Below are positions 1 to 64,000 of a DNA stretch of 64,000 bases, in pieces (position 1 is the first letter of the stretch; the number at the start of each line of letters is the position of its first letter). Source of the stretch: Clytia hemisphaerica (Eukaryota > Cnidaria > Hydrozoa > Leptothecata > Clytiidae); assembly GCA_902728285.1 (NCBI GenBank), contig CACVBU010001038.1, positions 1,077,180 to 1,141,179 of the forward strand. Direction: 5' to 3'. Made by a program: the position numbers and the translations under genes. The notes below the pieces were generated by a model. That model saw nothing but the letters and a program-made list of their open reading frames with translations. It had not been told where the DNA came from and ran no database searches.

Positions 1-295
1 AATACAATTTTTAGTTACACATAGTAAACATGCGATTTCGCTTCAATTAAGCCCGGATATATAGGAGATCTATTTATTAAAAAAGGGAGGAATGAATGAA
101 TTCCCCTTGCAGGTATTTCTGCAATGCAGAAAGGATCTATTATAAGGTTACTTAGAAAAAAGTGGTTATGTGAAGTCCTGAAGTCCAAAGCTCCCTTCTA
201 CCCCGTTTGGTTGCTGGAATCTTTGCGGTCCTTCTTTCCATGCTTCGTTCAGGTTAACCTTGAATTGGAACAATATTTTGGATTTGACGATGTCG
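1..295. other. Stretch without recognised gene
   Basis: AT-rich sequence. No ORF of note, no tRNA and no clear inverted repeat was seen before the repeat that begins near 297. Confidence 0.4.
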
Positions 296-296
296 G

Positions 297-556
297 CTGG
301 TAAGAATGGTGCTGTTTCATTTCATCGTGGATATTCTTAACTTTTTGGGAAAAATCATCCTGAAATATTCTTACGATATTCTTAGGATCCAAAGCAAGCT
401 TAAATAAATTAAATTTTTGAAGCATTCGGGTGTTCTTAACTATTTTAGTTTACGCCTAAAAATGTTCTTAAAATGTTCTTATTTTCAAAATACTCTTAAT
501 TTGTTCTTAATAATTTGGTAATCGACGCCTCATGTTCTTATATAAAAAACATGTAT
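297..556 (+). mobile_element. Composite TIR element, TAAGAAT/AAGAAC type
   Basis: The left part has the ATTCTTA-rich interior (atattcttaac, atattctta repeated) also seen at 31504-31758. The right part has TGTTCTTA motifs and ends in an atataaaaaacatgta terminus. It looks like a junction or recombinant of two subfamilies of the CACG plus poly-T element group. The left CACG end is not recognisable. Confidence 0.5.
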
Positions 557-822
557 ATACAGGCCTTTCGCATACATAAACACAATCTCTCTACGTTTGG
601 CACACGACTGCAATGACCCACTCAATATTTTAAATTCCTATCTCTTATATTTTGGTTGGCAACAAATCCATCCTTGAAACCACATTATCTCACACTCTAT
701 CTGAAGAAGCCACTTTAACACAAACCTTCACCACATTTTGAAGTGGTAAGATCTTCAAAGTTGGCACGTTCTTTCTCTACTAACTCAAGGACTGTTAGAA
801 ATTCATCAAGAGTGATTGCATG

Positions 823-1671
823 CACGTTTTTTTATAAGAACATCTTCGGCTGTTCTTAATTTGTTGAGTTTCAAGCCTAAAAATGTTCTTAATATGTTCT
901 TTTTCCCCATTTTATGAGTATTTTTGTCCATTTTCTTAACCCTTTAAGTGCCGATGTCGTATATATACGACATGGGCTATATAGGAGGGCGAAGCCCTCC
1001 TGTAATGCCCAATTTGAGTTAGAAATCGTTATTTTTGGTCGAACTCGTAGGAATTAGATTGTCCTTTATGGTCAAGCAAAAAAAAATTCAAAAGTGAGTC
1101 TTTCCAGCGAAATTTTAAGCAAAAAAGTCAAAAAATTGCAAAAAATTGACAAAAATTCACTTTTTTGAGATTCTGACCGTTTTTTGACTATTTTTGGTCA
1201 ACGAGTGATCCAAGAACCTCCAAATTCGGCCCTGTTTTACTTTATTCTGTCTTCTAGTGAATTGATTTGAAATTTTACCACTGGGCACCTTTTCATCAGT
1301 TCAGTCAGGTCCGCGCAGCGGGCCTGACTGCTTTAATTCCGTAACCTACCCCCCCCCTTGGCCGCCGCCCACCACGCCCTTCCTAAATCGGGCGGCGCCG
1401 AAGGCGCCCAAAAGAAAGAAGAGACTCTAAGCTATCCAACGAGCTATATACGAGCTTCTAATTCCTTCTAGATCAGGAGATATAAGCCCTTAAAGTTTGA
1501 ACTAGCGATTTTTTAAAAAAAACTTAGAAAAAAGGACCCTGGCACTCAAAGGGTTAAGAAGTTGGGTGTTTCAGAGTCGTCAAAGTTTTAAAATGTTCTT
1601 TACAACTTGTACTTAATGGTTATGCCATCGAAGCCTTATGTTCTTATATAATTTGTTCTTATAAAAACGTG
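823..1671 (+). mobile_element. CACG/poly-T TIR element (AAGAAC type), split by a TTAA element
   Basis: The ends are cacgttttttt..ataagaac on the left and ttcttataaaaacgtg on the right, followed by TA. The interior has repeated TGTTCTTA. The element is interrupted at the sequence TTAA by the insertion at 940-1553. Joining the two flanks recreates the arrangement of the uninterrupted copy at 2927-3171 (ccattttc followed by gtgttt and a Gly/Glu-like non-coding stretch). It is non-coding. Confidence 0.7.
940..1553. mobile_element. piggyBac-type non-autonomous element, copy 1
   Basis: The ends are CCCTTTAAGTGCC on the left and GGCACTCAAAGGG on the right, each flanked directly by TTAA (936-939 and 1554-1557). 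A TTAA target duplication and CCC/GGG ends are the hallmark of piggyBac elements. The interior carries a palindromic gtcgtatatatacgac next to the left end and no transposase ORF. It is 614 bp, about 80 bp longer in the middle than copy 2 at 4177-4710, which lies in the opposite orientation. Confidence 0.85.
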
Positions 1672-1904
1672 TATGGTAACGTGTCGCCCTGGTAATGAAA
1701 TATCTTGAACTTTCACTCCATTTGAAAAGCTTCATTTTGTCCGTCACCCTTATAGAAAAAGAACTATTTTAAGATTCCAGACTAAGTTATTTAGTTGATA
1801 ATGGTAAATTTAAACCATCAAACGCTGAAGATTTTCTTTACCCCATGAATTGATAGGAATTTAACCTCTCACAGACAGGGGTGTTTTATATTTTTTACAT
1901 ACTT

Positions 1905-2125
1905 TCGGGTACCTAATAAACGGGGGACTATGAATAAGCGGGGTTGGTGGGAAAAAATGTCCTGGGTAGAAATTTTTTGAAAACGAGGCTAATAATACAG
2001 CAGAATTAGAACAAAAGAGAGAACTTTCAAAAAAAAAATTTCCTATAAATCAATAAACGGGGAAATGGAATAATAATGTCCTGGGTGGAAGATTTTCGAA
2101 AAATTAATTAGCGCCCCCCCCCCCA
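1905..2125. mobile_element. Degenerate element with repeated cggggg/aataaac motifs
   Basis: It begins ggtacctaataaacggggg and carries further aataagcggggttgg and aataaacgggg copies, ending near a poly-C run. It shares motifs with the complete element at 44653-44955. It is a partial, decayed relative. Confidence 0.45.
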
Positions 2126-2244
2126 CTTGAATTTAATACCGAGTTTATGTATGTGTGTTTTTCAGCGACGGAGGCGGTAAGGTTCTAATTTGGCCCATTG
2201 ACTCGGTCATATTTTTGACCCAGTTGACCCTTCTATTTTTTACG

Positions 2245-2415
2245 ACTCGAGTCGCATAGGAGGAGGTCTAAGTAACCAATCCTGTATTACTAAAAATAGG
2301 CAAAAAGAACGACACATTTCATAAAAGAAAAAAGACAAAAGAACGACAAATTTCGCGGGAATTAACTGCATGTGGTTTAAAAGAACGACAAATTACGCAT
2401 GCGTGTTACAATGGC
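2245..2415 (+). repeat. Dispersed repeat with AGAACGACAAAT motifs
   Basis: Three copies of agaacgacaaat or agaacgacacat, then a gcgggaattaactgcatgtgg block, ending at acgcatgcgtg. An inverted copy lies at 57998-58185. No coding potential was seen. Confidence 0.6.
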
Positions 2416-2926
2416 AGGATTTGCAAGACGAACCTACTGATAGAGACTCGTTCGAGGAGTTTTATAAATTTTTTTTATTGTAGATCCAAGAAAATTGGGA
2501 ATTTATTCTATTAATAGGGGCCCTATAAAATATCTTACTACTGAAGGGTACTTTACAGTTAAACACAAGTAGTACATATTAAGAAATAATTTCGGTGGGT
2601 TGATTTCATCATATCGCCGAAACACTCCTGATCTTGCAATTTATGTTTAATCTTTAGCTGATGAAATTCTTCCGTAACTAGATGAAATTCCTTTTGGATT
2701 TTCTTTCCAACTTTCGTCACATTGGTGTTATATCTGCTTTCGAGAAGACACCCACGTGCCTTTTTAACCATGATCCGAAAAGACTCCGACAGGACGGTAT
2801 TATCTACATGAAAAGTCATTTTTCATCTCATGTCGAAAGCCTTTTTATGTAATATGCTTGTTTATAATATTTCTTTATGATTTTATGAAAACTTCCCGCT
2901 TTGGTCTAAAAAGTCTCCGCGCTATA

Positions 2927-3171
2927 CACGCTTTTTTTAATAAGAACATGCAAAATTCTTGAAGCCTTCTCAACTTTTGAGTTTTAAGCCTAATAATGTT
3001 TTAACATGTTCTTACTTTCAACATTTTTTAGTATTCTTGTCCATTTTCCTAAGAATTCAGGTGTTTTAGAATCTGCCTTAAATTGCCTTAAATTTGTTCT
3101 TAACTTTCTTAACATTTAGGCCATCGAAGCCTTATGTTCTTATATAGTTTTTTTTTAATAAAAGAAACGTG
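2927..3171 (+). mobile_element. CACG/poly-T TIR element (AAGAAC type), uninterrupted copy
   Basis: The left end is TA-CACGCTTTTTTT followed by aataagaac. The right end is ttcttatatag, poly-T/A, gaaACGTG-TA. The TA flanks fit a TA target duplication. The interior contains repeated TGTTCTTA and the subterminal phrase ccatcgaagcc found in the other copies. It is about 245 bp and non-coding. Confidence 0.75.
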
Positions 3172-3366
3172 TAATGAATACTGGGATCTACACTTGGATA
3201 AAAATCCTTGAAAAGGCGGGAAATCTATTGAAGTCCTCGTTACATGCATTTGATATCGAAATTATATCGTCTGATCTCATTTGTCAGAAATTCTTCATTT
3301 TAGGCTCATTGAACTGGTGACGAAATTCTGCTCTCCTTTGTAAGTTTCGGAAGTTTGCGTTGTCTA

Positions 3367-3616
3367 TCATGGGGGGGGTTGTAGGGGTTCGAAATACCGT
3401 TTTCCCGTCAAAATTTTTGCTGAATCCCGGAATCCCGAAAATTGAAAAAATAATAACACCGTCACACCGGCTTGCACAGGGCAAAAATGTACCTAAATAC
3501 CGTCACCGTCTGATTTTAAAATACCGTTTTCCCGTCTCTTTTTTCGTCAAATCCCGTAATACCGTACTAAAAAAGGGCCAATCCCGTCACACCGTAAAAG
3601 TACAAACCCCCCTATC
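3367..3616. mobile_element. Short element built of ACCGT/CCCGTC motifs
   Basis: The ends are G-rich (atgggggggg ttgta) on the left and C-rich (tacaaacccccctat) on the right, and are complementary. The interior repeats ataccgt, cccgtc and acaccg about a dozen times. Open frames on both strands here come from this low-complexity pattern and are not genes. Confidence 0.55.
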
Positions 3617-4176
3617 ATTACACCATTTAAGAACCAGTAAATTATGACTAAGCCTCGATTATTATTTTTGAGATTTTAAAGGCTTCAAGATTTCCAAATG
3701 TTTATAAGGTCATTCATAATGTTCTTATTAAGAAAGTACATGTACATCGTGTTTTCATAAGAACAATAAGACTCAAAAATTCGAAAGAATAAGAACAATT
3801 TAAGAACAATGCCGAGCCTGGAACGGCTGGATTTCAACAGTCTGGCCTCGTCAAAAAAAAATTACTTAAAAATAAGAGTGACAGGATTCACGTAATAAAA
3901 TATACACTTTTTGTGTAAAAACATGAACTTGTCATTATCAATCAAACTTTCCACGTGTTTTTTTTCTGTCAATTTAGAGATTGGAATTTAGGGTCAAATT
4001 TTATTGGCCTTGATAGAAATTTGATCCACGAATGAATTTATAGCACTCATGGTTGAATTCTTCGATAGGTTTAATATCTCAAAACATTGCTTTTCATTTC
4101 GCGAAACTTTTTGTCTTTTTTGCTTCAAATACTACTTGCTAATTTACAGCGTAGTCAAATAAATGGGTGGTTTTAA

Positions 4177-4710
4177 CCCTTTAAGTGCCAGGGTCCTTTT
4201 TTCTAAGTTTTTTTTTTTAAATTGCTAGTTCAAACTTTAAGGGCTTATATCTTCTGATCTAGAATGAATTAGAAGCTCGTATATAGCTCGTTGGATAGCT
4301 TAGAGTCTCCTCTTTCTTTTGGGCGCCTTCGCTGCGCGGACCTGACTGAACTGATGGAAAGGTGCCCAGTGGTAAAACTTCAAATCGACTCACTAGAAGA
4401 CAGAATAAAGTAAATCAGGGCCAAATTTGGAGGTTCTTGGATCACTCGTTGACCAAAAATAGTCAAAAAACGGTCAGAATCTCAAAAAAGTGATTTTTTG
4501 TCAATTTTTTGCATTTTTTTGACTTTTTCGCTTAAAATCTCGCTGGAAAGACTCACTTTTGAAATTTTTTTTGCTTGACCATAAAGGACAATCTAATTCC
4601 TACGAGTTCGACCAAAAATAACGATTTCTAAATCAAACTGGGCATTACAGGAGGGCTTCGCCCTCCTATATAGCCCATGTCGTATATATACGACATCGGC
4701 ACTTAAAGGG
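4177..4710. mobile_element. piggyBac-type non-autonomous element, copy 2
   Basis: It is flanked by TTAA at 4173-4176 and 4711-4714. It starts CCCTTTAAGTGCCAGGG and ends CGGCACTTAAAGGG. It matches copy 1 (940-1553) in reverse orientation along most of its length, with the middle GC-rich part shortened. No ORF. Confidence 0.87.
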
Positions 4711-4734
4711 TTAAGAACCTAGGTAATGACTTCG

Positions 4735-4768
4735 AGCAAGGAATTTGAAATATTTCAAATTCCTTGCT
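4735..4768. repeat. Perfect 34 bp palindrome
   Basis: A 17 bp arm beginning agcaaggaatttgaaat is followed at once by its exact reverse complement. It lies 21 bp outside the right TTAA of the piggyBac-type element. It may be an unrelated short inverted repeat. Confidence 0.8.
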
Positions 4769-4774
4769 TCGAGT

Positions 4775-6613
4775 CAACGACCTCTTTGAAAAAGAAAATT
4801 CAAATATGCTTATTATTTTATGCTATTCGTTAGGAAAATCAATGACTTTGCTTTTTCTTATTTTTCAGTTTCAAGATTTTATTTCAAATTTTATCATAAT
4901 AACAAAAAATATAATAAGATAATACATAAATATTATGTATTATAAAACAAGTTGAATATTATACACAAACATTCCAATATGATATAATTAGAGGTAAGCC
5001 TACACTTATTATCAAACCTAGCATTACATTAAAAACCATATTATAATGATTTTAATTACAAGGTAAGATAATAACGTAATATCATAATATTAGAAAAATA
5101 TAATTACTTTTTTCTTGGCATCTTATATTTTACACTATATTACAAATTAATTGCATTAGTTTTATAACTATAAAAGCATATTATATTTACATGAATAATT
5201 TCCCCCCTTTAGAAGGAAAACTGGTCCAGGGACCCTTTTTTGTTGTATTATATTTTTTCTTCTGAAATCCAAAATAGCACAAGCATGTCAAGTTTAACAC
5301 TGTCATTAAAATATTTAATAAAACCTGTTATCTAGCATTTTTACTATAAGTTCCTTTTTGTCCCTTTTTTTTTACGATTCCCTAAAATTGTGTTGTTATG
5401 AAAATCCTATAATGGCTTCTCAAAATTTGGGTAATGTTTTTAGAAATTGATTTCGAAATTTTGGCATGAAAAGAAAAAACTCATTTCAAAGGTATTCGAA
5501 TATATCCTACTCAACACTTTTCAAATACGTTTAATGCCAAACCGCTTAAAATCCCTTAAATAGAACACTCATTAAATTCTATTGTTTTTCATCCTTATAA
5601 AAATGTGTAATTTCTTTCCCCTCAAGAGGGTCATTAAACATTTTTTGAAGGGATGGGTTTAGTTAATGACCGCTACCTAATGATCTATTGTCTCATTTTT
5701 CCGCGCTATAATTCATCAGAAATATCTTAATTGTTATCCGGCAGCCATCATTTTTCGATTCCTAAACGAGTTTTTTAAGATCCTGTTCCTTGAATTTAAA
5801 AAATCTAATTAAAACACGCAATTTTTAAGTTTACTCGTTAAAATCATAGATAAATTTTATGATTTTTGAATTTGGTAGGTAGTATCCGACAGCAAAATCC
5901 GCTAGATTTTGAAAGCACAAAATTGTCAATCCAGCTAACAAGCCTTGTTTTTCTTCTCCATTATATTCAGAATACCCAGACATGAAGTTCTTTAAAAAAT
6001 TCAAATTTTTTTTCCATCATCAACTTTTGTTTATCAATAAAGATGTCATAAATTCTGTTCACTTCCTTTTCCTCATTGTTTTTCTTAGGGTTTCTAGAAA
6101 CTTGGAATCTAGTTTCTCTTCTCTAAAATCACCCACGAGGAAGAAGGAAGAAATGTCAGACGGTTTTTCCCTTCTCCCACCAAATCGTGTCAAAAGTTCG
6201 TTAAAAAGTTTCCAATATACTTTCAAAGTTACTTAATATTGTTTACGTCAGCAAAGTTAAGTTTCCATATGTAATAAACATCGTCGGATGCGACACATTT
6301 GAAGTTGTGATGTAACATACGTTACATTTTATGACCAATAAGAAATTGTCATATCAAAATAACTTTAGAAACTTTATATTACCATAACATGCCAAATGAA
6401 CACGCTTAGTATCCATATTTGTTTTCGTCAATTAATTAAACTAGCCATGCTGTGTCAATTAGCTGATTGAACTGTACTACAAACAGTCAAAATCGCGTCC
6501 AACCCAACATTATTTACTGCAGAGCTTTCAGATTCTTTAATTCTGTATCTGTCGTTGATATTCAAATTCATTGTTCTATCTCTGCCGATCTTTACATTGT
6601 AAATTTAGCCATC
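4775..6613. other. AT-rich intergenic stretch
   Basis: Very AT-rich, with many short direct runs. ORFs here are short and compositionally ordinary. No repeat ends, tRNA or convincing exon were recognised. Confidence 0.4.
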
Positions 6614-7429
6614 TCACTGCATTTCAACGAAACTAGTTTGGCGCTCATGGAACGGAAACTCTTTTTTCTGTGACGGTGATATTTCAAACAAAGACTCAGT
6701 GCGGCTCATTATAATTGAACCACGTTCGTCAATTCTGGAAAATTTTGGATCAAAGCCGTCTTCTGGTGCCTTTCTCGGAATAAAACTTGAATGTCGTTGG
6801 TGTGTTTTCGCTTTATTTGGTTTATAGTTCAATCGTACGCTTTTGTAAAAACCAGCCTTGAAATTCACTACATATTTCTGTGTGATAACAGTCAGTAAAC
6901 AGGCTAACCATGTGTTTCGATCATCTTCACTTTCAGAACAAAGTGTGAAAGTTTGTTTTCCTTTACAGATGCGGATCAAATATTTTGATTTTCCTTTTAA
7001 GTTTTCCTCAGGGTAAATACCTGTATCAGCTTCAATCTCAATTGCAGGTGTAGTGTCTTGAAAAATCAAATCACCTTTACTTTTAGTGAAAAACAAAACA
7101 TCACCTTTGAGAGTGAAGTATCTTTTCTTCCATAAATGATTTGGGAACATCCATAATGCTTTGCTTTGTATAAACAAATACCCTTCGCAAAGACTTGAAT
7201 TGATGCCTTCGAGTTCGTTAAAACTACCTTTAGCGTTTAATTCAACGGGTGATGGAGGTGAGAATTTCATCCTTTTGTGATGTGATATATCGCCACCGTC
7301 AATACTCTTGGATTTGACGTGAAAACAATGTCGTAGATTATTCGTCGTCGGAGTCGGAGTCGGAGTCGGAGTCGGAGTTGCTGTTCGTTGTTGGTCTGGT
7401 TGTATTAGTTGAGCTCGTATGTCGTTCAT
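6614..7429 (-). CDS. PH-domain protein, intronless
   Basis: An open frame of 271 residues from an ATG to TGA. A pleckstrin-homology domain covers about residues 81-183. It starts with a glycine-containing first strand (CEGYLF), continues with a basic WKKRYFTLKGD second and third strand, and ends in a helix with the invariant tryptophan (RNTWLACLL, Trp174). PH domains bind phosphoinositides or proteins and direct proteins to membranes, so a membrane-linked adaptor role is likely; this is inference. The N-terminus has a Pro-Thr repeat (residues 18-28) encoded by a GGAGTC hexamer array at about 7350-7378, whose length is probably variable. The C-terminal 90 residues are basic and Ser-rich with no recognised fold. 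No other exon was identified, so it may be complete or the last exon of a longer gene. Confidence 0.72.
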   Translation of the reverse strand: MNDIRAQLIQPDQQRTATPTPTPTPTPTTNNLRHCFHVKSKSIDGGDISHHKRMKFSPPSPVELNAKGSFNELEGINSSLCEGYLFIQSKALWMFPNHLWKKRYFTLKGDVLFFTKSKGDLIFQDTTPAIEIEADTGIYPEENLKGKSKYLIRICKGKQTFTLCSESEDDRNTWLACLLTVITQKYVVNFKAGFYKSVRLNYKPNKAKTHQRHSSFIPRKAPEDGFDPKFSRIDERGSIIMSRTESLFEISPSQKKEFPFHERQTSFVEMQ

Positions 7430-8548
7430 CTCCCAAGTTAGTATGGAATGGATATCTTTCCTTTTTGTGCTCTTCGTTGTGTTGGCACAGCGATTGATAT
7501 GTGCAATTAAATTCCCCGTTTTGAATTTCGGTTATGATGTCTCCTTAACTTTGGATCTGATGTCGTGGGAATGTTTACTTTTTGGCTTTGTTTTTTTGTT
7601 GTTGTTGTTGTTCGATGTATTCTTTTACAAGTACAATAATAATGTGTTCTTAAGTTTCCTTTTTGTTTTATGATTTGAATTTTTCTTTTGTCTCTTATTT
7701 CTATGAGTAAACAAAGAACAGGTTAATAAAAATGATTTTGCTAAAAGAAAATTGATAATCAAGGCAACAGGTCAAGACAGGATAAAGCGTGTAATGTTCG
7801 TTAAAATCTGTCCGGTTATCCCGGGTAATCCAAATGTTTCGACCCTGTAGTTTTACCATAGTCATTATGAAAAACCCCGGTCTGGCAATGTATTGTTTTA
7901 GCGTTTTGTTCAATTTTCTTTTGTTACAAACAAAAGACAAAGTTGCGATTTGGATACTTTTTGATCACGTTACCAAAATATCATATTGGAATTGGTCTAT
8001 TTTCTAATCACATGATCAAAAAAATTGCAAAATAAATCGATTTTGGTACATAAGCTCCATCTCTTAACAATAAAAAGAAACAAAAGCCTTCCATACCAGT
8101 GACTATGGTTTTGGGAAACTTTTTAAACAAAGTTATAAGTCTAGCTATTAAGTAAAACGTTATGCTTGAAAATGTCCAAAAAGCTAAATACCGTACTGGA
8201 ATAGCGGTCCCTCAATTTCCTGAAATAATTAATGGAAATTTAGCGGATATGGCAACTAAAATTCGCCAAAACTTTAATATTTTGTCATCAAAATAATGCA
8301 AGTACCACAAAACTTCAAAAACAACATTACGTTGTTGTTATATCAAAACCCCCAATTCTATCCACCCCCATTCCTTCCCTCTCTCCTTAAAATATGTCAG
8401 AATGTTACCGTATCAATCACCACATGAAAAGCAACTGATTTGACAGTTTTAAAGATTCCTTTTCTAATAATGATAATAATGATGCTGATTGATGATGATT
8501 GTGTTTCTATTGATTTGTTTATTCAACCGACCATGACTGATACTTAAA
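7430..8548. other. Intergenic stretch upstream of the PH gene
   Basis: AT-rich sequence upstream of the minus-strand PH gene. Short ORFs on both strands have no recognisable domain. A short (GAT)n-like run lies near 8467-8500. Confidence 0.4.
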
Positions 8549-8752
8549 TTATTTTTTTTATAAGAGCATCCAAAAAATTTTGAAGCATTCAGATGTACTT
8601 AAATTTTTGAATTTTTAGCTTAAACCTGTTCTCAATTTTTTCCTATTTTTACCGCATTGTGAGTATTTTTGCCCATTTTCCTAAGAAATCACGTGTTTTA
8701 GAGTCTGTAAAGCCTTAAAATGCTCTTAACTTGTTCTTATAAAAAATTGTAG
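8549..8752 (+). mobile_element. CACG/poly-T group element, decayed copy
   Basis: poly-T plus ataagagcatcc on the left and ttgttcttataaaaaattgta on the right, with gcttaaacctgttct and cctaagaaatcacgtgtttt inside as in the other AAGAAC copies. The terminal CACG is mutated. Confidence 0.6.
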
Positions 8753-8898
8753 ATGATAATACGTTGGTAACAATAGCAAATGTTGTTTATAATGAATGAT
8801 ATAATTGATGACAAATTGATTTCATTACTTAATCTTGAAACTGATCTCCCTCTTAGTTTCAAATCCACCCTTACACCGCTTTTACACAACTCCTGGGA

Positions 8899-9080
8899 TA
8901 CGCTTTTTTTTATATTAGAACATATATAGGCTTCGGTGGCCAAAACACCAAAAAGTTAAGAACACTTTAAGGCTTTTCGCACTTTGAAAGCACCCAAATT
9001 CTTAGGATTTTACAAAAATAATTACAAAATAGTTAAAATAAGAACCTTTCTAGGCTTAAAACTGAAAAAGTTGTACTTAA
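8899..9080 (-). mobile_element. CACG/poly-T group element, truncated, reversed
   Basis: It carries ggcttcggtggccaaaac and repeated gttaagaac, in the opposite direction to 8549-8752. The far end is missing. The two copies sit 150 bp apart in inverted orientation. Confidence 0.55.
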
Positions 9081-9120
9081 TAGCTTTTCGATCCGACGTA
9101 CATAATATGCCGTAGCCAAA

Positions 9121-9441
9121 ACACCCCTGTCTCAGTGCCCCGGTGGCATGATTTCAGTACATGATTTTTTTCAGTACATGGTTTCAGTACATGATTTTTT
9201 CCTACGTTACTGCAGTAATCAAATTTTTATTGCACTCATTTGTGAATTGAGATATAAATTGAATAAAGACAGCGACAATAAAAAACAGTTCTTGAATTCC
9301 CAAGCCATTTAGGATGATTACAAATGAGTGCAATAAAAATTTGATTACTGCAGTGACGTAGGAAAAAATCATGTACTGAACCATGTACTGAAAAAAATCA
9401 TGTACTGAAATCATGCCACCGGGGCACTGAGACAGGGGTGT
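9121..9441. mobile_element. Palindromic element with ACACCCCTGTCTCAG ends
   Basis: The ends are perfectly complementary (acacccctgtctcagtgcc and its reverse). The arms run about 120 bp inward, and each has three cagtacatg motifs. The gagacaggggtgt end recurs at about 36006, 37290 and 59160, so this is a dispersed family. The ORF across it is an artefact. Confidence 0.75.
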
Positions 9442-10144
9442 GCCAAAAATCTGGAATCAATGCACTGGAATCTAGAATCTAGAATGTAGAATTCGCTAGA
9501 GTTATTCTATTATTTGCTAGCCTATTAAAAACAAAGTGAAACCTTTGTTCTTAAAAAAAATCTTACTGCATCATCACTTGACACTTATGACTTATGGTTG
9601 GCAAGCAGCTTTATTACGTATCTTTGTATTAGATCTCAATTGTTGCAATAATTAAATACCATCAATCAAATGACAAAACAGAATTCATACACAAAGCAAT
9701 TAATTCGGTCTCATTTCTGCTTCTTTATGTTCTTTTATTTATAAATATATTCATTATGTAAATATTGATGCCGTTTTTGAATCATTTTTCTTTGCAACAT
9801 TTCATTTTGCATAAAAACAAGTATTTTTGACGATTGATTTTTCTTGGCCCAGCTTTTAAGTGATTTGACGCAGTATTATGCATTATGACAATTTTTCCCA
9901 TGTCGTTTTACAATTTGTGTGACTAAGAAGATTATTCAACATTTACATTATGATGAACTGTAAAAACAAATTCGTAAAGAAAAATTGCAACATTTTTTTT
10001 AAATACTCATTTTTTTGGCCTAAAATCACTCAAAAAGGCTGAAAAACACTAAAATCACATTTTCAAATTTCTTTATCACCTTGTTTAAAGATATTTCCAT
10101 GAAAAAAATCAACCCAAGTTGGTTGGAAATTTCTGCTGGTCTAA

Positions 10145-10391
10145 TGGGCTTTTCCAGAAAAAAATCGTGCATTTCCGTTCCAAGGGGGTAAGGTTTGAAA
10201 TGCAGTGGAATTCCATAAGGGTAGACGAAAATCCGTCAAAAATAAGCGGAATTCCAAGGGGGTAATGATTAAAAATTTGTAAAAATTCGGAATTCCAGAG
10301 GGGTATGATCCTAAAATTGCCTGGAATTCCAAAGGGGGTAGGTCACAAAAGGTTGGACCTCCTCAACAGGGTTTTTTTCTGGAAAAGCCCA
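10145..10391. mobile_element. TIR element with GGAATTCC + GGGGGTA array
   Basis: The ends are TGGGCTTTTCCAG and CTGGAAAAGCCCA, each adjoining a long A or T run. The interior holds five copies of ggaattcc or a variant, followed by aagggggta. A decayed relative with the same motif lies at about 36660-36830. Non-coding. Confidence 0.7.
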
Positions 10392-10488
10392 ATGAAATTA
10401 TGTGTTAATATTCCATTATTAGAACAGAGCTCTAGAATACAATAATGTTAAAATGTTGAATATTTTAGAATAATACCATAATACTTTC

Positions 10489-10543
10489 GAATAAACAGCC
10501 CAAGCGTTTTTTAAATTTCTTTGATTTTCAGGAGGGGGCGTTT
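10489..10543. repeat. Short palindromic repeat with cgaataaac ends
   Basis: ttcgaataaac at the left and gtttattcgaa at the right, with C-rich and G-rich stems inside. It is probably the two ends of a short foldback element. Confidence 0.5.
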
Positions 10544-10544
10544 A

Positions 10545-12918
10545 TTCGAATTAATACAGTAGTTCTGAATGAAAGAATAAGTTGTAATGATTTAAAAATA
10601 AACCATGTGTTTATTATTCTTTGAATCAAAACGTTGATGACGTCAGCATGATAACTGTTAAGAAGAAGCTTCAAACGTCTTGTTTCAGCAAGACTTATTT
10701 TCGGATTAGACGAAGAACAATAGTTGAAATAATACCTTTAAAGTATTTTGATTTTCGTATGACATAAAGTACGTGATGCTAAATAGGAACCAGGGATTAT
10801 TTTTGTCAACCCACGCGACTTTCTAACTCCATTGAATTTAAAATCCCCGGACAGTTAGCAATTTCAAGAAGTTTATGAACGCTATTCTAATTATAGATAT
10901 CTTAAAAGCTTTGGTTCAATTACCCAATTAGAAGTTAAATTTAGAGGGGACGTGAGCCTATTAAAAATCTTACAGAATAAGTAGAAAATTGTAGATTTTT
11001 ATAGAACGTTTATTTCACTGAAGATTGCCATCCTGGATGGCATGAAACTTTAAGGTATGAAATTAACTTAAATCGGTTTTTCTTTACTCAAACTAAGCAG
11101 AATATAAGTATTTAATAAAGTGTATTTATCCACCAGAACAATACAGATCAAATCAACAGCCTTTAAAAATCTCAAACCCTTCATAGTTACATTATATTTA
11201 TTTGTCATTTTGTGCTTTACTTTTGATAATTGACATCAAACAAATTTCCGATAATTGCTGCTGCAACAATATTTTGGCATAAACAAACAATTATATGTTA
11301 CATTATTGTCAAATTTAAATAGAATTTTGTAATAGCTTTAACATGTTATGAAAATTTAAGAATGTTATATGAATGTAGTATGAATGTTGTTACAGTATTG
11401 TATAATAGATTGGAGAGGAAAGACTATTGAATAATGGATTATAAAAAGAAAAGTTATCCGGAATTTTAAACCAGAGCTAATTCATTATTTCAGCTTTAAA
11501 GAAAAAATATATTTAGAATATTCTTTTCTTCTTTACGGCTATTTCAGGCAAAATACTGTCAGAAAATGCGGATCGTTCATATAATATGTTAAGGACATTT
11601 AAAAAACTACATCTTTTTCATGAGAACCTCGACACAATTTTAAAAAACATCCTTAGCGTTTTAGTTTATTTTTATTTTGTTGTTTAGAGTGGTTAGAAAG
11701 TATATATTTTTGGTACCCACTTCTAATATAGAACCCCACCCCTAAAACTTTTACAGCCAGCCCCCCCCCCCCCCCCCCCTAGTATCCTCCATCCCACACC
11801 CACAGCTGATATTTTCTGACCACTCCCTTAGCCCTTTGTGAGTATTTCTGGTTAAATTTTCTAAACCTTTCGCAAGCGTCCGTTAATCCTTAAAATATTC
11901 CTACAATGATTATATTGAAAAACAAAGGTAATTTTCAACCAGGGGCTAACAGTCCTATTGAGTAATTGAAAAAAGAATACATATCAATTTCAATTGTAAT
12001 GACTATAGTAAAAAGGTTTAGAAAATTATATGGAGTAAAATGAAAAAGTTTAGAAATTACATTATTTCATTTAATCTTAAATGTACTGTTTTACAACATT
12101 CTTTTAATGGTCATCCCTGTTGTGATTTATTATTTTATTTAATTGCGAAAACAATACTTTTCTATTGTAAATTTCAATTAAAAACTAGTATATTTTAAAT
12201 CTAAGAGTATGCTTAAAGATGAACTATAAACAAACCATACTAAGATAATTATTTTATTTTATTTTTATTAAACACCGTGATTATTTGTCTATTTATAGTG
12301 TTGACTTCTAAAACCAATTAGAGTCAGCATTTATTATACAGTATAACATAATTTTAAATTACCGAGACCCCTCGACACAGACCAGGTTTGATTCTCAATC
12401 GCTGGGAAATCGACCTAAAAATACCCTCGGTGAGAAAAACTCCCTGGCATGTCACACAATTCGAATGTGCACTAATGAACCCTAACCCATGGTAAATGGC
12501 TTTAAAAAGTAATCAATGTGTTATATAAAAATCGTACTTAAATGTCTATCAGACAACAGGCTTTGTAGCGGTTAGCGGCGAAACTGTACATTACTCTCAT
12601 TCCAAAAAATATTTGATACAATTTTCCAGGCTATTCAATAATAACTTACCTCCATTTAGGTTGAATTTAGAAAAGTAACTGTACGAAAAATCATTTTACC
12701 ACACCAAAACAAGAAGTAACAATAAAGTAATTAACGAACAAAAGATCGTAAAATATAACAATAAAAATAATTATAGTAATGAGCAAAGTTCCTCTTGAGA
12801 TTATATATTTAGTATGTCTGGAGAACAATGGGAGGTAGAACAAAAGAGCGTCGGTATTTCTTAGTTTATTAACTTATAAGAATCTAGTTTTTTAGGAGAA
12901 TTATTGACATCGAGTCCA
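10545..12918. other. AT-rich intergenic stretch
   Basis: No exon recognised. It includes a poly-C run at 11761-11779. At about 12375-12470 a region (caggtttgattctcaatcg) looks like a remnant of a tRNA-derived sequence, but it lacks an A box, so it is not called. Confidence 0.4.
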
Positions 12919-13582
12919 TCAACGATGTAAAAATAATAGATAACCAACTACCTCTAGAAGGCACTTCTCCCAAGAGAACAACCATTGTTTTCCTATTGAA
13001 ATGAGCACTCTATTAAAAAGCTCTGTGTACAGTGCGTGTTATGCTTTTAGCTAGATTTTGACACATTTTTTTACATCCACTGAAATGATAGAAAATTGAA
13101 TTGTTATTTACTGCAACTTTTGGAATTTTTTTCAAAAGATAAAGATACCAATCTTTAGACAAATTGACTACGGATCGGCTTGATACCACTTAATCTTCAT
13201 CTGGATAAATAAACGCTCATAAAATGCTGTTATCTGAAAAATATATGTGTGATTTGAAATGCGATATCTCACGTATAAAAAGTGCATGATAGGTTGCATG
13301 ATACAAAATAAACAGATGAATGTTTATAGAACAATAATATCTAATTAAAAAATTCCTTCTGTGAGGCTGCCTATAGGAAAATACACTTTTTCTAACCCAA
13401 ATTTTAGAAAAATATACATCACGTGATCGATTCTGTCCAATAGAAGGTTGCAAATGAGGCAAGCTTTTATTTAATTGCACTTTTTACGATGCAAAATGTC
13501 ATTAATATTTTTACAACCGTAACATGGATGTTTTTTGAGAATCAAGGCAAGTTGGTTATCTATTATTTTTACATCGTTGAGT
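12919..13582. mobile_element. Inverted-repeat-bounded segment
   Basis: About 32 bp near-identical inverted repeats (caacgatgtaaaaataatag continuing to ccaact) bound about 600 bp. The 87-residue ORF inside has no recognised domain. It could be a TIR element whose ends lie slightly outside, since agtccat also repeats there. Confidence 0.55.
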
Positions 13583-13710
13583 CCATTGACTCTTAAAACC
13601 TGGATACAACTATGGCCATAATATTTGGCACAAAAGGAATTTTCCTGCAAAATAAAAAAAACTTAATCAACCACAAGTAGTTTTGCCTGAACTTCTTCCG
13701 AGAACCTCAT

Positions 13711-14079
13711 CACGGGGGGGGGGGGGCACTGACTTATGGAAGGGACGGGGACGTGCCGCTGGAGTTTAAAAAGTGGAGCCTGTGAGATATAAAAGTTTGG
13801 TAAATTTGGGTCCTGTTAGAGTGAGAATTCGAAAGATTTTCGCATTTTCAGCCTGAAAAATGGCAAAAAAAATACTAAAAGTAGACGAAAAACTGACAAG
13901 TTTTCTAACTTCCACTCTTGAGATTGTCCTAAATAAACAAAAGTTGATCCTGTCAGATACACATCTTGAAAATTAGTAAATTTAGGGCCCTGTCAGATAT
14001 CTCCTGAGCCTTAAAAAGTGACCCTGACCAGCGGCACGTCCTCGTATCCGATTTTGCATAAATGCCTCCCCGGACCCAA
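13711..14079. mobile_element. Element with cctgt(c/t)aga motifs
   Basis: A poly-G left edge and gcacgtgcc/ggcacgt complementary subterminal parts. The interior repeats gatcctgtcagata and gggccctgtcagata. It has the same design as the other motif-array elements, but the ends are poorly defined. Confidence 0.4.
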
Positions 14080-15510
14080 AGACCTTTGGATTTCCTTGTT
14101 ATCGTTAGGTTTCAAGACAGATTGTTAAAAAAATTAAGAATGTATAACGATAGTAGTACTTCAACCACAACCCAAGTTTAGACTTTTCAAATACATGAAT
14201 TCTTATAAATGAAAACGGGTTTTCAAGAAGAATTAATTGCTTTAGTAGTAAGTTCCGGCTATAACTCAAAAAAACAAATGTCTAGGTAGTTAATGCTTTT
14301 GTTCTTTTGTTTCTTTTATTATTTTTCTCTGAATGACAATGCTAATTACCTGATACCTATTATATTCATAACTATCCGTCCGTTTTATGTCCCTAGCGAA
14401 TGTCGTGCGCTCGACAGCTTAGGGTCATGACGTCACAATGTTGATGTTTGCGTTACGTAAGGTTTTGTCATATTGCATGTATTTCTTTTGTATTTGTACT
14501 TATTCTTTGTAACTGTAAGTTTTTTTCAAAGTTTTTTTGATCAATTTACTATGCTGTTCTTATTTTTATGACAAATTTGTTGTTTTCACGTTTCAACCCT
14601 TCAGATTTGAATGACTTTTTGATCGTTGATTTGCTTGTAAATTCTACCATTTTAGGCTGATGGTTGACATTTAAATCTTAGATTGAGCCTCGTTGTATTC
14701 ATAAAATTGTTCCGATTCAAAGGCAGTCAAATTAATCCTCCCAGCTTCACTTTGTCTTCCTACTTTATCTTATCTGATATTATGATGGCGGATTGGCGGC
14801 CGCCCCAGCTAAAGCTTTAAAGGGAGCGGGGAAAATTTCCCATCGAAGAGCAATGATAGTCTCTTTGCCGATGTATCACATCTATATTCGGGTTCAACTA
14901 CTCTTGCACGTAAGGTTGAAAATATTCAGTTTGAACCGCCAATCCCCGAATTACTAGGGTTTCGGTCCAGGCCTTCCACTGCGAAATCATTGACGCAGTC
15001 TATGGAAATTCTGTAATGTAAACCTTCCAGAAGTTGAAAATTTTGCCGACCTTCAGAGCTTTATAGCGTGTCGGATTAAAATTTCTGCATATGGGTACCA
15101 TATAGAAGTTTCATATTGTATCCGATCATATGGCGCTTAAACCGCACGCCTTGTCGGAAGTAGCAACATTTTAAATGAGGAGAAAAATTAGTCTAGAAAT
15201 CTAAGCTAGTTTTATTCAGTCACTAGGATAAATCTGATGGTAAGTTAGTTGTGATCGAATAACAGTATTCAATGGCAAACTTCAAATCCGTAAATATAAA
15301 AAATCTTTAAAGCGCCGAAAACGCTGTATTGCCTAAGTCGTGTCTTAGACTTGTGAATACGGGCTTAGTTAGCTAGGCTAGAGACAAATAACAGCTACAT
15401 TCACGACGGATAGGTTAGTTAGCTAGTTTCGGTACTTTGTGTGATCAAATCTGCGTTGACAGTGAGCTCAGAAGTGAGGTAGTGGTTGTAACGTGTGACT
15501 GTCTACGCTC
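14080..15510. other. Unique-looking stretch, no gene recognised
   Basis: It includes a CRE-like tgacgtca at about 14429 and a short GC-rich patch near 14790-14815. This could be a promoter region, but no exon was found on either side. Confidence 0.3.
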
Positions 15511-16813
15511 TTTCTTTTATAAGAACCACCAGCACATTTTTGCTGAGGCATGGCTGCTCTTATTTTTTTTGACAATTTTAACCCGAATTGTTCTGTTCTT
15601 ATCCTGTTTTTATCATGTTCTAATTTTTTGGGAAAAATTTGGGTTATATCTGGTATGATTTCCTACTATTACCGTTTTGATCCGCAATTTGCCTAAAATT
15701 TAACTAAAGTCTGTCCAGATATAATTGGCAGTGGAAACAAGAATGCCTGTAACTTTTGATAGTCAAATATAATTATGGAAATTCTTTTTGCTTGTTTTAG
15801 AAAATCAAAAGTGCTATATTTGAATGTATTTTTGATTGAAAAATTCGCAATTTTTAGCGGTTAAATTTGCGTTTGCAAAAATTGAGCTCTTGTTCTACTT
15901 ATGCTATAACGTTCATTTTTACATCAGTGGTAGTTCGACCTTAGGCTAAGAAGTTTGTTCAATTTCAAGGCAAACAGAAAAGTCCTTCGGAAGATATGGG
16001 ACCCGAAATACCCCTTGGTAGCACTTTTCTGTGAAATATCTAATCTCCAACTTATTACTAAAAACGGGGGTAGTGATATGATTGATAAAACAGTTTTTCG
16101 ATCATAACACATTTTACGATCTTTTTAATGACCTCATAGCCAAACTGTGTTTAGTGTTTTGGGAATTAGCAAAGTTCTTTAATGACTTAAAAATAACAAA
16201 GGCAATATAAGTTCATGCTTATCTTTTCAATAAAAACAATTATACTGTGATTTCACTTCGTTTCGAAATAATCAATGATACCAATAATACCAATGCACCA
16301 ACACTTAACATTTTCCAACTTTTAATTTCACTGTTCAAAAAAGATAACATAATCCCCGTTTTTAGTAATAAGTTGGAGATTCGATATTTCACAGAAAAGT
16401 GCTACCAAGGGGTATTTCGGGTCCCATATCTTCCGAATGACTTTTCTGTTTGCCTTGAAATTTAAAAAACTTCTTAACCTAAGGTTGAACTACCACTAAT
16501 GTAAAAATGAACGTTATAGCATAAGTAGAAAAAAAGCTCAATTTTTGCAATCGCAAATTTAACCACTAAAATTCGCGAATTTTTCAATCAAAAATACATT
16601 CAAATATAGCGCTTTTGATTCTCTAAAACAAGCAAAACAAAATTCCATAATTATATTTGACTATCAAAAGTTACAGGCATTCTTGTTTCCACTGCCAATT
16701 ATGTCTGGACAGACTTTAATCCAGGCTGAGGGTTGTCCTTAAGTCGTTCTTTTTTGACATTTTTTTAGCTTCATTGTTCTTATATAATTGTTCAAATAAA
16801 AAAGAGTTTAGGT
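15511..16813 (+). mobile_element. TIR element (ATAAGAACC/ATTGTTCTTA type) carrying a 1 kb foldback
   Basis: The left part (ctttcttttataagaacca .. gaggc) and right part (cattgttcttatataattgttc .. aaaaaagagt) match the uninterrupted copy at 19022-19270. The middle is replaced by the palindrome at 15708-16724. The two copies agree up to cctaaaattt, where the insertion starts. Confidence 0.6.
15708..16724. mobile_element. Foldback element, arms about 360-375 bp
   Basis: Left arm 15708-16069 and right arm 16351-16724 are reverse complements with few differences. The outer ends are agtctgtccag and ctggacagact. A spacer of about 280 bp separates them. ORFs in both arms are mirror images and not genes. 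No transposase was seen. Confidence 0.8.
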
Positions 16814-17079
16814 GAGTTCAAAGGGGGGAAACAGATGTAGATCATAAATTTATTTAAATGATATAAGGAACTATCAAATTAGCAGATTCAATTTTCGCAT
16901 ATTTATGATTTTCACAGCGGAACTATGCATACAGGTGGGCGAGAGACGTATATGCTGTTCTCTCATATTTTTGTCAAAATTCAGGGTCATTAATCAAAGA
17001 AATGTCGTAACAATCTACTTCTTCAAATTTTTGTATATTTTTTACCTACAGTATATCAAAGCAGTTTTCAAAGCATTCG

Positions 17080-17275
17080 TCGTATTTTCTTAACTCTTTA
17101 AGTTTTAAGCCTAAAAATGTTCTTAAAATTCCCTTATATTTCACCCTTTTGCGAGTATGATATCCTAAAGCCTTAAAATGTTCTTAACTTGTTCGGTTTC
17201 CTTAAAAAGAGTCCGTGAAGGATTAAAATGTTAACTTATTCTTGATATTTTCGAGTCTTTATGTTCTGATAAAGT
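17080..17275 (+). mobile_element. CACG/poly-T group element, degenerate
   Basis: It retains ttaagcctaaaaatgttctt, gcgagtatg and ccttaaaatgttcttaac in family order. Both termini are lost. Confidence 0.5.
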
Positions 17276-17621
17276 TCGTTCTGTAGATGACGGTTTTTTT
17301 AGAATGTACCTGTATGACTTTTCAGATATCTTTAAAAACATCTTTTTCGCAATATCTTCTTCAATTTTAAGAATTTATGGACCTTATTTTCAATAATGAC
17401 GTATTTTTCCATGAGGGTTCCAATGATATAGGTTTCGGAGTAATTTGGGATGAAATTTTCCAGAAAATCAAAGGAGAAGGACATAACTTGGACCCCCCAG
17501 AAGTCTATATTTCAATATGGACCGCCTTATGGACCCCAATATGGATCCCCTCAAAATGGCAAATTTCATCACGGCACCATGCTTTCGAATTGTATCATGG
17601 TTACCACATGTTTACATTCAC

Positions 17622-18135
17622 AGCTATCCTTATTATCCTCGCTATGCTCATTATCCTCACTATTCTCATTATCCTCACTATCCTCATTATCCTCACTATC
17701 CTCATTATCCTTGCTATCCTCAGTCATTATCCTCACTATCCTTATTCTCCTCACTCTACTCACTATCCTCGCTATCCTTACTATCCTTATTGTCCTCATT
17801 GTCTTCGCTATCCTTATTGTCCCCATTTTCCTCACTATCCTCACTATCCTCGCTATCATCATTATCCTCACTATCCTCACTATCCTCGCTATCATCATTA
17901 TCCTCACTATCCCCATTGTCCTCATCATCCCCATTGTCTTCACTATCTTCATTGTCCTCACTATCCTTATTGTCTTCGCTATCCTTATTGTCCTCATTGT
18001 CTTCGTTGTCCCCTCTATCCTCATTATCCTTTTTGTCCCGATTATCCTCTTAATTCTCGTTGTCCTCACTATCCTCACTATCCTCGACTATCCTCATTGT
18101 CCTCCCTTTCTTCATTATCCTCACTATCCTGCGTG
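17622..18135. repeat. Degenerate (TCACTATCC/TCATTATCC) minisatellite
   Basis: About 510 bp of a hexamer or 9-mer pyrimidine-rich repeat (cctcac, tatcct, cattat). Long overlapping ORFs in three forward frames and one reverse frame arise from it, all low-complexity. They are not treated as genes. Confidence 0.85.
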
Positions 18136-18656
18136 ATAGTAAAATTCGTTGCATCCGCTTATATGTAGAGAAATCAGTAGCTTTTCAGGTTTAAAGTGGC
18201 TGTGTGTCTATAATGCTGTATACATTTAAGCGCTCTGCTGGCCATAGTCGAAAAAAATACGTTCAACTCATCCAATTAAAGCTGGAATGAAAACATCAGA
18301 ATATTTTATATTTTATATTTTTACCCCCTATCTCTTTTGCTCAAAATAAATTGAAATACTCATGTAAAAGTTTTCACTAAGAAAAGTTGTCTTAAGCAGG
18401 AGATACCCAAAAAAGACAATTTGGTACATTCTAAATAAACACAGACAGATACATATTTGTTTTTTTTTCTTCAGTGCAACTCCGTTTGACTTGTCATGTC
18501 CCCAAGTCATCAGTAGGATACATGTCAAAGCAGAGGAACTAGCCAATCAATTAGCGCCATTTTGATTACAATAACACGTGACATCATATTCATCATCATC
18601 AGGTGAGAATTGTCATGTTTCTGTGAATTTATTTGTTTTTTTATGAAAATAAAAAA

Positions 18657-18905
18657 CGAGTTTTTTCATAAGAACAAACTATATAAGAAAATAAGTCTTC
18701 GGTGGCCAAAATATTAAGGACAAGTTAAGAACATTTTAAGCCTTTATGGAATCTAAAACACCTGTTTTCTTGGGAAAATGGACAAAAATACTCAAAAATT
18801 GTTGAAAATAAGAACATGTTGAGAACATTTTTAGGCTTGTAACCCGAGAAGTTAAGAACATCTGAAGGCTTGAAAAATGTTGGATGTTCTTACAAAAAAA
18901 ACATG
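18657..18905 (-). mobile_element. CACG/poly-T TIR element (AAGAAC type)
   Basis: It has the family order: poly-T, ataagaacaaactatataag, cttcggtggccaaa, several ttaagaac, a ttaggctt block, and an end at tgttcttacaaaaaaaaCATG-TA. Full length with a mutated left CACG (cgag). Confidence 0.7.
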
Positions 18906-19021
18906 TATCCGAGAAAGGAAATTCATGCTCGCAGGTGGCATCACTATTTTCTGCCCTGATACAATACACTATTAATCTTAAGCTGAAAAAAAATAACTTT
19001 TTGTGACCTCGTTTTGAAAAA

Positions 19022-19270
19022 GCGTACTTTTATAAGAACCAGTATATTTTTGATGAGGCTTATCTGTTCTTATCTGTTTCTTATCGTGTTCTTATCTATG
19101 AGGTAAAACTGGAGCATTTTAAGTTTATTACCCTCTATCTTTTTCTGATACAGAATTTGCTTAAAATTCAGCTATTATTCCAAACTCAGCATTGTTCTAA
19201 AATTGTTCCTATTTTGGCATTTTTGAGTGTCATTGTTCTTAAAAATTGTTCTAATATAAAAAAGAGTGTA
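19022..19270 (+). mobile_element. TIR element (ATAAGAACC/ATTGTTCTTA type), uninterrupted copy
   Basis: gcgtacttttataagaacc at the left and gttctaatataaaaaagagtgta at the right. The interior repeats ttgttcta and gttcttatc. It is the reference for the interrupted copy at 15511-16813. Confidence 0.65.
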
Positions 19271-19396
19271 TCTTTACTTTATTTATTTGGATATTTCGAT
19301 TTGGGAGAAGTTTATTGACTTCCAGGCTTTTTTGAGATTAAAGTCTAAAATGTAAAATTTCTACAATACAGATCTGAAGTAAGTTAGGACATTTAA

Positions 19397-19782
19397 CTCT
19401 TTCCGTGCCGATGTCGGCATATTCCGACATAAGCGTTTTCGATTTCCTTGCCATTGTCGGGATTTGCCGACATGCGAAATTTCGACCTATTTGCCGAAAA
19501 TTTATCATTTTTACAAGATTTTTGTATTAAGTGGTTTGAAATGAAAAAAAATGATAGTTACAATAATTACAAACAATAGTTACAAACTTTTCTATGTTGA
19601 AAAATAACTATTCTACAATGTTCAACTCAAAATTATAGTCCTTGGCTAATACTTCATATATTATTCAGAAAATGAAGTCAAAATCGCTACTTTTTGCCCA
19701 TGTCGGCATATACAGATCGAACCTTCTTTTTTTCCGTGCCAAATAGGTCGAACCTTAAAAAATACGCACGGCAGTTAAAGGG
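19397..19782. mobile_element. piggyBac-type non-autonomous element, second family
   Basis: TTAA flanks at 19393-19396 and 19783-19786. The left end is CTCTTTCCGTGCCGATGTCGG and the right end is CGGCAGTTAAAGGG. The interior has atgtcggcata and cgacat dyads near both ends and no transposase. At 386 bp it differs inside from the 940 and 4177 copies but keeps the terminal plan, including a gatgtcg block next to the end. Confidence 0.75.
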
Positions 19783-20907
19783 TTAATATTTACTTGTGGT
19801 TTTCTAAATTTATACGCAGAATTCCTCTTTTGTTTTGCAATTTGAGTGATGCCGTTGGTTTGATTGTGATCTTCTTGGCGTTTGATCTTTAGTGATTTTC
19901 ATAAATTTTGTTGATTCTTATTAATTGAATTCGGTAATTGTAGGATTAATTGATTGAATTTTGACCATTTGATAGTGAATGTGTGATGTTGCATTCCACA
20001 GTGACTTGATAAAGAAACTACTATGAAAATTGGATACTGCGACAACACTGTTTACGGTCTACCTTAAAGGGGGGCTTATCCGGCTAAAATCATTCGCTGG
20101 GGAAATATTTTCGTTGGTTCAAAAGCTTCGTCACATTTGTGAAAATCTAATGTTACATGAAGATGACCAGAAAAATGTTTTGTCATGGAAAACTGTTTCA
20201 CTTGCCTCGGAATTTTTCCATTTTCCCAAGTTTCCCTTTGGCTTTGCTTTTGAAATTTCAAAATTCTACTTTCAACTTTGTTACTTATAATGCAGCAACA
20301 AAAAGCACAACAAAACTTTTTTTTAACGATCGTTAGGACCAATTTCCCCGCTCTTCCCAAAAATTACTGAATTATGCAAATTGCTTGTGCTAGTCGAAAG
20401 TGATCATTAACATCATTAATTTCTACCAACTTATCAAAATAATTTGATATTTTCGTCATCACTTGTTGTTTTGATCAAGTTGTAGTCTACCGAGAGTGCT
20501 GTAAAAGGGAAAATTGTAATTTGATTGTAGTTAGGACTTAATTTCTACGACAACACATTACACGTACAATTTTCTCCAAAATCATGAAACTCGTAATGAA
20601 GTCAGAATTTAAAAAACATTAAATCGGTTTTGACCAACACTTTGGGAGGTAAAATTGGAAAGTAACAACTTAGTTTCCTTTACTTTTGTTTGTGTATATA
20701 CCATGTGAATATCGTATCCACTAAAAAGTCGGCTCCGACCCCCTCCCTCCCCCTTAATCGCAACAGGTATCGATTCGAGATGAAATTACTGCACTTAAAA
20801 TTCAAACTCACGTATGAACCCCTATACTAAATTGGATTCAATATGAGAAATATGTGCCTCCTCAACATTTTGCTAATAGCCAATTGCTCGACAGTGAAAA
20901 AGAAATA

Positions 20908-21411
20908 CAGTAGACTCCCGGGTATTCGAAGCTCCAAGGGGGATAAGAATTAACTTCGAATAACCGGGAGTTCGAACAACTGAAAAATTTGCTTTACAGT
21001 CAGATTTTTGATTTAACTTTAATGGGATGGACCTTTTGAAGGAATTGAGGCATTGTGGTTAAGTTGAGCGTAATAAACACAAAGAATTTTTGAAGGAATT
21101 GCTTGACGAGTATAAATAGCCATGAATATTGAAACCTGATTTTTTTAAGAAAAAAAGTGTTTTAATCTCACAATAAGAAAAGTTCGAATGACTGAGGGTG
21201 ATTTAGCCTATAATTAACCCAAGACGAATAGAAATCTCTTCAAATAACTGAAGTTCGAATAACCGAGAGTGTTTTTGCCTAAGTTTGGTAAGCAGATCCC
21301 AGGGGAATCTCATTTCGAATAACCGAATTATTCGAATAAGTAAGGTTCGAATAACCGAATTATTCGAATAAGTAAGGTTCGAATAACCGAATTATTCGAA
21401 TAAGTAAGGTT
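20908..21411 (+). mobile_element. pogo/mariner-like element end with (T)TCGAATAACCGA repeats
   Basis: It starts TA-CAGTAGACTCCCGGGTATTCG, the usual style of pogo/Tigger ends. ttcgaataa(c/t)cga-type motifs recur inside. A 32 bp unit (ttcgaataaccg + aattattcgaataagtaagg) is repeated three times at 21313-21411. The right end is replaced by a poly-C stretch of another repeat. Confidence 0.6.
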
Positions 21412-21520
21412 CCCCCCCCCGCTTATTAATTTTTGGAAAAATATTTCTGAAACTTCCCTCTTTTACCCTAATTTTAATTCTAAACCCTATTAGGTCCCAG
21501 AGAGTACTACGATTTTAGAT
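21412..21520. mobile_element. Fragment of the ccccccgcttatta element
   Basis: A poly-C tract plus gcttattaatttttgg and an end at ccctattaggtccc, matching parts of 44653-44955. Confidence 0.45.
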
Positions 21521-21580
21521 TGCTACTGATTCAGGGAACTCTTTGGAATCTTTTATCCAGTCTTCAGTTTGTTGTGTCTC

Positions 21581-22302
21581 TCTATCAGACCCTTGAACAT
21601 TAGAATAACCATACTAGAACCACCATATTATTACCACTTGCAATCATCGAAATCATCGAAATTATCGTCACTCATAACATACCTTAAAGGAAGAAATTTT
21701 GGCGGAAAGAAAATTTGGCGGATTTGGCGGATTTGACTGAAATCCGCCAAATTAAGTTCCCGCCAAAATTTTTTTTTCCGCCATCCGCCAAATTAATTCC
21801 CGCCAAATTAAACATTTTGAAAATATGATCTCTTTTAAGGTGTTTTTGCTTTTTTTTTCACTGTTTTGACGCCATCTTAAGGTTAAATTTTTAAGCGACC
21901 GCCAAATTAAATTCCCGCCAAATTTAGTTTAATAATCAGACTCTATCAGACCCTTGAACATTAGAATAACCATACTAGAACCACCATATTATTACCACTT
22001 GCAATCATCGAAATCATCGAAATTATCTTCACTCATAACATACCTTAAAGGAAGAAATTTTGGCGGAAAGAAAATTTGGCGGATTTGGCGGATTTGACTG
22101 AAATCCGCCAAATTAAGTTCCCGCCAAAATTTTTTTTTCCGCCATCCGCCAAATTAATTCCCGCCAAATTAAACATTTTGAAAATATGATCTCTTTTAAG
22201 GTGTTTTTGCTTTTTTTTTCACTGTTTTGACGCCATCTTAAGGTTAAATTTTTAAGCGACCGCCAAATTAAATTCCCGCCAAATTTAGTTTCTTCGTCCT
22301 TC
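21581..22302. repeat. Tandem duplication, 361 bp unit x2
   Basis: Two adjacent near-identical copies beginning tctatcagacccttgaac at 21581 and 21942. Each unit spans flanking sequence and the left part of the ttggcgg element. The duplication therefore occurred after that element inserted. Confidence 0.85.
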
Positions 22303-22381
22303 CGCCAAATTAAATTCCCTCTGAAAAAACTTTTTTAGCCATCCGCCAAATTAAATTCCCGCCAAAATTTCTTCCTTTAGG
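21682..22381. mobile_element. TA-flanked element filled with TTTGGCGG motifs
   Basis: It starts TA-CCTTAAAGGAAGAAATTT and ends aaatttcttcctttagg-TA. The interior contains more than ten tttggcgg or ccgccaaa motifs in both directions. Because of the 361 bp tandem duplication, the original element is probably 22043-22381. Confidence 0.7.
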
Positions 22382-22669
22382 TAGTCCGAATCGCAGGCCT
22401 CTATAGATATACATCCTATATAGAATAAGAAAATTTTTTCGCTAAGAGGATGATCAGAAGCCTACTCATAACAGAATCCTCTTAACGGATATCATACAAC
22501 TTCGTCCCCATATACCTAATCTCAATTTTTTTTTTTTTTTTTTTTTTTTGATTGATGAGGAGATTAGCCTTGGTAGCGTCTTGATCTTTATGGCCTGTAA
22601 GAGGCGCTTTTCAGAAAAGATTCAGTAATATTTGAAAAGCTCAAATAAAAAAGTCGATGATTTTCGCCC

Positions 22670-23200
22670 TGGACTCGAGGTTGTGGATATCACTAATTTG
22701 GGGCAAATTTGAGCCAAAAAACGGCTAAAAAACGGGTTTTTGGACTTTGTGAAAAATAGGATCATTAATTTTTTCTGATTCTTTGCATGAAAGTAGGGTA
22801 CCATCATAAGTAAAAGATGGCTCAAGCAGATTTTTGCAAAAAATGTTTGTTGGATCAAAAAACGCATGTACATCGATGTTCTTAGCCATATTATTATTTT
22901 TATTAGTTTAAGATGAAAATGTCACGGTGGAGGGCAATGATTTGAGTTTCTGGAAACACTGATTATTTTTTGGCTGAAAAACGAATCCAAATTATAACTT
23001 TATTATTATTTTTTCTAAACAAAGAAAATGTCACCTTAGAGCGCGATGGTTTGAGTTTTCTAGAAGCCTTATTTATTAAGCTGTGCTTTTTTCTGATAGT
23101 GGATTGTTTTTTTAAAAACAGCTTTTAATAGCTTTTTTATTTCTTTTTCAAAAGTCTTTTAGGTAGGTCCATAAAAGTAGCACTTGTTAAATATTTCCCG
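22670..23200 (-). repeat. Dispersed repeat, copy 1 (aaaacggctaaaaacgggtt)
   Basis: It shares several blocks in order with 33575-34000: aaaacggctaaaa, agtagggtaccatcat, aaaagatggctcaagcag, a caatgttcttag-like block and aggtccataaaagtag. Ends not defined. An 83-residue reverse ORF has no recognised domain. Confidence 0.6.
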
Positions 23201-23310
23201 TTTTCCAAAAGGGAAATATTTGTTAAAATGGGCTTTCTCCATAATAATTTTCAGTGTCAAAACGCCTTCCGTACGCCCTGACTGACGCCTGTTTTAGCGC
23301 CTAAAGAAAG

Positions 23311-24040
23311 TATACTTTATAAGAATCAAATCAATAACTCTTGATTGAAGGCAATATGCCTTTCGGTAATTAGTCCTTACAAAGTAAACAAAGGATGGCG
23401 AAAAAGATGAGCATATTTATTTTTATTATAAGCATCTGCTTTATAAGAATCAAATCAATAGCTCTTGATTGAAGGCAATATATCTTTCGGTAATTAGTCC
23501 TTACAAAGTAAACAAAGGATGGCGAAAAAGATGAGCAGATTTTTTTTTATTATAAGCATCTACTTTATAAGAATCAAATCAATAACTCTTGATTGAAGGC
23601 AATATGCATTTCGGTAATTAGTCCTTACAAAGTAAACAAAGGATAGCGAAAAATATTTAATTTTATTATAAGCATCTGCTTTATAAGAATCAAATCAATA
23701 ACTCTTGATTGAAGGCAATATATCTTTCGGAAATTAGTTATAGAAAGTAAACAAAGGAAGGCAAAAATGATGAGCATATTTATTCTTATTATCAGCATTT
23801 TCTTTATAAGAATCAAATCAATAACTCTTGATTGAAGGCAATATATCTTTCGGTAATTAGTTCTTACAAAGTAAACAAAGGATGGCGAAAAAGATGAGCA
23901 TATTTATCTTTATTATAAGCATTTTCTTTATAAGAATTATATCAATAACTCTTGATTGAAGGCAATATATCTTTCGTTAATTAGTTTTTACAAAGTAAAC
24001 AAAAAATGGCGAAAAAGACGAGTCTACTTTATAAGAATCA
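23311..24040. repeat. Tandem array, about 123 bp unit, six copies and a partial
   Basis: The phrase aagaatcaaatcaataactc recurs at about 23321, 23444, 23569, 23684, 23808 and 23932, with a last partial unit at 24033. Spacings are 123, 125, 115, 124 and 124. Each unit ends with acaaagtaaacaaaggatgg and a tattataagcat(c/t)t block. Non-coding, a satellite-like array. Confidence 0.85.
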
Positions 24041-24484
24041 CATAAATTTTAGAATTTTTGGCGTTTTCACTGTGATTGAAATTGAAATTTCCAGCTACTA
24101 TTTTATTTTTACCAACATTTCTAGCGTAGTGGTTTCCTAGAATATTCTAATATTTTTTTTAGTTTATTTTCTAGGCCAGTTCCCCTGATGGGATGGTTCA
24201 TGTCTCTCTCACTGTGATAACATATGAGCGATAACTTCTCTTTTTGAGATGTAAGCGACCATCTATCCTGTGTCATCTCAAAAGTAAAGTTGAAACTAAG
24301 TTTTCTTCCTCCGACTTAAATTTTATCGATAAAACGAATTTAAAATCTTCAAATGCGTAATTTTGCTTACTTAGGGATATTTCGATAGGAAGCTCTGCGG
24401 GGCATTCTTAACGAAAACTACTTGCTAGTATATGTCAATAATGACCTTCATTTTTAAGGAAATATTTAGTCGCAATTTTGCGAT

Positions 24485-24570
24485 TCTTGTTTTTATAAGA
24501 ATGGTGAAATCCATTTCACCATGGGTATTCTTAACTGTTTTGGGAAAACCACCCTAAGATATTCTTCTTT
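24485..24570 (+). mobile_element. Truncated CACG/poly-T group element (AAGAAT type)
   Basis: tttttataagaatggtgaaatcc followed by tattcttaactgtttt, as in 31504-31758. Cut short by an AT-rich run. Confidence 0.5.
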
Positions 24571-25431
24571 TTTTTTCTTTTTTTTTTATCTATAGTATAT
24601 GTAACACGAACAAATAGTACAAAACTAAAGGTTCCTAACCTCCCGCAAAAGGACCACCAGATCATACCGCCAGGAGGAAGGAACCCAAACTAAGCTAACA
24701 ATAAATTAATTAATAAATTGATAAATGGAGAAAAAAAAACTAACTACAGAGGATAAATACTAACCGAAATAAAAAACAAAAACAAAAAGAGCTAGGAGAG
24801 CAGTTAGAGTAAAAGACTAAAATAACGGTCCCCCAAAACGGCTTGTATCGAGTCTTTTTCTCTTACTCACTCTCTTAAAAGTTTGGATCAGATATCGTAG
24901 TTGAAGTAATGAAAATTATTGTTTCAATACTGGCAGTTTCATGTTTTTACAAAACAATCCTCAGTTGAAAATAAATCTTTTTTGCCCCCGCAGGAGCGCA
25001 GCGACGAGGAGGCACTCATAGCTTCACGCATAGATATTGGACTGGAATCTCGAAATTTTGTTGTTTGTTGTCGCGCAAGCATCCCCGTAGTTAGTCTCTT
25101 CCGTAAAATATTCGGTTTTTTTCCGGGACGGTTGTATAAATATTTTCATATTACGTTATTATATGCTATTACCATTATTACATATTACATGTTATTAGTT
25201 TTGATTTACCACTGAAAAGCTGAAGTGAGTGTTATAAATGCAAATTAAATTATAACAGGTGTATGATATAACACAAATTACAATATTACTTGTGCGAATC
25301 AAAACAAACAAAATGGCAGACTGGTTATAATGATAGATTTCGCTATATGCACAGACCGCGCAAAGCAATTTTTTTCCCCGATAATTTTTCCTATCCATCA
25401 TTCCGTGATTCAGGGGGTATTGGATCAGGGT

Positions 25432-25511
25432 CAGGGTTGCTAGTAACGGCTTGTCACTGTGCCGGGTGCATACTCGGCGCCTTGGGCCCCGCAGGGTTGC
25501 TAGTAACGGCT
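25432..25511 (+). repeat. 20 bp direct repeat
   Basis: cagggttgctagtaacggct occurs twice, 60 bp apart, in a GC-richer island. Nature unknown. Confidence 0.6.
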
Positions 25512-25621
25512 CGAATTTCAGTCAGGTTTAAAAAAGGGGTACTTTTACCCATATTATAATAACATTACCCCCGTCTTTTGCCAGTTCGGTATAATTTGTT
25601 ATGAATTGCGTAATTTTGCTG

Positions 25622-25860
25622 TGCGGCGGTGGCTCAATGGATAGTGCGCTGGTTTCCGAATCTGAAGGTCTTTCTTTGGTGGTGGTTCGAATCCCACTCG
25701 GTGCGAAAATTAGATTAGTCGAAATTGATGGAAAATGATTGACAGGTATGAAAACTCAGTCAGAAATGAGAAACAAGTCTCAGAAAGTAGAATAAACAGG
25801 TAAGGTGAAAGATAGGAAAGGGAAAATGGGCCGGCGCGCTCTGAGCATTTAGCGAAATGT
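25622..25860 (+). repeat. tRNA-derived SINE-like element
   Basis: The first about 85 bp resemble a tRNA gene. They hold an A-box-like tggctcaatgg, an anticodon-loop-like ttccgaa (CCG, arginine type) and a B-box ggttcgaatcc with a weak T stem. The anticodon stem pairs poorly and a few extra bases sit in the variable region, so it is not a functional tRNA. The unrelated tail that follows fits a SINE with an internal Pol III promoter. No poly-A tail or target duplication was confirmed. Confidence 0.55.
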
Positions 25861-27301
25861 ATAATGATGAGCTGATTCATTGACTGGAAAAAGTGTTTGG
25901 TATGTCAAATTTAGTTTCTTGTCTTTGAAACTGAATACTAACTACTGTAATTCAGTCAGAAGTTCACTTCAGCAATGATTTGAATTCTTTTTCCAGAATC
26001 TTTAAAGAAATTTGCTCAAGTTTTCAAATGTACAGTTGATATTTTTGTTCAAACTCTAATTTATTTTTTTCTGTTATTTTATTAATAACTACCTTTATTG
26101 TTTATAGGGCTTCTTGAGCTTTAAATACCATCATATGGTCGTAACTCGAGAAAGTCCTTCTTAACTTAGTAAAACAAGATACCGGCAAAGTACAAAAAAG
26201 TTGAATGATGTACGCATTATAATGTAAAGTTGAATCCAAACGTGGTTCAATGAATGTTGAATGTCAATCAATATAAACAAACTTTTTCTTTCATGGTCTT
26301 CAAAATAATTTACCTCACTTAGAGTGTTTTTACTGTCTTTTCAGTGTGGTAAATCTATTTCAAAAACCTGAAAAATGTTTGTTTACTCGTTTAACTTTAC
26401 ATGCGCACGTTCAACTTTTTCATGCAGTTGTGATAGCCTAAATAACTTATGCTCCAGTGGTTTGGTGAAATAGCTCCAATTCTGGCTTTCCAAGTTAGGA
26501 GAGACCTTCCCGAAGGCATTTAACAGTGGTTAGACTAGGTACACAGGCAGTCATACAGAAACACCATAAAGTGAAAGTATATAGCTAGCTATAAACTCAA
26601 AAAGTCTAGCTTCCTGAAGGCACGTCTCTTCATTGTCTGCGCTGCAATCATCTTAATGGATTCAATCCTTTCAGCTTGGAGAAAAGATTGCATCATGAAA
26701 AAGTACTATGCACTTGAAAAGAAATTTAGGCGCATTTTACCTTTTCTCGACTGTACGTCTGAATGAAGCACAATGGCATTCCTTTATTTTTCTTTTGACC
26801 AACAACATAAAAGATTTTGCTTGAGAAAGTGCAATCACAGCGTACGCAAGTGGAGCCCGGGCCTTAACTAGGATTGGTTTCTATTTCACCCAATTTAAGA
26901 TGGCGCAGAACTTTTTGATAAATTTTATACGCAGTATTCTTGACTATTGTTTTATTAGGCAAAGTAGCAACAGAGAAATGTTGAAATATAGCAGCCAATG
27001 AAAAAAAAAAAAACAAGCTATTTCTGATTGGTTGCCTTTTTGATTTATTCAGTCACCGCTATATATTTTGCCTACAATCTAAGATGTCTGCGGCATTATC
27101 AGAAAAGGTCTATTGTGAATAATAATAATGACATATATTGTTGTAAGAAAGAAACTGGGAGAAAAAAAACAAACAAGATGTGGAAACCAGTAAGCTAATG
27201 ATACTATAATTTTTGAAATATATTTTTGAGAAGCTTTTCCTTAAATTTTATCAAATTATCAAGCTGTATTATATATTATATTGTATATGAATTCTTCAAA
27301 T
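25861..27301. other. Intergenic stretch
   Basis: No exon or complete repeat recognised. A fragment aaaaggtctattgtgaa at about 27103 matches the end of the palindrome at 27302-27484 and suggests a second, incomplete member of that family. Confidence 0.4.
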
Positions 27302-27484
27302 ATAGACCTTTTTTTAAAGAGGCAGCCATGTTGAATAATTATGTACTCCAGCATAAAAACAATGATACAGCCATGCATAATTATTGTATCTTGCATATTT
27401 CAAAAATTATGCATGGCTGTATCATTGTTTTTATGCTGGAGTACATAATTATTCAACATGGCTGCTCTTTAAAAAAAGGTCTAT
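27302..27484. mobile_element. Near-perfect palindromic MITE (TAGACCTTTTT ends)
   Basis: The ends are tagacctttttttaaagag and the exact reverse. Arms of about 75 bp are almost perfectly complementary around a 30 bp loop. The same tagacct end is found on the intronic element at 47899-48095. TA lies at both termini. Confidence 0.85.
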
Positions 27485-27733
27485 TGTGTTAATGGAATAT
27501 AATGTTTTTTTCAAGTATATGCCTCAATCAATTAATTAATCAATCATTCAATAATTAAATCAATCAATTATTCCTGATTATTTTTACTACTTTAATCTTT
27601 AAAGCATTAAAAGCTTTAAGTGCATGACATGATCTTCTGCGTGGGCATTTAGTGAAAGCTATGACTAGTTTAACTAGAGTTCCGTTACTCTTACAAAAAA
27701 ATAACATTGATCAGATATTATATACATTTTGAG

Positions 27734-29080
27734 CTACATTATTGAGCATTTTTTAGTTTTCTTGATTCTAAAATCTATTTCATAGATATTTGTAATCAGG
27801 GTGTCTTTTGTAGTGCCAATACGATCTCTAATTTCCTCAACATTCATTTCCTTCGGTAAGAAAGATTCGCGGATTTCTTCCAAGAGGTCTAAGACGGTTC
27901 TTTCTTCATACCCTGGTAAAATTTCAAATCTCTCCTCGATTCGATTATCTTTTGCAAAGTGAAGTCTAATGACTAGTTTTCGTTGCAAAGTTATATTTGA
28001 ATAATCCAGAAACTTATAATCTTCGACTTTTTTTGTATCACACAAAATGTCTTGCGTTTTTTGGTCAATGAGATGTATGTTTTGGATAGGAATATCTGTT
28101 TTTGCTTGTATTTGCTGCTTCACCTCTTCAATGTTGTCAGAATCATTGATAGATATGCTAAACCATGACATAGATCGTATTTGAGGTTCTATTCTGAGCA
28201 TGAATGGCTTTTTTTCAATCACCAAGCTAATAGATACGTCTCTTAATGAATTCATTTGATTTTCAAGAAACACATCTCTAGTTCTTTGATTCTCCATCAA
28301 TTTTTTACCTTTATAAATCAGAACTTGGTCACCAACTCTGATGTTAAATTCTTTTTGAATATGAATTTTCACATCTCTTATTAACCGAAAGTTTTGGAAC
28401 TTCAACTCCACTGTTTTTGTCAAGAAATTTAATCGAAATGTTGATATACAGTTTATGTCGATAATCTTAGCAACCATTTCTTTAATATCTTTAATACTGC
28501 TGGATCTATCGATTTCGAACGAGCAAATTTCCTTCGGTTCTTCAAAGTTTTTATTACACATGATTGAAATTTTGGTTTTATTTTCAACAACCATATACTT
28601 GTCTACTTTGTCTACTTTTATATCATCATAATTAGTGCGACGGTAATAATTCAATTCTTTAGGTCCTTTAGTGATGCTGTAATGGTACTCTATTGTCTCA
28701 AAATCATTCAAAGGGTGCCATATGGAATGGCAATGTTTGGATGGTCGAATTTCTTGCCCAATATGAGGATTTTCACGTAAATGATACAATCTATTATTTT
28801 CAAAAGAGATTCCGGTTATTTTGGACACCAATTGTTTTACATCTTTGATGTAACTGGACTGATGAATAGCAAAATCCCAAATCATAGTTAGCCTTTCTGT
28901 GTTCAAAGACCAGATTTTGATATATATTACATCATTCATACTGAACCGAGAACTGTATGCGTTATTATAGTAAATACTTGTATATCGCAGAGAGCAGCGA
29001 TCGCAGATCCCACCGCGGATGAGGTACCGGTCCAATGATACGAAAATTCTACAACATCTGCAGTACTGTAATGTGTCCAT
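27734..29080 (-). CDS. Protein with multiple ubiquitin-like folds and a CaaX box
   Basis: 448 residues if started at the ATG at 29080. The frame stays open to 29224, but that extension runs through a repeat (29127-29211), so the inner ATG is preferred. A small Cys cluster lies at the start (CRCC at 7-10, CDRC at 26-29) and could bind zinc. Four to five ubiquitin-like segments follow at about 50-100, 169-220, 223-288, 292-368 and perhaps 370-440. The third is clearest, with a VKIHIQKEF helix and an LIYKGKKL turn as in ubiquitin. The protein ends KKTKKCSIM, a basic stretch plus CaaX motif that would direct farnesylation, as known for UBL3-type membrane-anchored UBL proteins. No C-terminal GlyGly is present, so it is not a conjugated modifier. 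Membrane role inferred. Apparently intronless. Confidence 0.7.
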   Translation of the reverse strand: MDTLQYCRCCRIFVSLDRYLIRGGICDRCSLRYTSIYYNNAYSSRFSMNDVIYIKIWSLNTERLTMIWDFAIHQSSYIKDVKQLVSKITGISFENNRLYHLRENPHIGQEIRPSKHCHSIWHPLNDFETIEYHYSITKGPKELNYYRRTNYDDIKVDKVDKYMVVENKTKISIMCNKNFEEPKEICSFEIDRSSSIKDIKEMVAKIIDINCISTFRLNFLTKTVELKFQNFRLIRDVKIHIQKEFNIRVGDQVLIYKGKKLMENQRTRDVFLENQMNSLRDVSISLVIEKKPFMLRIEPQIRSMSWFSISINDSDNIEEVKQQIQAKTDIPIQNIHLIDQKTQDILCDTKKVEDYKFLDYSNITLQRKLVIRLHFAKDNRIEERFEILPGYEERTVLDLLEEIRESFLPKEMNVEEIRDRIGTTKDTLITNIYEIDFRIKKTKKCSIM

Positions 29081-29126
29081 TCGATTTGTATTTGAGATGT
29101 TTATTTTGTTGAAACAGTCTCCGAGG

Positions 29127-29829
29127 GGAGTTTCTAAACGTCGACCAGAAATGACGACCACGACCGGCGACCACGACCAGCGACCAGATAAATTTGGGTT
29201 ATCGAGTTTTTTCTCTTTCTCCAACGTAGAGTGTCTCTCCTAATCATTTGAATATATTTAATATTGAAGAGTAAGCTCACCCCTGTCTCATCTAATTAAA
29301 GCTACGTGCCAAATACGTAAAACAACCATTTCGACGCTCTTGGAGCTTGATTATGGTGTCAATTTCTATCCTTTTGTATTATCAGCATCACAATAATTAG
29401 TGGCACAAAATTTTTTGAAAATGGTTTGAGAATTTCTGTCGAAATTAGTCATTTTGTCAGCATAAAGACAATAGAATAATTGATTAGATCCATATCTCTA
29501 AAACTGGCCTTCCCAATTTTTTCCTACTGACAAGTTCTATCTATTCATACTAAAGGCATCTTATTCAGCATAATTAAAATATTTAGTTTAACAAAGCTTA
29601 CTTAAACATCATACTTTTAATGACCCTGTCAATATTTTTGTCAAATAGTGTCACTTTGTCAAGAAAATGACTGGTTACTTCAAAGGCCACTTTTTAGTAT
29701 TCTGAGGACTCGATTTAATCATTCTCTACGGTGGAGAGAGCAGATAAACTTGATAATCCAAATTTATCTGGTCGGCGGTCGTGGTCGCTGGTCGTGGTCG
29801 CCATTTCTAGTCGATGTTTAGAAACTCCC
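29127..29829. mobile_element. Element with about 85 bp TIRs of GACCACGACC repeats
   Basis: 29127-29211 and 29745-29829 are reverse complements with about eight differences. Each begins gggagtttctaaac and carries several cgaccacgacc units. The left end lies 46 bp upstream of the UBL gene start and extends its open frame artificially. The about 530 bp between the repeats has no ORF of note. Confidence 0.7.
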
Positions 29830-29991
29830 GTCTCCGAGAACTGCCATTTTATTGACAATACTTATCCTTTAAGAATAGAAGTTTAGAAGAGAATAATATC
29901 ACAATAATATGTCTTCGTCTTTGAGTTTTATACGCTCTCTTCGCTACTTTTTTGATTTTTTTTTTATGTTTTATCAGCTTGACAATCTCAC

Positions 29992-30320
29992 CCGGGGGGG
30001 GGGGCAGTCAGGCAAATTGACCGACGGGTATGTGCGGCGGTTAAGGGTATGTTTTCAAAATATCAGAAATGCACTGTAAGGGTGGACTTTTGACAAATGC
30101 ACTGTAAGGGTAGAAATTTCAGCAAATCTGGGAAAAATTGCAAATTTCTGCTCGAAAATGTTGACTTTTTTTGCTCTAAAAGAGTTTAAAATTTGAAAAA
30201 ATGCACTGTAAGGGTATGAATTTCACCGATTTTTTTCTGCACTGTAAGGGTGCGATTCTAAAAGCCAATTTTTTCGCCGCACATACCGTCAGTTGGTAAA
30301 CCCACTGCCCCCCCCCCCGG
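29992..30320. mobile_element. TIR element with GCACTGTAAGGGT array
   Basis: The outer ends are CCGG plus poly-G plus CAGT and the complement, poly-C plus CGG. The inner ends tatgtgcggcg and cgccgcacata also pair. Four copies of gcactgtaagggt lie inside in one direction. Confidence 0.75.
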
Positions 30321-30800
30321 CCAATTTCATATAAATACCTTGCGTCCTCTTTTTATCATCTCTTAGAAATTTTTTGTTTTGTGATATTATCAGATCAAAA
30401 AAAAGAACTAGAGATTTTTTATCCTTATCATGTGATCGTTTCAAATGAATTTGCATTATATTGTACGGTCGACTTCTATTAAATTAAGTACAAAACGTAA
30501 ATGACAAAGAAGAGACAAATTACAAAAAAACTTATCCTTCTTATCTACTTCGCATAAAATTCTCTGCATTCCATCTGCACGTCACAAAGAAAACTGTCAG
30601 GCAGCAAGAAATATAGGCTTAACGAGATAAAGGTTGTCAAAGCATAGAGAATATAAATTAATGGAGAGTTATCAAGCGTTTTTCCTCAAAATGAAGCGCG
30701 TCTGTGAGGGGTCCCTTAGTGCCAATGGGATTTCTTTTGAACGTGCGAAGCAGTAATTGCATTCTTTTGTTTTGATCGTATTTTAATTGTATATTTTCGA

Positions 30801-31447
30801 AAGCAGCCACCGAGGTCAAAAGACGAAAAAGCCGTTCCGGAGACCCCCTTCAGCTGGAAATGGCCTAGGTGTTCCGGGAAATTTTCAAAAAAATTTGCTC
30901 CTGGAAATACATAGCTGTGAAAGTTCTATATCAGCTCTCCAGTTGGAAATTCATAAGTGTTCCGGGTTGATTCCATGTAATTTTCACAGTTGATATAGAA
31001 CTTGGAAGCTGTTCCTGTAACCAACTAGCTGGAAATCTAGCTGTTCCGGTCGCGATTAATTTTTTTTTTCCGGACAAAGATTGAGGCTGTTCCTTGAATT
31101 AGCCAGCTGGAAATACAGAGCTGTTCCTATTAAGTATCACAATTGCTCCTGGCAATTCGGAACAGCTAGCTTTTGCTTTTTTATCTCCAGCTGGAAATAG
31201 AGAGCTGTTCCTCTGGAATTACAAAGTTTCTCCTGGCAAATCGGAACAGCTACTTTAAGGAACAAAGCAAAAACTTCTTTTGCAGAGCTGTTCCTGGCAA
31301 TGTGGGACTTTTTCTAGACAAAATTCACTTTTCCAGCTGAAAATTTGGAGCTGTTCCGAAGAAACTAAATATGTCAACTTTTTAGTAGTATTCTCCTGGC
31401 AGGCAAATCGGAACAGCTATTTCATCTTTTTGCCCCGGTGGCTGCTT
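30801..31447. mobile_element. TIR element with AGCTGTTCC/CAGCTGGAAAT array
   Basis: The ends are aagcagccaccg.gg.caaaa and the complement at ttttgccccggtggctgctt. The interior has about ten agctgttcc or ggaacagct motifs and about eight cagctggaaat or variants. Short ORFs through it are by-products of the repeats. Confidence 0.75.
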
Positions 31448-31503
31448 CTGTATTTTCTCACGACTGATTGAATTCTTTTCAATTCTAGAAAATTATTGAC
31501 ATA

Positions 31504-31758
31504 CACGCTTTTTTTTATACGAATGGTGTAAATCCATTTCATCATGAATATTCTTAACTTTTTTGAGAAAATCATCCTCAAATATTCTTACAGCATTCTT
31601 AGGTTAGGATTCTAATTGACAGTTTATAATTTAAAATGGTCTAAAAATGGCTTGAGTAGCAAAATTTTCTGATGGTGATATTCTTAGCATATTCTTAATT
31701 TTTTGGCGATTTTCATCATGGACATTATATAAAGTGTATTCTTATTAAAAAAAGCGTG
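31504..31758 (+). mobile_element. CACG/poly-T TIR element (TAAGAAT type)
   Basis: The left end is TA-CACGCTTTTTTTTATACGAATGG. The right end is tattcttattaaaaaaaGCGTG-TA. The interior has atattctta repeated at least five times, with tttcatcatg dyads. It shares termini with the AAGAAC copies but uses a different internal motif. Confidence 0.75.
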
Positions 31759-31759
31759 T

Positions 31760-32930
31760 AATTAGAAGATTTTTGAGCGGAAATTTTGGGCACTTCGGTC
31801 CTTTTAATCGAAATAAAAATATATTTTTGGATTCAGCACCATTTATATATCTTAAAAACTATTTAATTAGAAATTTTTATTCATAGAGATTTCAACGAAA
31901 TTAGTTATTCCTTCTGATTAGATTTCTATTCACGCTTCAAATTTTGAGATGAAGAAAAATTTAGTTCCCAAAATTTCAAAACAAAAAGTAAAGTACATCG
32001 AAAAATAACAATGGTTTTCAAAAATTAAAATCTGTTGATTTATAGAAAACTTCAGTGTAAACGTACCCTTTTCATGACATTTTTTTCCCCGCATCAGATT
32101 TTGAGAAACTGTTTTTACGACCAATAATTGCTTTTAACAAAGGAAAAATGAATGGATGACGACACAGCTTAGGGGTGGTTTTTCACTGAGACTGTCTGGC
32201 GAAAATCGATTAGCTGAAACAAAGAAAATTGATAGGAAAGCATTACTGACTCCCAAAACAGTTCTCAAAGCGTTTACAACTCTTTGAATTTGAAGAAAAT
32301 TTTATTAAAAATCATCAACTCGCATATCAAGGGATTTAGAATTACAGCCTTCTAATGAACATTTTCTGTCACAAGATTCTTCGTCTTTGTATCAAATCAA
32401 TACAGATGATAGTTTGCTCTTCCAACTCTATCGGGAAAGAAAACACTTTTCTCATATGACCAATTTTTTACAAAAGAATCCCACTGCACATTCTGCTACT
32501 TTTAGGGCAACCAATTTATTTATGCTGCCTTTTTCGCTTAATTGGTCATTAAGCCAAGAGAGGTCTACCCCTATCTTGGAGGACAAAAGGTTTAGTGACC
32601 AATTTTCGACGTTAAATCTGGAATTTATGAAAAGGACCGTTGATGAGAACCACTTATCTATCTAGCTTAGTGAAAAAGCACCCTAGGAAAGATGTCTCTC
32701 TTTTAATAGCTATCTATGGTCAAAGACATTTTTTACAGTTTGTATTTTAAATCCTATATATTTCTTTTGAGACAATTCTTCTGTATTGTTCCTGCCGATT
32801 TTCAGGAAAGGAAATTCCAAACGAAGTACGCGTTACCAAGTTTCCATAATACTAAAAACACCTTAAAAGCCCTAACATTTTTAGCATTTTCGCTACCGAT
32901 TTTAGCTCTCTGCTCTGTTTTTTGAACCTA
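31760..32930. other. Stretch without recognised gene
   Basis: Two plus-strand frames (32387-32665, 32716-32925) have ordinary composition but no recognisable domain or splice structure that joins them. They may be chance ORFs or exons of an unknown gene. Confidence 0.3.
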
Positions 32931-33314
32931 CAATCATGGACAAAAGGTTTGTAGACTTCTGCAATATTTGCAAAATACTTCAATATCGATCCAAAACAAG
33001 TTCCCAAGAGGTTCTGTGTGCTTTCCAAACCCATTCAAAGCTGTTCAAAGTCTATGAAAGTCACCCACTGCAGTCTAACCACAAGGGCAAACCACAAGGA
33101 CTTATAACTGGCTTACACCAGTATCAAAACGCTGATTTTTTGCTTGTGGTTGCCTCAAAAGCAATTCAAAAGCAATTCAAAAGCAATGCAACGACTTCGA
33201 AAGTGTTTTTTTTAACTTCCCTCCTTTTTCAGACACATTGAAGAGTCATTTTGCTCTATTTCTCACCATTTTTCACTGAAATTTCATTTGTCTACAACCT
33301 TTTGTCCATGATTG
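32931..33314. mobile_element. TA-flanked MITE with CAATCATGGACAAAAGG ends
   Basis: TA at 32929-32930 and 33315-33316. The TIR is caatcatggacaaaaggttg, with the complement at the other end. It is 384 bp. The 101-residue ORF that begins inside the TIR is judged chance. The CAATCATGG end is shared with 50460-50677 and with a fragment ending at 46050. Confidence 0.8.
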
Positions 33315-33574
33315 TACCCCGGTGGAGGTCCTATAAATTAACCTCTTTCCGTTCGTCCGTTCGTTACCAACTTTTCTCGAGATTGGCTTGTCTGTACACA
33401 AACCCAATATCTACGGCTAATTTCAAAATTCATTGCCGTAGAACGTTGAACTACGCTACGATAATCGTGAGATACACTCTGGTACAGAGTAGAGATTGGC
33501 TCATTAGTTTTTTCTGATTTTTTGCACAAAGGTATGTAACTATAAACCCTCGAATGTAACGGAGTCCGATTTTC

Positions 33575-34000
33575 GAAAAAATAATTTTTTTGGGCAGATT
33601 TGGGCCAAAAAACGGCTAAAAACGGGTTTTTTGGACTTTGTGAAAAATTGGATCATTAATTTTTTCTGATATTTTGCATGAAAGTAGGGTACCATCATAG
33701 ATAAAAGATGGCTCAAGCAGATTTGTAAAAAAAAATTTTTGGCTCAAAAAACGCATGTTTATCCAGGTTTATCTATAAGAAGCGCTATTAATAAGTATAC
33801 ATCAATGTTCTTAGTCAAATTACTCAATTTATTTTATGAGATATATGTTTTTTTTGCTCACGAAGTCTTGAATATAAAAGAGTATTTCAAGAGCATGAAA
33901 TTTGTGTTCTGAATGATTATTTAATGGTCACGCTCACGTAGATATCAATTATATACCATAACCAGGTAGGTTCATAAAAGTATCACTTGTATTATAAGAA
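33575..34000 (-). repeat. Dispersed repeat, copy 2 (aaaacggctaaaaacgggtt)
   Basis: It matches 22670-23200 in the same orientation, block by block, with insertions and deletions. Confidence 0.6.
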
Positions 34001-34865
34001 ACAAACGACTAATTTTAATAGATCCTCACTATTTGTGTTCTGAATGATTGCTTAATGGTCATAAGATTTGAAATTATGCATCTGCGGTTTTTGATTATTT
34101 ATAAAGCATAAGGTTACTATGGAGATTTTCATAATGGCCCACATAAGGTGGTACTTTAAGTCTCCAATTATAATTGGAGAAATACGTAAATCAAATTACA
34201 CATCTTCGTCTTGTAAATTAGAAAAGAAGGTTTAAGCAACCTTGGTCTGTAAATCAAAGGTTGATAAAATTTTGCACCCCCTTAATTACGAAAGTTGGTT
34301 TTTTCGTCGATGCAAGGCCCATACTGGCTCTTTCAATCAAATTGATTGACAAAAGGCTGGTTTTTTTTTCGTTTTTTACTATTTTATAGAGTCAACCAGC
34401 AATAATTTTTCTTTGATACCATTTGATTGAATGAATATTTTTGAAAAAGATTTTCACAGTGATGATGATCTAAGGTTGAAGAATCACTCCTGTGAAAATG
34501 GTAATCATACCACATTTCTACAAGAAGTTGATTTTTTTCTTCTTCATTTTCATTTATCTTGTTTTTTCCAATTTTTTTTGCTTGATAATATTCCACTCAC
34601 AAATATATTTTCAACGAGCACAAAATCGTAACTTGATTCAAATTCTATCAAAATTTACAGCCATTTTTGTCTCAGCTGCAAATTTTTTGAGACAGACTTT
34701 TTTTAAATGACTTTTCAACATTAATTGTTTCATATTGCAAAAAATAATCAATAATTCACTACTACTTCCAACTGCTACATAGTAATAAACTGTCCTTTAC
34801 GTGTATTTCAGGAGGATGTATATGACAGGACGATCCCTCTGAGACAACTGCCTCCAGACTATTAC

Positions 34866-35105
34866 TCTCGGGAGTACCTAATAGCCGGGGATTGGAATAA
34901 GCAGGGGGGGTTGGAAAAAATCACAAAATTTAAAAGTTTGAACCTCGTTGTATAATTTCCAGTAAAATGTTTAATTTTACTTGGAAATTGTCCAGGGGCA
35001 ATTGCTCTAGGGGGAAGCGTCCTAGGGGGGCAATCGAATATGGAGTAATTGTCCGAGGGGCAAGCAATTGTCTTGGGGGAGGGAAATTGTCCTGGGAATA
35101 TTAAT
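34866..35105. mobile_element. Fragments with ggggcaattgtcc motifs
   Basis: First a short piece of the acctaat..ccgggg element (34866-34930). Then several aattgtcc/ggggcaa units run up to the TA-CACG start of the next element. Incomplete. Confidence 0.4.
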
Positions 35106-35127
35106 CCTAGAATCCCCTATAAGAATA

Positions 35128-35275
35128 CACGCTTTTTTATAAGAACAAACTATATAAGAACACAAGGCTTCGATGGCCAAAATGTTAAGAACATGTTAAG
35201 AACATTTTTAGGCTTACATTTGAAAAAGTTAAGAACATCCGAAGGGAAATTTTTGATGTTCTTATAAAAAATGTG
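35128..35275 (-). mobile_element. CACG/poly-T TIR element (AAGAAC type), short copy
   Basis: TA-CACGCTTTTTTATAAGAAC at the left and tgttcttataaaaaaTGTG-TA at the right. At 148 bp it lacks the middle of the 18657 and 61282 copies. gttaagaac repeats remain. Confidence 0.8.
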
Positions 35276-36659
35276 TAGGCTTTCTTGATGAATACATAAA
35301 CTTCAATTTTGAATTGTAATTTACAGTTGAAGTTATAGCAGAATATCAGTTACTAAAAACAAAACCATTTAAAAAGGGCAATTAAGTGAATCGTTAATTA
35401 CTTTCTTATTTATAGACAAAAAACTTTCGCATGAGGATGCTCATAATTAGGAGGTTAAACAACGTTTAATCCTGATTTTAATTCGGCACGTTTTTCAAGG
35501 GACCCTATATTTGGATGTTATTGTTTAAGTTATATTAGGCTTCTGGATAATTCCCCACTTGAAAGGTTTTGTTTTTGAATAAGAGTGATATCGTTTGCTT
35601 ACTCATCAATTTTAATTCGCAAGCTTTTTCACATTGAATTGACACGGATGTGGAGAATGATTGGTCAGAATAAGGAAAAGAAAAACTTTTGCTTACTCAG
35701 CACGTAATCGCGAATGTAATAGGATCCATTGACCTGAACCCTAAATATCAGAGGCCGGGTAACCTTAGGTTACCTTTCAACCAGGAAAACTTCGTCAAAA
35801 TTTCGTCCCCGGTGGGAAAACTTCCTACATTATCAACCCATTGGAAAATTGACTTTGTTTTCATCTCCATTTGGAATTCAATATAAAAAATTTCACTCCG
35901 AAAGCATCCAATGGATTTTTTGGGAGAATAGAATTTGTTTCCCCGCTGCTGGGATTCTGATATAAATTTTAATCCCCACTTTGGGAAAAAGTTCCATTGG
36001 GGTCGTTATGAGACAGGGGGTGTTTCGGTCAGTTGTTTATGTCCATATATTTTACCATCATTCATCCCTCCTCAGTATAGGAAATCGGAATGAAGGCTCT
36101 ACTATACGACTAGCGATAGTAAGGCGATATTTTTTACCTTTGCCACTGTGCTTTTAAAACGTTTGATAAAAATCAGTGCGACTTCTTAAATTTATTTTTG
36201 CAAATATTCATATAGAAAATTTATAAATCATTTAAATGGGATTCAAACATCGAGCTCCGGACGACAATGAGAAATCATAAAATTCTTTTTAAATGACAAC
36301 TTTTTTAATCATGAAGTTAAAGTGTTTCCTGAATTTTTAGTTATATAAGCGACCCCCGCTAAAGGAATCTTCGACCTTTCTCAAACAAGAATAAGTGAAG
36401 CCTCAAGAGTTGCGCCGCATTTAGAATAACGGAAATGTAGCCTTTTCTTTGCTTTTAAGCGACTTTTTTTTCAAAATCCTAGCGATGTGAAAACCACGTG
36501 GCTCACTCGTTTTGGATAGCCTGGAGTTTCGTAGCGATCCAAAACCATCGACCCCCAGCTCGTAAAATAGAAAATTTCGAATTTTTAAATCACTGGGAAT
36601 GGGGTTAAACCGTATACCCCATGTTGAGTAGGTCCATACTTTTGTTGCTGAATGGTGTA

Positions 36660-36830
36660 ACGCCCTAGAATTCCAGGCAATTTAAGAGGTTTAAACTCCT
36701 CTGGAATTCTGAGTTTTAGTAGGATTTAAAAGTTACACCCGTGGAATTTCAATTACTTTTAACAGATTTTTGTATATCCCTATGGAATTCCACGACATAT
36801 TTAAACCTTACCCCTTGGAAGATTTGTATG
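36660..36830. mobile_element. Decayed ggaattcc-array element
   Basis: tagaattccaggcaattt, ctctggaattc, gtggaatttc, tatggaattcc and ttacccc follow the pattern of 10145-10391. Ends unclear. Confidence 0.4.
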
Positions 36831-37837
36831 ATAAGGGTAGAGGGTTCCATTTTTTGGCCATATGTCATCCATAAAATATATTGCCCAAGGCAAACCGTTT
36901 CATCGAACATGTCATTTTTGAAATGTTGGATGAACTATTGGACCGGTTGCGCCAATGTAAAATTTTCAGAAAAAAAGAAAAAAAAACGTCTTGAATGAAG
37001 TTTGTTCCCCATCAAACATTTGATCCACCATTTGCAAGAGCCTGTTCTTAGATAAAATTGATAGTTTGTACACTTTGCACACGGAAACCTGGCGTTGAAA
37101 AAAAAAACGGTTTGTCGAATCCTATTTTTTATATATCAATAAATTCAGCAAAATGTTTTGACCGCCAGGCAGAGATGTGCTTATATCTACGCTCGTATTA
37201 TGATTATATAAGTTAGAAGTAATATCTTGTTGGAAAGATAATTTTGATTGGCATAGTAACCCGCCGATGAAATAAGTTCCACTGGGGCTATGAGACAGGG
37301 GTGTATAATGAAACAACAGATGCTAAGATAAAGTCTGCATAAAGAAAACCCGATCTAGGGGCCTTTTTCTTCTTTCCATTGTTTCTTACTTGAACTTAGT
37401 TTGTTTTGCTGACTTTTTTATCATGTGATTTTTTATATCAACAAAGGAAAAAGCTAACAAAAACACCAGAGTTTTTTTCCGGACTATGGATATGCAACGT
37501 ACGCAATATAGAATCTTTAGCATATTACTAAATAAGTACTCACGAAGTCAAGCTGGTCTCATTTTTTTATTAAGCTATTTGCTCAAGCTTAACATCTCAT
37601 TTTATTTTCAAATTTGCTTAAATACCGAAATGTCTAGATATAAAGCATGGCTGTGTGTGAAATTTGGTAGATTTAGAGATCAATGCTTACATTACTTGTG
37701 TTTACAGACTTTTCTTAGTGACCGGGTGTCGTCGAAGGGAGGAATTTGAGAGTGTTTCTTTGGTACACGTCGACTATAGTCTGATTCGCAGACCTCTGCA
37801 AAACCGCAGGTTGTATAAGGAGTACGAATCTGTTACT

Positions 37838-37917
37838 ACCCAGCTGGCACACAACGTCGTTTCAACGTTTTTCTAATATTCACAACGTCCATATAACGTT
37901 AGATGAACGTTGAAACA
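37838..37917 (+). mobile_element. Truncated AACGTT-rich element
   Basis: It begins acccagctggcacacaacgt and has repeated aacgtt. It stops where the duplicated segment at 37923 begins. The complete copy is at 63124-63223. Confidence 0.7.
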
Positions 37918-38011
37918 AAGCAGTCTACGTCAACTATTGTACGTCGTTCTTGCTCTCGTTGCAAATTATATTGAGACAGGGATTTATCAACTAAATTACT
38001 TGATCGAAGAA

Positions 38012-38626
38012 ATGAGCACTCTATCGCCGCCTCAGCGTTCTGGTCGAGTTTATGCTGCTCACACCATTTTACACAACTTCAATAAAGCTACCGATAAGTT
38101 CGTGTCAATAATTAAGAGATTGATTTTTAAAGATGACGATTTCTGTAAAGATATTGAAAAATTCAAAGAAAATCCTTCTCCTAATGGCATAACTTTGGCA
38201 ATTCAAAATTTCTTTCAAAAAGAAGGCGTTTTTCAAGAAGTTACAAGATCACTTCAAAATACACCAGAATATATATCATTGGATTACAGTCCCCATGATT
38301 TAGACGAATTGCTGTCAAGTGGATACTTGCAATTGAATCTTGCTAAACAACTAGAAGGTTTACATCATATCTCTCCGACAAGGACAGTTTCAGAGGTTAG
38401 TGTAGATTTAGGACAGACCTCCAATTACCCTTATCATCTATCAGAACGTCAAAATGCGATATTCTACAATACGCTTCGATCGTTTAGCTCACCCAATGAA
38501 AATCAAGATCATAAAGACTGGTGGTCAAGAAAAAGTTGTTGTTGTTCGGTTTCTCGTTTTGAAGTTGCCGCCAATGTCTGCTTCTTCTTCATTTTCATCC
38601 TCTTCGTTGCTTCATTCAACTATTGA
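38012..38626 (+). CDS. Unrecognised protein in duplicated segment, copy 1
   Basis: About 205 residues from the ATG at 38012 (starts MSTLSPPQRSG). The frame is open upstream to 37910, but the upstream part crosses the duplication border at 37923, so the inner ATG is preferred. The N-terminal and middle parts are ordinary, charged and probably helical. The last 20 residues are strongly hydrophobic (CFFFIFILFVASFNY), like a tail anchor, preceded by a CCC cluster. No domain recognised. Just downstream, in another frame (about 38631-38797), is a typical non-LTR reverse-transcriptase C-terminus (NVVVPLAKN .. LWNILP .. FKNKLK, stop). This ORF may belong to a chimeric retrocopy or to the retroelement itself. 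Confidence 0.45.
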   Translation: MSTLSPPQRSGRVYAAHTILHNFNKATDKFVSIIKRLIFKDDDFCKDIEKFKENPSPNGITLAIQNFFQKEGVFQEVTRSLQNTPEYISLDYSPHDLDELLSSGYLQLNLAKQLEGLHHISPTRTVSEVSVDLGQTSNYPYHLSERQNAIFYNTLRSFSSPNENQDHKDWWSRKSCCCSVSRFEVAANVCFFFIFILFVASFNY

Positions 38627-38639
38627 TCACATACGAGAG

Positions 38640-38797
38640 AGAATAATGTCGTAGTCCCTCTTGCCAAAAACATCTTTGTTAGTCAAACGTTCATTACCTC
38701 AACCAGACATCTGTGGAACATTCTACCCTTAGAGATGAAACAATATCAATCCCTTTTATCGTTTAAAAACAAACTCAAAACTCGCATTTACAATTAG
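38640..38797 (+). pseudogene. 3' end of a non-LTR reverse-transcriptase ORF, copy 1
   Basis: The translation has the classic tail of CR1/L2/RTE-like ORF2 proteins: a NVVVPLAKN segment, a ST.HLWNILP motif, then SLLSFKNKLKTRIYN and a stop. Nothing of the polymerase domain is present, as expected from 5' truncation or template switching. Confidence 0.65.
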
Positions 38798-39235
38798 AAA
38801 TTTATCATTTATTATCTAAATCAGTTACTTTGTTTGTTGTTCCAAGGATTCAATCCTCAGAGCAATGGATGAGATGTCTTTTTTAACTTTTTTAACTGAA
38901 ATTTTTTTACCTCAAAGTACTTCGTAAAGGTAACAATCAATCTTTAGTCAAATGTTTGAATTTGTTTTATAAATTTCATTTCAAAAATCCAATTATTTAT
39001 TTCTGAATTTCATTTTTATTGTTCCGAAAAGTTATTTTTATTTTTTGATTGTTTGATTAAAATTCATCAATTTAGACTATACTCTTAATTGTGATTAATG
39101 TAGGAAGAGTCGAATAAGTAGGGATGGGAAACTCCAGAAAAAATATCATAAAATTAACTCCCTACAAGAAAGCACAGAAGAGTAACAAGGACAAAACTAA
39201 TTCAGTATTCAAAATCCTTTTTTGTTCTTTGTAAT

Positions 39236-39325
39236 GCTTTGAAGCTGAAGTGCTCTATCCAATGAGCTACACTTGATAGAAAGTGGCAGGAATCGAACCT
39301 GCTACCTCCTCAGCTAAAAGCTAGG
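39236..39325 (-). other. tRNA-like sequence in permuted order (3' half, then 5' half)
   Basis: Read on the minus strand, a 3' half comes first: anticodon-arm strand gctgagg, a five-base variable loop, T arm gcaggttcgattcctgc and acceptor strand cacttt. Next, after about 2 bases, comes a 5' half: acceptor strand caagtg, tagctcattggatagagca (D arm with A box), and anticodon-arm strand cttcagc. The two anticodon-arm strands pair over 8 bp, and the sequence beyond them pairs a further 5 bp (aaagc with gcttt) after a small internal loop. This is the layout of circularly permuted tRNA genes. It may instead be a fused tRNA pseudogene or SINE piece. Confidence 0.5.
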
Positions 39326-39674
39326 AAAAAACTATTGACTTTTTATGATCTTGATTAACTATAAAATTTGAATAAACAACAATTCATTCCTATTAATTTG
39401 AATTTGACTGTGATGAATTTTAATTTTTTCGATTTAATTTAAAAATTTTGGAATCATATTTCTTTTCAGTAATATAGTTTAGCAGCATGATATTATCTCT
39501 TTCCAATCTTCTTTTTTATAAAGTTATAAGGGTATAGCCGGTGTTTCGTACGGTTTAAAAAAGTAAGCCGGTCTTCAAACTCCATAGGCGTAACTTTTAC
39601 ACTGTTTGAGCAATTGCCCGGCAAACTTAGACATATTGATAACCCATAGGTAGGGGATCATTTTGATACAAAAG

Positions 39675-40091
39675 TTATTTCAAAATTTTAAGTTTTTTTT
39701 TCAGAAAAATTTCAGATTTTCTTGGGACGGATTGGTGACCGCGGGACCCAGATATAGCCTTCTTAACCAAGTCATGCAAAGAGCTAGCATCTAACTTTGA
39801 GCTGTAGTAGTTATCATAGTGATATTGTGCATGCATACTTGACATATGCCTTGTCAGCCCACCTTTGGATTTTGTGACCTTCTCGCAAAACTGACACACA
39901 AATTCTGGTGGTTTTTCATTCTCTACGACTTCACTCGTTGAGATCTCATCCACCATGCCCTCAACAACCTCACTAGATGCTAAAGCTTCGTCTACTACCT
40001 CAAAAAATATGGAAATATCTTCTTCGAGATCCAAAACATCAAATTCAAAGTCAGTTTCGACTATCTCAGCAGTTTCAAAGTGTTCAGCCAT
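39675..40091 (-). CDS. Single C2H2 zinc-finger protein, possibly partial
   Basis: 138 residues. The first 60 are very acidic (Glu/Asp/Val-rich), which would suit an activation or interaction segment. One classical C2H2 finger follows at about 67-88 (CQFCEKVTKSKGGLTRHMSS, then Met-His) with C-X2-C-X12-H-X4-H spacing. The KSKGGLTRH version is, from memory, common in multicopy finger proteins of invertebrates, some linked to mobile elements. The C-terminal tail is basic. The ORF lies between the two copies of the 906 bp segment, its start 183 bp from copy 2, in the opposite direction. DNA binding by one finger is inference. Confidence 0.55.
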   Translation of the reverse strand: MAEHFETAEIVETDFEFDVLDLEEDISIFFEVVDEALASSEVVEGMVDEISTSEVVENEKPPEFVCQFCEKVTKSKGGLTRHMSSMHAQYHYDNYYSSKLDASSLHDLVKKAISGSRGHQSVPRKSEIFLKKKLKILK

Positions 40092-40362
40092 CTTGTTTGA
40101 TTTATCTCCAAGGATAGAATGAAGTTTGTTTTTATTCTCTGCTCAGTCCTGAAGTAGCAAACTCGTTTCCCGCCGAAATCTGCACATACGAAACGATCAC
40201 GTGACCAAAATAAAAAAAATCTCAACCTCGGAGCTGGGACTTCCCGACCATGTATAGTATTCAATTGACATTGGTCTACGTCAACTATTGTACGTCGTTC
40301 TTGCTCTCGTTGCAAATTATATTGAGACAGGGATTTATCAACTAAATTACTTGATCGAAGAA

Positions 40363-40977
40363 ATGAGCACTCTATCGCCGCCTCAGCGTTCTGGTCGAGT
40401 TTATGCTGCTCACACCATTTTACACAACTTCAATAAAGCTACCGATAAGTTCGTGTCAATAATTAAGAGATTGATTTTTAAAGATGACGATTTCTGTAAA
40501 GATATTGAAAAATTCAAAGAAAATCCTTCTTCTAATGGCATAACTTTGGCAATTCAAAATTTCTTTCAAAAAGAAGGCGTTTTTCAAGAAGTTACAAGAT
40601 CACTTCAAAATACACCAGAATATATATCATTGGATTACAGTCCCCATGATTTAGACGAATTGCTGTCAAGTGGATACTTGCAATTGAATCTTGCTAAACA
40701 ACTAGAAGGTTTACATCATATCTCTCCGACAAGGACAGTTTCAGAGGTTAGTGTAGATTTAGGACAGACCTCCAATTACCCTTATCATCTATCAGAACGT
40801 CAAAATGCGATATTCTACAATACGCTTCGATCGTTTAGCTCACCCAATGAAAATCAAGATCATAAAGACTGGTGGTCAAGAAAAAGTTGTTGTTGTTCGG
40901 TTTCTCGTTTTGAAGTTGCCGCCAATGTCTGCTTCTTCTTCATTTTCATCCTCTTCGTTGCTTCATTCAACTATTGA
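40363..40977 (+). CDS. Unrecognised protein in duplicated segment, copy 2
   Basis: Same ORF as 38012-38626, with one residue change seen (Pro to Ser in the ENPS-NG stretch). Both copies stay open over the full length, so either the copying is recent or the ORF is under constraint. The same hydrophobic C-terminal tail is present, and the same reverse-transcriptase tail follows at 40991-41148. Confidence 0.45.
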   Translation: MSTLSPPQRSGRVYAAHTILHNFNKATDKFVSIIKRLIFKDDDFCKDIEKFKENPSSNGITLAIQNFFQKEGVFQEVTRSLQNTPEYISLDYSPHDLDELLSSGYLQLNLAKQLEGLHHISPTRTVSEVSVDLGQTSNYPYHLSERQNAIFYNTLRSFSSPNENQDHKDWWSRKSCCCSVSRFEVAANVCFFFIFILFVASFNY

Positions 40978-40990
40978 TCACATACGAGAG

Positions 40991-41148
40991 AGAATAATGT
41001 CGTAGTCCCTCTTGCCAAAAACATCTTTGTTAGTCAAACGTTCATTACCTCAACCAGACATCTGTGGAACATTCTACCCTTAGAGATGAAACAATATCAA
41101 TCCCTTTTATCGTTTAAAAACAAACTCAAAACTCGTATTTACAATTAG
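40991..41148 (+). pseudogene. 3' end of a non-LTR reverse-transcriptase ORF, copy 2
   Basis: Identical in frame and stop to copy 1. Past the duplication, gttatacaagtggcccccgg may belong to the 3' region of the same retroelement type. Confidence 0.6.
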
Positions 41149-41300
41149 AAATTTATCATTTATTATCTAAATCAGTTACCGTTCCAGTTGTTGTTCTGTT
41201 ATGTTATACAAGTGGCCCCCGGGGAGACAATGGCTCAACTGCCTAAATGCTAAGTCATCATTTCATGGCCAGCCACTTAAAATATTGGTCATTGTTATTA

Positions 41301-41474
41301 CAGTTGACTCTCTCTAATTCGATCTTCAAGGGGAATTGGATTTTCATCGAATAAGAGAGCTTATCGAATAATAGAGCGTCGCTTATGAGAGTTTCTTGTT
41401 GACGGGGATTTTAAATTTCATCGAATAAGTGAACCTATCGAATAGTAGAACGTCGAATTAGAGAGCGTCAGATG
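41301..41474. mobile_element. pogo/mariner-like MITE (CAGTTGACTCTCTC ends)
   Basis: TA at 41299-41300 and 41475-41476. The ends are cagttgactctctctaattcg and the complement cgaattagagagcgtcagatg. The interior repeats atcgaata. 174 bp. Confidence 0.75.
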
Positions 41475-41500
41475 TATTTACAAATCGGCCAAGAAAAGTA

Positions 41501-41661
41501 CAATAGATTCTCCATAACTCGAGCCCGTACGGGGAACACAAAATTGTTCGAGCTAGGGAGATAAGTTTATAAGGCATTGTTAACTGAGTAGCAAGAAAAC
41601 TTGTCCGCAATAATAAGGAGACATTCGATTTATAGAGGATCGAGTTAAAGAGACTCTACTG
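41501..41661. mobile_element. pogo/mariner-like MITE (CAATAGATTCTCC ends)
   Basis: It begins TA-CAATAGATTCTCCATAACTC and ends gttaaagagactctactg. ctcga motifs occur inside. A reversed copy is at 63632-63809 (same cgtacggggaacacaaa block). It lies 26 bp from the preceding MITE. Confidence 0.7.
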
Positions 41662-41995
41662 CAGTGTTTTCAGTCCTGGATCGTGAGGGTTTGAAGAGTT
41701 GCTTCTTTAATTTGATTTGTTCCCAGCGATTCGTTATACTTTAATCTTCAAAATGAAACTTTTCTTATTGCTACATGGAGCTGTAAATAAAGGAAGGGTA
41801 GCGGACAGTGAAAAATACATCATTTCAATATTGTGTAAAATTTATTCAAAATATTATCATATATATTATAATATCAAATATATTATATATCAAATATATT
41901 CATCATCTAATCATTTCATATAATATTTTCATAACATTTTAATATTTCAATAAACTAACAGTTTTTTCACAGGAGATATATGTTTCAGATAATTT

Positions 41996-44070
41996 CTACT
42001 TAGGCATTGGGTGACCGGTACGCTTTGTTTCGATGCCATCATGTCGAACAACAAGCGAACCATCTACATCTTCAACCGAATATTCCCAATTTTTAAAACC
42101 TTCATCTTGCAACCTAACGCCCGTTGCGTCTTCAACAATCTTGGCGGGGCTATAACAAGGGGCGTCAGGTCCATACATAGCAAGGGCGCGATTATACATT
42201 TGTTGTACATGGCTCATCAATTCGATTGGAACATTATATTGACGCGCGATATCGTGCATAAGTTGATTATCCTTACAGAAAAGATCTAACGTAAAGGCGG
42301 TGCCGTAATCTCCTTGCGCGATCATAGGCACCGCTGTTTCCCACGCGAAACTGTTCCCAGCGGTCGCGCGAATGATATCGTAAGTGTGCTTCACGTCCAT
42401 ACCAGCCTTCTTGCAAACAACCAATGCCTCACCAGCTGCTATGGTAACCATAGCACAAAGCATGTTGGATATCACTTTCGGAATGAGCGCGCTTCCGGCA
42501 CCACCGGTATACAAAACTGTTTGATAAGACGCGTTCTGTAAGTCATAAGTGTGATCAAAAGCGTCCTTATTTCCGGCTACTAATACGGTCATCTGGCCTT
42601 TCCGTAATGCTTCTAAACCACCGGTAATGGGAGATTCCAGTAAGTAGCATTGTTTTTCTTCTAAAACTTTTGTTTGTTCTTCCGTTTGCTTGAAATCCGT
42701 GGTTGAGTGATCGATCCAAATTTTCCCTAGAATAGAGATGAGAATTAATACATGTTTCCTATAAGAACAAACTATATGAGAACATTAGGCTTTTATGGCC
42801 AAATTAAAGAAAAATTTAAAACCCAATTTTTTAAAAAATTGCACAAAAATGGTAAGAAAATTGAGAGAATGGCTTTAAGCTCAAAATATTCAGAAAATCA
42901 GTTTCATAGTATATTTAAACCATTGATATTTTAACAATCGACGAGAATATTTTGCTATGAGAAAAACTCGATCATAAAAGTGCATGTATATGAATACTTC
43001 GGGAATCAATCAGGCTTTCTTAATATTTTTTTATTCGTAGATGCAGTTTTCTAACCTGCAATAGTTTCCAAAAATAATTTTATCCTATGAATCTTTCACT
43101 GGGCGAAATGAGAGATTTCCAATCCTGGAAATATCTTGAAAATATGATATTTCCATACACTTTTGTAAATATGGAAATATGACTTTTCTATATTTCCAAA
43201 GTTGTGGAAATACCATATTTCATGATATTTCCAATTCTGAAATTCATTGAAACATCATATGTTCAAGATATTTCCAATCTTTGGAAATATCTTATTTCCA
43301 AAAGTTGGAAATGTTTTTAAAATATGATTTGGAAATATCATGAAATATGGTATTTCCACAATTTTGGAAATATAGAAAAGTCATATTTTCAAGATATTTC
43401 CAGATCTGGAATAAAGAATATCTTTCATTTCAAATCTCTTATTTCGCCCAGTGTTTGATATTGTATTTAAATGTAGTCCTTTTAACAGTATAGACTACTC
43501 AGGTTTTCCTCCTATTTTTGGAAAGGCAGTCTTATAACCCGATAAATGTTAACGCTCTCTTATTTTCAAGGGATTCGTTTCGAATTAGAGAATAATTCCA
43601 ACTATTGAAAGTGTTTTTTTTTTTCAAATTTATTTTTTATTTGGTAGAAACTCCAGTGTCAAAATAATGAAAATCATGAAATTTTCTATCCTTAAAGTAC
43701 ATCGAGAATTACTCGCATGCTTACCTGGAGACATTCCGGCTAACATGCCATCCGGTCCTTCAAAAGCTTGTTTGATATGTACCGGCTTAGGTAGTGCGGA
43801 AACGATGACGTCACAATCTTCTACAACCTCTCTCGCAGTCTTCCCAACTTTGCACGGATAGCCTTCGCATTTTTTTGCTTCGATATCTATAATGCTCGTC
43901 AACTTGTAGTTGTTTCTCAATAAATTATTTGCCACCGCCGTACCAACATTTCCCATTCCGATAATACCGATTTTCTTCTCTTTAACCGAAACGGAATCAT
44001 TGATTAATGTTCGGATAGCATAAGCTGGCCGACTGATCTTCCGTGTGATCGACTTTGTGAAGATATTCAT
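41996..44070 (-). CDS. HIBADH: 3-hydroxyisobutyrate dehydrogenase, two exons
   Basis: Exon 1 is 43725-44070 and exon 2 is 41996-42726. The intron has GT-AG borders and phase 1 fits. The product is 358 residues, near the family's usual 330-340 plus a presequence. The start at 44070 gives a basic, acid-free N-terminus (residues 1-22) like a mitochondrial targeting peptide. The NAD-binding Rossmann loop GMGNVG is at 38-43, VIVSALPKP follows, and the substrate-side DHSTTD is at 121-126. PITGG at 148-152 and the catalytic lysine K199 in GAGSALIPKVISN are present; the residue where the family usually has a first Asn is Ser. The family oxidises 3-hydroxyisobutyrate with NAD+ in valine breakdown in mitochondria. 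A C-terminal extension of about 35 residues follows the helical domain. Confidence 0.87.
42749..42880 (-). mobile_element. Truncated CACG/poly-T group element in the HIBADH intron
   Basis: catgtttcctataagaacaaactatatgagaac and aggcttttatggccaaa place it in the AAGAAC group. The interior is degraded and the right end is missing. Confidence 0.5.
43098..43453. mobile_element. TIR element with GGAAATATC array, in the HIBADH intron
   Basis: The ends are cactgggcgaaatgagagat and the complement, with one mismatch in about 22. The interior is almost entirely ggaaatat, gatatttcc and tgaaatatgg units in both directions, more than twelve in all. Non-coding. Confidence 0.8.
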
Positions 44071-44142
44071 TTTTTGACGATTTTCTCTGTTCAAAAAAAT
44101 TAAATTTATTTTTCCAAGCTGTTCGATTTTAATCTGCAGCAA

Positions 44143-44650
44143 GATAGTTTAAGTATTAACTCTCTTCACAAGAAGGTATGTTCTACCAAAACATCACTCT
44201 GTGCAAAATAAGTCAATTTATAGCGAAATCTGTTTATTTTGGAAATATAATGCGGTTTGTTGTGCGTCGAGTGTTTTCTTACTGTATTTTTTACAAAGGA
44301 GTCTCTAGTCGCTACAGTTTACGAGTAAAGCTCATTTCACATGTTTCAGATATCAGCATGAATTTACTCAGGGATTAATTCCACGTCATCTTTTCGACAT
44401 TTTCACGCCAAAAGCTACACTACTTTATAATCAAAGTAAAATCTAAGCGATAAAGCTAAAAGCAGTTAAAGTAAAATGACTTTATTGATCTGGATTTTAA
44501 AAAAAATTCCGAATTGTAAAATGGGCTGTCATTTTGCAACCGCAAACGAGGGCTACCCGAAGGCTCCCTAGTTGCCCATATTTATTTATTTTTAAATTTG
44601 TGCAATTCGTGATACTTTGTCTGCTTTTCATTGTCCTTTGTGTTCTCATT
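44143..44650. other. Region upstream of HIBADH
   Basis: Probable promoter side of the minus-strand dehydrogenase gene. No clear TATA box or repeat end was identified. A 66-codon plus-strand ORF has no recognisable domain. Confidence 0.3.
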
Positions 44651-44652
44651 TA

Positions 44653-44955
44653 CTCTTAGGTGCCAAATAAACGGTCCCCCCCGCTTGTTAATTTTTCGAT
44701 TTTTTTCCAACCCCCCCGGACTTTATTAGGACCCCCCCGTTTATTAATTATTGAAAAAATTCTAGCTTCAAAAAGGAAAATTCCTTGTTTTACTCTAAAA
44801 AGCCTAAATTTAGTCTATTTTGACCCTTTTTAGGGTTTTTAAAGGTCCATTTTCCAACCCCCCCGGTAATTAGGTCCCCCCCGTTTATTTAATTTCAAAA
44901 TTTTTTCCAACCCCCCCATTTATTCGAACCCCCCCGTTTATTTGGCACCTAAGAG
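44653..44955. mobile_element. TA-flanked element with CCCCCCGTTTATTA array
   Basis: TA lies at both borders. The TIR ctcttaggtgccaaataaac is perfect over 22 bp. The interior repeats ccccccgtttatta or near forms six or more times, all in one direction. It is the most complete member of the family with fragments at 1905, 21412 and 34866. Confidence 0.8.
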
Positions 44956-45418
44956 TAAACATCTTCAAAATTTTATTTAAATTCATGAAAATGTTGCTCG
45001 ATATTTTTGGCCTCTAAAATAACAAACCCAGAACCCTGTGCACTGTAGCCGAGCTCTATTTTATGCGACGGGCCATTCAATCTTCTTTTTCCAATCCTCT
45101 GATTGTGTCTCTATTCGAGCGAAATTTTAGTAGTTGGATAATGTTGAAATTTGACAATGTATTGGCTTGACATTCATAGACCATTTTCGGTTCCATTCAG
45201 GATTACGAACTACTGTAGCTGAGAAGATGTATTATAAGCCTCGTTTGACCTAGTTGAACTTCGAATATATAAAAAGGGACTCTGGTGTCATGTTTTTTTC
45301 TGCTGATGGACATTTACCATATCATTCGTAAATAAAAGTGTCAACACCTCGTCAACGCACATCGTGGAGGTGATAATCATCACTTGTAGTCTTTGAGTAG
45401 AAATCCTTTTCGCACAAA

Positions 45419-45605
45419 AACTATATAAAGATACTATTAAATGGTTATAACCGATTTCCTTACCTAACTCGAGATATTTCATGCGCAATTTCCACTTTTC
45501 GCCACATTTTGATCGATGATTGACCATAAATTGCATCTTCTGCGTGAATTATCTTGAGTTAGGTAATGAAATCGGTTATACCCGTTTAAAAGTCTTCTAT
45601 ATAGT
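45419..45605. mobile_element. Palindromic MITE (CTATATA.AGA ends)
   Basis: The left arm has ggttataaccgatttcctta and the right arm the complement taatgaaatcggttataccc. The terminal ctatata/tatatag also pair. 187 bp with a loop of about 70 bp. Confidence 0.65.
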
Positions 45606-45694
45606 CTTTTTGAGAGCTTCGAATGGTATACATTATATTGTCTGATAATGAGTTTGAAATTTTCCAAAAATTTGGCCCTAAGGGTTTTGCCTTG

Positions 45695-45846
45695 GGAAAA
45701 AAAAATTGTCCATAAAAGGGATGTTCCATCAGTGGGATTTTAGGGGATTTTTTCAAGAGGCAAAAGCATCCTATAGAGAAGGCCTGAGAAAGTTTCAGCT
45801 AGATAATATTTTTTCCTGTAAATTATGCTAAACGACCCCACTAATA
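45695..45846 (+). mobile_element. Terminal fragment of the long-TIR element
   Basis: The last about 140 bp of the repeat that bounds 52053-56839: gggatgttccatcagtggga, a cctgagaaagtttcagct block and the end acgaccccactaa. Nothing of the deeper TIR is present. Confidence 0.6.
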
Positions 45847-46305
45847 AGAGGATCTTAGGATCTCAGGATCTCAGCTCAAATTTGCTTCAATAAGGCTTGG
45901 AATATAGCCGAGAAGCCACTGAACCCCTTATAAATCGATGTATTCTATGAAAGAAAGTTTAAAGTGCTAAAATAGCAATTCTCGTGCGAACTTTAAATTC
46001 TGAAAAACGTTAAAATACACTGAAATCTCAATATATTTCGACCATGATTGTAGCCCTGGCTGGGCCCTGGCTAATTGACGGTTTTGTGCGCTGTGGATCA
46101 AAAAGTTAATCCTATGTGAGAACAAGCCATGAATTCAATATGTTTTGGAACGCCATAGAACAAGGTATCGAAATGTTCAAATTAAATAATTCAAAAAAAG
46201 TCAAATTTTTATTCCAAAATGATATTTCAGAGTATAAATACACAGTTTATAAAAAAAAATCTACAACGAAAACAAGCTAACACTCAACACCTTCTTGAAT
46301 ACATT

Positions 46306-49185
46306 CTACATGCTGATGTAAGCATTATTCCCACCATTCTCCATCGGCGGCGGCATATGTTGTGATGACGTCATATTTTGAGGCGATGACGTCATTTCAT
46401 CATTATTTATAATCATTACGCCATTCGGTGTTTCTGATTGGCTGCCGAATTGCATTACACGTCCATCATTGTCCACGTGGACCTGTGTTGCCGATCCTTC
46501 GGGAGATAATACGGCACTTTGCGGAGGTAATACTGCATTTAAAGGAGATAATGTAGTTGGTTGCGAGGCAACGAATGAGACAAGTTGGGTAGGAGAGGTT
46601 AAAGTTGGGTCATCGTTTATATTTTCATTGTTGTTATAATAAGAGTTCCCTTCATCAGATAAATCCATCATTTGATGTCCTTGAGTGTTGACCATACTCA
46701 TTGTGGGTGCATGTCCGTTTTGCATCATTTTATTTACACTGGCATCCAGTTTACGTTCTTTAGTGATCAGCTCGTGCATTGAAAAATGGATTTTAGCCTG
46801 CTGTTGGTTGAGTTTTTGCATTTCGTCTCTTAGTTCTGCGGATCGCGTCATATCTGATTGTTGATTGGCCAGTTGTATGTTCACTTGACACTGTCGCATT
46901 TGACGACTCAACTCCTCGCCTGTAATAAGAATGTGGACGTGTAAATGTGAGCGTATAAGTGAGTACGTTTAGGAATATTGAATGCATGGGACATTGAACG
47001 ACATAAGTAAGCAAGTGAATGCATTATATCCATGACGTAATGTTTTATACGGAAGCATAAAAATAGCACGGGCGTTTGTCACTAGTTTTATTGTTTAAAT
47101 TCAACATCCGGTCTATTTTTTGTGCTCCCGTAAAAACATTATATAATGAACATCTCGAATCTATCGAGGATATTTAGATTCTTTCAGTCATACTTTTGCC
47201 ATAAGGAAGTCATGTGCTACTTTTTACCCAATAAGATTTCTTGATTTGGATGGGGGAACAAGCACCGTGGGTTAACTCACTCTTAAAGTTTTGTTTATTA
47301 AACACACAAAAATCTTCTTAGTAAGTTAATCCATTGTGCTTTGTTGTTCGGGAAAAGCATTGGGTTGATTAGCTCTAGTTTAGACGGCCGACTTTCTGTC
47401 CTGACTATTCTTATTGTTAGAGTAGGCAGAAGTTGAGCAAAAAGTTGGCAGCTAAAATCTTTGCTTGGAAAAGAGTTCAAAGAAGACCTTGCATTGACGT
47501 CAAAAGAGGGCAATGCATTGACTTTAGACAGCCCACTTAAATTCACAATTGTGAATTGGGCAAAATAAGTGGGCCATCTTTAGATTCTTTACCTTCAGCT
47601 TTCAGTTGTCTTTTCATTTCTTCGATTTTCTCTCTGGTCAATTTCTGTTTCTTCTTCTCTTCCGCTGCCGCTCGATTCTCTGGAATGGCTATCGAACGTG
47701 ATTTACCTAAAGAAACGAAGATTTTCAAAAATGGAGTACCTGATTTTGTCTTTGGGTTATTGAGCAAGTATATTAATATCGTGACAGCTTACTCACATGT
47801 GCCTCACATGGTTTCCATCGAACGAATGTCGTAAACAAGATTCTACATCCATCTTCCTTATATTTCGAAAAGTTGATTTTGAAGTAAATTTTAAAGGATA
47901 GACCTCTTCATAAATTACGTCACGAACATCATTTGCCTCGTTTTAAAATTATTGCCAAAGTGATTAACTCCCAGTGGATTTTATTAATACTAATTTCTAT
48001 TCATATCATTTAATGTCTCAAGGGATATAATCACCATGGTAATTGTTTGAATACGAGGCAAATGATGTTCGTGACGTAATTTATGAAAAGGTCTATTCAT
48101 GAAGTTCATGACGCAATGCTTCATACGGAAGCATCGGAAATAGCCCGGGCGCTTACCGCTAATTTTAATGTTTAGATTCAAAATCAGTGGCGAACCTTAA
48201 AACCCCGTCTTTATGGGGTTTCCGTATAAAACATTAGGTCATGAATACCACGAATCGTTAACTCTAATACATAATAATCAAATACATACCTTTAGCAAAG
48301 CGATAGGTCTTTCGAACTTCAGTTTCTGCCATTGTTCGTAAATCTTTTTTCCTCATCAGCAAACTGGGATCTTTTAAAACGAGTTGGTATGCCGTTTCGT
48401 TAACAGCGACGTGCCATTTCTTTTCACTACGTCGAAAAATCTTCGAACGTTCACGTAACGCAAGTCTATTGGTCACAGCTTCAATTCCCAGCTTACTGTT
48501 CATCCCGTTGTTACTACCATGGAAACCATTGTGAAAAACATTCATTCCGTCGTTCTGCATTTTATTCTCTAGCTCTTCGGTACGTTCTGTAATATCCAAC
48601 ACGGGGAAGTGTTCATCGTCCTCCATCGCGGATTCTTCAGGATTCAATGGAGAATTTCCACCATCATAACTTCCATTCAAGCTCCCTCCATCGTGGGTAT
48701 TCGTATAGTGGGTCGGATCAAGGTTTTCATCGTTGTTGTTAGGTGAGCTTCTGCAAAACGAAAGTGGGGGAGAGCCGTGGGAACCATTTGCTTTGTGCTC
48801 ACTGATTGGTTGATTCGGGCTTTCCAGCGAATCGATTGGTTCTTTTTTAAACCCAGACCCCTCTAAAAACTTTGTGATGTCTACTTCATCTTTTGTGTAG
48901 GGAATTTTCTCTGTTTTGTTTTCCGCACTTGAGCTTCCGTTGATTTGGTTAGTTTCCGGTTGATTTTGTGTTTGTTGCGGGCGCTTTACACTACGGTAAT
49001 CATTTACTTTGACCGTCATGCAATCGCATGTTTTGTTTGCGGTATTGTTCGAATGCGGATTTCTGATTGGTCCGTTATGATTCATTCCTGTATTCCCATT
49101 GGATGGCATGTTTTGTTGACAGCCGCTCATTGGCTGATTATTAGAATAGTTCATTCTCATTGGCTGTTGCTGTTGCTGCTGTTGC

Positions 49186-49217
<32 letters not shown>

Positions 49218-52200
49218 TTGTTGGTAATAATTCCTTTGTTGCATTTGGTTTTGTTGTGGATAGAAGCCATTCGATTGGTTCTTTTTCATTCCATTGTTTT
49301 GTTGAGGGTAGGGTGGTCGTTGTCCGTATTGACCATACATTGGCATGACAACGTGCTGTCCGAAATTAGGGTCGTAGAACGAAGTTGTATTATCTGAATA
49401 AAATGTTGAAAAGCAATGAATGGTATACAGTACGACCTATAAAGAATTTCTAAGTTAAATTTAAGTAAGATAATTTATAAAAAAAAACAGAAGATTTTGT
49501 CTTAAAACCGCGCAACAAGAGCTACAAAAAACTTTCAATGCTTCAAAATGTTACAGCTTAAACAGTAAAAGCTTCTTCGTAAAGCTCTCGTAAGAGACTC
49601 GAACAATCGTAACATCTTTGGAATTCGATATATTGAAAATATTTAACGAATAAGAAATTATTTGTGCCAAAGTTCGTCATGTAATATCAGAGGAATGTAA
49701 AGAGATGGAAAAACAGCTTCTTGAAAACAATGGAAAAACTGCTCGTCATATACCAGGTCTCTTGCCCTTAAGGGAGTTTATGTCGAGTAAATAGGTTTCT
49801 TTTGTTGTCGCTATAAAAAATCTGCATAATTACTAGTAGTAGCGTGTTGTGAAATAATTCTTTTGTTTCAAGCCTGATTATGCGCAAACTTTTAGGGCTT
49901 ATATTTTGGGTACACCTCTCCTATACGAAAAGGTACCTATATCTTCTTGCTCAGAATTTCCTAGCGATTCTACTGATATAACCGCATCATGACCGCACCA
50001 TAATATGGAAAGCTAGAGCTCGAGAATATTATAACTTCATCTTGATTTTACTCGACTTCTGACAGTTTTACAAGAACCAATTTAATATCATTGCGTTAAG
50101 AATTTCTTTTGCTATACATTGGTAAAAATATTGCTCCTTATTCTTAAAAATTGAACTAGTAATCGGCAAAAAAGGAAAAACAAATTTTCATTTCTATCGT
50201 CAAATCATGTAGAAACCTTCCGATTTGTATGGCGAGCCGTCTTTTCTGGACTTACATTTAATGACCTAATCAACGTTTTTACAATAGAATTTTCAATAGA
50301 AGTGATCGTTGAACTTTGAGTAATCAGAAAAGCTGTTTTTCCATCTCTTTGCATTCCTCTGGTAATATTGAATTTGAACAAAATTTAAAAATCCAAGAAA
50401 CTGTTTGTCTCGAAGCTTTTCGGTGTTTATACCATCGTCGGGTTCATAAAAATGATCTACAATCATGGTCGAAATATATTGAGAATTCCGGTTATTCTAA
50501 CTTCAAGGCCTTATTGGACTATTTTTGAACTTTTGGATCCTCAGATTCTAAGTCTAGCGTTAAAACAGAGTTAAAACTCTACCCTTTGAACCTACTTTAC
50601 AGTACTTACAAATCGATTGTGATTTCAAAATTTGCTGGGGAATTTCTCTTTTTTCTCAAATATCATGACCTTGATTGTAGTTTAACAGAACTGTCTTCAA
50701 AATCTTACTGTTGTTGTTATTTCTTGTTTCTTTAGGTTCCATGTTGTTCTTCATACCACGTGACGTCAACAATTGTGATAATTTGGCGCGAAATTTCACT
50801 CTCGGTCCAACCCTCCTGATGACTTCTTTCAGATCGCATCGATAAAGCAGAGCAAGCGCACGACCATCGATTTGATGAGCTAGAAGAAAAATAAGAAGTT
50901 TTTATTCATAGAGAGTAGATCGAGTTACTCTGTCTATTTCACGCCATAGCGCATGGGAGTTGAAGCAAATTAATACGCCATCTTTGCTGAGTAGACCAGA
51001 TCGGGAGAAGATCACAGTTCGGTACCGGCAATTTTTTCAACCAAGATAAACAAATGACTCAACAGGAAACGAGGAGGCGACAAAACGGTCTTGATTGATC
51101 AAATTTGCCTGATTATAAAAATGGCGCATTGTTTTGCTGCACCATGTACAGACTAGCTCCATGTAGTTTTTTATATCAGATATTTGTTTCATTATTATAA
51201 CGTTTATTTAATCACAACATTTGTCACAGACCAGGTTTTCTTAGACCCTTCACGAAATTAAGTGTCCAAAAAAATCGTTTCCAAAAAAATACCCTATTAT
51301 TCCAACGTTATTGTAGCTGGAGGAGCTTTGAGCCTTTTCTATAGGAATAAGGGAGCTCAAACCGAATTTGAATGAGCACGTTTCTTCATCCCCCCTTGAG
51401 CCTTTTTAATATGTATTCGTTCCTTTGTGAAATTTAACAACTTGTAATTACCTGGTAGTAATTTTTTAATTTTGTGATATTTTTTTAATTTTGTAAATTG
51501 AAATTCGTTTTGAATTTTTTTTACTACAAGTATAGTAATGGTGCAAAGAAGACAACGAAACGTCAAGAAATGAACAAAATTAAATTTTTAGTTTTCACTT
51601 TTATTATTAGATTTATCTGGCCCAGCAAGAAATTTTTTCAAATTTTCGATAGAGCTGGACGGGCGGTAGATAAAATTGAAATCTATTCGACTTATGAAAG
51701 TCAAGAAATTGTAAATTTAGCTCCTTCATTATTGAATGAATTCCGACCGGGTCACTGGAACGAGGGTGGGGATAGAAATCATTTGTAACTTTTTTGTAAT
51801 TTTCTAAACTTCAATAAAAGAAGAACAATTATTGAACAGATCAACATTCTTTCGTGCCAGGAAACATTCTTAGAAACACCCCCTTCTCACAGACCCGGTA
51901 GGATTTTTTCAGCCAGTTGAGATAAAAAAACGGACCAAAATACAATGGCGATATCCCCATATTTTTTTGGCAGGGGATTTCAATTCTTTTGTTTTCAATT
52001 CGGAAAATTCAGTAGGGAAGGAAAAAATAACATAACATTTCGCAGTGAGTATTTAGTATGGTCGTGCCAGCTTAAAAAGCACTCTTTGTAGGAAAAAAAT
52101 ATGATCCGGCTGAAATTTTGCACAGACCTTCCTTATAGTATCCTTAAACCACAGAAAAAATTCCCCTAAATTCCCATTGGTGGAACACCGTTTTTTAGGC

Positions 52201-55200
52201 CATTTTAGTGATGACGTCATAACAGGAAATTCAAAATATCGTCATTTTCAGACTTTTAGCAATATCTTTGCTGAAGATGGTTCAAATATGATCAAATTTG
52301 GCCAAAAATTGTGCTTTATGATGGTAATTAAGATGAAAATGTAAAAAATGACAAAATTTTATTTTTCAGGGGGTTTGGTTGGGTCAAAATAGCTCAAATT
52401 AGCAATTTTTGCCTAATTTTGACGATTTTTTGCACTTTATCATCGTCTGACTTTAAAAAAGTCATCAAAACTCTTAACAAAGTCATGATGAAATATTTAG
52501 CATACCAATAAAGATGTTTAAACGCCATTGAATTTAAGATGGCCTAATTGCTGTGAAATGTAAGATATTAGGGAGCCAAAAACATTGAGATTTGGAATCT
52601 TGAATTTAAAATTAATCTGAGAGTTTTTTGAAAAGGAAAAAAAATCTATTTAACAATCATTGAGTTTTTCAAAAATATTTTCAGTGTCTTGTCCATCCGA
52701 GTCATGTTGTTCACTAATCGCTTCGTCTAACTCTTCTTCTTCGAAAACGTTTTCCTCGTCCTAGAGAAATAAGCAATGAGGGGAAGTCGTCAGCTTGGTG
52801 GGTGGATTTCTAGTAAGGGGAGCTACAGTAGTTGCCATATTAAACACTTTGTCTTTATAAAATCTTGCTCCTTAGTTACAAAACAGGCGAACGTTTTCCT
52901 CAAAACTCAAGTGGTCAGAAGTTATGACCTAATTTAAGGAAAATGAGTTTCTCACTCGGGTCAAATTGATGCATTAAAATTTGGCATAGTTAATGATAGT
53001 TTAAAGCCAAATTACATTTGTGTTGTGTTACAATCAACTCCATGGCAATCGCCACACGATGAAACACAAGGTAGGTTATACTTCTTACACGTGCAAATCT
53101 TCGTTCCACATGGGTTTTTGGTAGTTGTTTTGCACTTGCATCTGATTACCTTCAGGAGAGAATCCGGAGCAAAAGGTTGATCGGTCTTAACTGGAATAAG
53201 TACATCCGCCTTGTGTGTTTTCCATCCCCATTTACATACGTCGAAGACAAAGAAGTCCTTTTCATCATCTTTAATGAGAGACCAGCACATTATTTGATAG
53301 TGTGCCCGCAATCCATGAAAGTAAGCGGCTCGTTCTGTTGGAGGCATGTTCGCCGGCTCAATCACTCCCTTGCACGCCATATCCACATATCTGTCATGTC
53401 TAAAAAGGACAGTAAGGATTTATTGAGGACGAGTCGTAAATTATAAGAAATGGAATAGAAAAATGTAGACTCATTTCAAAACAAACCTTATTTGAGATAA
53501 TGTCGAATTCAGTTTGCCACCATATAGGATTTTGAAAGCCTCAATCGACGCTTTGCCGACTTCCTCTTGCGTGCTCCAAATATTACTCGATTTCTTTTCC
53601 AGATATGAGTTGGGGTACACTATTTTCGGCATACATCTCTTCCAATAGCAGTTCTAGACCTGAGCCTTTCATCATGGTCCCGATACTTCCCACAAAACTC
53701 ATTAAAGTGTGGAAACCTCCAAGCCGACAGTGATTCTTCCTTTATTATTCCCATGGCCTTTAACCAAAGCGGTTGATCGAAGGTGACACTTGGTGTTGTG
53801 ATTCCAGCTTTCTTAGCTTCGTTGATGATAAACTGTAGCGTTGAGTAGATACATTTCGGACTTGATGGTGTCAGATCGATAATAGGTAGAAATGTAACGG
53901 TAGACTTGGATTTGGGATCGGGTGTAGTGCCAGTTGCTAATTGCATATAGCCGTTCCAATTAGGTCTTGTTTTTGAATGACTGAACCAACCACAATGCCA
54001 TATGATGTCGTAATTGATTGAAGATGGAATTGTAGATACAAATTGAAGTTCATGGTAAGGCTTCAATAATAGCTGATTCAGTCCGGTGTTCTGGTTCTTG
54101 AAGTAATCAACAATTTCGACTCCTCTTTTCTCGGTTAACCTTTCGACTTTGAGGCGTTTTTTCAATCCTGGAACACGTCCGAAATATCCTTGAGGTGGTT
54201 TGTCACTGGTACAAATGATGCCCATACCGTGAAATGTACCTTTTCCTGATAGGGTGACAGTGTTATGGTCAGCATTATCTGCAATCCACTGAGCGAACAG
54301 TTGAGTCAGCGTTTCTAAGTTGATTTGAGACAACTGATCGGCATCTAGATTTGCGATGACTGATTGTTTGAATCTTGTAACTTCATCGGGTGTTATTGCT
54401 AATCCAAGTTTTGACAAATGATTAACAAGCCATTTCGAGACATCTAGATCTCGAATATCAGCTTTTATGATTTGTGCAGCTGCTCTTAAGACGCCTCCCT
54501 TTGTCATTAATGATTTAAGTCTTCGGAGGTGAAAATCAGCAAGGTTTCTGAACATTACTAAGTCACTTTGGCGACCTTTTCCTTTAACAAAGTAGATGTG
54601 CCCTTCGTATTTGGCACTTAGTTTATCACGAAATCTACGAAGAGTGTATCCGTTCTCGTTGAATTCAAGGAGCTTTTCGTGAAGTTCTTGTATTGTGTAG
54701 CTTTCACAATACATCATGTTTTCGAAGTGATGACAAAACATCTCGAACGCTTCAGACATTTCTATATTTTCAGGTCTGCCTTTTTTAGGCTTCGGGGTTT
54801 GATCGTGTAAGCAGAAATCCATCATACAATTGCAGTGGTATCTTGCCTCTTCTGCTGGCAAATCTATGCATGTTTGCAATCTTCCATTAACTTCTTCTCC
54901 CCAGTCGTCCTTCGGTTTAATGCAGCCTCCAAAACAATTTTGCGCCTCTCGATTGTCTCGACTTCCTTGTAATCATCTTTTTTACTATCACATGGTTTGG
55001 CACATTAAAAGCAATCTTTCTTCCAATTGAAAATTCTATCCAACGAAGATCGTAGTCGTTTTGGAGGAAGGGTTTCGATTGGAATCGTTCTTTTGTCAGT
55101 TAGGCGTTTACGACACTTTTCATGCACGAAAATTTTGGACTCTTTAGCTGACAGATTTTTTATCTCTTGTAACAGCCCACTCTCTCCTTTCTTGTCGCAT

Positions 55201-57106
55201 GCATATTGCATAGTCCGTAGTCCTTTCTCACCAACTGGATTGGTAGGGTCATCGCCTTTTGTGCCACAAATAACGCAGTTTTCTGGATCCATTGTTCTAA
55301 AAGGATTATAATTATGATTTATTAGAATTTTAGCGTCCGGCGACGCATTTTTACGAAAAAATGCTGTTCTAAAGTCTAGAAATTTTTCATGAACAGCAGG
55401 TCAAAACTTTTGAGATAGTGGGGTGGGACAGGGTTATAAGGCAATGAGACACGGGTATGCATACAACTGAGATCAGTAGATGAATTCTTGAGACGATGAG
55501 GCAGGGGTAATTTCTAAGACAGTAAGACAAGGTACAAACCCAAGAACAGCTTATCAAAGTAACTATAAAACAGGGTAAAAAATAGGTTTAATTTCTAAGG
55601 TCTTCACCGGATGATTGTGTAATTTTGACAGCTAGATTTATGTACTGGTGGTCTTGTCATGGATTTTTAAGCAAATGTGCAAAACGAACGATTATAAAAC
55701 TAACCTTTAGTATATAATCTGAGTACTCCTGCGTTCGTACAAGTTTCTTGGTTCATACCAGTAAAGTTATCAATCAATATTACTAATTCTTATTATTGTT
55801 TACCACTAGAAGATAAGCAAAAAAATTCATAAACATTTTAAATTAAAAAAAAAATACAAGTGACATAGAAACTCACACCGACCTGTATTTTAGATAAGAA
55901 TGCAAGTCTCAAATATTATAGTACGTTCACTCTACTTTGGATAATCGTTAACGACTCTCAAGTAGAATTCTCTTCTTTCAACCATTGAAAACAATGGAGA
56001 TGAGTGTTTGTAAAAAGGACATTATCCAAAGTACAGGGTGTCCCTAATTAAAGTATCGAGTCGAAACACAACTATGAGTAGAAAGTTTTATGTGCGTGTT
56101 CACAAAATTGTATTTTAAGCTCTCCCTCTTTTTTCTTTGTCATTACGATTAATTTATACGTTGTAACTACCTTTTGTAATAAGCCTGTGTGATGGAGAAC
56201 GTTCTTATATTTTAGCGATAACACACACAAACTTTTCTACTCAATCGCATGTTCAAACTCGATACTTGTATTAGGGACACCCTGTAGAGTGAACGCACTA
56301 TACACGCAAATGCAATGATATTTTACGATCAATTAATTAAAAATAATCAATGGAGTGCATGCTGATCCCTTGGGGAATCCATTAAAAAGTTCAAACATTT
56401 TACTCGGGAAGCTAGAATACTTTATCAAGAGTTTGAATGACTCTTTTAAAGTAAGGCGATGATAAAGTGCAAAAAATAGGCAAAAATAGGCAAAAATTGC
56501 TCATTTGAGCTATTTTGACTCAACCAAACCCCCTGAAAAATAAAATTTTGTCATTTTTTATACTTTCATCTTAATTGCCATCATAAAACACAACTTTTGG
56601 CCAAATTTGATCACATTTGAACCATTTTCAGCGAAGATATTGTTAAAAGTCTGAAAATGACGATATTTTGAATTTCCTGTTATGACGTCATCACTAAAAT
56701 GGCCTAAAAAAGGGTGTTCCACCAGTGGGAATTTAGGGGAATTTTTTTTGTGGTTTAAGGATACTATAAGGAAGGTCTGTGCAAAATTTCAGCCGGATCA
56801 TATTTTTTTCCTACAAATAATGTCAGGCGACCACACTAATTGGTTTATTTCTATTTGATTATTTTCAGTGGGGACAAAAATTGGAGGATAATTTTCCACC
56901 AGGGACGATATTTGTAGAATTTTTCCAGTGTGAAGGGGTCCCAGTGAGTCTGTGAGAAGGGGATGTTTAGAACCTTTTAAAGCGATTATAAAAACAATTG
57001 GCATACTTTTGAAGCTTTCTGTTTCTTGTTCGAAACCATTTTCAGTCAACCAATGAAGGACATCAGCGATTGACCATTGATAAATCGATTTTGGTAACGA
57101 TGGCAT
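46306..57106 (-). CDS. SAM-domain, Gln-rich, coiled-coil protein, five exons
   Basis: Exons: 57007-57106, 50709-50879, 48290-49393, 47593-47706 and 46306-46919. All introns have GT-AG borders and phase 1, and the total of 2103 bases gives 700 residues. A SAM domain spans residues about 8-72 across exons 1 and 2 (WSIADVLHWL, then HQIDGRALALL and GPRVKFRAKL). A Gln tract follows (about 149-168), then a long Asn/Ser/Pro-rich stretch. A conserved block at about 396-462 (RERSKIFRRSEKKW, KDPSLLMRK) is followed by a basic coiled coil (about 470-560). From memory, similar proteins without known function occur in cnidarians and relatives. SAM domains oligomerise, and a nuclear or RNP scaffold role is inference. 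Introns 1-3 host mobile elements, and intron 1 (6.1 kb) contains the long-TIR unit. Confidence 0.8.
46920..47592 (-). other. Intron 4 of the SAM gene
   Basis: Non-coding. At 47031-47115 it has a block (tatacggaagcat, tagc.cgggcg, ttaccgct-like) that recurs in intron 3 at 48109-48192, so both introns hold copies of one unclassified repeat. Confidence 0.6.
47899..48095. mobile_element. MITE in intron 3 of the SAM gene
   Basis: The ends are tagacctcttcataaattac and the complement, with near-perfect arms of about 43 bp (gtcacgaacatcatttgcct). It shares the tagacct end with the palindrome at 27302-27484. It lies wholly inside the intron, clear of both splice sites. Confidence 0.8.
50460..50677. 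mobile_element. TA-flanked MITE in intron 2 of the SAM gene
   Basis: TA at 50458-50459 and 50678-50679. The ends are caatcatggtcgaaatat and the complement atatcatgaccttgattg. It belongs with the CAATCATGG family at 32931-33314. A separate fragment ends at 46050 with TA after it. Confidence 0.75.
51498..51788 (+). CDS. Small ORF of unknown nature
   Basis: 96 codons on the plus strand within intron 1 of the SAM gene, followed 32 bp later by an aataaa signal. The sequence is basic, then acidic, with no recognised domain. It could be a chance ORF or the end of a degraded retrocopy. Confidence 0.2.
   Translation: MKFVLNFFYYKYSNGAKKTTKRQEMNKIKFLVFTFIIRFIWPSKKFFQIFDRAGRAVDKIEIYSTYESQEIVNLAPSLLNEFRPGHWNEGGDRNHL
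53012..55292 (-). pseudogene. Decayed copy of a multicopy Cys-rich gene family
   Basis: The N-terminal frame (55005-55292) has a CVIC..C pattern and ends in a premature TAA inside a Cys-X2-Cys region. The main frame (53620-54914) follows in another phase (KDDWGEEV, ARYHCNC, then ADNADHNTVTL, FHGMGII, VTFDQPLWLKAM). A one-base insertion near 53730 shifts it out of LGGFHTLMSFVG. A stop comes soon after, and a large internal part of the family is missing. The end is joined by a normal GT-AG intron (53400-53486) to a C-terminal part (53012-53399) with a tesmin-like Cys pattern (IRCKCK, CTCKKYNLPC, GDCHGVDC). From memory this family is highly multicopy in cnidarians, arthropods and molluscs and of unknown function. 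Four defects make this copy inactive. Confidence 0.75.
55919..56300. mobile_element. Outer MITE of a nested pair
   Basis: TA flanks at 55917-55918 and 56301-56302. The ends are tagtacgttcactctacttt and the complement ending gagtgaacgcacta. Its right arm is interrupted at a TA (ccaaagTA..TAgagtg) by the inner MITE; without it the arms pair over about 30 bp. Confidence 0.8.
56034..56284. mobile_element. Inner MITE, CAGGGTGTCCCTAA ends
   Basis: TA at 56032-56033 and 56285-56286. The TIR is cagggtgtccctaat followed by a tatcgagt block, complementary at the other end. CAGGGTGTCCC ends are typical of mariner/Tc1 elements. 251 bp, non-coding. Confidence 0.82.
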
Positions 57107-57620
57107 CTTTCTTCGCTGGTTTGTATTATTTTATCAATCACTGAAATAATAAAGAAAGATTCAATTAGATTTACTAAGCTATACAAACTGAATTCCCAGT
57201 AACCCAAAATCTTCTATCCAATCAAAGTTTTTTTAATTGCAATCTGTTACCCTAATCATTGTACTAAAGTTCCTTAGGCTATACCTTTACCCATCGTATC
57301 TAGCGCCCTTCTAACGCCCAACTGCGCCTTCCACGCTCCACTGGGCAGCAACTTAGCAATTGGTGTCCAGCCCTCCTAAACTTTAGTGTTGTTTCGGCAG
57401 CGATCGGCGGCGGACCTGCTCAGGACATAGGTTTGTAAGTATCCTTTTCGTATTTGTAGCCCGATTGTAGAGCGTTGTCATTATTAAATATTAGTTTTAT
57501 TGTAACTGCATAGTCTACCGTTCTTGTCTACAATAGGATTAGGTTCTACTCCCCTAGGTCCCTTTAACCCGTCCCTTTCGTAGTCTAGACTCACTCACCC
57601 ACTGCGTCTTATTCGTCTGC
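57107..57620. other. Upstream region of the SAM gene
   Basis: A locally GC-richer stretch at 57295-57420 lies 200-300 bp upstream of the SAM gene ATG and could hold its promoter or 5' exon. No element ends were found. Confidence 0.35.
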
Positions 57621-57997
57621 TAGGCCAGCACTCAGATAAGGCTCCAGTACATCATTACAAATAAGGAAGGAATCAGAAACTTTTCCCAGGCAAGCAAAAG
57701 TGATTCTGTTAGATTTGCACCGCTTTTCGAATGACGGATTGAATTTAGCATTTTCTTGTTTTCAAATTTTGGCGGGAAATGTGACTTCCAAGTTAGTATT
57801 TGTACGAGAGCCAAGCAGGCCACGCAACCACGTATATAGAAACAAGGAACTTTAATAAAACTTTTATTTAAGTTCCATGATAGAGATTCGACTTTAGCCT
57901 CCGACGTTACCTTTTTAACCCTAATAATAGAACCACTACTCGACGTGGGTGTTGCCAGGCTATCAGTCTGTTCCTCTAAAGAATCCTGAATTGCAGC

Positions 57998-58185
57998 ACG
58001 CATGCGTAATTTGTCGTTCTTTAAACCATATGTAGTTAATTCCCGTGATAAAGCAAGAGAAATTTATACGTAGGGATGGTACAGTCACTTTCGATCGGGG
58101 TTTTGGACGCTGGAATTTGTCGTCTTTTATGAAATTTGTCGTTCTTTTTGTCAATTTTTAGTAAATGCAGGATTCTTTAGATAAA
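57998..58185 (-). repeat. Dispersed repeat with AGAACGACAAAT motifs, inverted copy
   Basis: It carries acgcatgcgtaatttgtcgt, ttaattcccgtg and aatttgtcgttc in the order expected for the reverse of 2245-2415. Confidence 0.6.
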
Positions 58186-58189
58186 CCCC

Positions 58190-59318
58190 CCTCTATAAAG
58201 GAAATCCACATCCACCGGCAGGAACCACTTTTCGAAAAACTCCGACTAAAGCAGATTGATGTAACTTAATAAAGATCATTGACATGAACCAAATATTTTG
58301 AACTTTCAGTCTGAAATTAAGGAATTCCTTTATGAAGGAATACTTTTCCCCAATGACCCATCATTGGAAAAAAGTAAAAGAACTATACTTTTTTCGCCGT
58401 GAGAAACTAGTATAAAATTATAAAAAGACCTACTCAAAAACGAAGACGAGAAAAAGGGCAAAATACATAGCTATAAAAACATTCTCACCCTCTTTACCCC
58501 AACACGACTGGCCAGCATAGAATACGTAATTTGAAGAAAGAAAAATAGTATTGATAGGTGAGTGATGGATATATAATTAAGGGCAGATATACAAAAGACG
58601 GATTGAAAGAAAAAAGAAAAGGGGGTCGGGCCATAACAAGGGGGCAATTCATCGTGAAAAAAGAAAAGACATTAAAACAATCTAAAAAGTCCCCTCCCAT
58701 CTCCACCCCCTTTAGACTGCCCCCTTTTTACAATAAACGATCTTGCAAAATAAAAAACAAAAACTTTTTTAACATCCTTTTTGAAGGATTGTGAAAAGAT
58801 GGACAAGGTTGATTTTTCAGAGTAAGGGAAGCTCTTACGAGAGAGAGAGGAGGATAAACCCAACCCTTGACATTTTCCTGAGAATATTATCCTAATAATC
58901 ATATATTACGCCACAAACTACATGATTTTTTATAAGCAAACAGGCTGCTAAGGCTTGAGGGCTCAAATTAGCCAATTACGTTAAGTAAAATCTATTTTAG
59001 ATAATCTAACCATGGCAAACGAAAGCCCTTAGCCCAAATATGGTATAATATCAGGGGTGATATATCATGCATTAAAAACAGGCTATTTTATATCCCCCTT
59101 TTGGCATTAAACTCCTCAATTCTATCAAAATCAGCTTGAAAGATTCTCACCAGGTCACTGAGACAGGGGTGTAAAGAGAGAAGAAAAACTATTGCCAACA
59201 GGTGTGTAAATTCGTTGTGTAAAACCTTATCTTTTTAGCTCCATACCTACTTTGAGACACCGATCCTTTTATCACGAGTGAAGAGAAAAAGAAAAGAAGG
59301 CAAAAAGATTAACCCATA
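58190..59318. other. Stretch without recognised gene
   Basis: A purine-rich strand at 58580-58700 and a gagagagag run at about 58838 produce opposite-strand ORFs without domains. The gagacaggggtgt end at 59160-59172 is the tip of an undefined member of the 9121-9441 family. Confidence 0.4.
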
Positions 59319-59608
59319 CACGTTTTTTTTTTATAAGGAACACGTTTATAAGGAACTCGAGGCTGAAAATGGTTCAAAAAATAAGGAATTGTTAAGGAAC
59401 TGCTCAGGCTGAGAATAAGTGGATTTGAAAATAATGTACCTTATTGGGACTAATTTGACCAAATTTTGATCTTTCAAGGGGCAAAAAGTTCAAAATTTCC
59501 TATGTAGTAAGGAACTCGATAAGGAACTTTGAGGCTGAAATTCTCTGTAAAGATAAGGAACTCCAGGCTCAGAGCAAAGTTAAGGTTCCTTATAAAAAAA
59601 AAAACGTG
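59319..59608 (-). mobile_element. CACG/poly-T TIR element (AAGGAAC type)
   Basis: TA-CACG plus poly-T plus ataaggaac at the left and ggttccttat plus poly-A plus acGTG-TA at the right. The interior repeats aaggaac (eight or so) instead of aagaac. ctcaggctgag-like phrases correspond to the ggctt phrases of the other type. Confidence 0.8.
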
Positions 59609-60453
59609 TACCCCAACCTCCTTAAATATTATATTATATGCCCCACCAATCTGGACAAAGGCAGTTGACAGGACTGTAATCTTCCAAATATTTTTGTCAA
59701 CTCATATCAAAATATCAAAAAGGCATTTCAAGTTTTGAACCTCTAGTAACCTATTTTATTGTTTGTCCTCTCCTGATTTCTTTTCATCAATTTTTTAATG
59801 TGACAAATTGGAAAATCTCTTTCGTGTATCAAAAGCATCGTCAAGTATGCAAACATAATCAAAAGTTCCCTATTTGCCGACTTTATTCTGATTAGCAAAA
59901 AAGTGGGGCTACTGATTTTAAATATGTATTAAGATTTTTCATAAGGTACTCAAAGGTTTAAGCCTCTTGCAATTGGTCCATTTTGACCATTTCAAACCCG
60001 GGGGTGTAATACAACTCTTACAGCTCCCTTCCTTAATGCAATGAATTTACATATTCGAACCTGATAAACTCAAATTCACTCCTGTTTCAAGGAAATTTTG
60101 ATGTTGTATAAAATTGTAGCTAAATGGACTAAAATGACAGAAGATTAGAAACTAATTGTATTTTTCCAAGTTGTAAGTAAGGTCAAGACTCAACTATAAA
60201 CAGGAACATTTTTTCCACACAAGTCAAAAATACAATTCTTACAGTTCCCCTCCCCAAAACTCCTTAAACAAGTTCTGAGCTAATAGACGTGATCTAAATG
60301 AAGGAAGGTGAGGGCGGGCAAATGGAATTTCAAAGGGCGGGAAAGTCACTCCTCAATTTCGTAAGAGGGAAAGAAAAAGGTGATAATCTCCATGACAGAT
60401 AGAGATCGTTCTGTGATAGCAACCTTCCTTCTAAAAGCCTTATCATTTTGGTA

Positions 60454-60630
60454 CATGTTTTTTTCAAAAACAAGTGTCTGCCCCTTTGGTCAGGCTCGTG
60501 TATGCTTAAGTTTTCAAAGTTTTCAACTTGACAAATATTTCAGGCTGACATAATATGCTTATGCTATGCTTAGGAATTCTGTAAATCTGAGCCTTCATAT
60601 GCTTAAGCGTTATGCTTGTAAAAAAACATG
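60454..60630 (+). mobile_element. CACG/poly-T group TIR element (ATGCTTA type)
   Basis: TA-CATGTTTTTTTCAAAAACAAG at the left and tatgcttgtaaaaaaaCATG-TA at the right. The interior repeats tatgctta five or more times and has caggct phrases. Same layout as the AAGAAC copies with another motif. Confidence 0.7.
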
Positions 60631-61281
60631 TAAGGTGAAACAGCATACGTCAAAATTTATTTATGTCATATAATTCACCAAAGGCAGAAAGTATCGCGGG
60701 CAAAATCTTTAGCAATCATTTTTTTGCCAGATACCGTACTTATCTATAACAATTAAAAAGTTCCCTCGACAATCAAAAACGCCGAAATCAAAAAAACTAC
60801 GATAGTGCTGCGGTAAACGCACTTTATTGCGATTTTGGCGATTTTGATTGTCAAGGGCGGAACTTTTAGGCTTCTGCTCATCCTCTAGCGAAAAAAGTTT
60901 CCATGTAGGAAGTATATCTAAAGAGGTCTACGATTCAGACTAGATACTTTTGGATTGTTATAGGTAAACACGGTATGAAAATAAACTCAAAAATTATGAA
61001 AAGTTTACTCGCAAAATATAATTGCTTCTTACCACATTTTGTGTTTTTTTTGTATGATAGATTAAAGCCAGAAGAACAAAATCGAGAGACACCCCTGTAC
61101 CATTGAGGATTCAGTTCGTTGACACAAAAAGGTTGACCGTTTTTCATACAATTTCTTACATGGAATAAACTTTCAAGGTTACAAATAACAGTCAAATAAA
61201 TGTAACTTAGGAAGCCCCTTTGGAAAGGGGCTAGGTATAAAAATTATCGTACTTGCTCTTTCTAAGATACAGTATACAGAA

Positions 61282-61507
61282 CACGTTTTTTTATAGGAAC
61301 AAACTAAGGCTTCGATGGCCAAAATGCTAAGAACAGGTTTAAAACATTTTAAGGCTTCGTGGACTCTAAAACACCCGATTTCTTAGGAAAATGGTCAAAA
61401 AATGGAGAAAATAATAAGAACATATTAAGAACATTTTTAGGCTTAAAACTCAAAAAGTTAAGAACATCCCAAGGCTTCAAAAATTTTCTTCTTATAAAAC
61501 GAACGTG
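61282..61507 (-). mobile_element. CACG/poly-T TIR element (AAGAAC type), well preserved
   Basis: CACG plus poly-T plus ataggaacaaact at the left, cttcgatggccaaaatg, five gtt/ctaagaac units, and an end at tcttataaaacgaaCGTG-TA. 226 bp. Confidence 0.78.
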
Positions 61508-61509
61508 TA

Positions 61510-63123
61510 CTTACTTAGTATACTGTATCCTAGTACGAGGCATCTGAGGACAAAAAAAAAACAAAAAAAAGACAAAATATAAATAAAATTCAAAATAAGA
61601 TAAAATTTAGCCTTACTTGCATTTTCTTGCAACTCCCTTCCAAAAAACACAACAAACAACAAAATGAAAATTTAGAACCCCTCTCCCATCTTTCCTCCCT
61701 TCCCTTCAACAAAAAAGAAAAAAAGAAACAATAAAAACTCAAGAATTTTTATATCATATCAACACACCACTACTGCACTACATACTGCAATATTTCTCTT
61801 TCCCTCTCTCTCTATCTCTCTTTCTACTTTGCGCGACATCAATTTGACCCCGGGGCTACGAACCGTCAAAAGAAAACCACACTGAGTTTATATCCTCTTT
61901 CTATTATAATAAGCTTTACAACCGAGAATCTCATGAACACACAACATAAAATAAAAATAAAATTCCACGCATCCAGGGGGTCATTTTTAACCGAAAGAAT
62001 AAGAAAAAGGGCGGAATTAAATGTAATTAAAAAACACCAGAGTCTTATACAAGTAACAATTCTATCACTAAGACTTGGCTTCAACTTCCCTCGTGAATAT
62101 AACCTCTCAAGTTAAGATTCTAAATTTCAAAATAGGTGTAAAATAAAGTTTTAGAACCTCAAAATGTTACATACATGACCCCCGGTTATATGTAGGGGAC
62201 ATTGAACACCACTTCCTTACAATAACATAATTATGCAAACTATCCCTACGTAGCGTTGCCTAGGAGACCATATTTTTCTTGAATACGTTCGAGAATTTTT
62301 AAGAGAAGGACGCGATAGGGGGCTAACCACACTTTGAATAAATTTATTCAAAAAGAGGGCGAGATGTTTTTTATATAGGAAAAAAGCTAAAGGTAATGCC
62401 AAAATATGAAAATTTGGGCAGGAATACTTAAACGTTGTAAGTTCTCTCGAGATTCTATGAAGGTTCGAAAATTCTCCCTCTTTTACAGTAAATTATCTAG
62501 AAAAAACCTTAGTAGCATGCATGACACAGGCTAACGGTCAAAGTGTACACAGTCTAAAAAGAAGTAGCTTGAATCCGGTCGTAGGCCGCTCCTTAGCAGA
62601 AATGTAACAAGGATACCTGACAAAATTAACAATGTAACGAATCTCCGACTCTAAACTGGACAAAACGTTGAAAGCTTCCATAAACTTTTGACTATCTTTC
62701 CAATGTTTTTTCTTCTAAATAGTTATCACGATACAGTACCACATGATTATAATTCTTACAAAAAAAAATCGGTTTCTTTTATTGATTTTGTTCCCTAGGG
62801 GAGGAAATGAGCTTTATTATGAAATTCTCGAAAATCCGCTGTGATTAAGGGAAATATGAGAATCCCTTCATAAAGACGGGGGTTCAGTAATGTCCGAAAG
62901 AAATCTTTTAGCACAAATCCTCATAAAGCTGTGATAAGCTTTCCGACTATTGTTTCAGCCCCAGTGCCTTTAATCTTTTAATGCGAATACTATATCTCTA
63001 AGGCTAAGGCCTGGCTAGTTTTTTTTACGTGTTTTTTTTTAATTTGGAGCTTGACTATAGTAAATTTTAATGAACAAATTAGTTAGCATTGCTCGATTTG
63101 TAAATATCTATTTTGCCATCCTT
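61510..63123. other. Intergenic stretch, low information
   Basis: A-rich and pyrimidine-rich runs (61550-61600, 61790-61830). ORFs are short, and no repeat ends or exons were recognised. Confidence 0.4.
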
Positions 63124-63223
63124 ACCCAGCCGGCACACAACGTTAAAACAACGTCCATTTGACATTCATAACGTTCAAATAACGTTATTTGAACGTTAAA
63201 ACAACGTTGTGTGCCAGCTGGGT
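63124..63223. mobile_element. AACGTT-rich palindromic MITE
   Basis: The ends acccagccggcacacaacgt and the complement gtgtgccagctgggt. Seven aacgtt units lie between them. TA borders both ends. Exactly 100 bp. The truncated relative is at 37838-37917. Confidence 0.8.
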
Positions 63224-63631
63224 TATCTTACACCTTGCATCTTGTTGTAAATGTAAAAAAACTACATAAGTCACTTCCAAGAACGCTTGAAACAAACGAA
63301 CAGACAAAACCAGACATTCAATGTTACTACAACAAGTAGTTTTCGTCGCATATTTTGGCGATGTGGGACTGAATAACAACATTCAGGCTTTTATAAAAGC
63401 TAATTGTAACTTTGTCATCGACTTTGTCAATAAACCACTATGTGGGAACGAAACATCCCTTCTATGCTGCGACTAGGATCACCCGTATATTTTTAATGCT
63501 CTGTGTCACCAGAGAATCTGAGTTTATGTGGTCTATAAGTATAGTGCTCTTTAACATAAGGATGACATTCTTTTCACAACACCGTTCTGTCCATAACAGT
63601 TCTCAATACAACGCAAACAAGTTAATTTCTA

Positions 63632-63809
63632 CAGTAACCTTTCTTTAACTCGAAACTTTATAGTTCGAATGTCTCCTTAACTCGAATAGGTTTTCTCATG
63701 CCTTCAGTTAACAATACCTTGAAAGCCTTACTCTATAACTCAAAATTTACTTAACTCGGACAAATTTGTGTTCCCCGTACGTGTTCGAGTTGTGATGGAG
63801 ACTCAACTC
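63632..63809. mobile_element. pogo/mariner-like MITE, reversed copy
   Basis: Reverse-orientation relative of 41501-41661. It shares gttcgagttgtgatggagac-like and ttgttaactgaa-like blocks and ctcga motifs. TA borders are present at both ends. Confidence 0.65.
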
Positions 63810-64000
63810 TATATAGCAACAACGCATGACAGAACTTCAGGACACCCTTGAACCCAAATTCAACCGGCAACATGTAAATCCCCTAAAGAAGAAAGTTCAC
63901 CCTACTACAAATTGGGTACAAATTCAATCAAGAGATAAGATTCTTCCCTTCAAAATTTGTCAACAGCGCCCCGCCTTTTCTTTAAAATAATCCCCCAAAT

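Follow-up and report, generated by a model that had tools for sequence, protein, structure and literature searches.

The subterminal repeats of Spm/En transposons are recognised by the protein TNPA, and in soybean the subfamilies of Tgm CACTA elements differ in their subterminal repeats, a difference for which the authors suggest matching DNA-binding proteins and coevolution (available excerpts of PMC2613891). The Ac transposase binds AAACGG repeats cooperatively (available excerpt of PMC3260210). How a protein can change in step with its many sites is an open question, for which transposon families that differ mainly in their repeated word provide natural test sets. In the window, by which we mean the whole 64-kb stretch of DNA that was analysed, short elements with common tips carry arrays of an 8-bp word that differs from class to class. 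They are likely MITEs carrying arrays of predicted sites for a transposon-encoded, CACTA/EnSpm-like DNA-binding protein whose preference differs by class.

The window has a G+C content of 34.7% and is eukaryotic, probably from an animal. Pfam searches of its ORFs identified ubiquitin-like repeats, a protein with a PH domain and a gene resembling 3-hydroxyisobutyrate dehydrogenase; two ORFs each contain part of the domain matches of this last gene, as though introns divided it. A sequence-only reading of this DNA had described seven elements, starting at 2927, 18657, 31504, 35128, 59319, 60454 and 61282, that share TA borders, CACG or CATG tips and a poly-T tract. All seven are present where it placed them, and the borders and tips are shared by most of them: TA stands on both sides of five of the seven (18657 and 61282 have AA on the left and TA on the right), and 12 of the 14 tips are CACG or CATG, the exceptions being CGAG at the left end of 18657 and CACA at the right end of 35128. 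The seven are short (148-290 bp), non-coding and bounded by inverted tips, as MITEs are. The window contains 15 TIR-like pairs, whereas 30 dinucleotide shuffles gave 0.67 on average and never more than 3. Five of these pairs are the two ends of a single word-bearing element (823, 31504, 35128, 59319 and 60454), four belong to an inverted-repeat element near 9122-9440 that is unrelated, and the other six pair up ends by chance; the strict scan left 2927, 18657 and 61282 unpaired, each having one degraded end.

Although the observation was real, treating the seven as independent examples overstated it. BLAST of the elements against the window showed that 2927, 18657, 35128 and 61282 are homologous copies of one family, which we call class A, so we rejected seven independent elements in favour of four classes. 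Class A (word TAAGAACA) comprises 2927-3171 (minus strand, TA flanks at both ends), 18657-18905 (plus strand, its CGAG left tip without TA), the short form 35128-35275 (plus strand, TA flanks at both ends) and 61282-61507 (plus strand, with the tip word degraded at both ends). The same searches found further copies or pieces at 823-1671, 8548, 8899, 17084 and 42760, making class A a multi-copy family in the window. The copy at 823-1671 (minus strand, TG on the left and TA on the right) is split by a TTAA-flanked insert at 940-1553, 8548-8745 (minus strand) is degraded and 8899-9078 (plus strand) lacks its right end, the ends of these last two being approximate. The other three classes are represented by one full element each. 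Class C (word TAAGGAAC) is at 59319-59608 on the plus strand, with TA flanks at both ends and tip tracts of 10-11 T; its tip site is 59334-59341, further sites in the same direction start at 59349, 59382 (TAAGGAAT), 59393, 59508, 59520 and 59554, and the right-tip site at 59585-59592 is inverted, on the minus strand. Class B (word TAAGAATA) is at 31504-31758 on the minus strand, again with TA flanks at both ends, with an interior site at 31549-31556 (minus strand), others starting at 31583, 31594 (TAAGAATG), 31679 and 31690, and the tip site at 31737. Class D (word TAAGCATA), also TA-flanked at both ends, is at 60454-60630 on the minus strand, with sites starting at 60501, 60554, 60565 and 60598 and the tip CAAGCATA at 60611.

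Three more features complete the inventory. A class B fragment at 24486-24566 (minus strand) is 85.4% identical to B. The segment 301-553 (minus strand) is a chimera, of which 301-386 is class B (82.6% identical to 31518-31603) and approximately 411-553 is class A; its class A side has a CATG tip and TA, and its B side is tipless. The element at 19020-19270 (minus strand), which we call A-prime, carries the exact class A word three times, and its BLAST matches to class A within the window, to 8899 and 35126, are confined to one end, of which they cover the first 24-37 bases; its other matches are at 3758, 15514, 15592 and 16716.

Several other repeats lie in the window. The 940-1553 insert is an inverted-repeat element (CCCTTTAAGTGCC...GGCACTCAAAGGG) that looks piggyBac-like by its target site; a copy at 4177-4710, 95-97% identical, internally shorter and in the opposite orientation, also lies between TTAA. 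The element at 9122-9440 has long inverted repeats starting CACCCCTGTCTCAGTG and poly-T tracts inside, and one of its stretches, CACTGAGACAGGGGTGTA, recurs at about 59156. A 906-base block occurs twice, at 37923-38828 and 40274-41179, with 99.8% identity, and holds most of a 239-codon ORF without a Pfam match. At 23679-24031 there are tandem-like repeats about 116 bases apart with ATAAGAAT words, for which TIR bounds were not seen. On the minus strand of 53012-55400, ORFs of 131, 450 and 135 codons, the last of them cysteine-rich, are without Pfam matches; they look like parts of one gene, possibly that of a mobile element.

Each class reiterates its own word, those of A and B differing by a single base. 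An element contains 4-8 copies of one 8-bp word. Almost all of them point the same way, the exception being the inverted copy at the right tip, and at one tip or both the poly-T is usually followed on its inner side by a copy. The class word is among the four commonest interior 7-mers listed for all eight elements (the seven and 19020), and in all seven the reiteration of the best 7-mer was matched by 0-7 of 1000 dinucleotide shuffles (7 for 2927, 2 for 61282 and none for the other five). Other regions of the window contain more strongly reiterated 7-mers, so reiteration alone is not special; what is distinctive is that elements sharing tips have different words, all built on TAAG.

The earlier claim that each element repeats its own variant of the word was confirmed on unselected sites. 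Taking every TAAG on either strand, with class A represented in turn by 2927, 18657, 35128, 61282 or 19020 beside B, C and D, agreement over the following four bases was 0.59-0.72 within elements and 0.31-0.33 between them, a difference reached by none of 20,000 permutations in each of the five runs. Of the 527 TAAG sites that lie outside the masked elements, 9, 6, 3 and 2 continue into the four words, a count that includes some unmasked class A and B fragments. TAAG ranked first of 23 testable four-base anchors, with a within-minus-between difference of 0.33 (median 0.006); the second, AGTT (0.28), is by our reading largely the reverse of the C word. The statement that AAG stays fixed has exceptions at tips (TACGAATG in B and TAGGAACA at 61282). 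Our grid, spacer and edge analyses use hand-chosen sites, a choice that fixes TAAG in advance and, in part, the bases after it, and that takes in degenerate class A sites; on these sites, with one element per class, agreement was 0.911 within elements and 0.431 at the same site between elements (0 of 200,000). By eye, a second repeated box follows the words and is seemingly class-specific: AGGCTT in A, AGGCTGA/AGGCTCA in C, GATGA in B and GGCTCAG/AGCCTGA in D.

The AAG word closest to the end is identical to the interior word at both ends of 18657, 35128 and 59319 and at one end of 2927, 31504 and 60454. At 61282 the interior word is found at neither tip, and at 19020 no tip equals the interior word, the chosen border making the call meaningless at one end. 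When the tips and interiors of the four classes are paired in every way, the true pairing ranks first of 24 (0.956, compared with 0.842 for the next); with four classes, the test cannot go beyond 1 in 24. Two single ends, at 58919-58990 (TAAGCAAA) and 5540-5609 (TAAGGATG), have a tip, poly-T and a TAAG word, and by eye no repeats of these words stand beside the 58919 and 5609 ends. They may be fragments, possibly of further classes, or evidence against the rule.

The clearest case of words changed as a set on a kept skeleton, and the only one shown, is that of B and C, which appears from their alignment. With the words and 16-base tips masked, the two elements align with a score of 56.9, compared with 24.1 +/- 4.3 for within-segment shuffles (0 of 300 as good) and 28.4 for a reverse-complement control; 98 of 137 unmasked columns are identical, a figure inflated by the optimised local alignment. 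In this alignment five B sites stand opposite five C sites and all five pairs differ, B having TAAGAATA (once TAAGAATG) and C having TAAGGAAC (once TAAGGAAT), with the identical change TAAGAATA/TAAGGAAC in three of the five. Same-site identity between B and C is 0.00 at word positions 5, 7 and 8 and ranges from 0.00 to 0.83, mostly 0.3-0.7, in the flanking columns. Spacers are more alike at the same than at different sites in eight of eight element pairs, by a small difference except in B-C (0.558 vs 0.370). With homologous spacers in B and C and a difference at every one of the five aligned sites, at least one pair of classes has kept its skeleton and changed its words together. The suggestion that new specificities arise as sets has direct support from one pair, B and C; a kept skeleton with changed words is only suggested for A relative to B or C, and is not established for D. 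The word sets are not inviolable, because the chimera at 301-553 carries two words, though without a tip on one side. Given many genome copies, the order of changes could be read from the B-C pair, with its common skeleton and a different word at every aligned site.

A single skeleton for all four classes is convincing by eye. At the left end two words stand 13-15 bases apart, except in B; a pair of words 11 apart starts about 46-48 bases after the first word; in A, B and C a pair 11-12 apart starts about 95-102 bases from the right end; and a single word stands about 47-56 bases from that end, the right tip being inverted. The placement of sites on this grid depends on the slack allowed, with 505, 109 and 7 of 5000 sets of random positions doing as well at slack 1, 2 and 3, and with free offsets none of eight pairs was significant (1190-4440 of 5000). 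Pairs of sites 10-12 bp apart, about one helical turn, number 7 where 1.97 would be expected (59 of 20,000); here each of the related class A elements was counted on its own. In masked alignments of the 12 between-class pairs, the number of shuffles out of 300 that scored as well was 0 for B-C and A4-C, 6 for A4-B, 10 for A3-C, 12 for C-D, 15 for A2-C, 19 for A3-B, 30 for A3-D, 81 for B-D, 86 for A2-B, 88 for A4-D and 123 for A2-D (A2, A3 and A4 being class A elements). The A4-C alignment is out of register, with no site opposite a site, and the reverse-complement control beats the true masked score for A2-B, A2-D, A3-D and A4-B; the within-segment shuffles do not establish masked homology between A and D or between B and D. 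With in-register homology seen for B-C only, we reject the common skeleton for now.

Two explanations had been offered for the match between tip and interior: a binding site that must be the same in both places, or an interior produced by repeated copying from the tip. The edges of the word bear on this choice. Around the chosen sites, the copies within an element agree at 0.84-1.00 across the eight word bases; the value is 0.51 one base further on and 0.18-0.45 in the other columns. The choice of sites inflates the first columns, but neither the sharpness of the border nor the spacer values. If interior sites were copied from the tip by gene conversion, slippage or template switching, the match would be mutational and owe nothing to binding. 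Such copying would account for the same variant occurring in most copies of an element, and recombination between classes does take place, as the B/A chimera at 301-553 demonstrates. Copying of a tract would, however, carry flanking bases along, whereas identity among sites drops to about 0.2-0.35 only a base or two beyond the 8-bp word, and repeated copying of the tip tract would erase the homologous spacers that in B and C are interleaved with the changed sites and are conserved rather than copied from the tip. The sharp edges therefore favour binding sites, and we consider tip copying quite unlikely. Of the two ideas we prefer the binding site, with which all four classes are consistent, although the protein it calls for was not found among the 18 ORFs of the window searched against Pfam.

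Plain descent would dispense with selection for matching altogether: the classes would be separate families, their words old internal repeats, and any likeness between classes the product of chance and A+T-rich composition. The homology of the four class A copies, the single base separating the A and B words, the lack of clear masked homology in A-D and B-D and the out-of-register A4-C alignment all agree with this account. It fits poorly with word positions that are near-constant among an element's sites while the spacers differ, and with B and C having their spacers, not their words, in common. The A word also recurs at 19020, whose interior otherwise has no match to class A, and this is what one would predict were the word set by a protein and not by descent. 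We judge plain descent unlikely. Within the window the words are not tied to any transposon protein, so they might instead be bound by host factors, such as proteins of transcription or silencing, but this we regard as very improbable, since the words differ among families with common tips and stand just inside those tips, which is where transposase-associated sites stand.

The elements are probably non-autonomous DNA transposons (MITEs), inserted at TA, that have CA(C/T)G and poly-T tips in common, and under the binding-site reading their arrays of 8-bp words would be putative sites for a sequence-specific protein of an autonomous partner. Classes A-D would answer to variants of this protein that differ in preference, and a new class would be born once all the sites of a lineage had come to match a changed protein, site by site, through mutation and selection. 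From the shared tips, one mobilising enzyme for all the classes is plausible. If the word sets specificity while the tips stay common, this would explain how related transposons avoid cross-mobilising one another. A bolder version, which we put forward as a tentative and rather doubtful possibility, is that in one animal genome MITEs have several times changed their words at all sites in concert while keeping tips and skeleton, each set being read by a different protein variant, so that orthogonal transposition systems would run in parallel. The evidence base for these proposals is four classes, three of which have a single complete element.

Membership of the elements in the CMC group (CACTA/EnSpm-Mirage-Chapaev) is plausible. 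Their tips agree with the CA..TG or CAC..GTG termini of that group (PMC6004678, PMC12730594), a short and weakly specific signature, and their subterminal arrays of short motifs do too, though such arrays also occur in hAT elements and so are not diagnostic. The TA on both sides of five of the seven is a possible TSD, but TA is common in such DNA, and a 2-5 bp TSD is itself not proven; empty insertion sites were found in the window for none of the eight elements tried. A Pfam search of 18 of the 24 listed ORFs of at least 110 codons in the 64-kb window found no transposase or DNA-binding partner. An autonomous CMC partner carries a DDE transposase with C(2)C and H(3-4)H motifs, or Transposase_21. 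PIF/Harbinger elements and their relatives have a 2-3 bp TSD (TA or TWA) and a Harbinger-type transposase, and Tc1/mariner elements have a TA TSD and a DD(D/E) transposase with a paired-like binding domain. The TA flank of our elements fits Tc1/mariner; typical Tc1/mariner elements are not known to carry arrays of seven or eight sites. The available excerpts of PMC12730594 give CA..TG ends and TSDs of 2-5 bp for most CMCT elements, and describe a Harbinger lineage with TA TSDs. Animal CACTA relatives with a 2-bp TSD exist, but have CCC tips (excerpts of PMC4298943 and PMC1636069).

Searches of viral and prokaryote contigs gave nothing that we regard as a relative. The exact class A string was found at no locus in viral contigs and at four in prokaryote contigs, the tip pattern at no locus in viral contigs, and the tip-plus-word patterns at 7 and 8 loci in viral contigs. 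Within 500 bp of these 19 outside loci, 14 have the matched copy of the word only, two have two copies and three have three (L006, L009 and L010). The extra copies lie at equal distances in L006 and L010 and partly so in L009 and L011; these four may be one viral region. None of the 19 resembles the window's arrays, and we judged them to be chance matches.

Among described systems, the soybean Tgm elements are alike in having conserved tips and subterminal motifs that differ between two subfamilies of one genome; unlike the elements described here, they are long, have motifs of 17-20 bp able to form stem-loops and have a 3-bp TSD (PMC2613891, excerpts). The Jozin CACTA elements of Chenopodium have a CAC tip, a homopolymer tract and then a motif that is reiterated inside. 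In our comparison over 9 bases, the tip and the interior motif of the same species agree at 9, 8, 9 and 7 of 9 positions, and in all four species no other motif does better than the species' own; only two distinct motifs are involved, making two groups rather than four independent cases. The available excerpts of PMC8978399, from which these motifs come, do not point out this match. Jozin differs in being from a plant, in consisting of full elements with a transposase, in a 3-bp TSD (stated for CACTA generally), in 19-23 motif copies with subTIR units both direct and inverted, and in being compared between species, not within one genome (PMC8978399). The wasp-linked CMC MITEs CMC-NA_1/2 and the tunicate ENS1_Cis, which we liken here by description only, have 5'-CAC...GTG-3' ends and a 2-bp TSD; unlike our elements, they have no word array in the available description (PMC6004678). 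The Ac/Ds elements of the hAT superfamily offer a short repeated hexamer bound cooperatively by the transposase, but have the 8-bp TSD and 11-bp TIRs of another superfamily (PMC3260210, excerpt). We regard the pattern in the window as one of a known kind, already visible in plant CACTA transposons.
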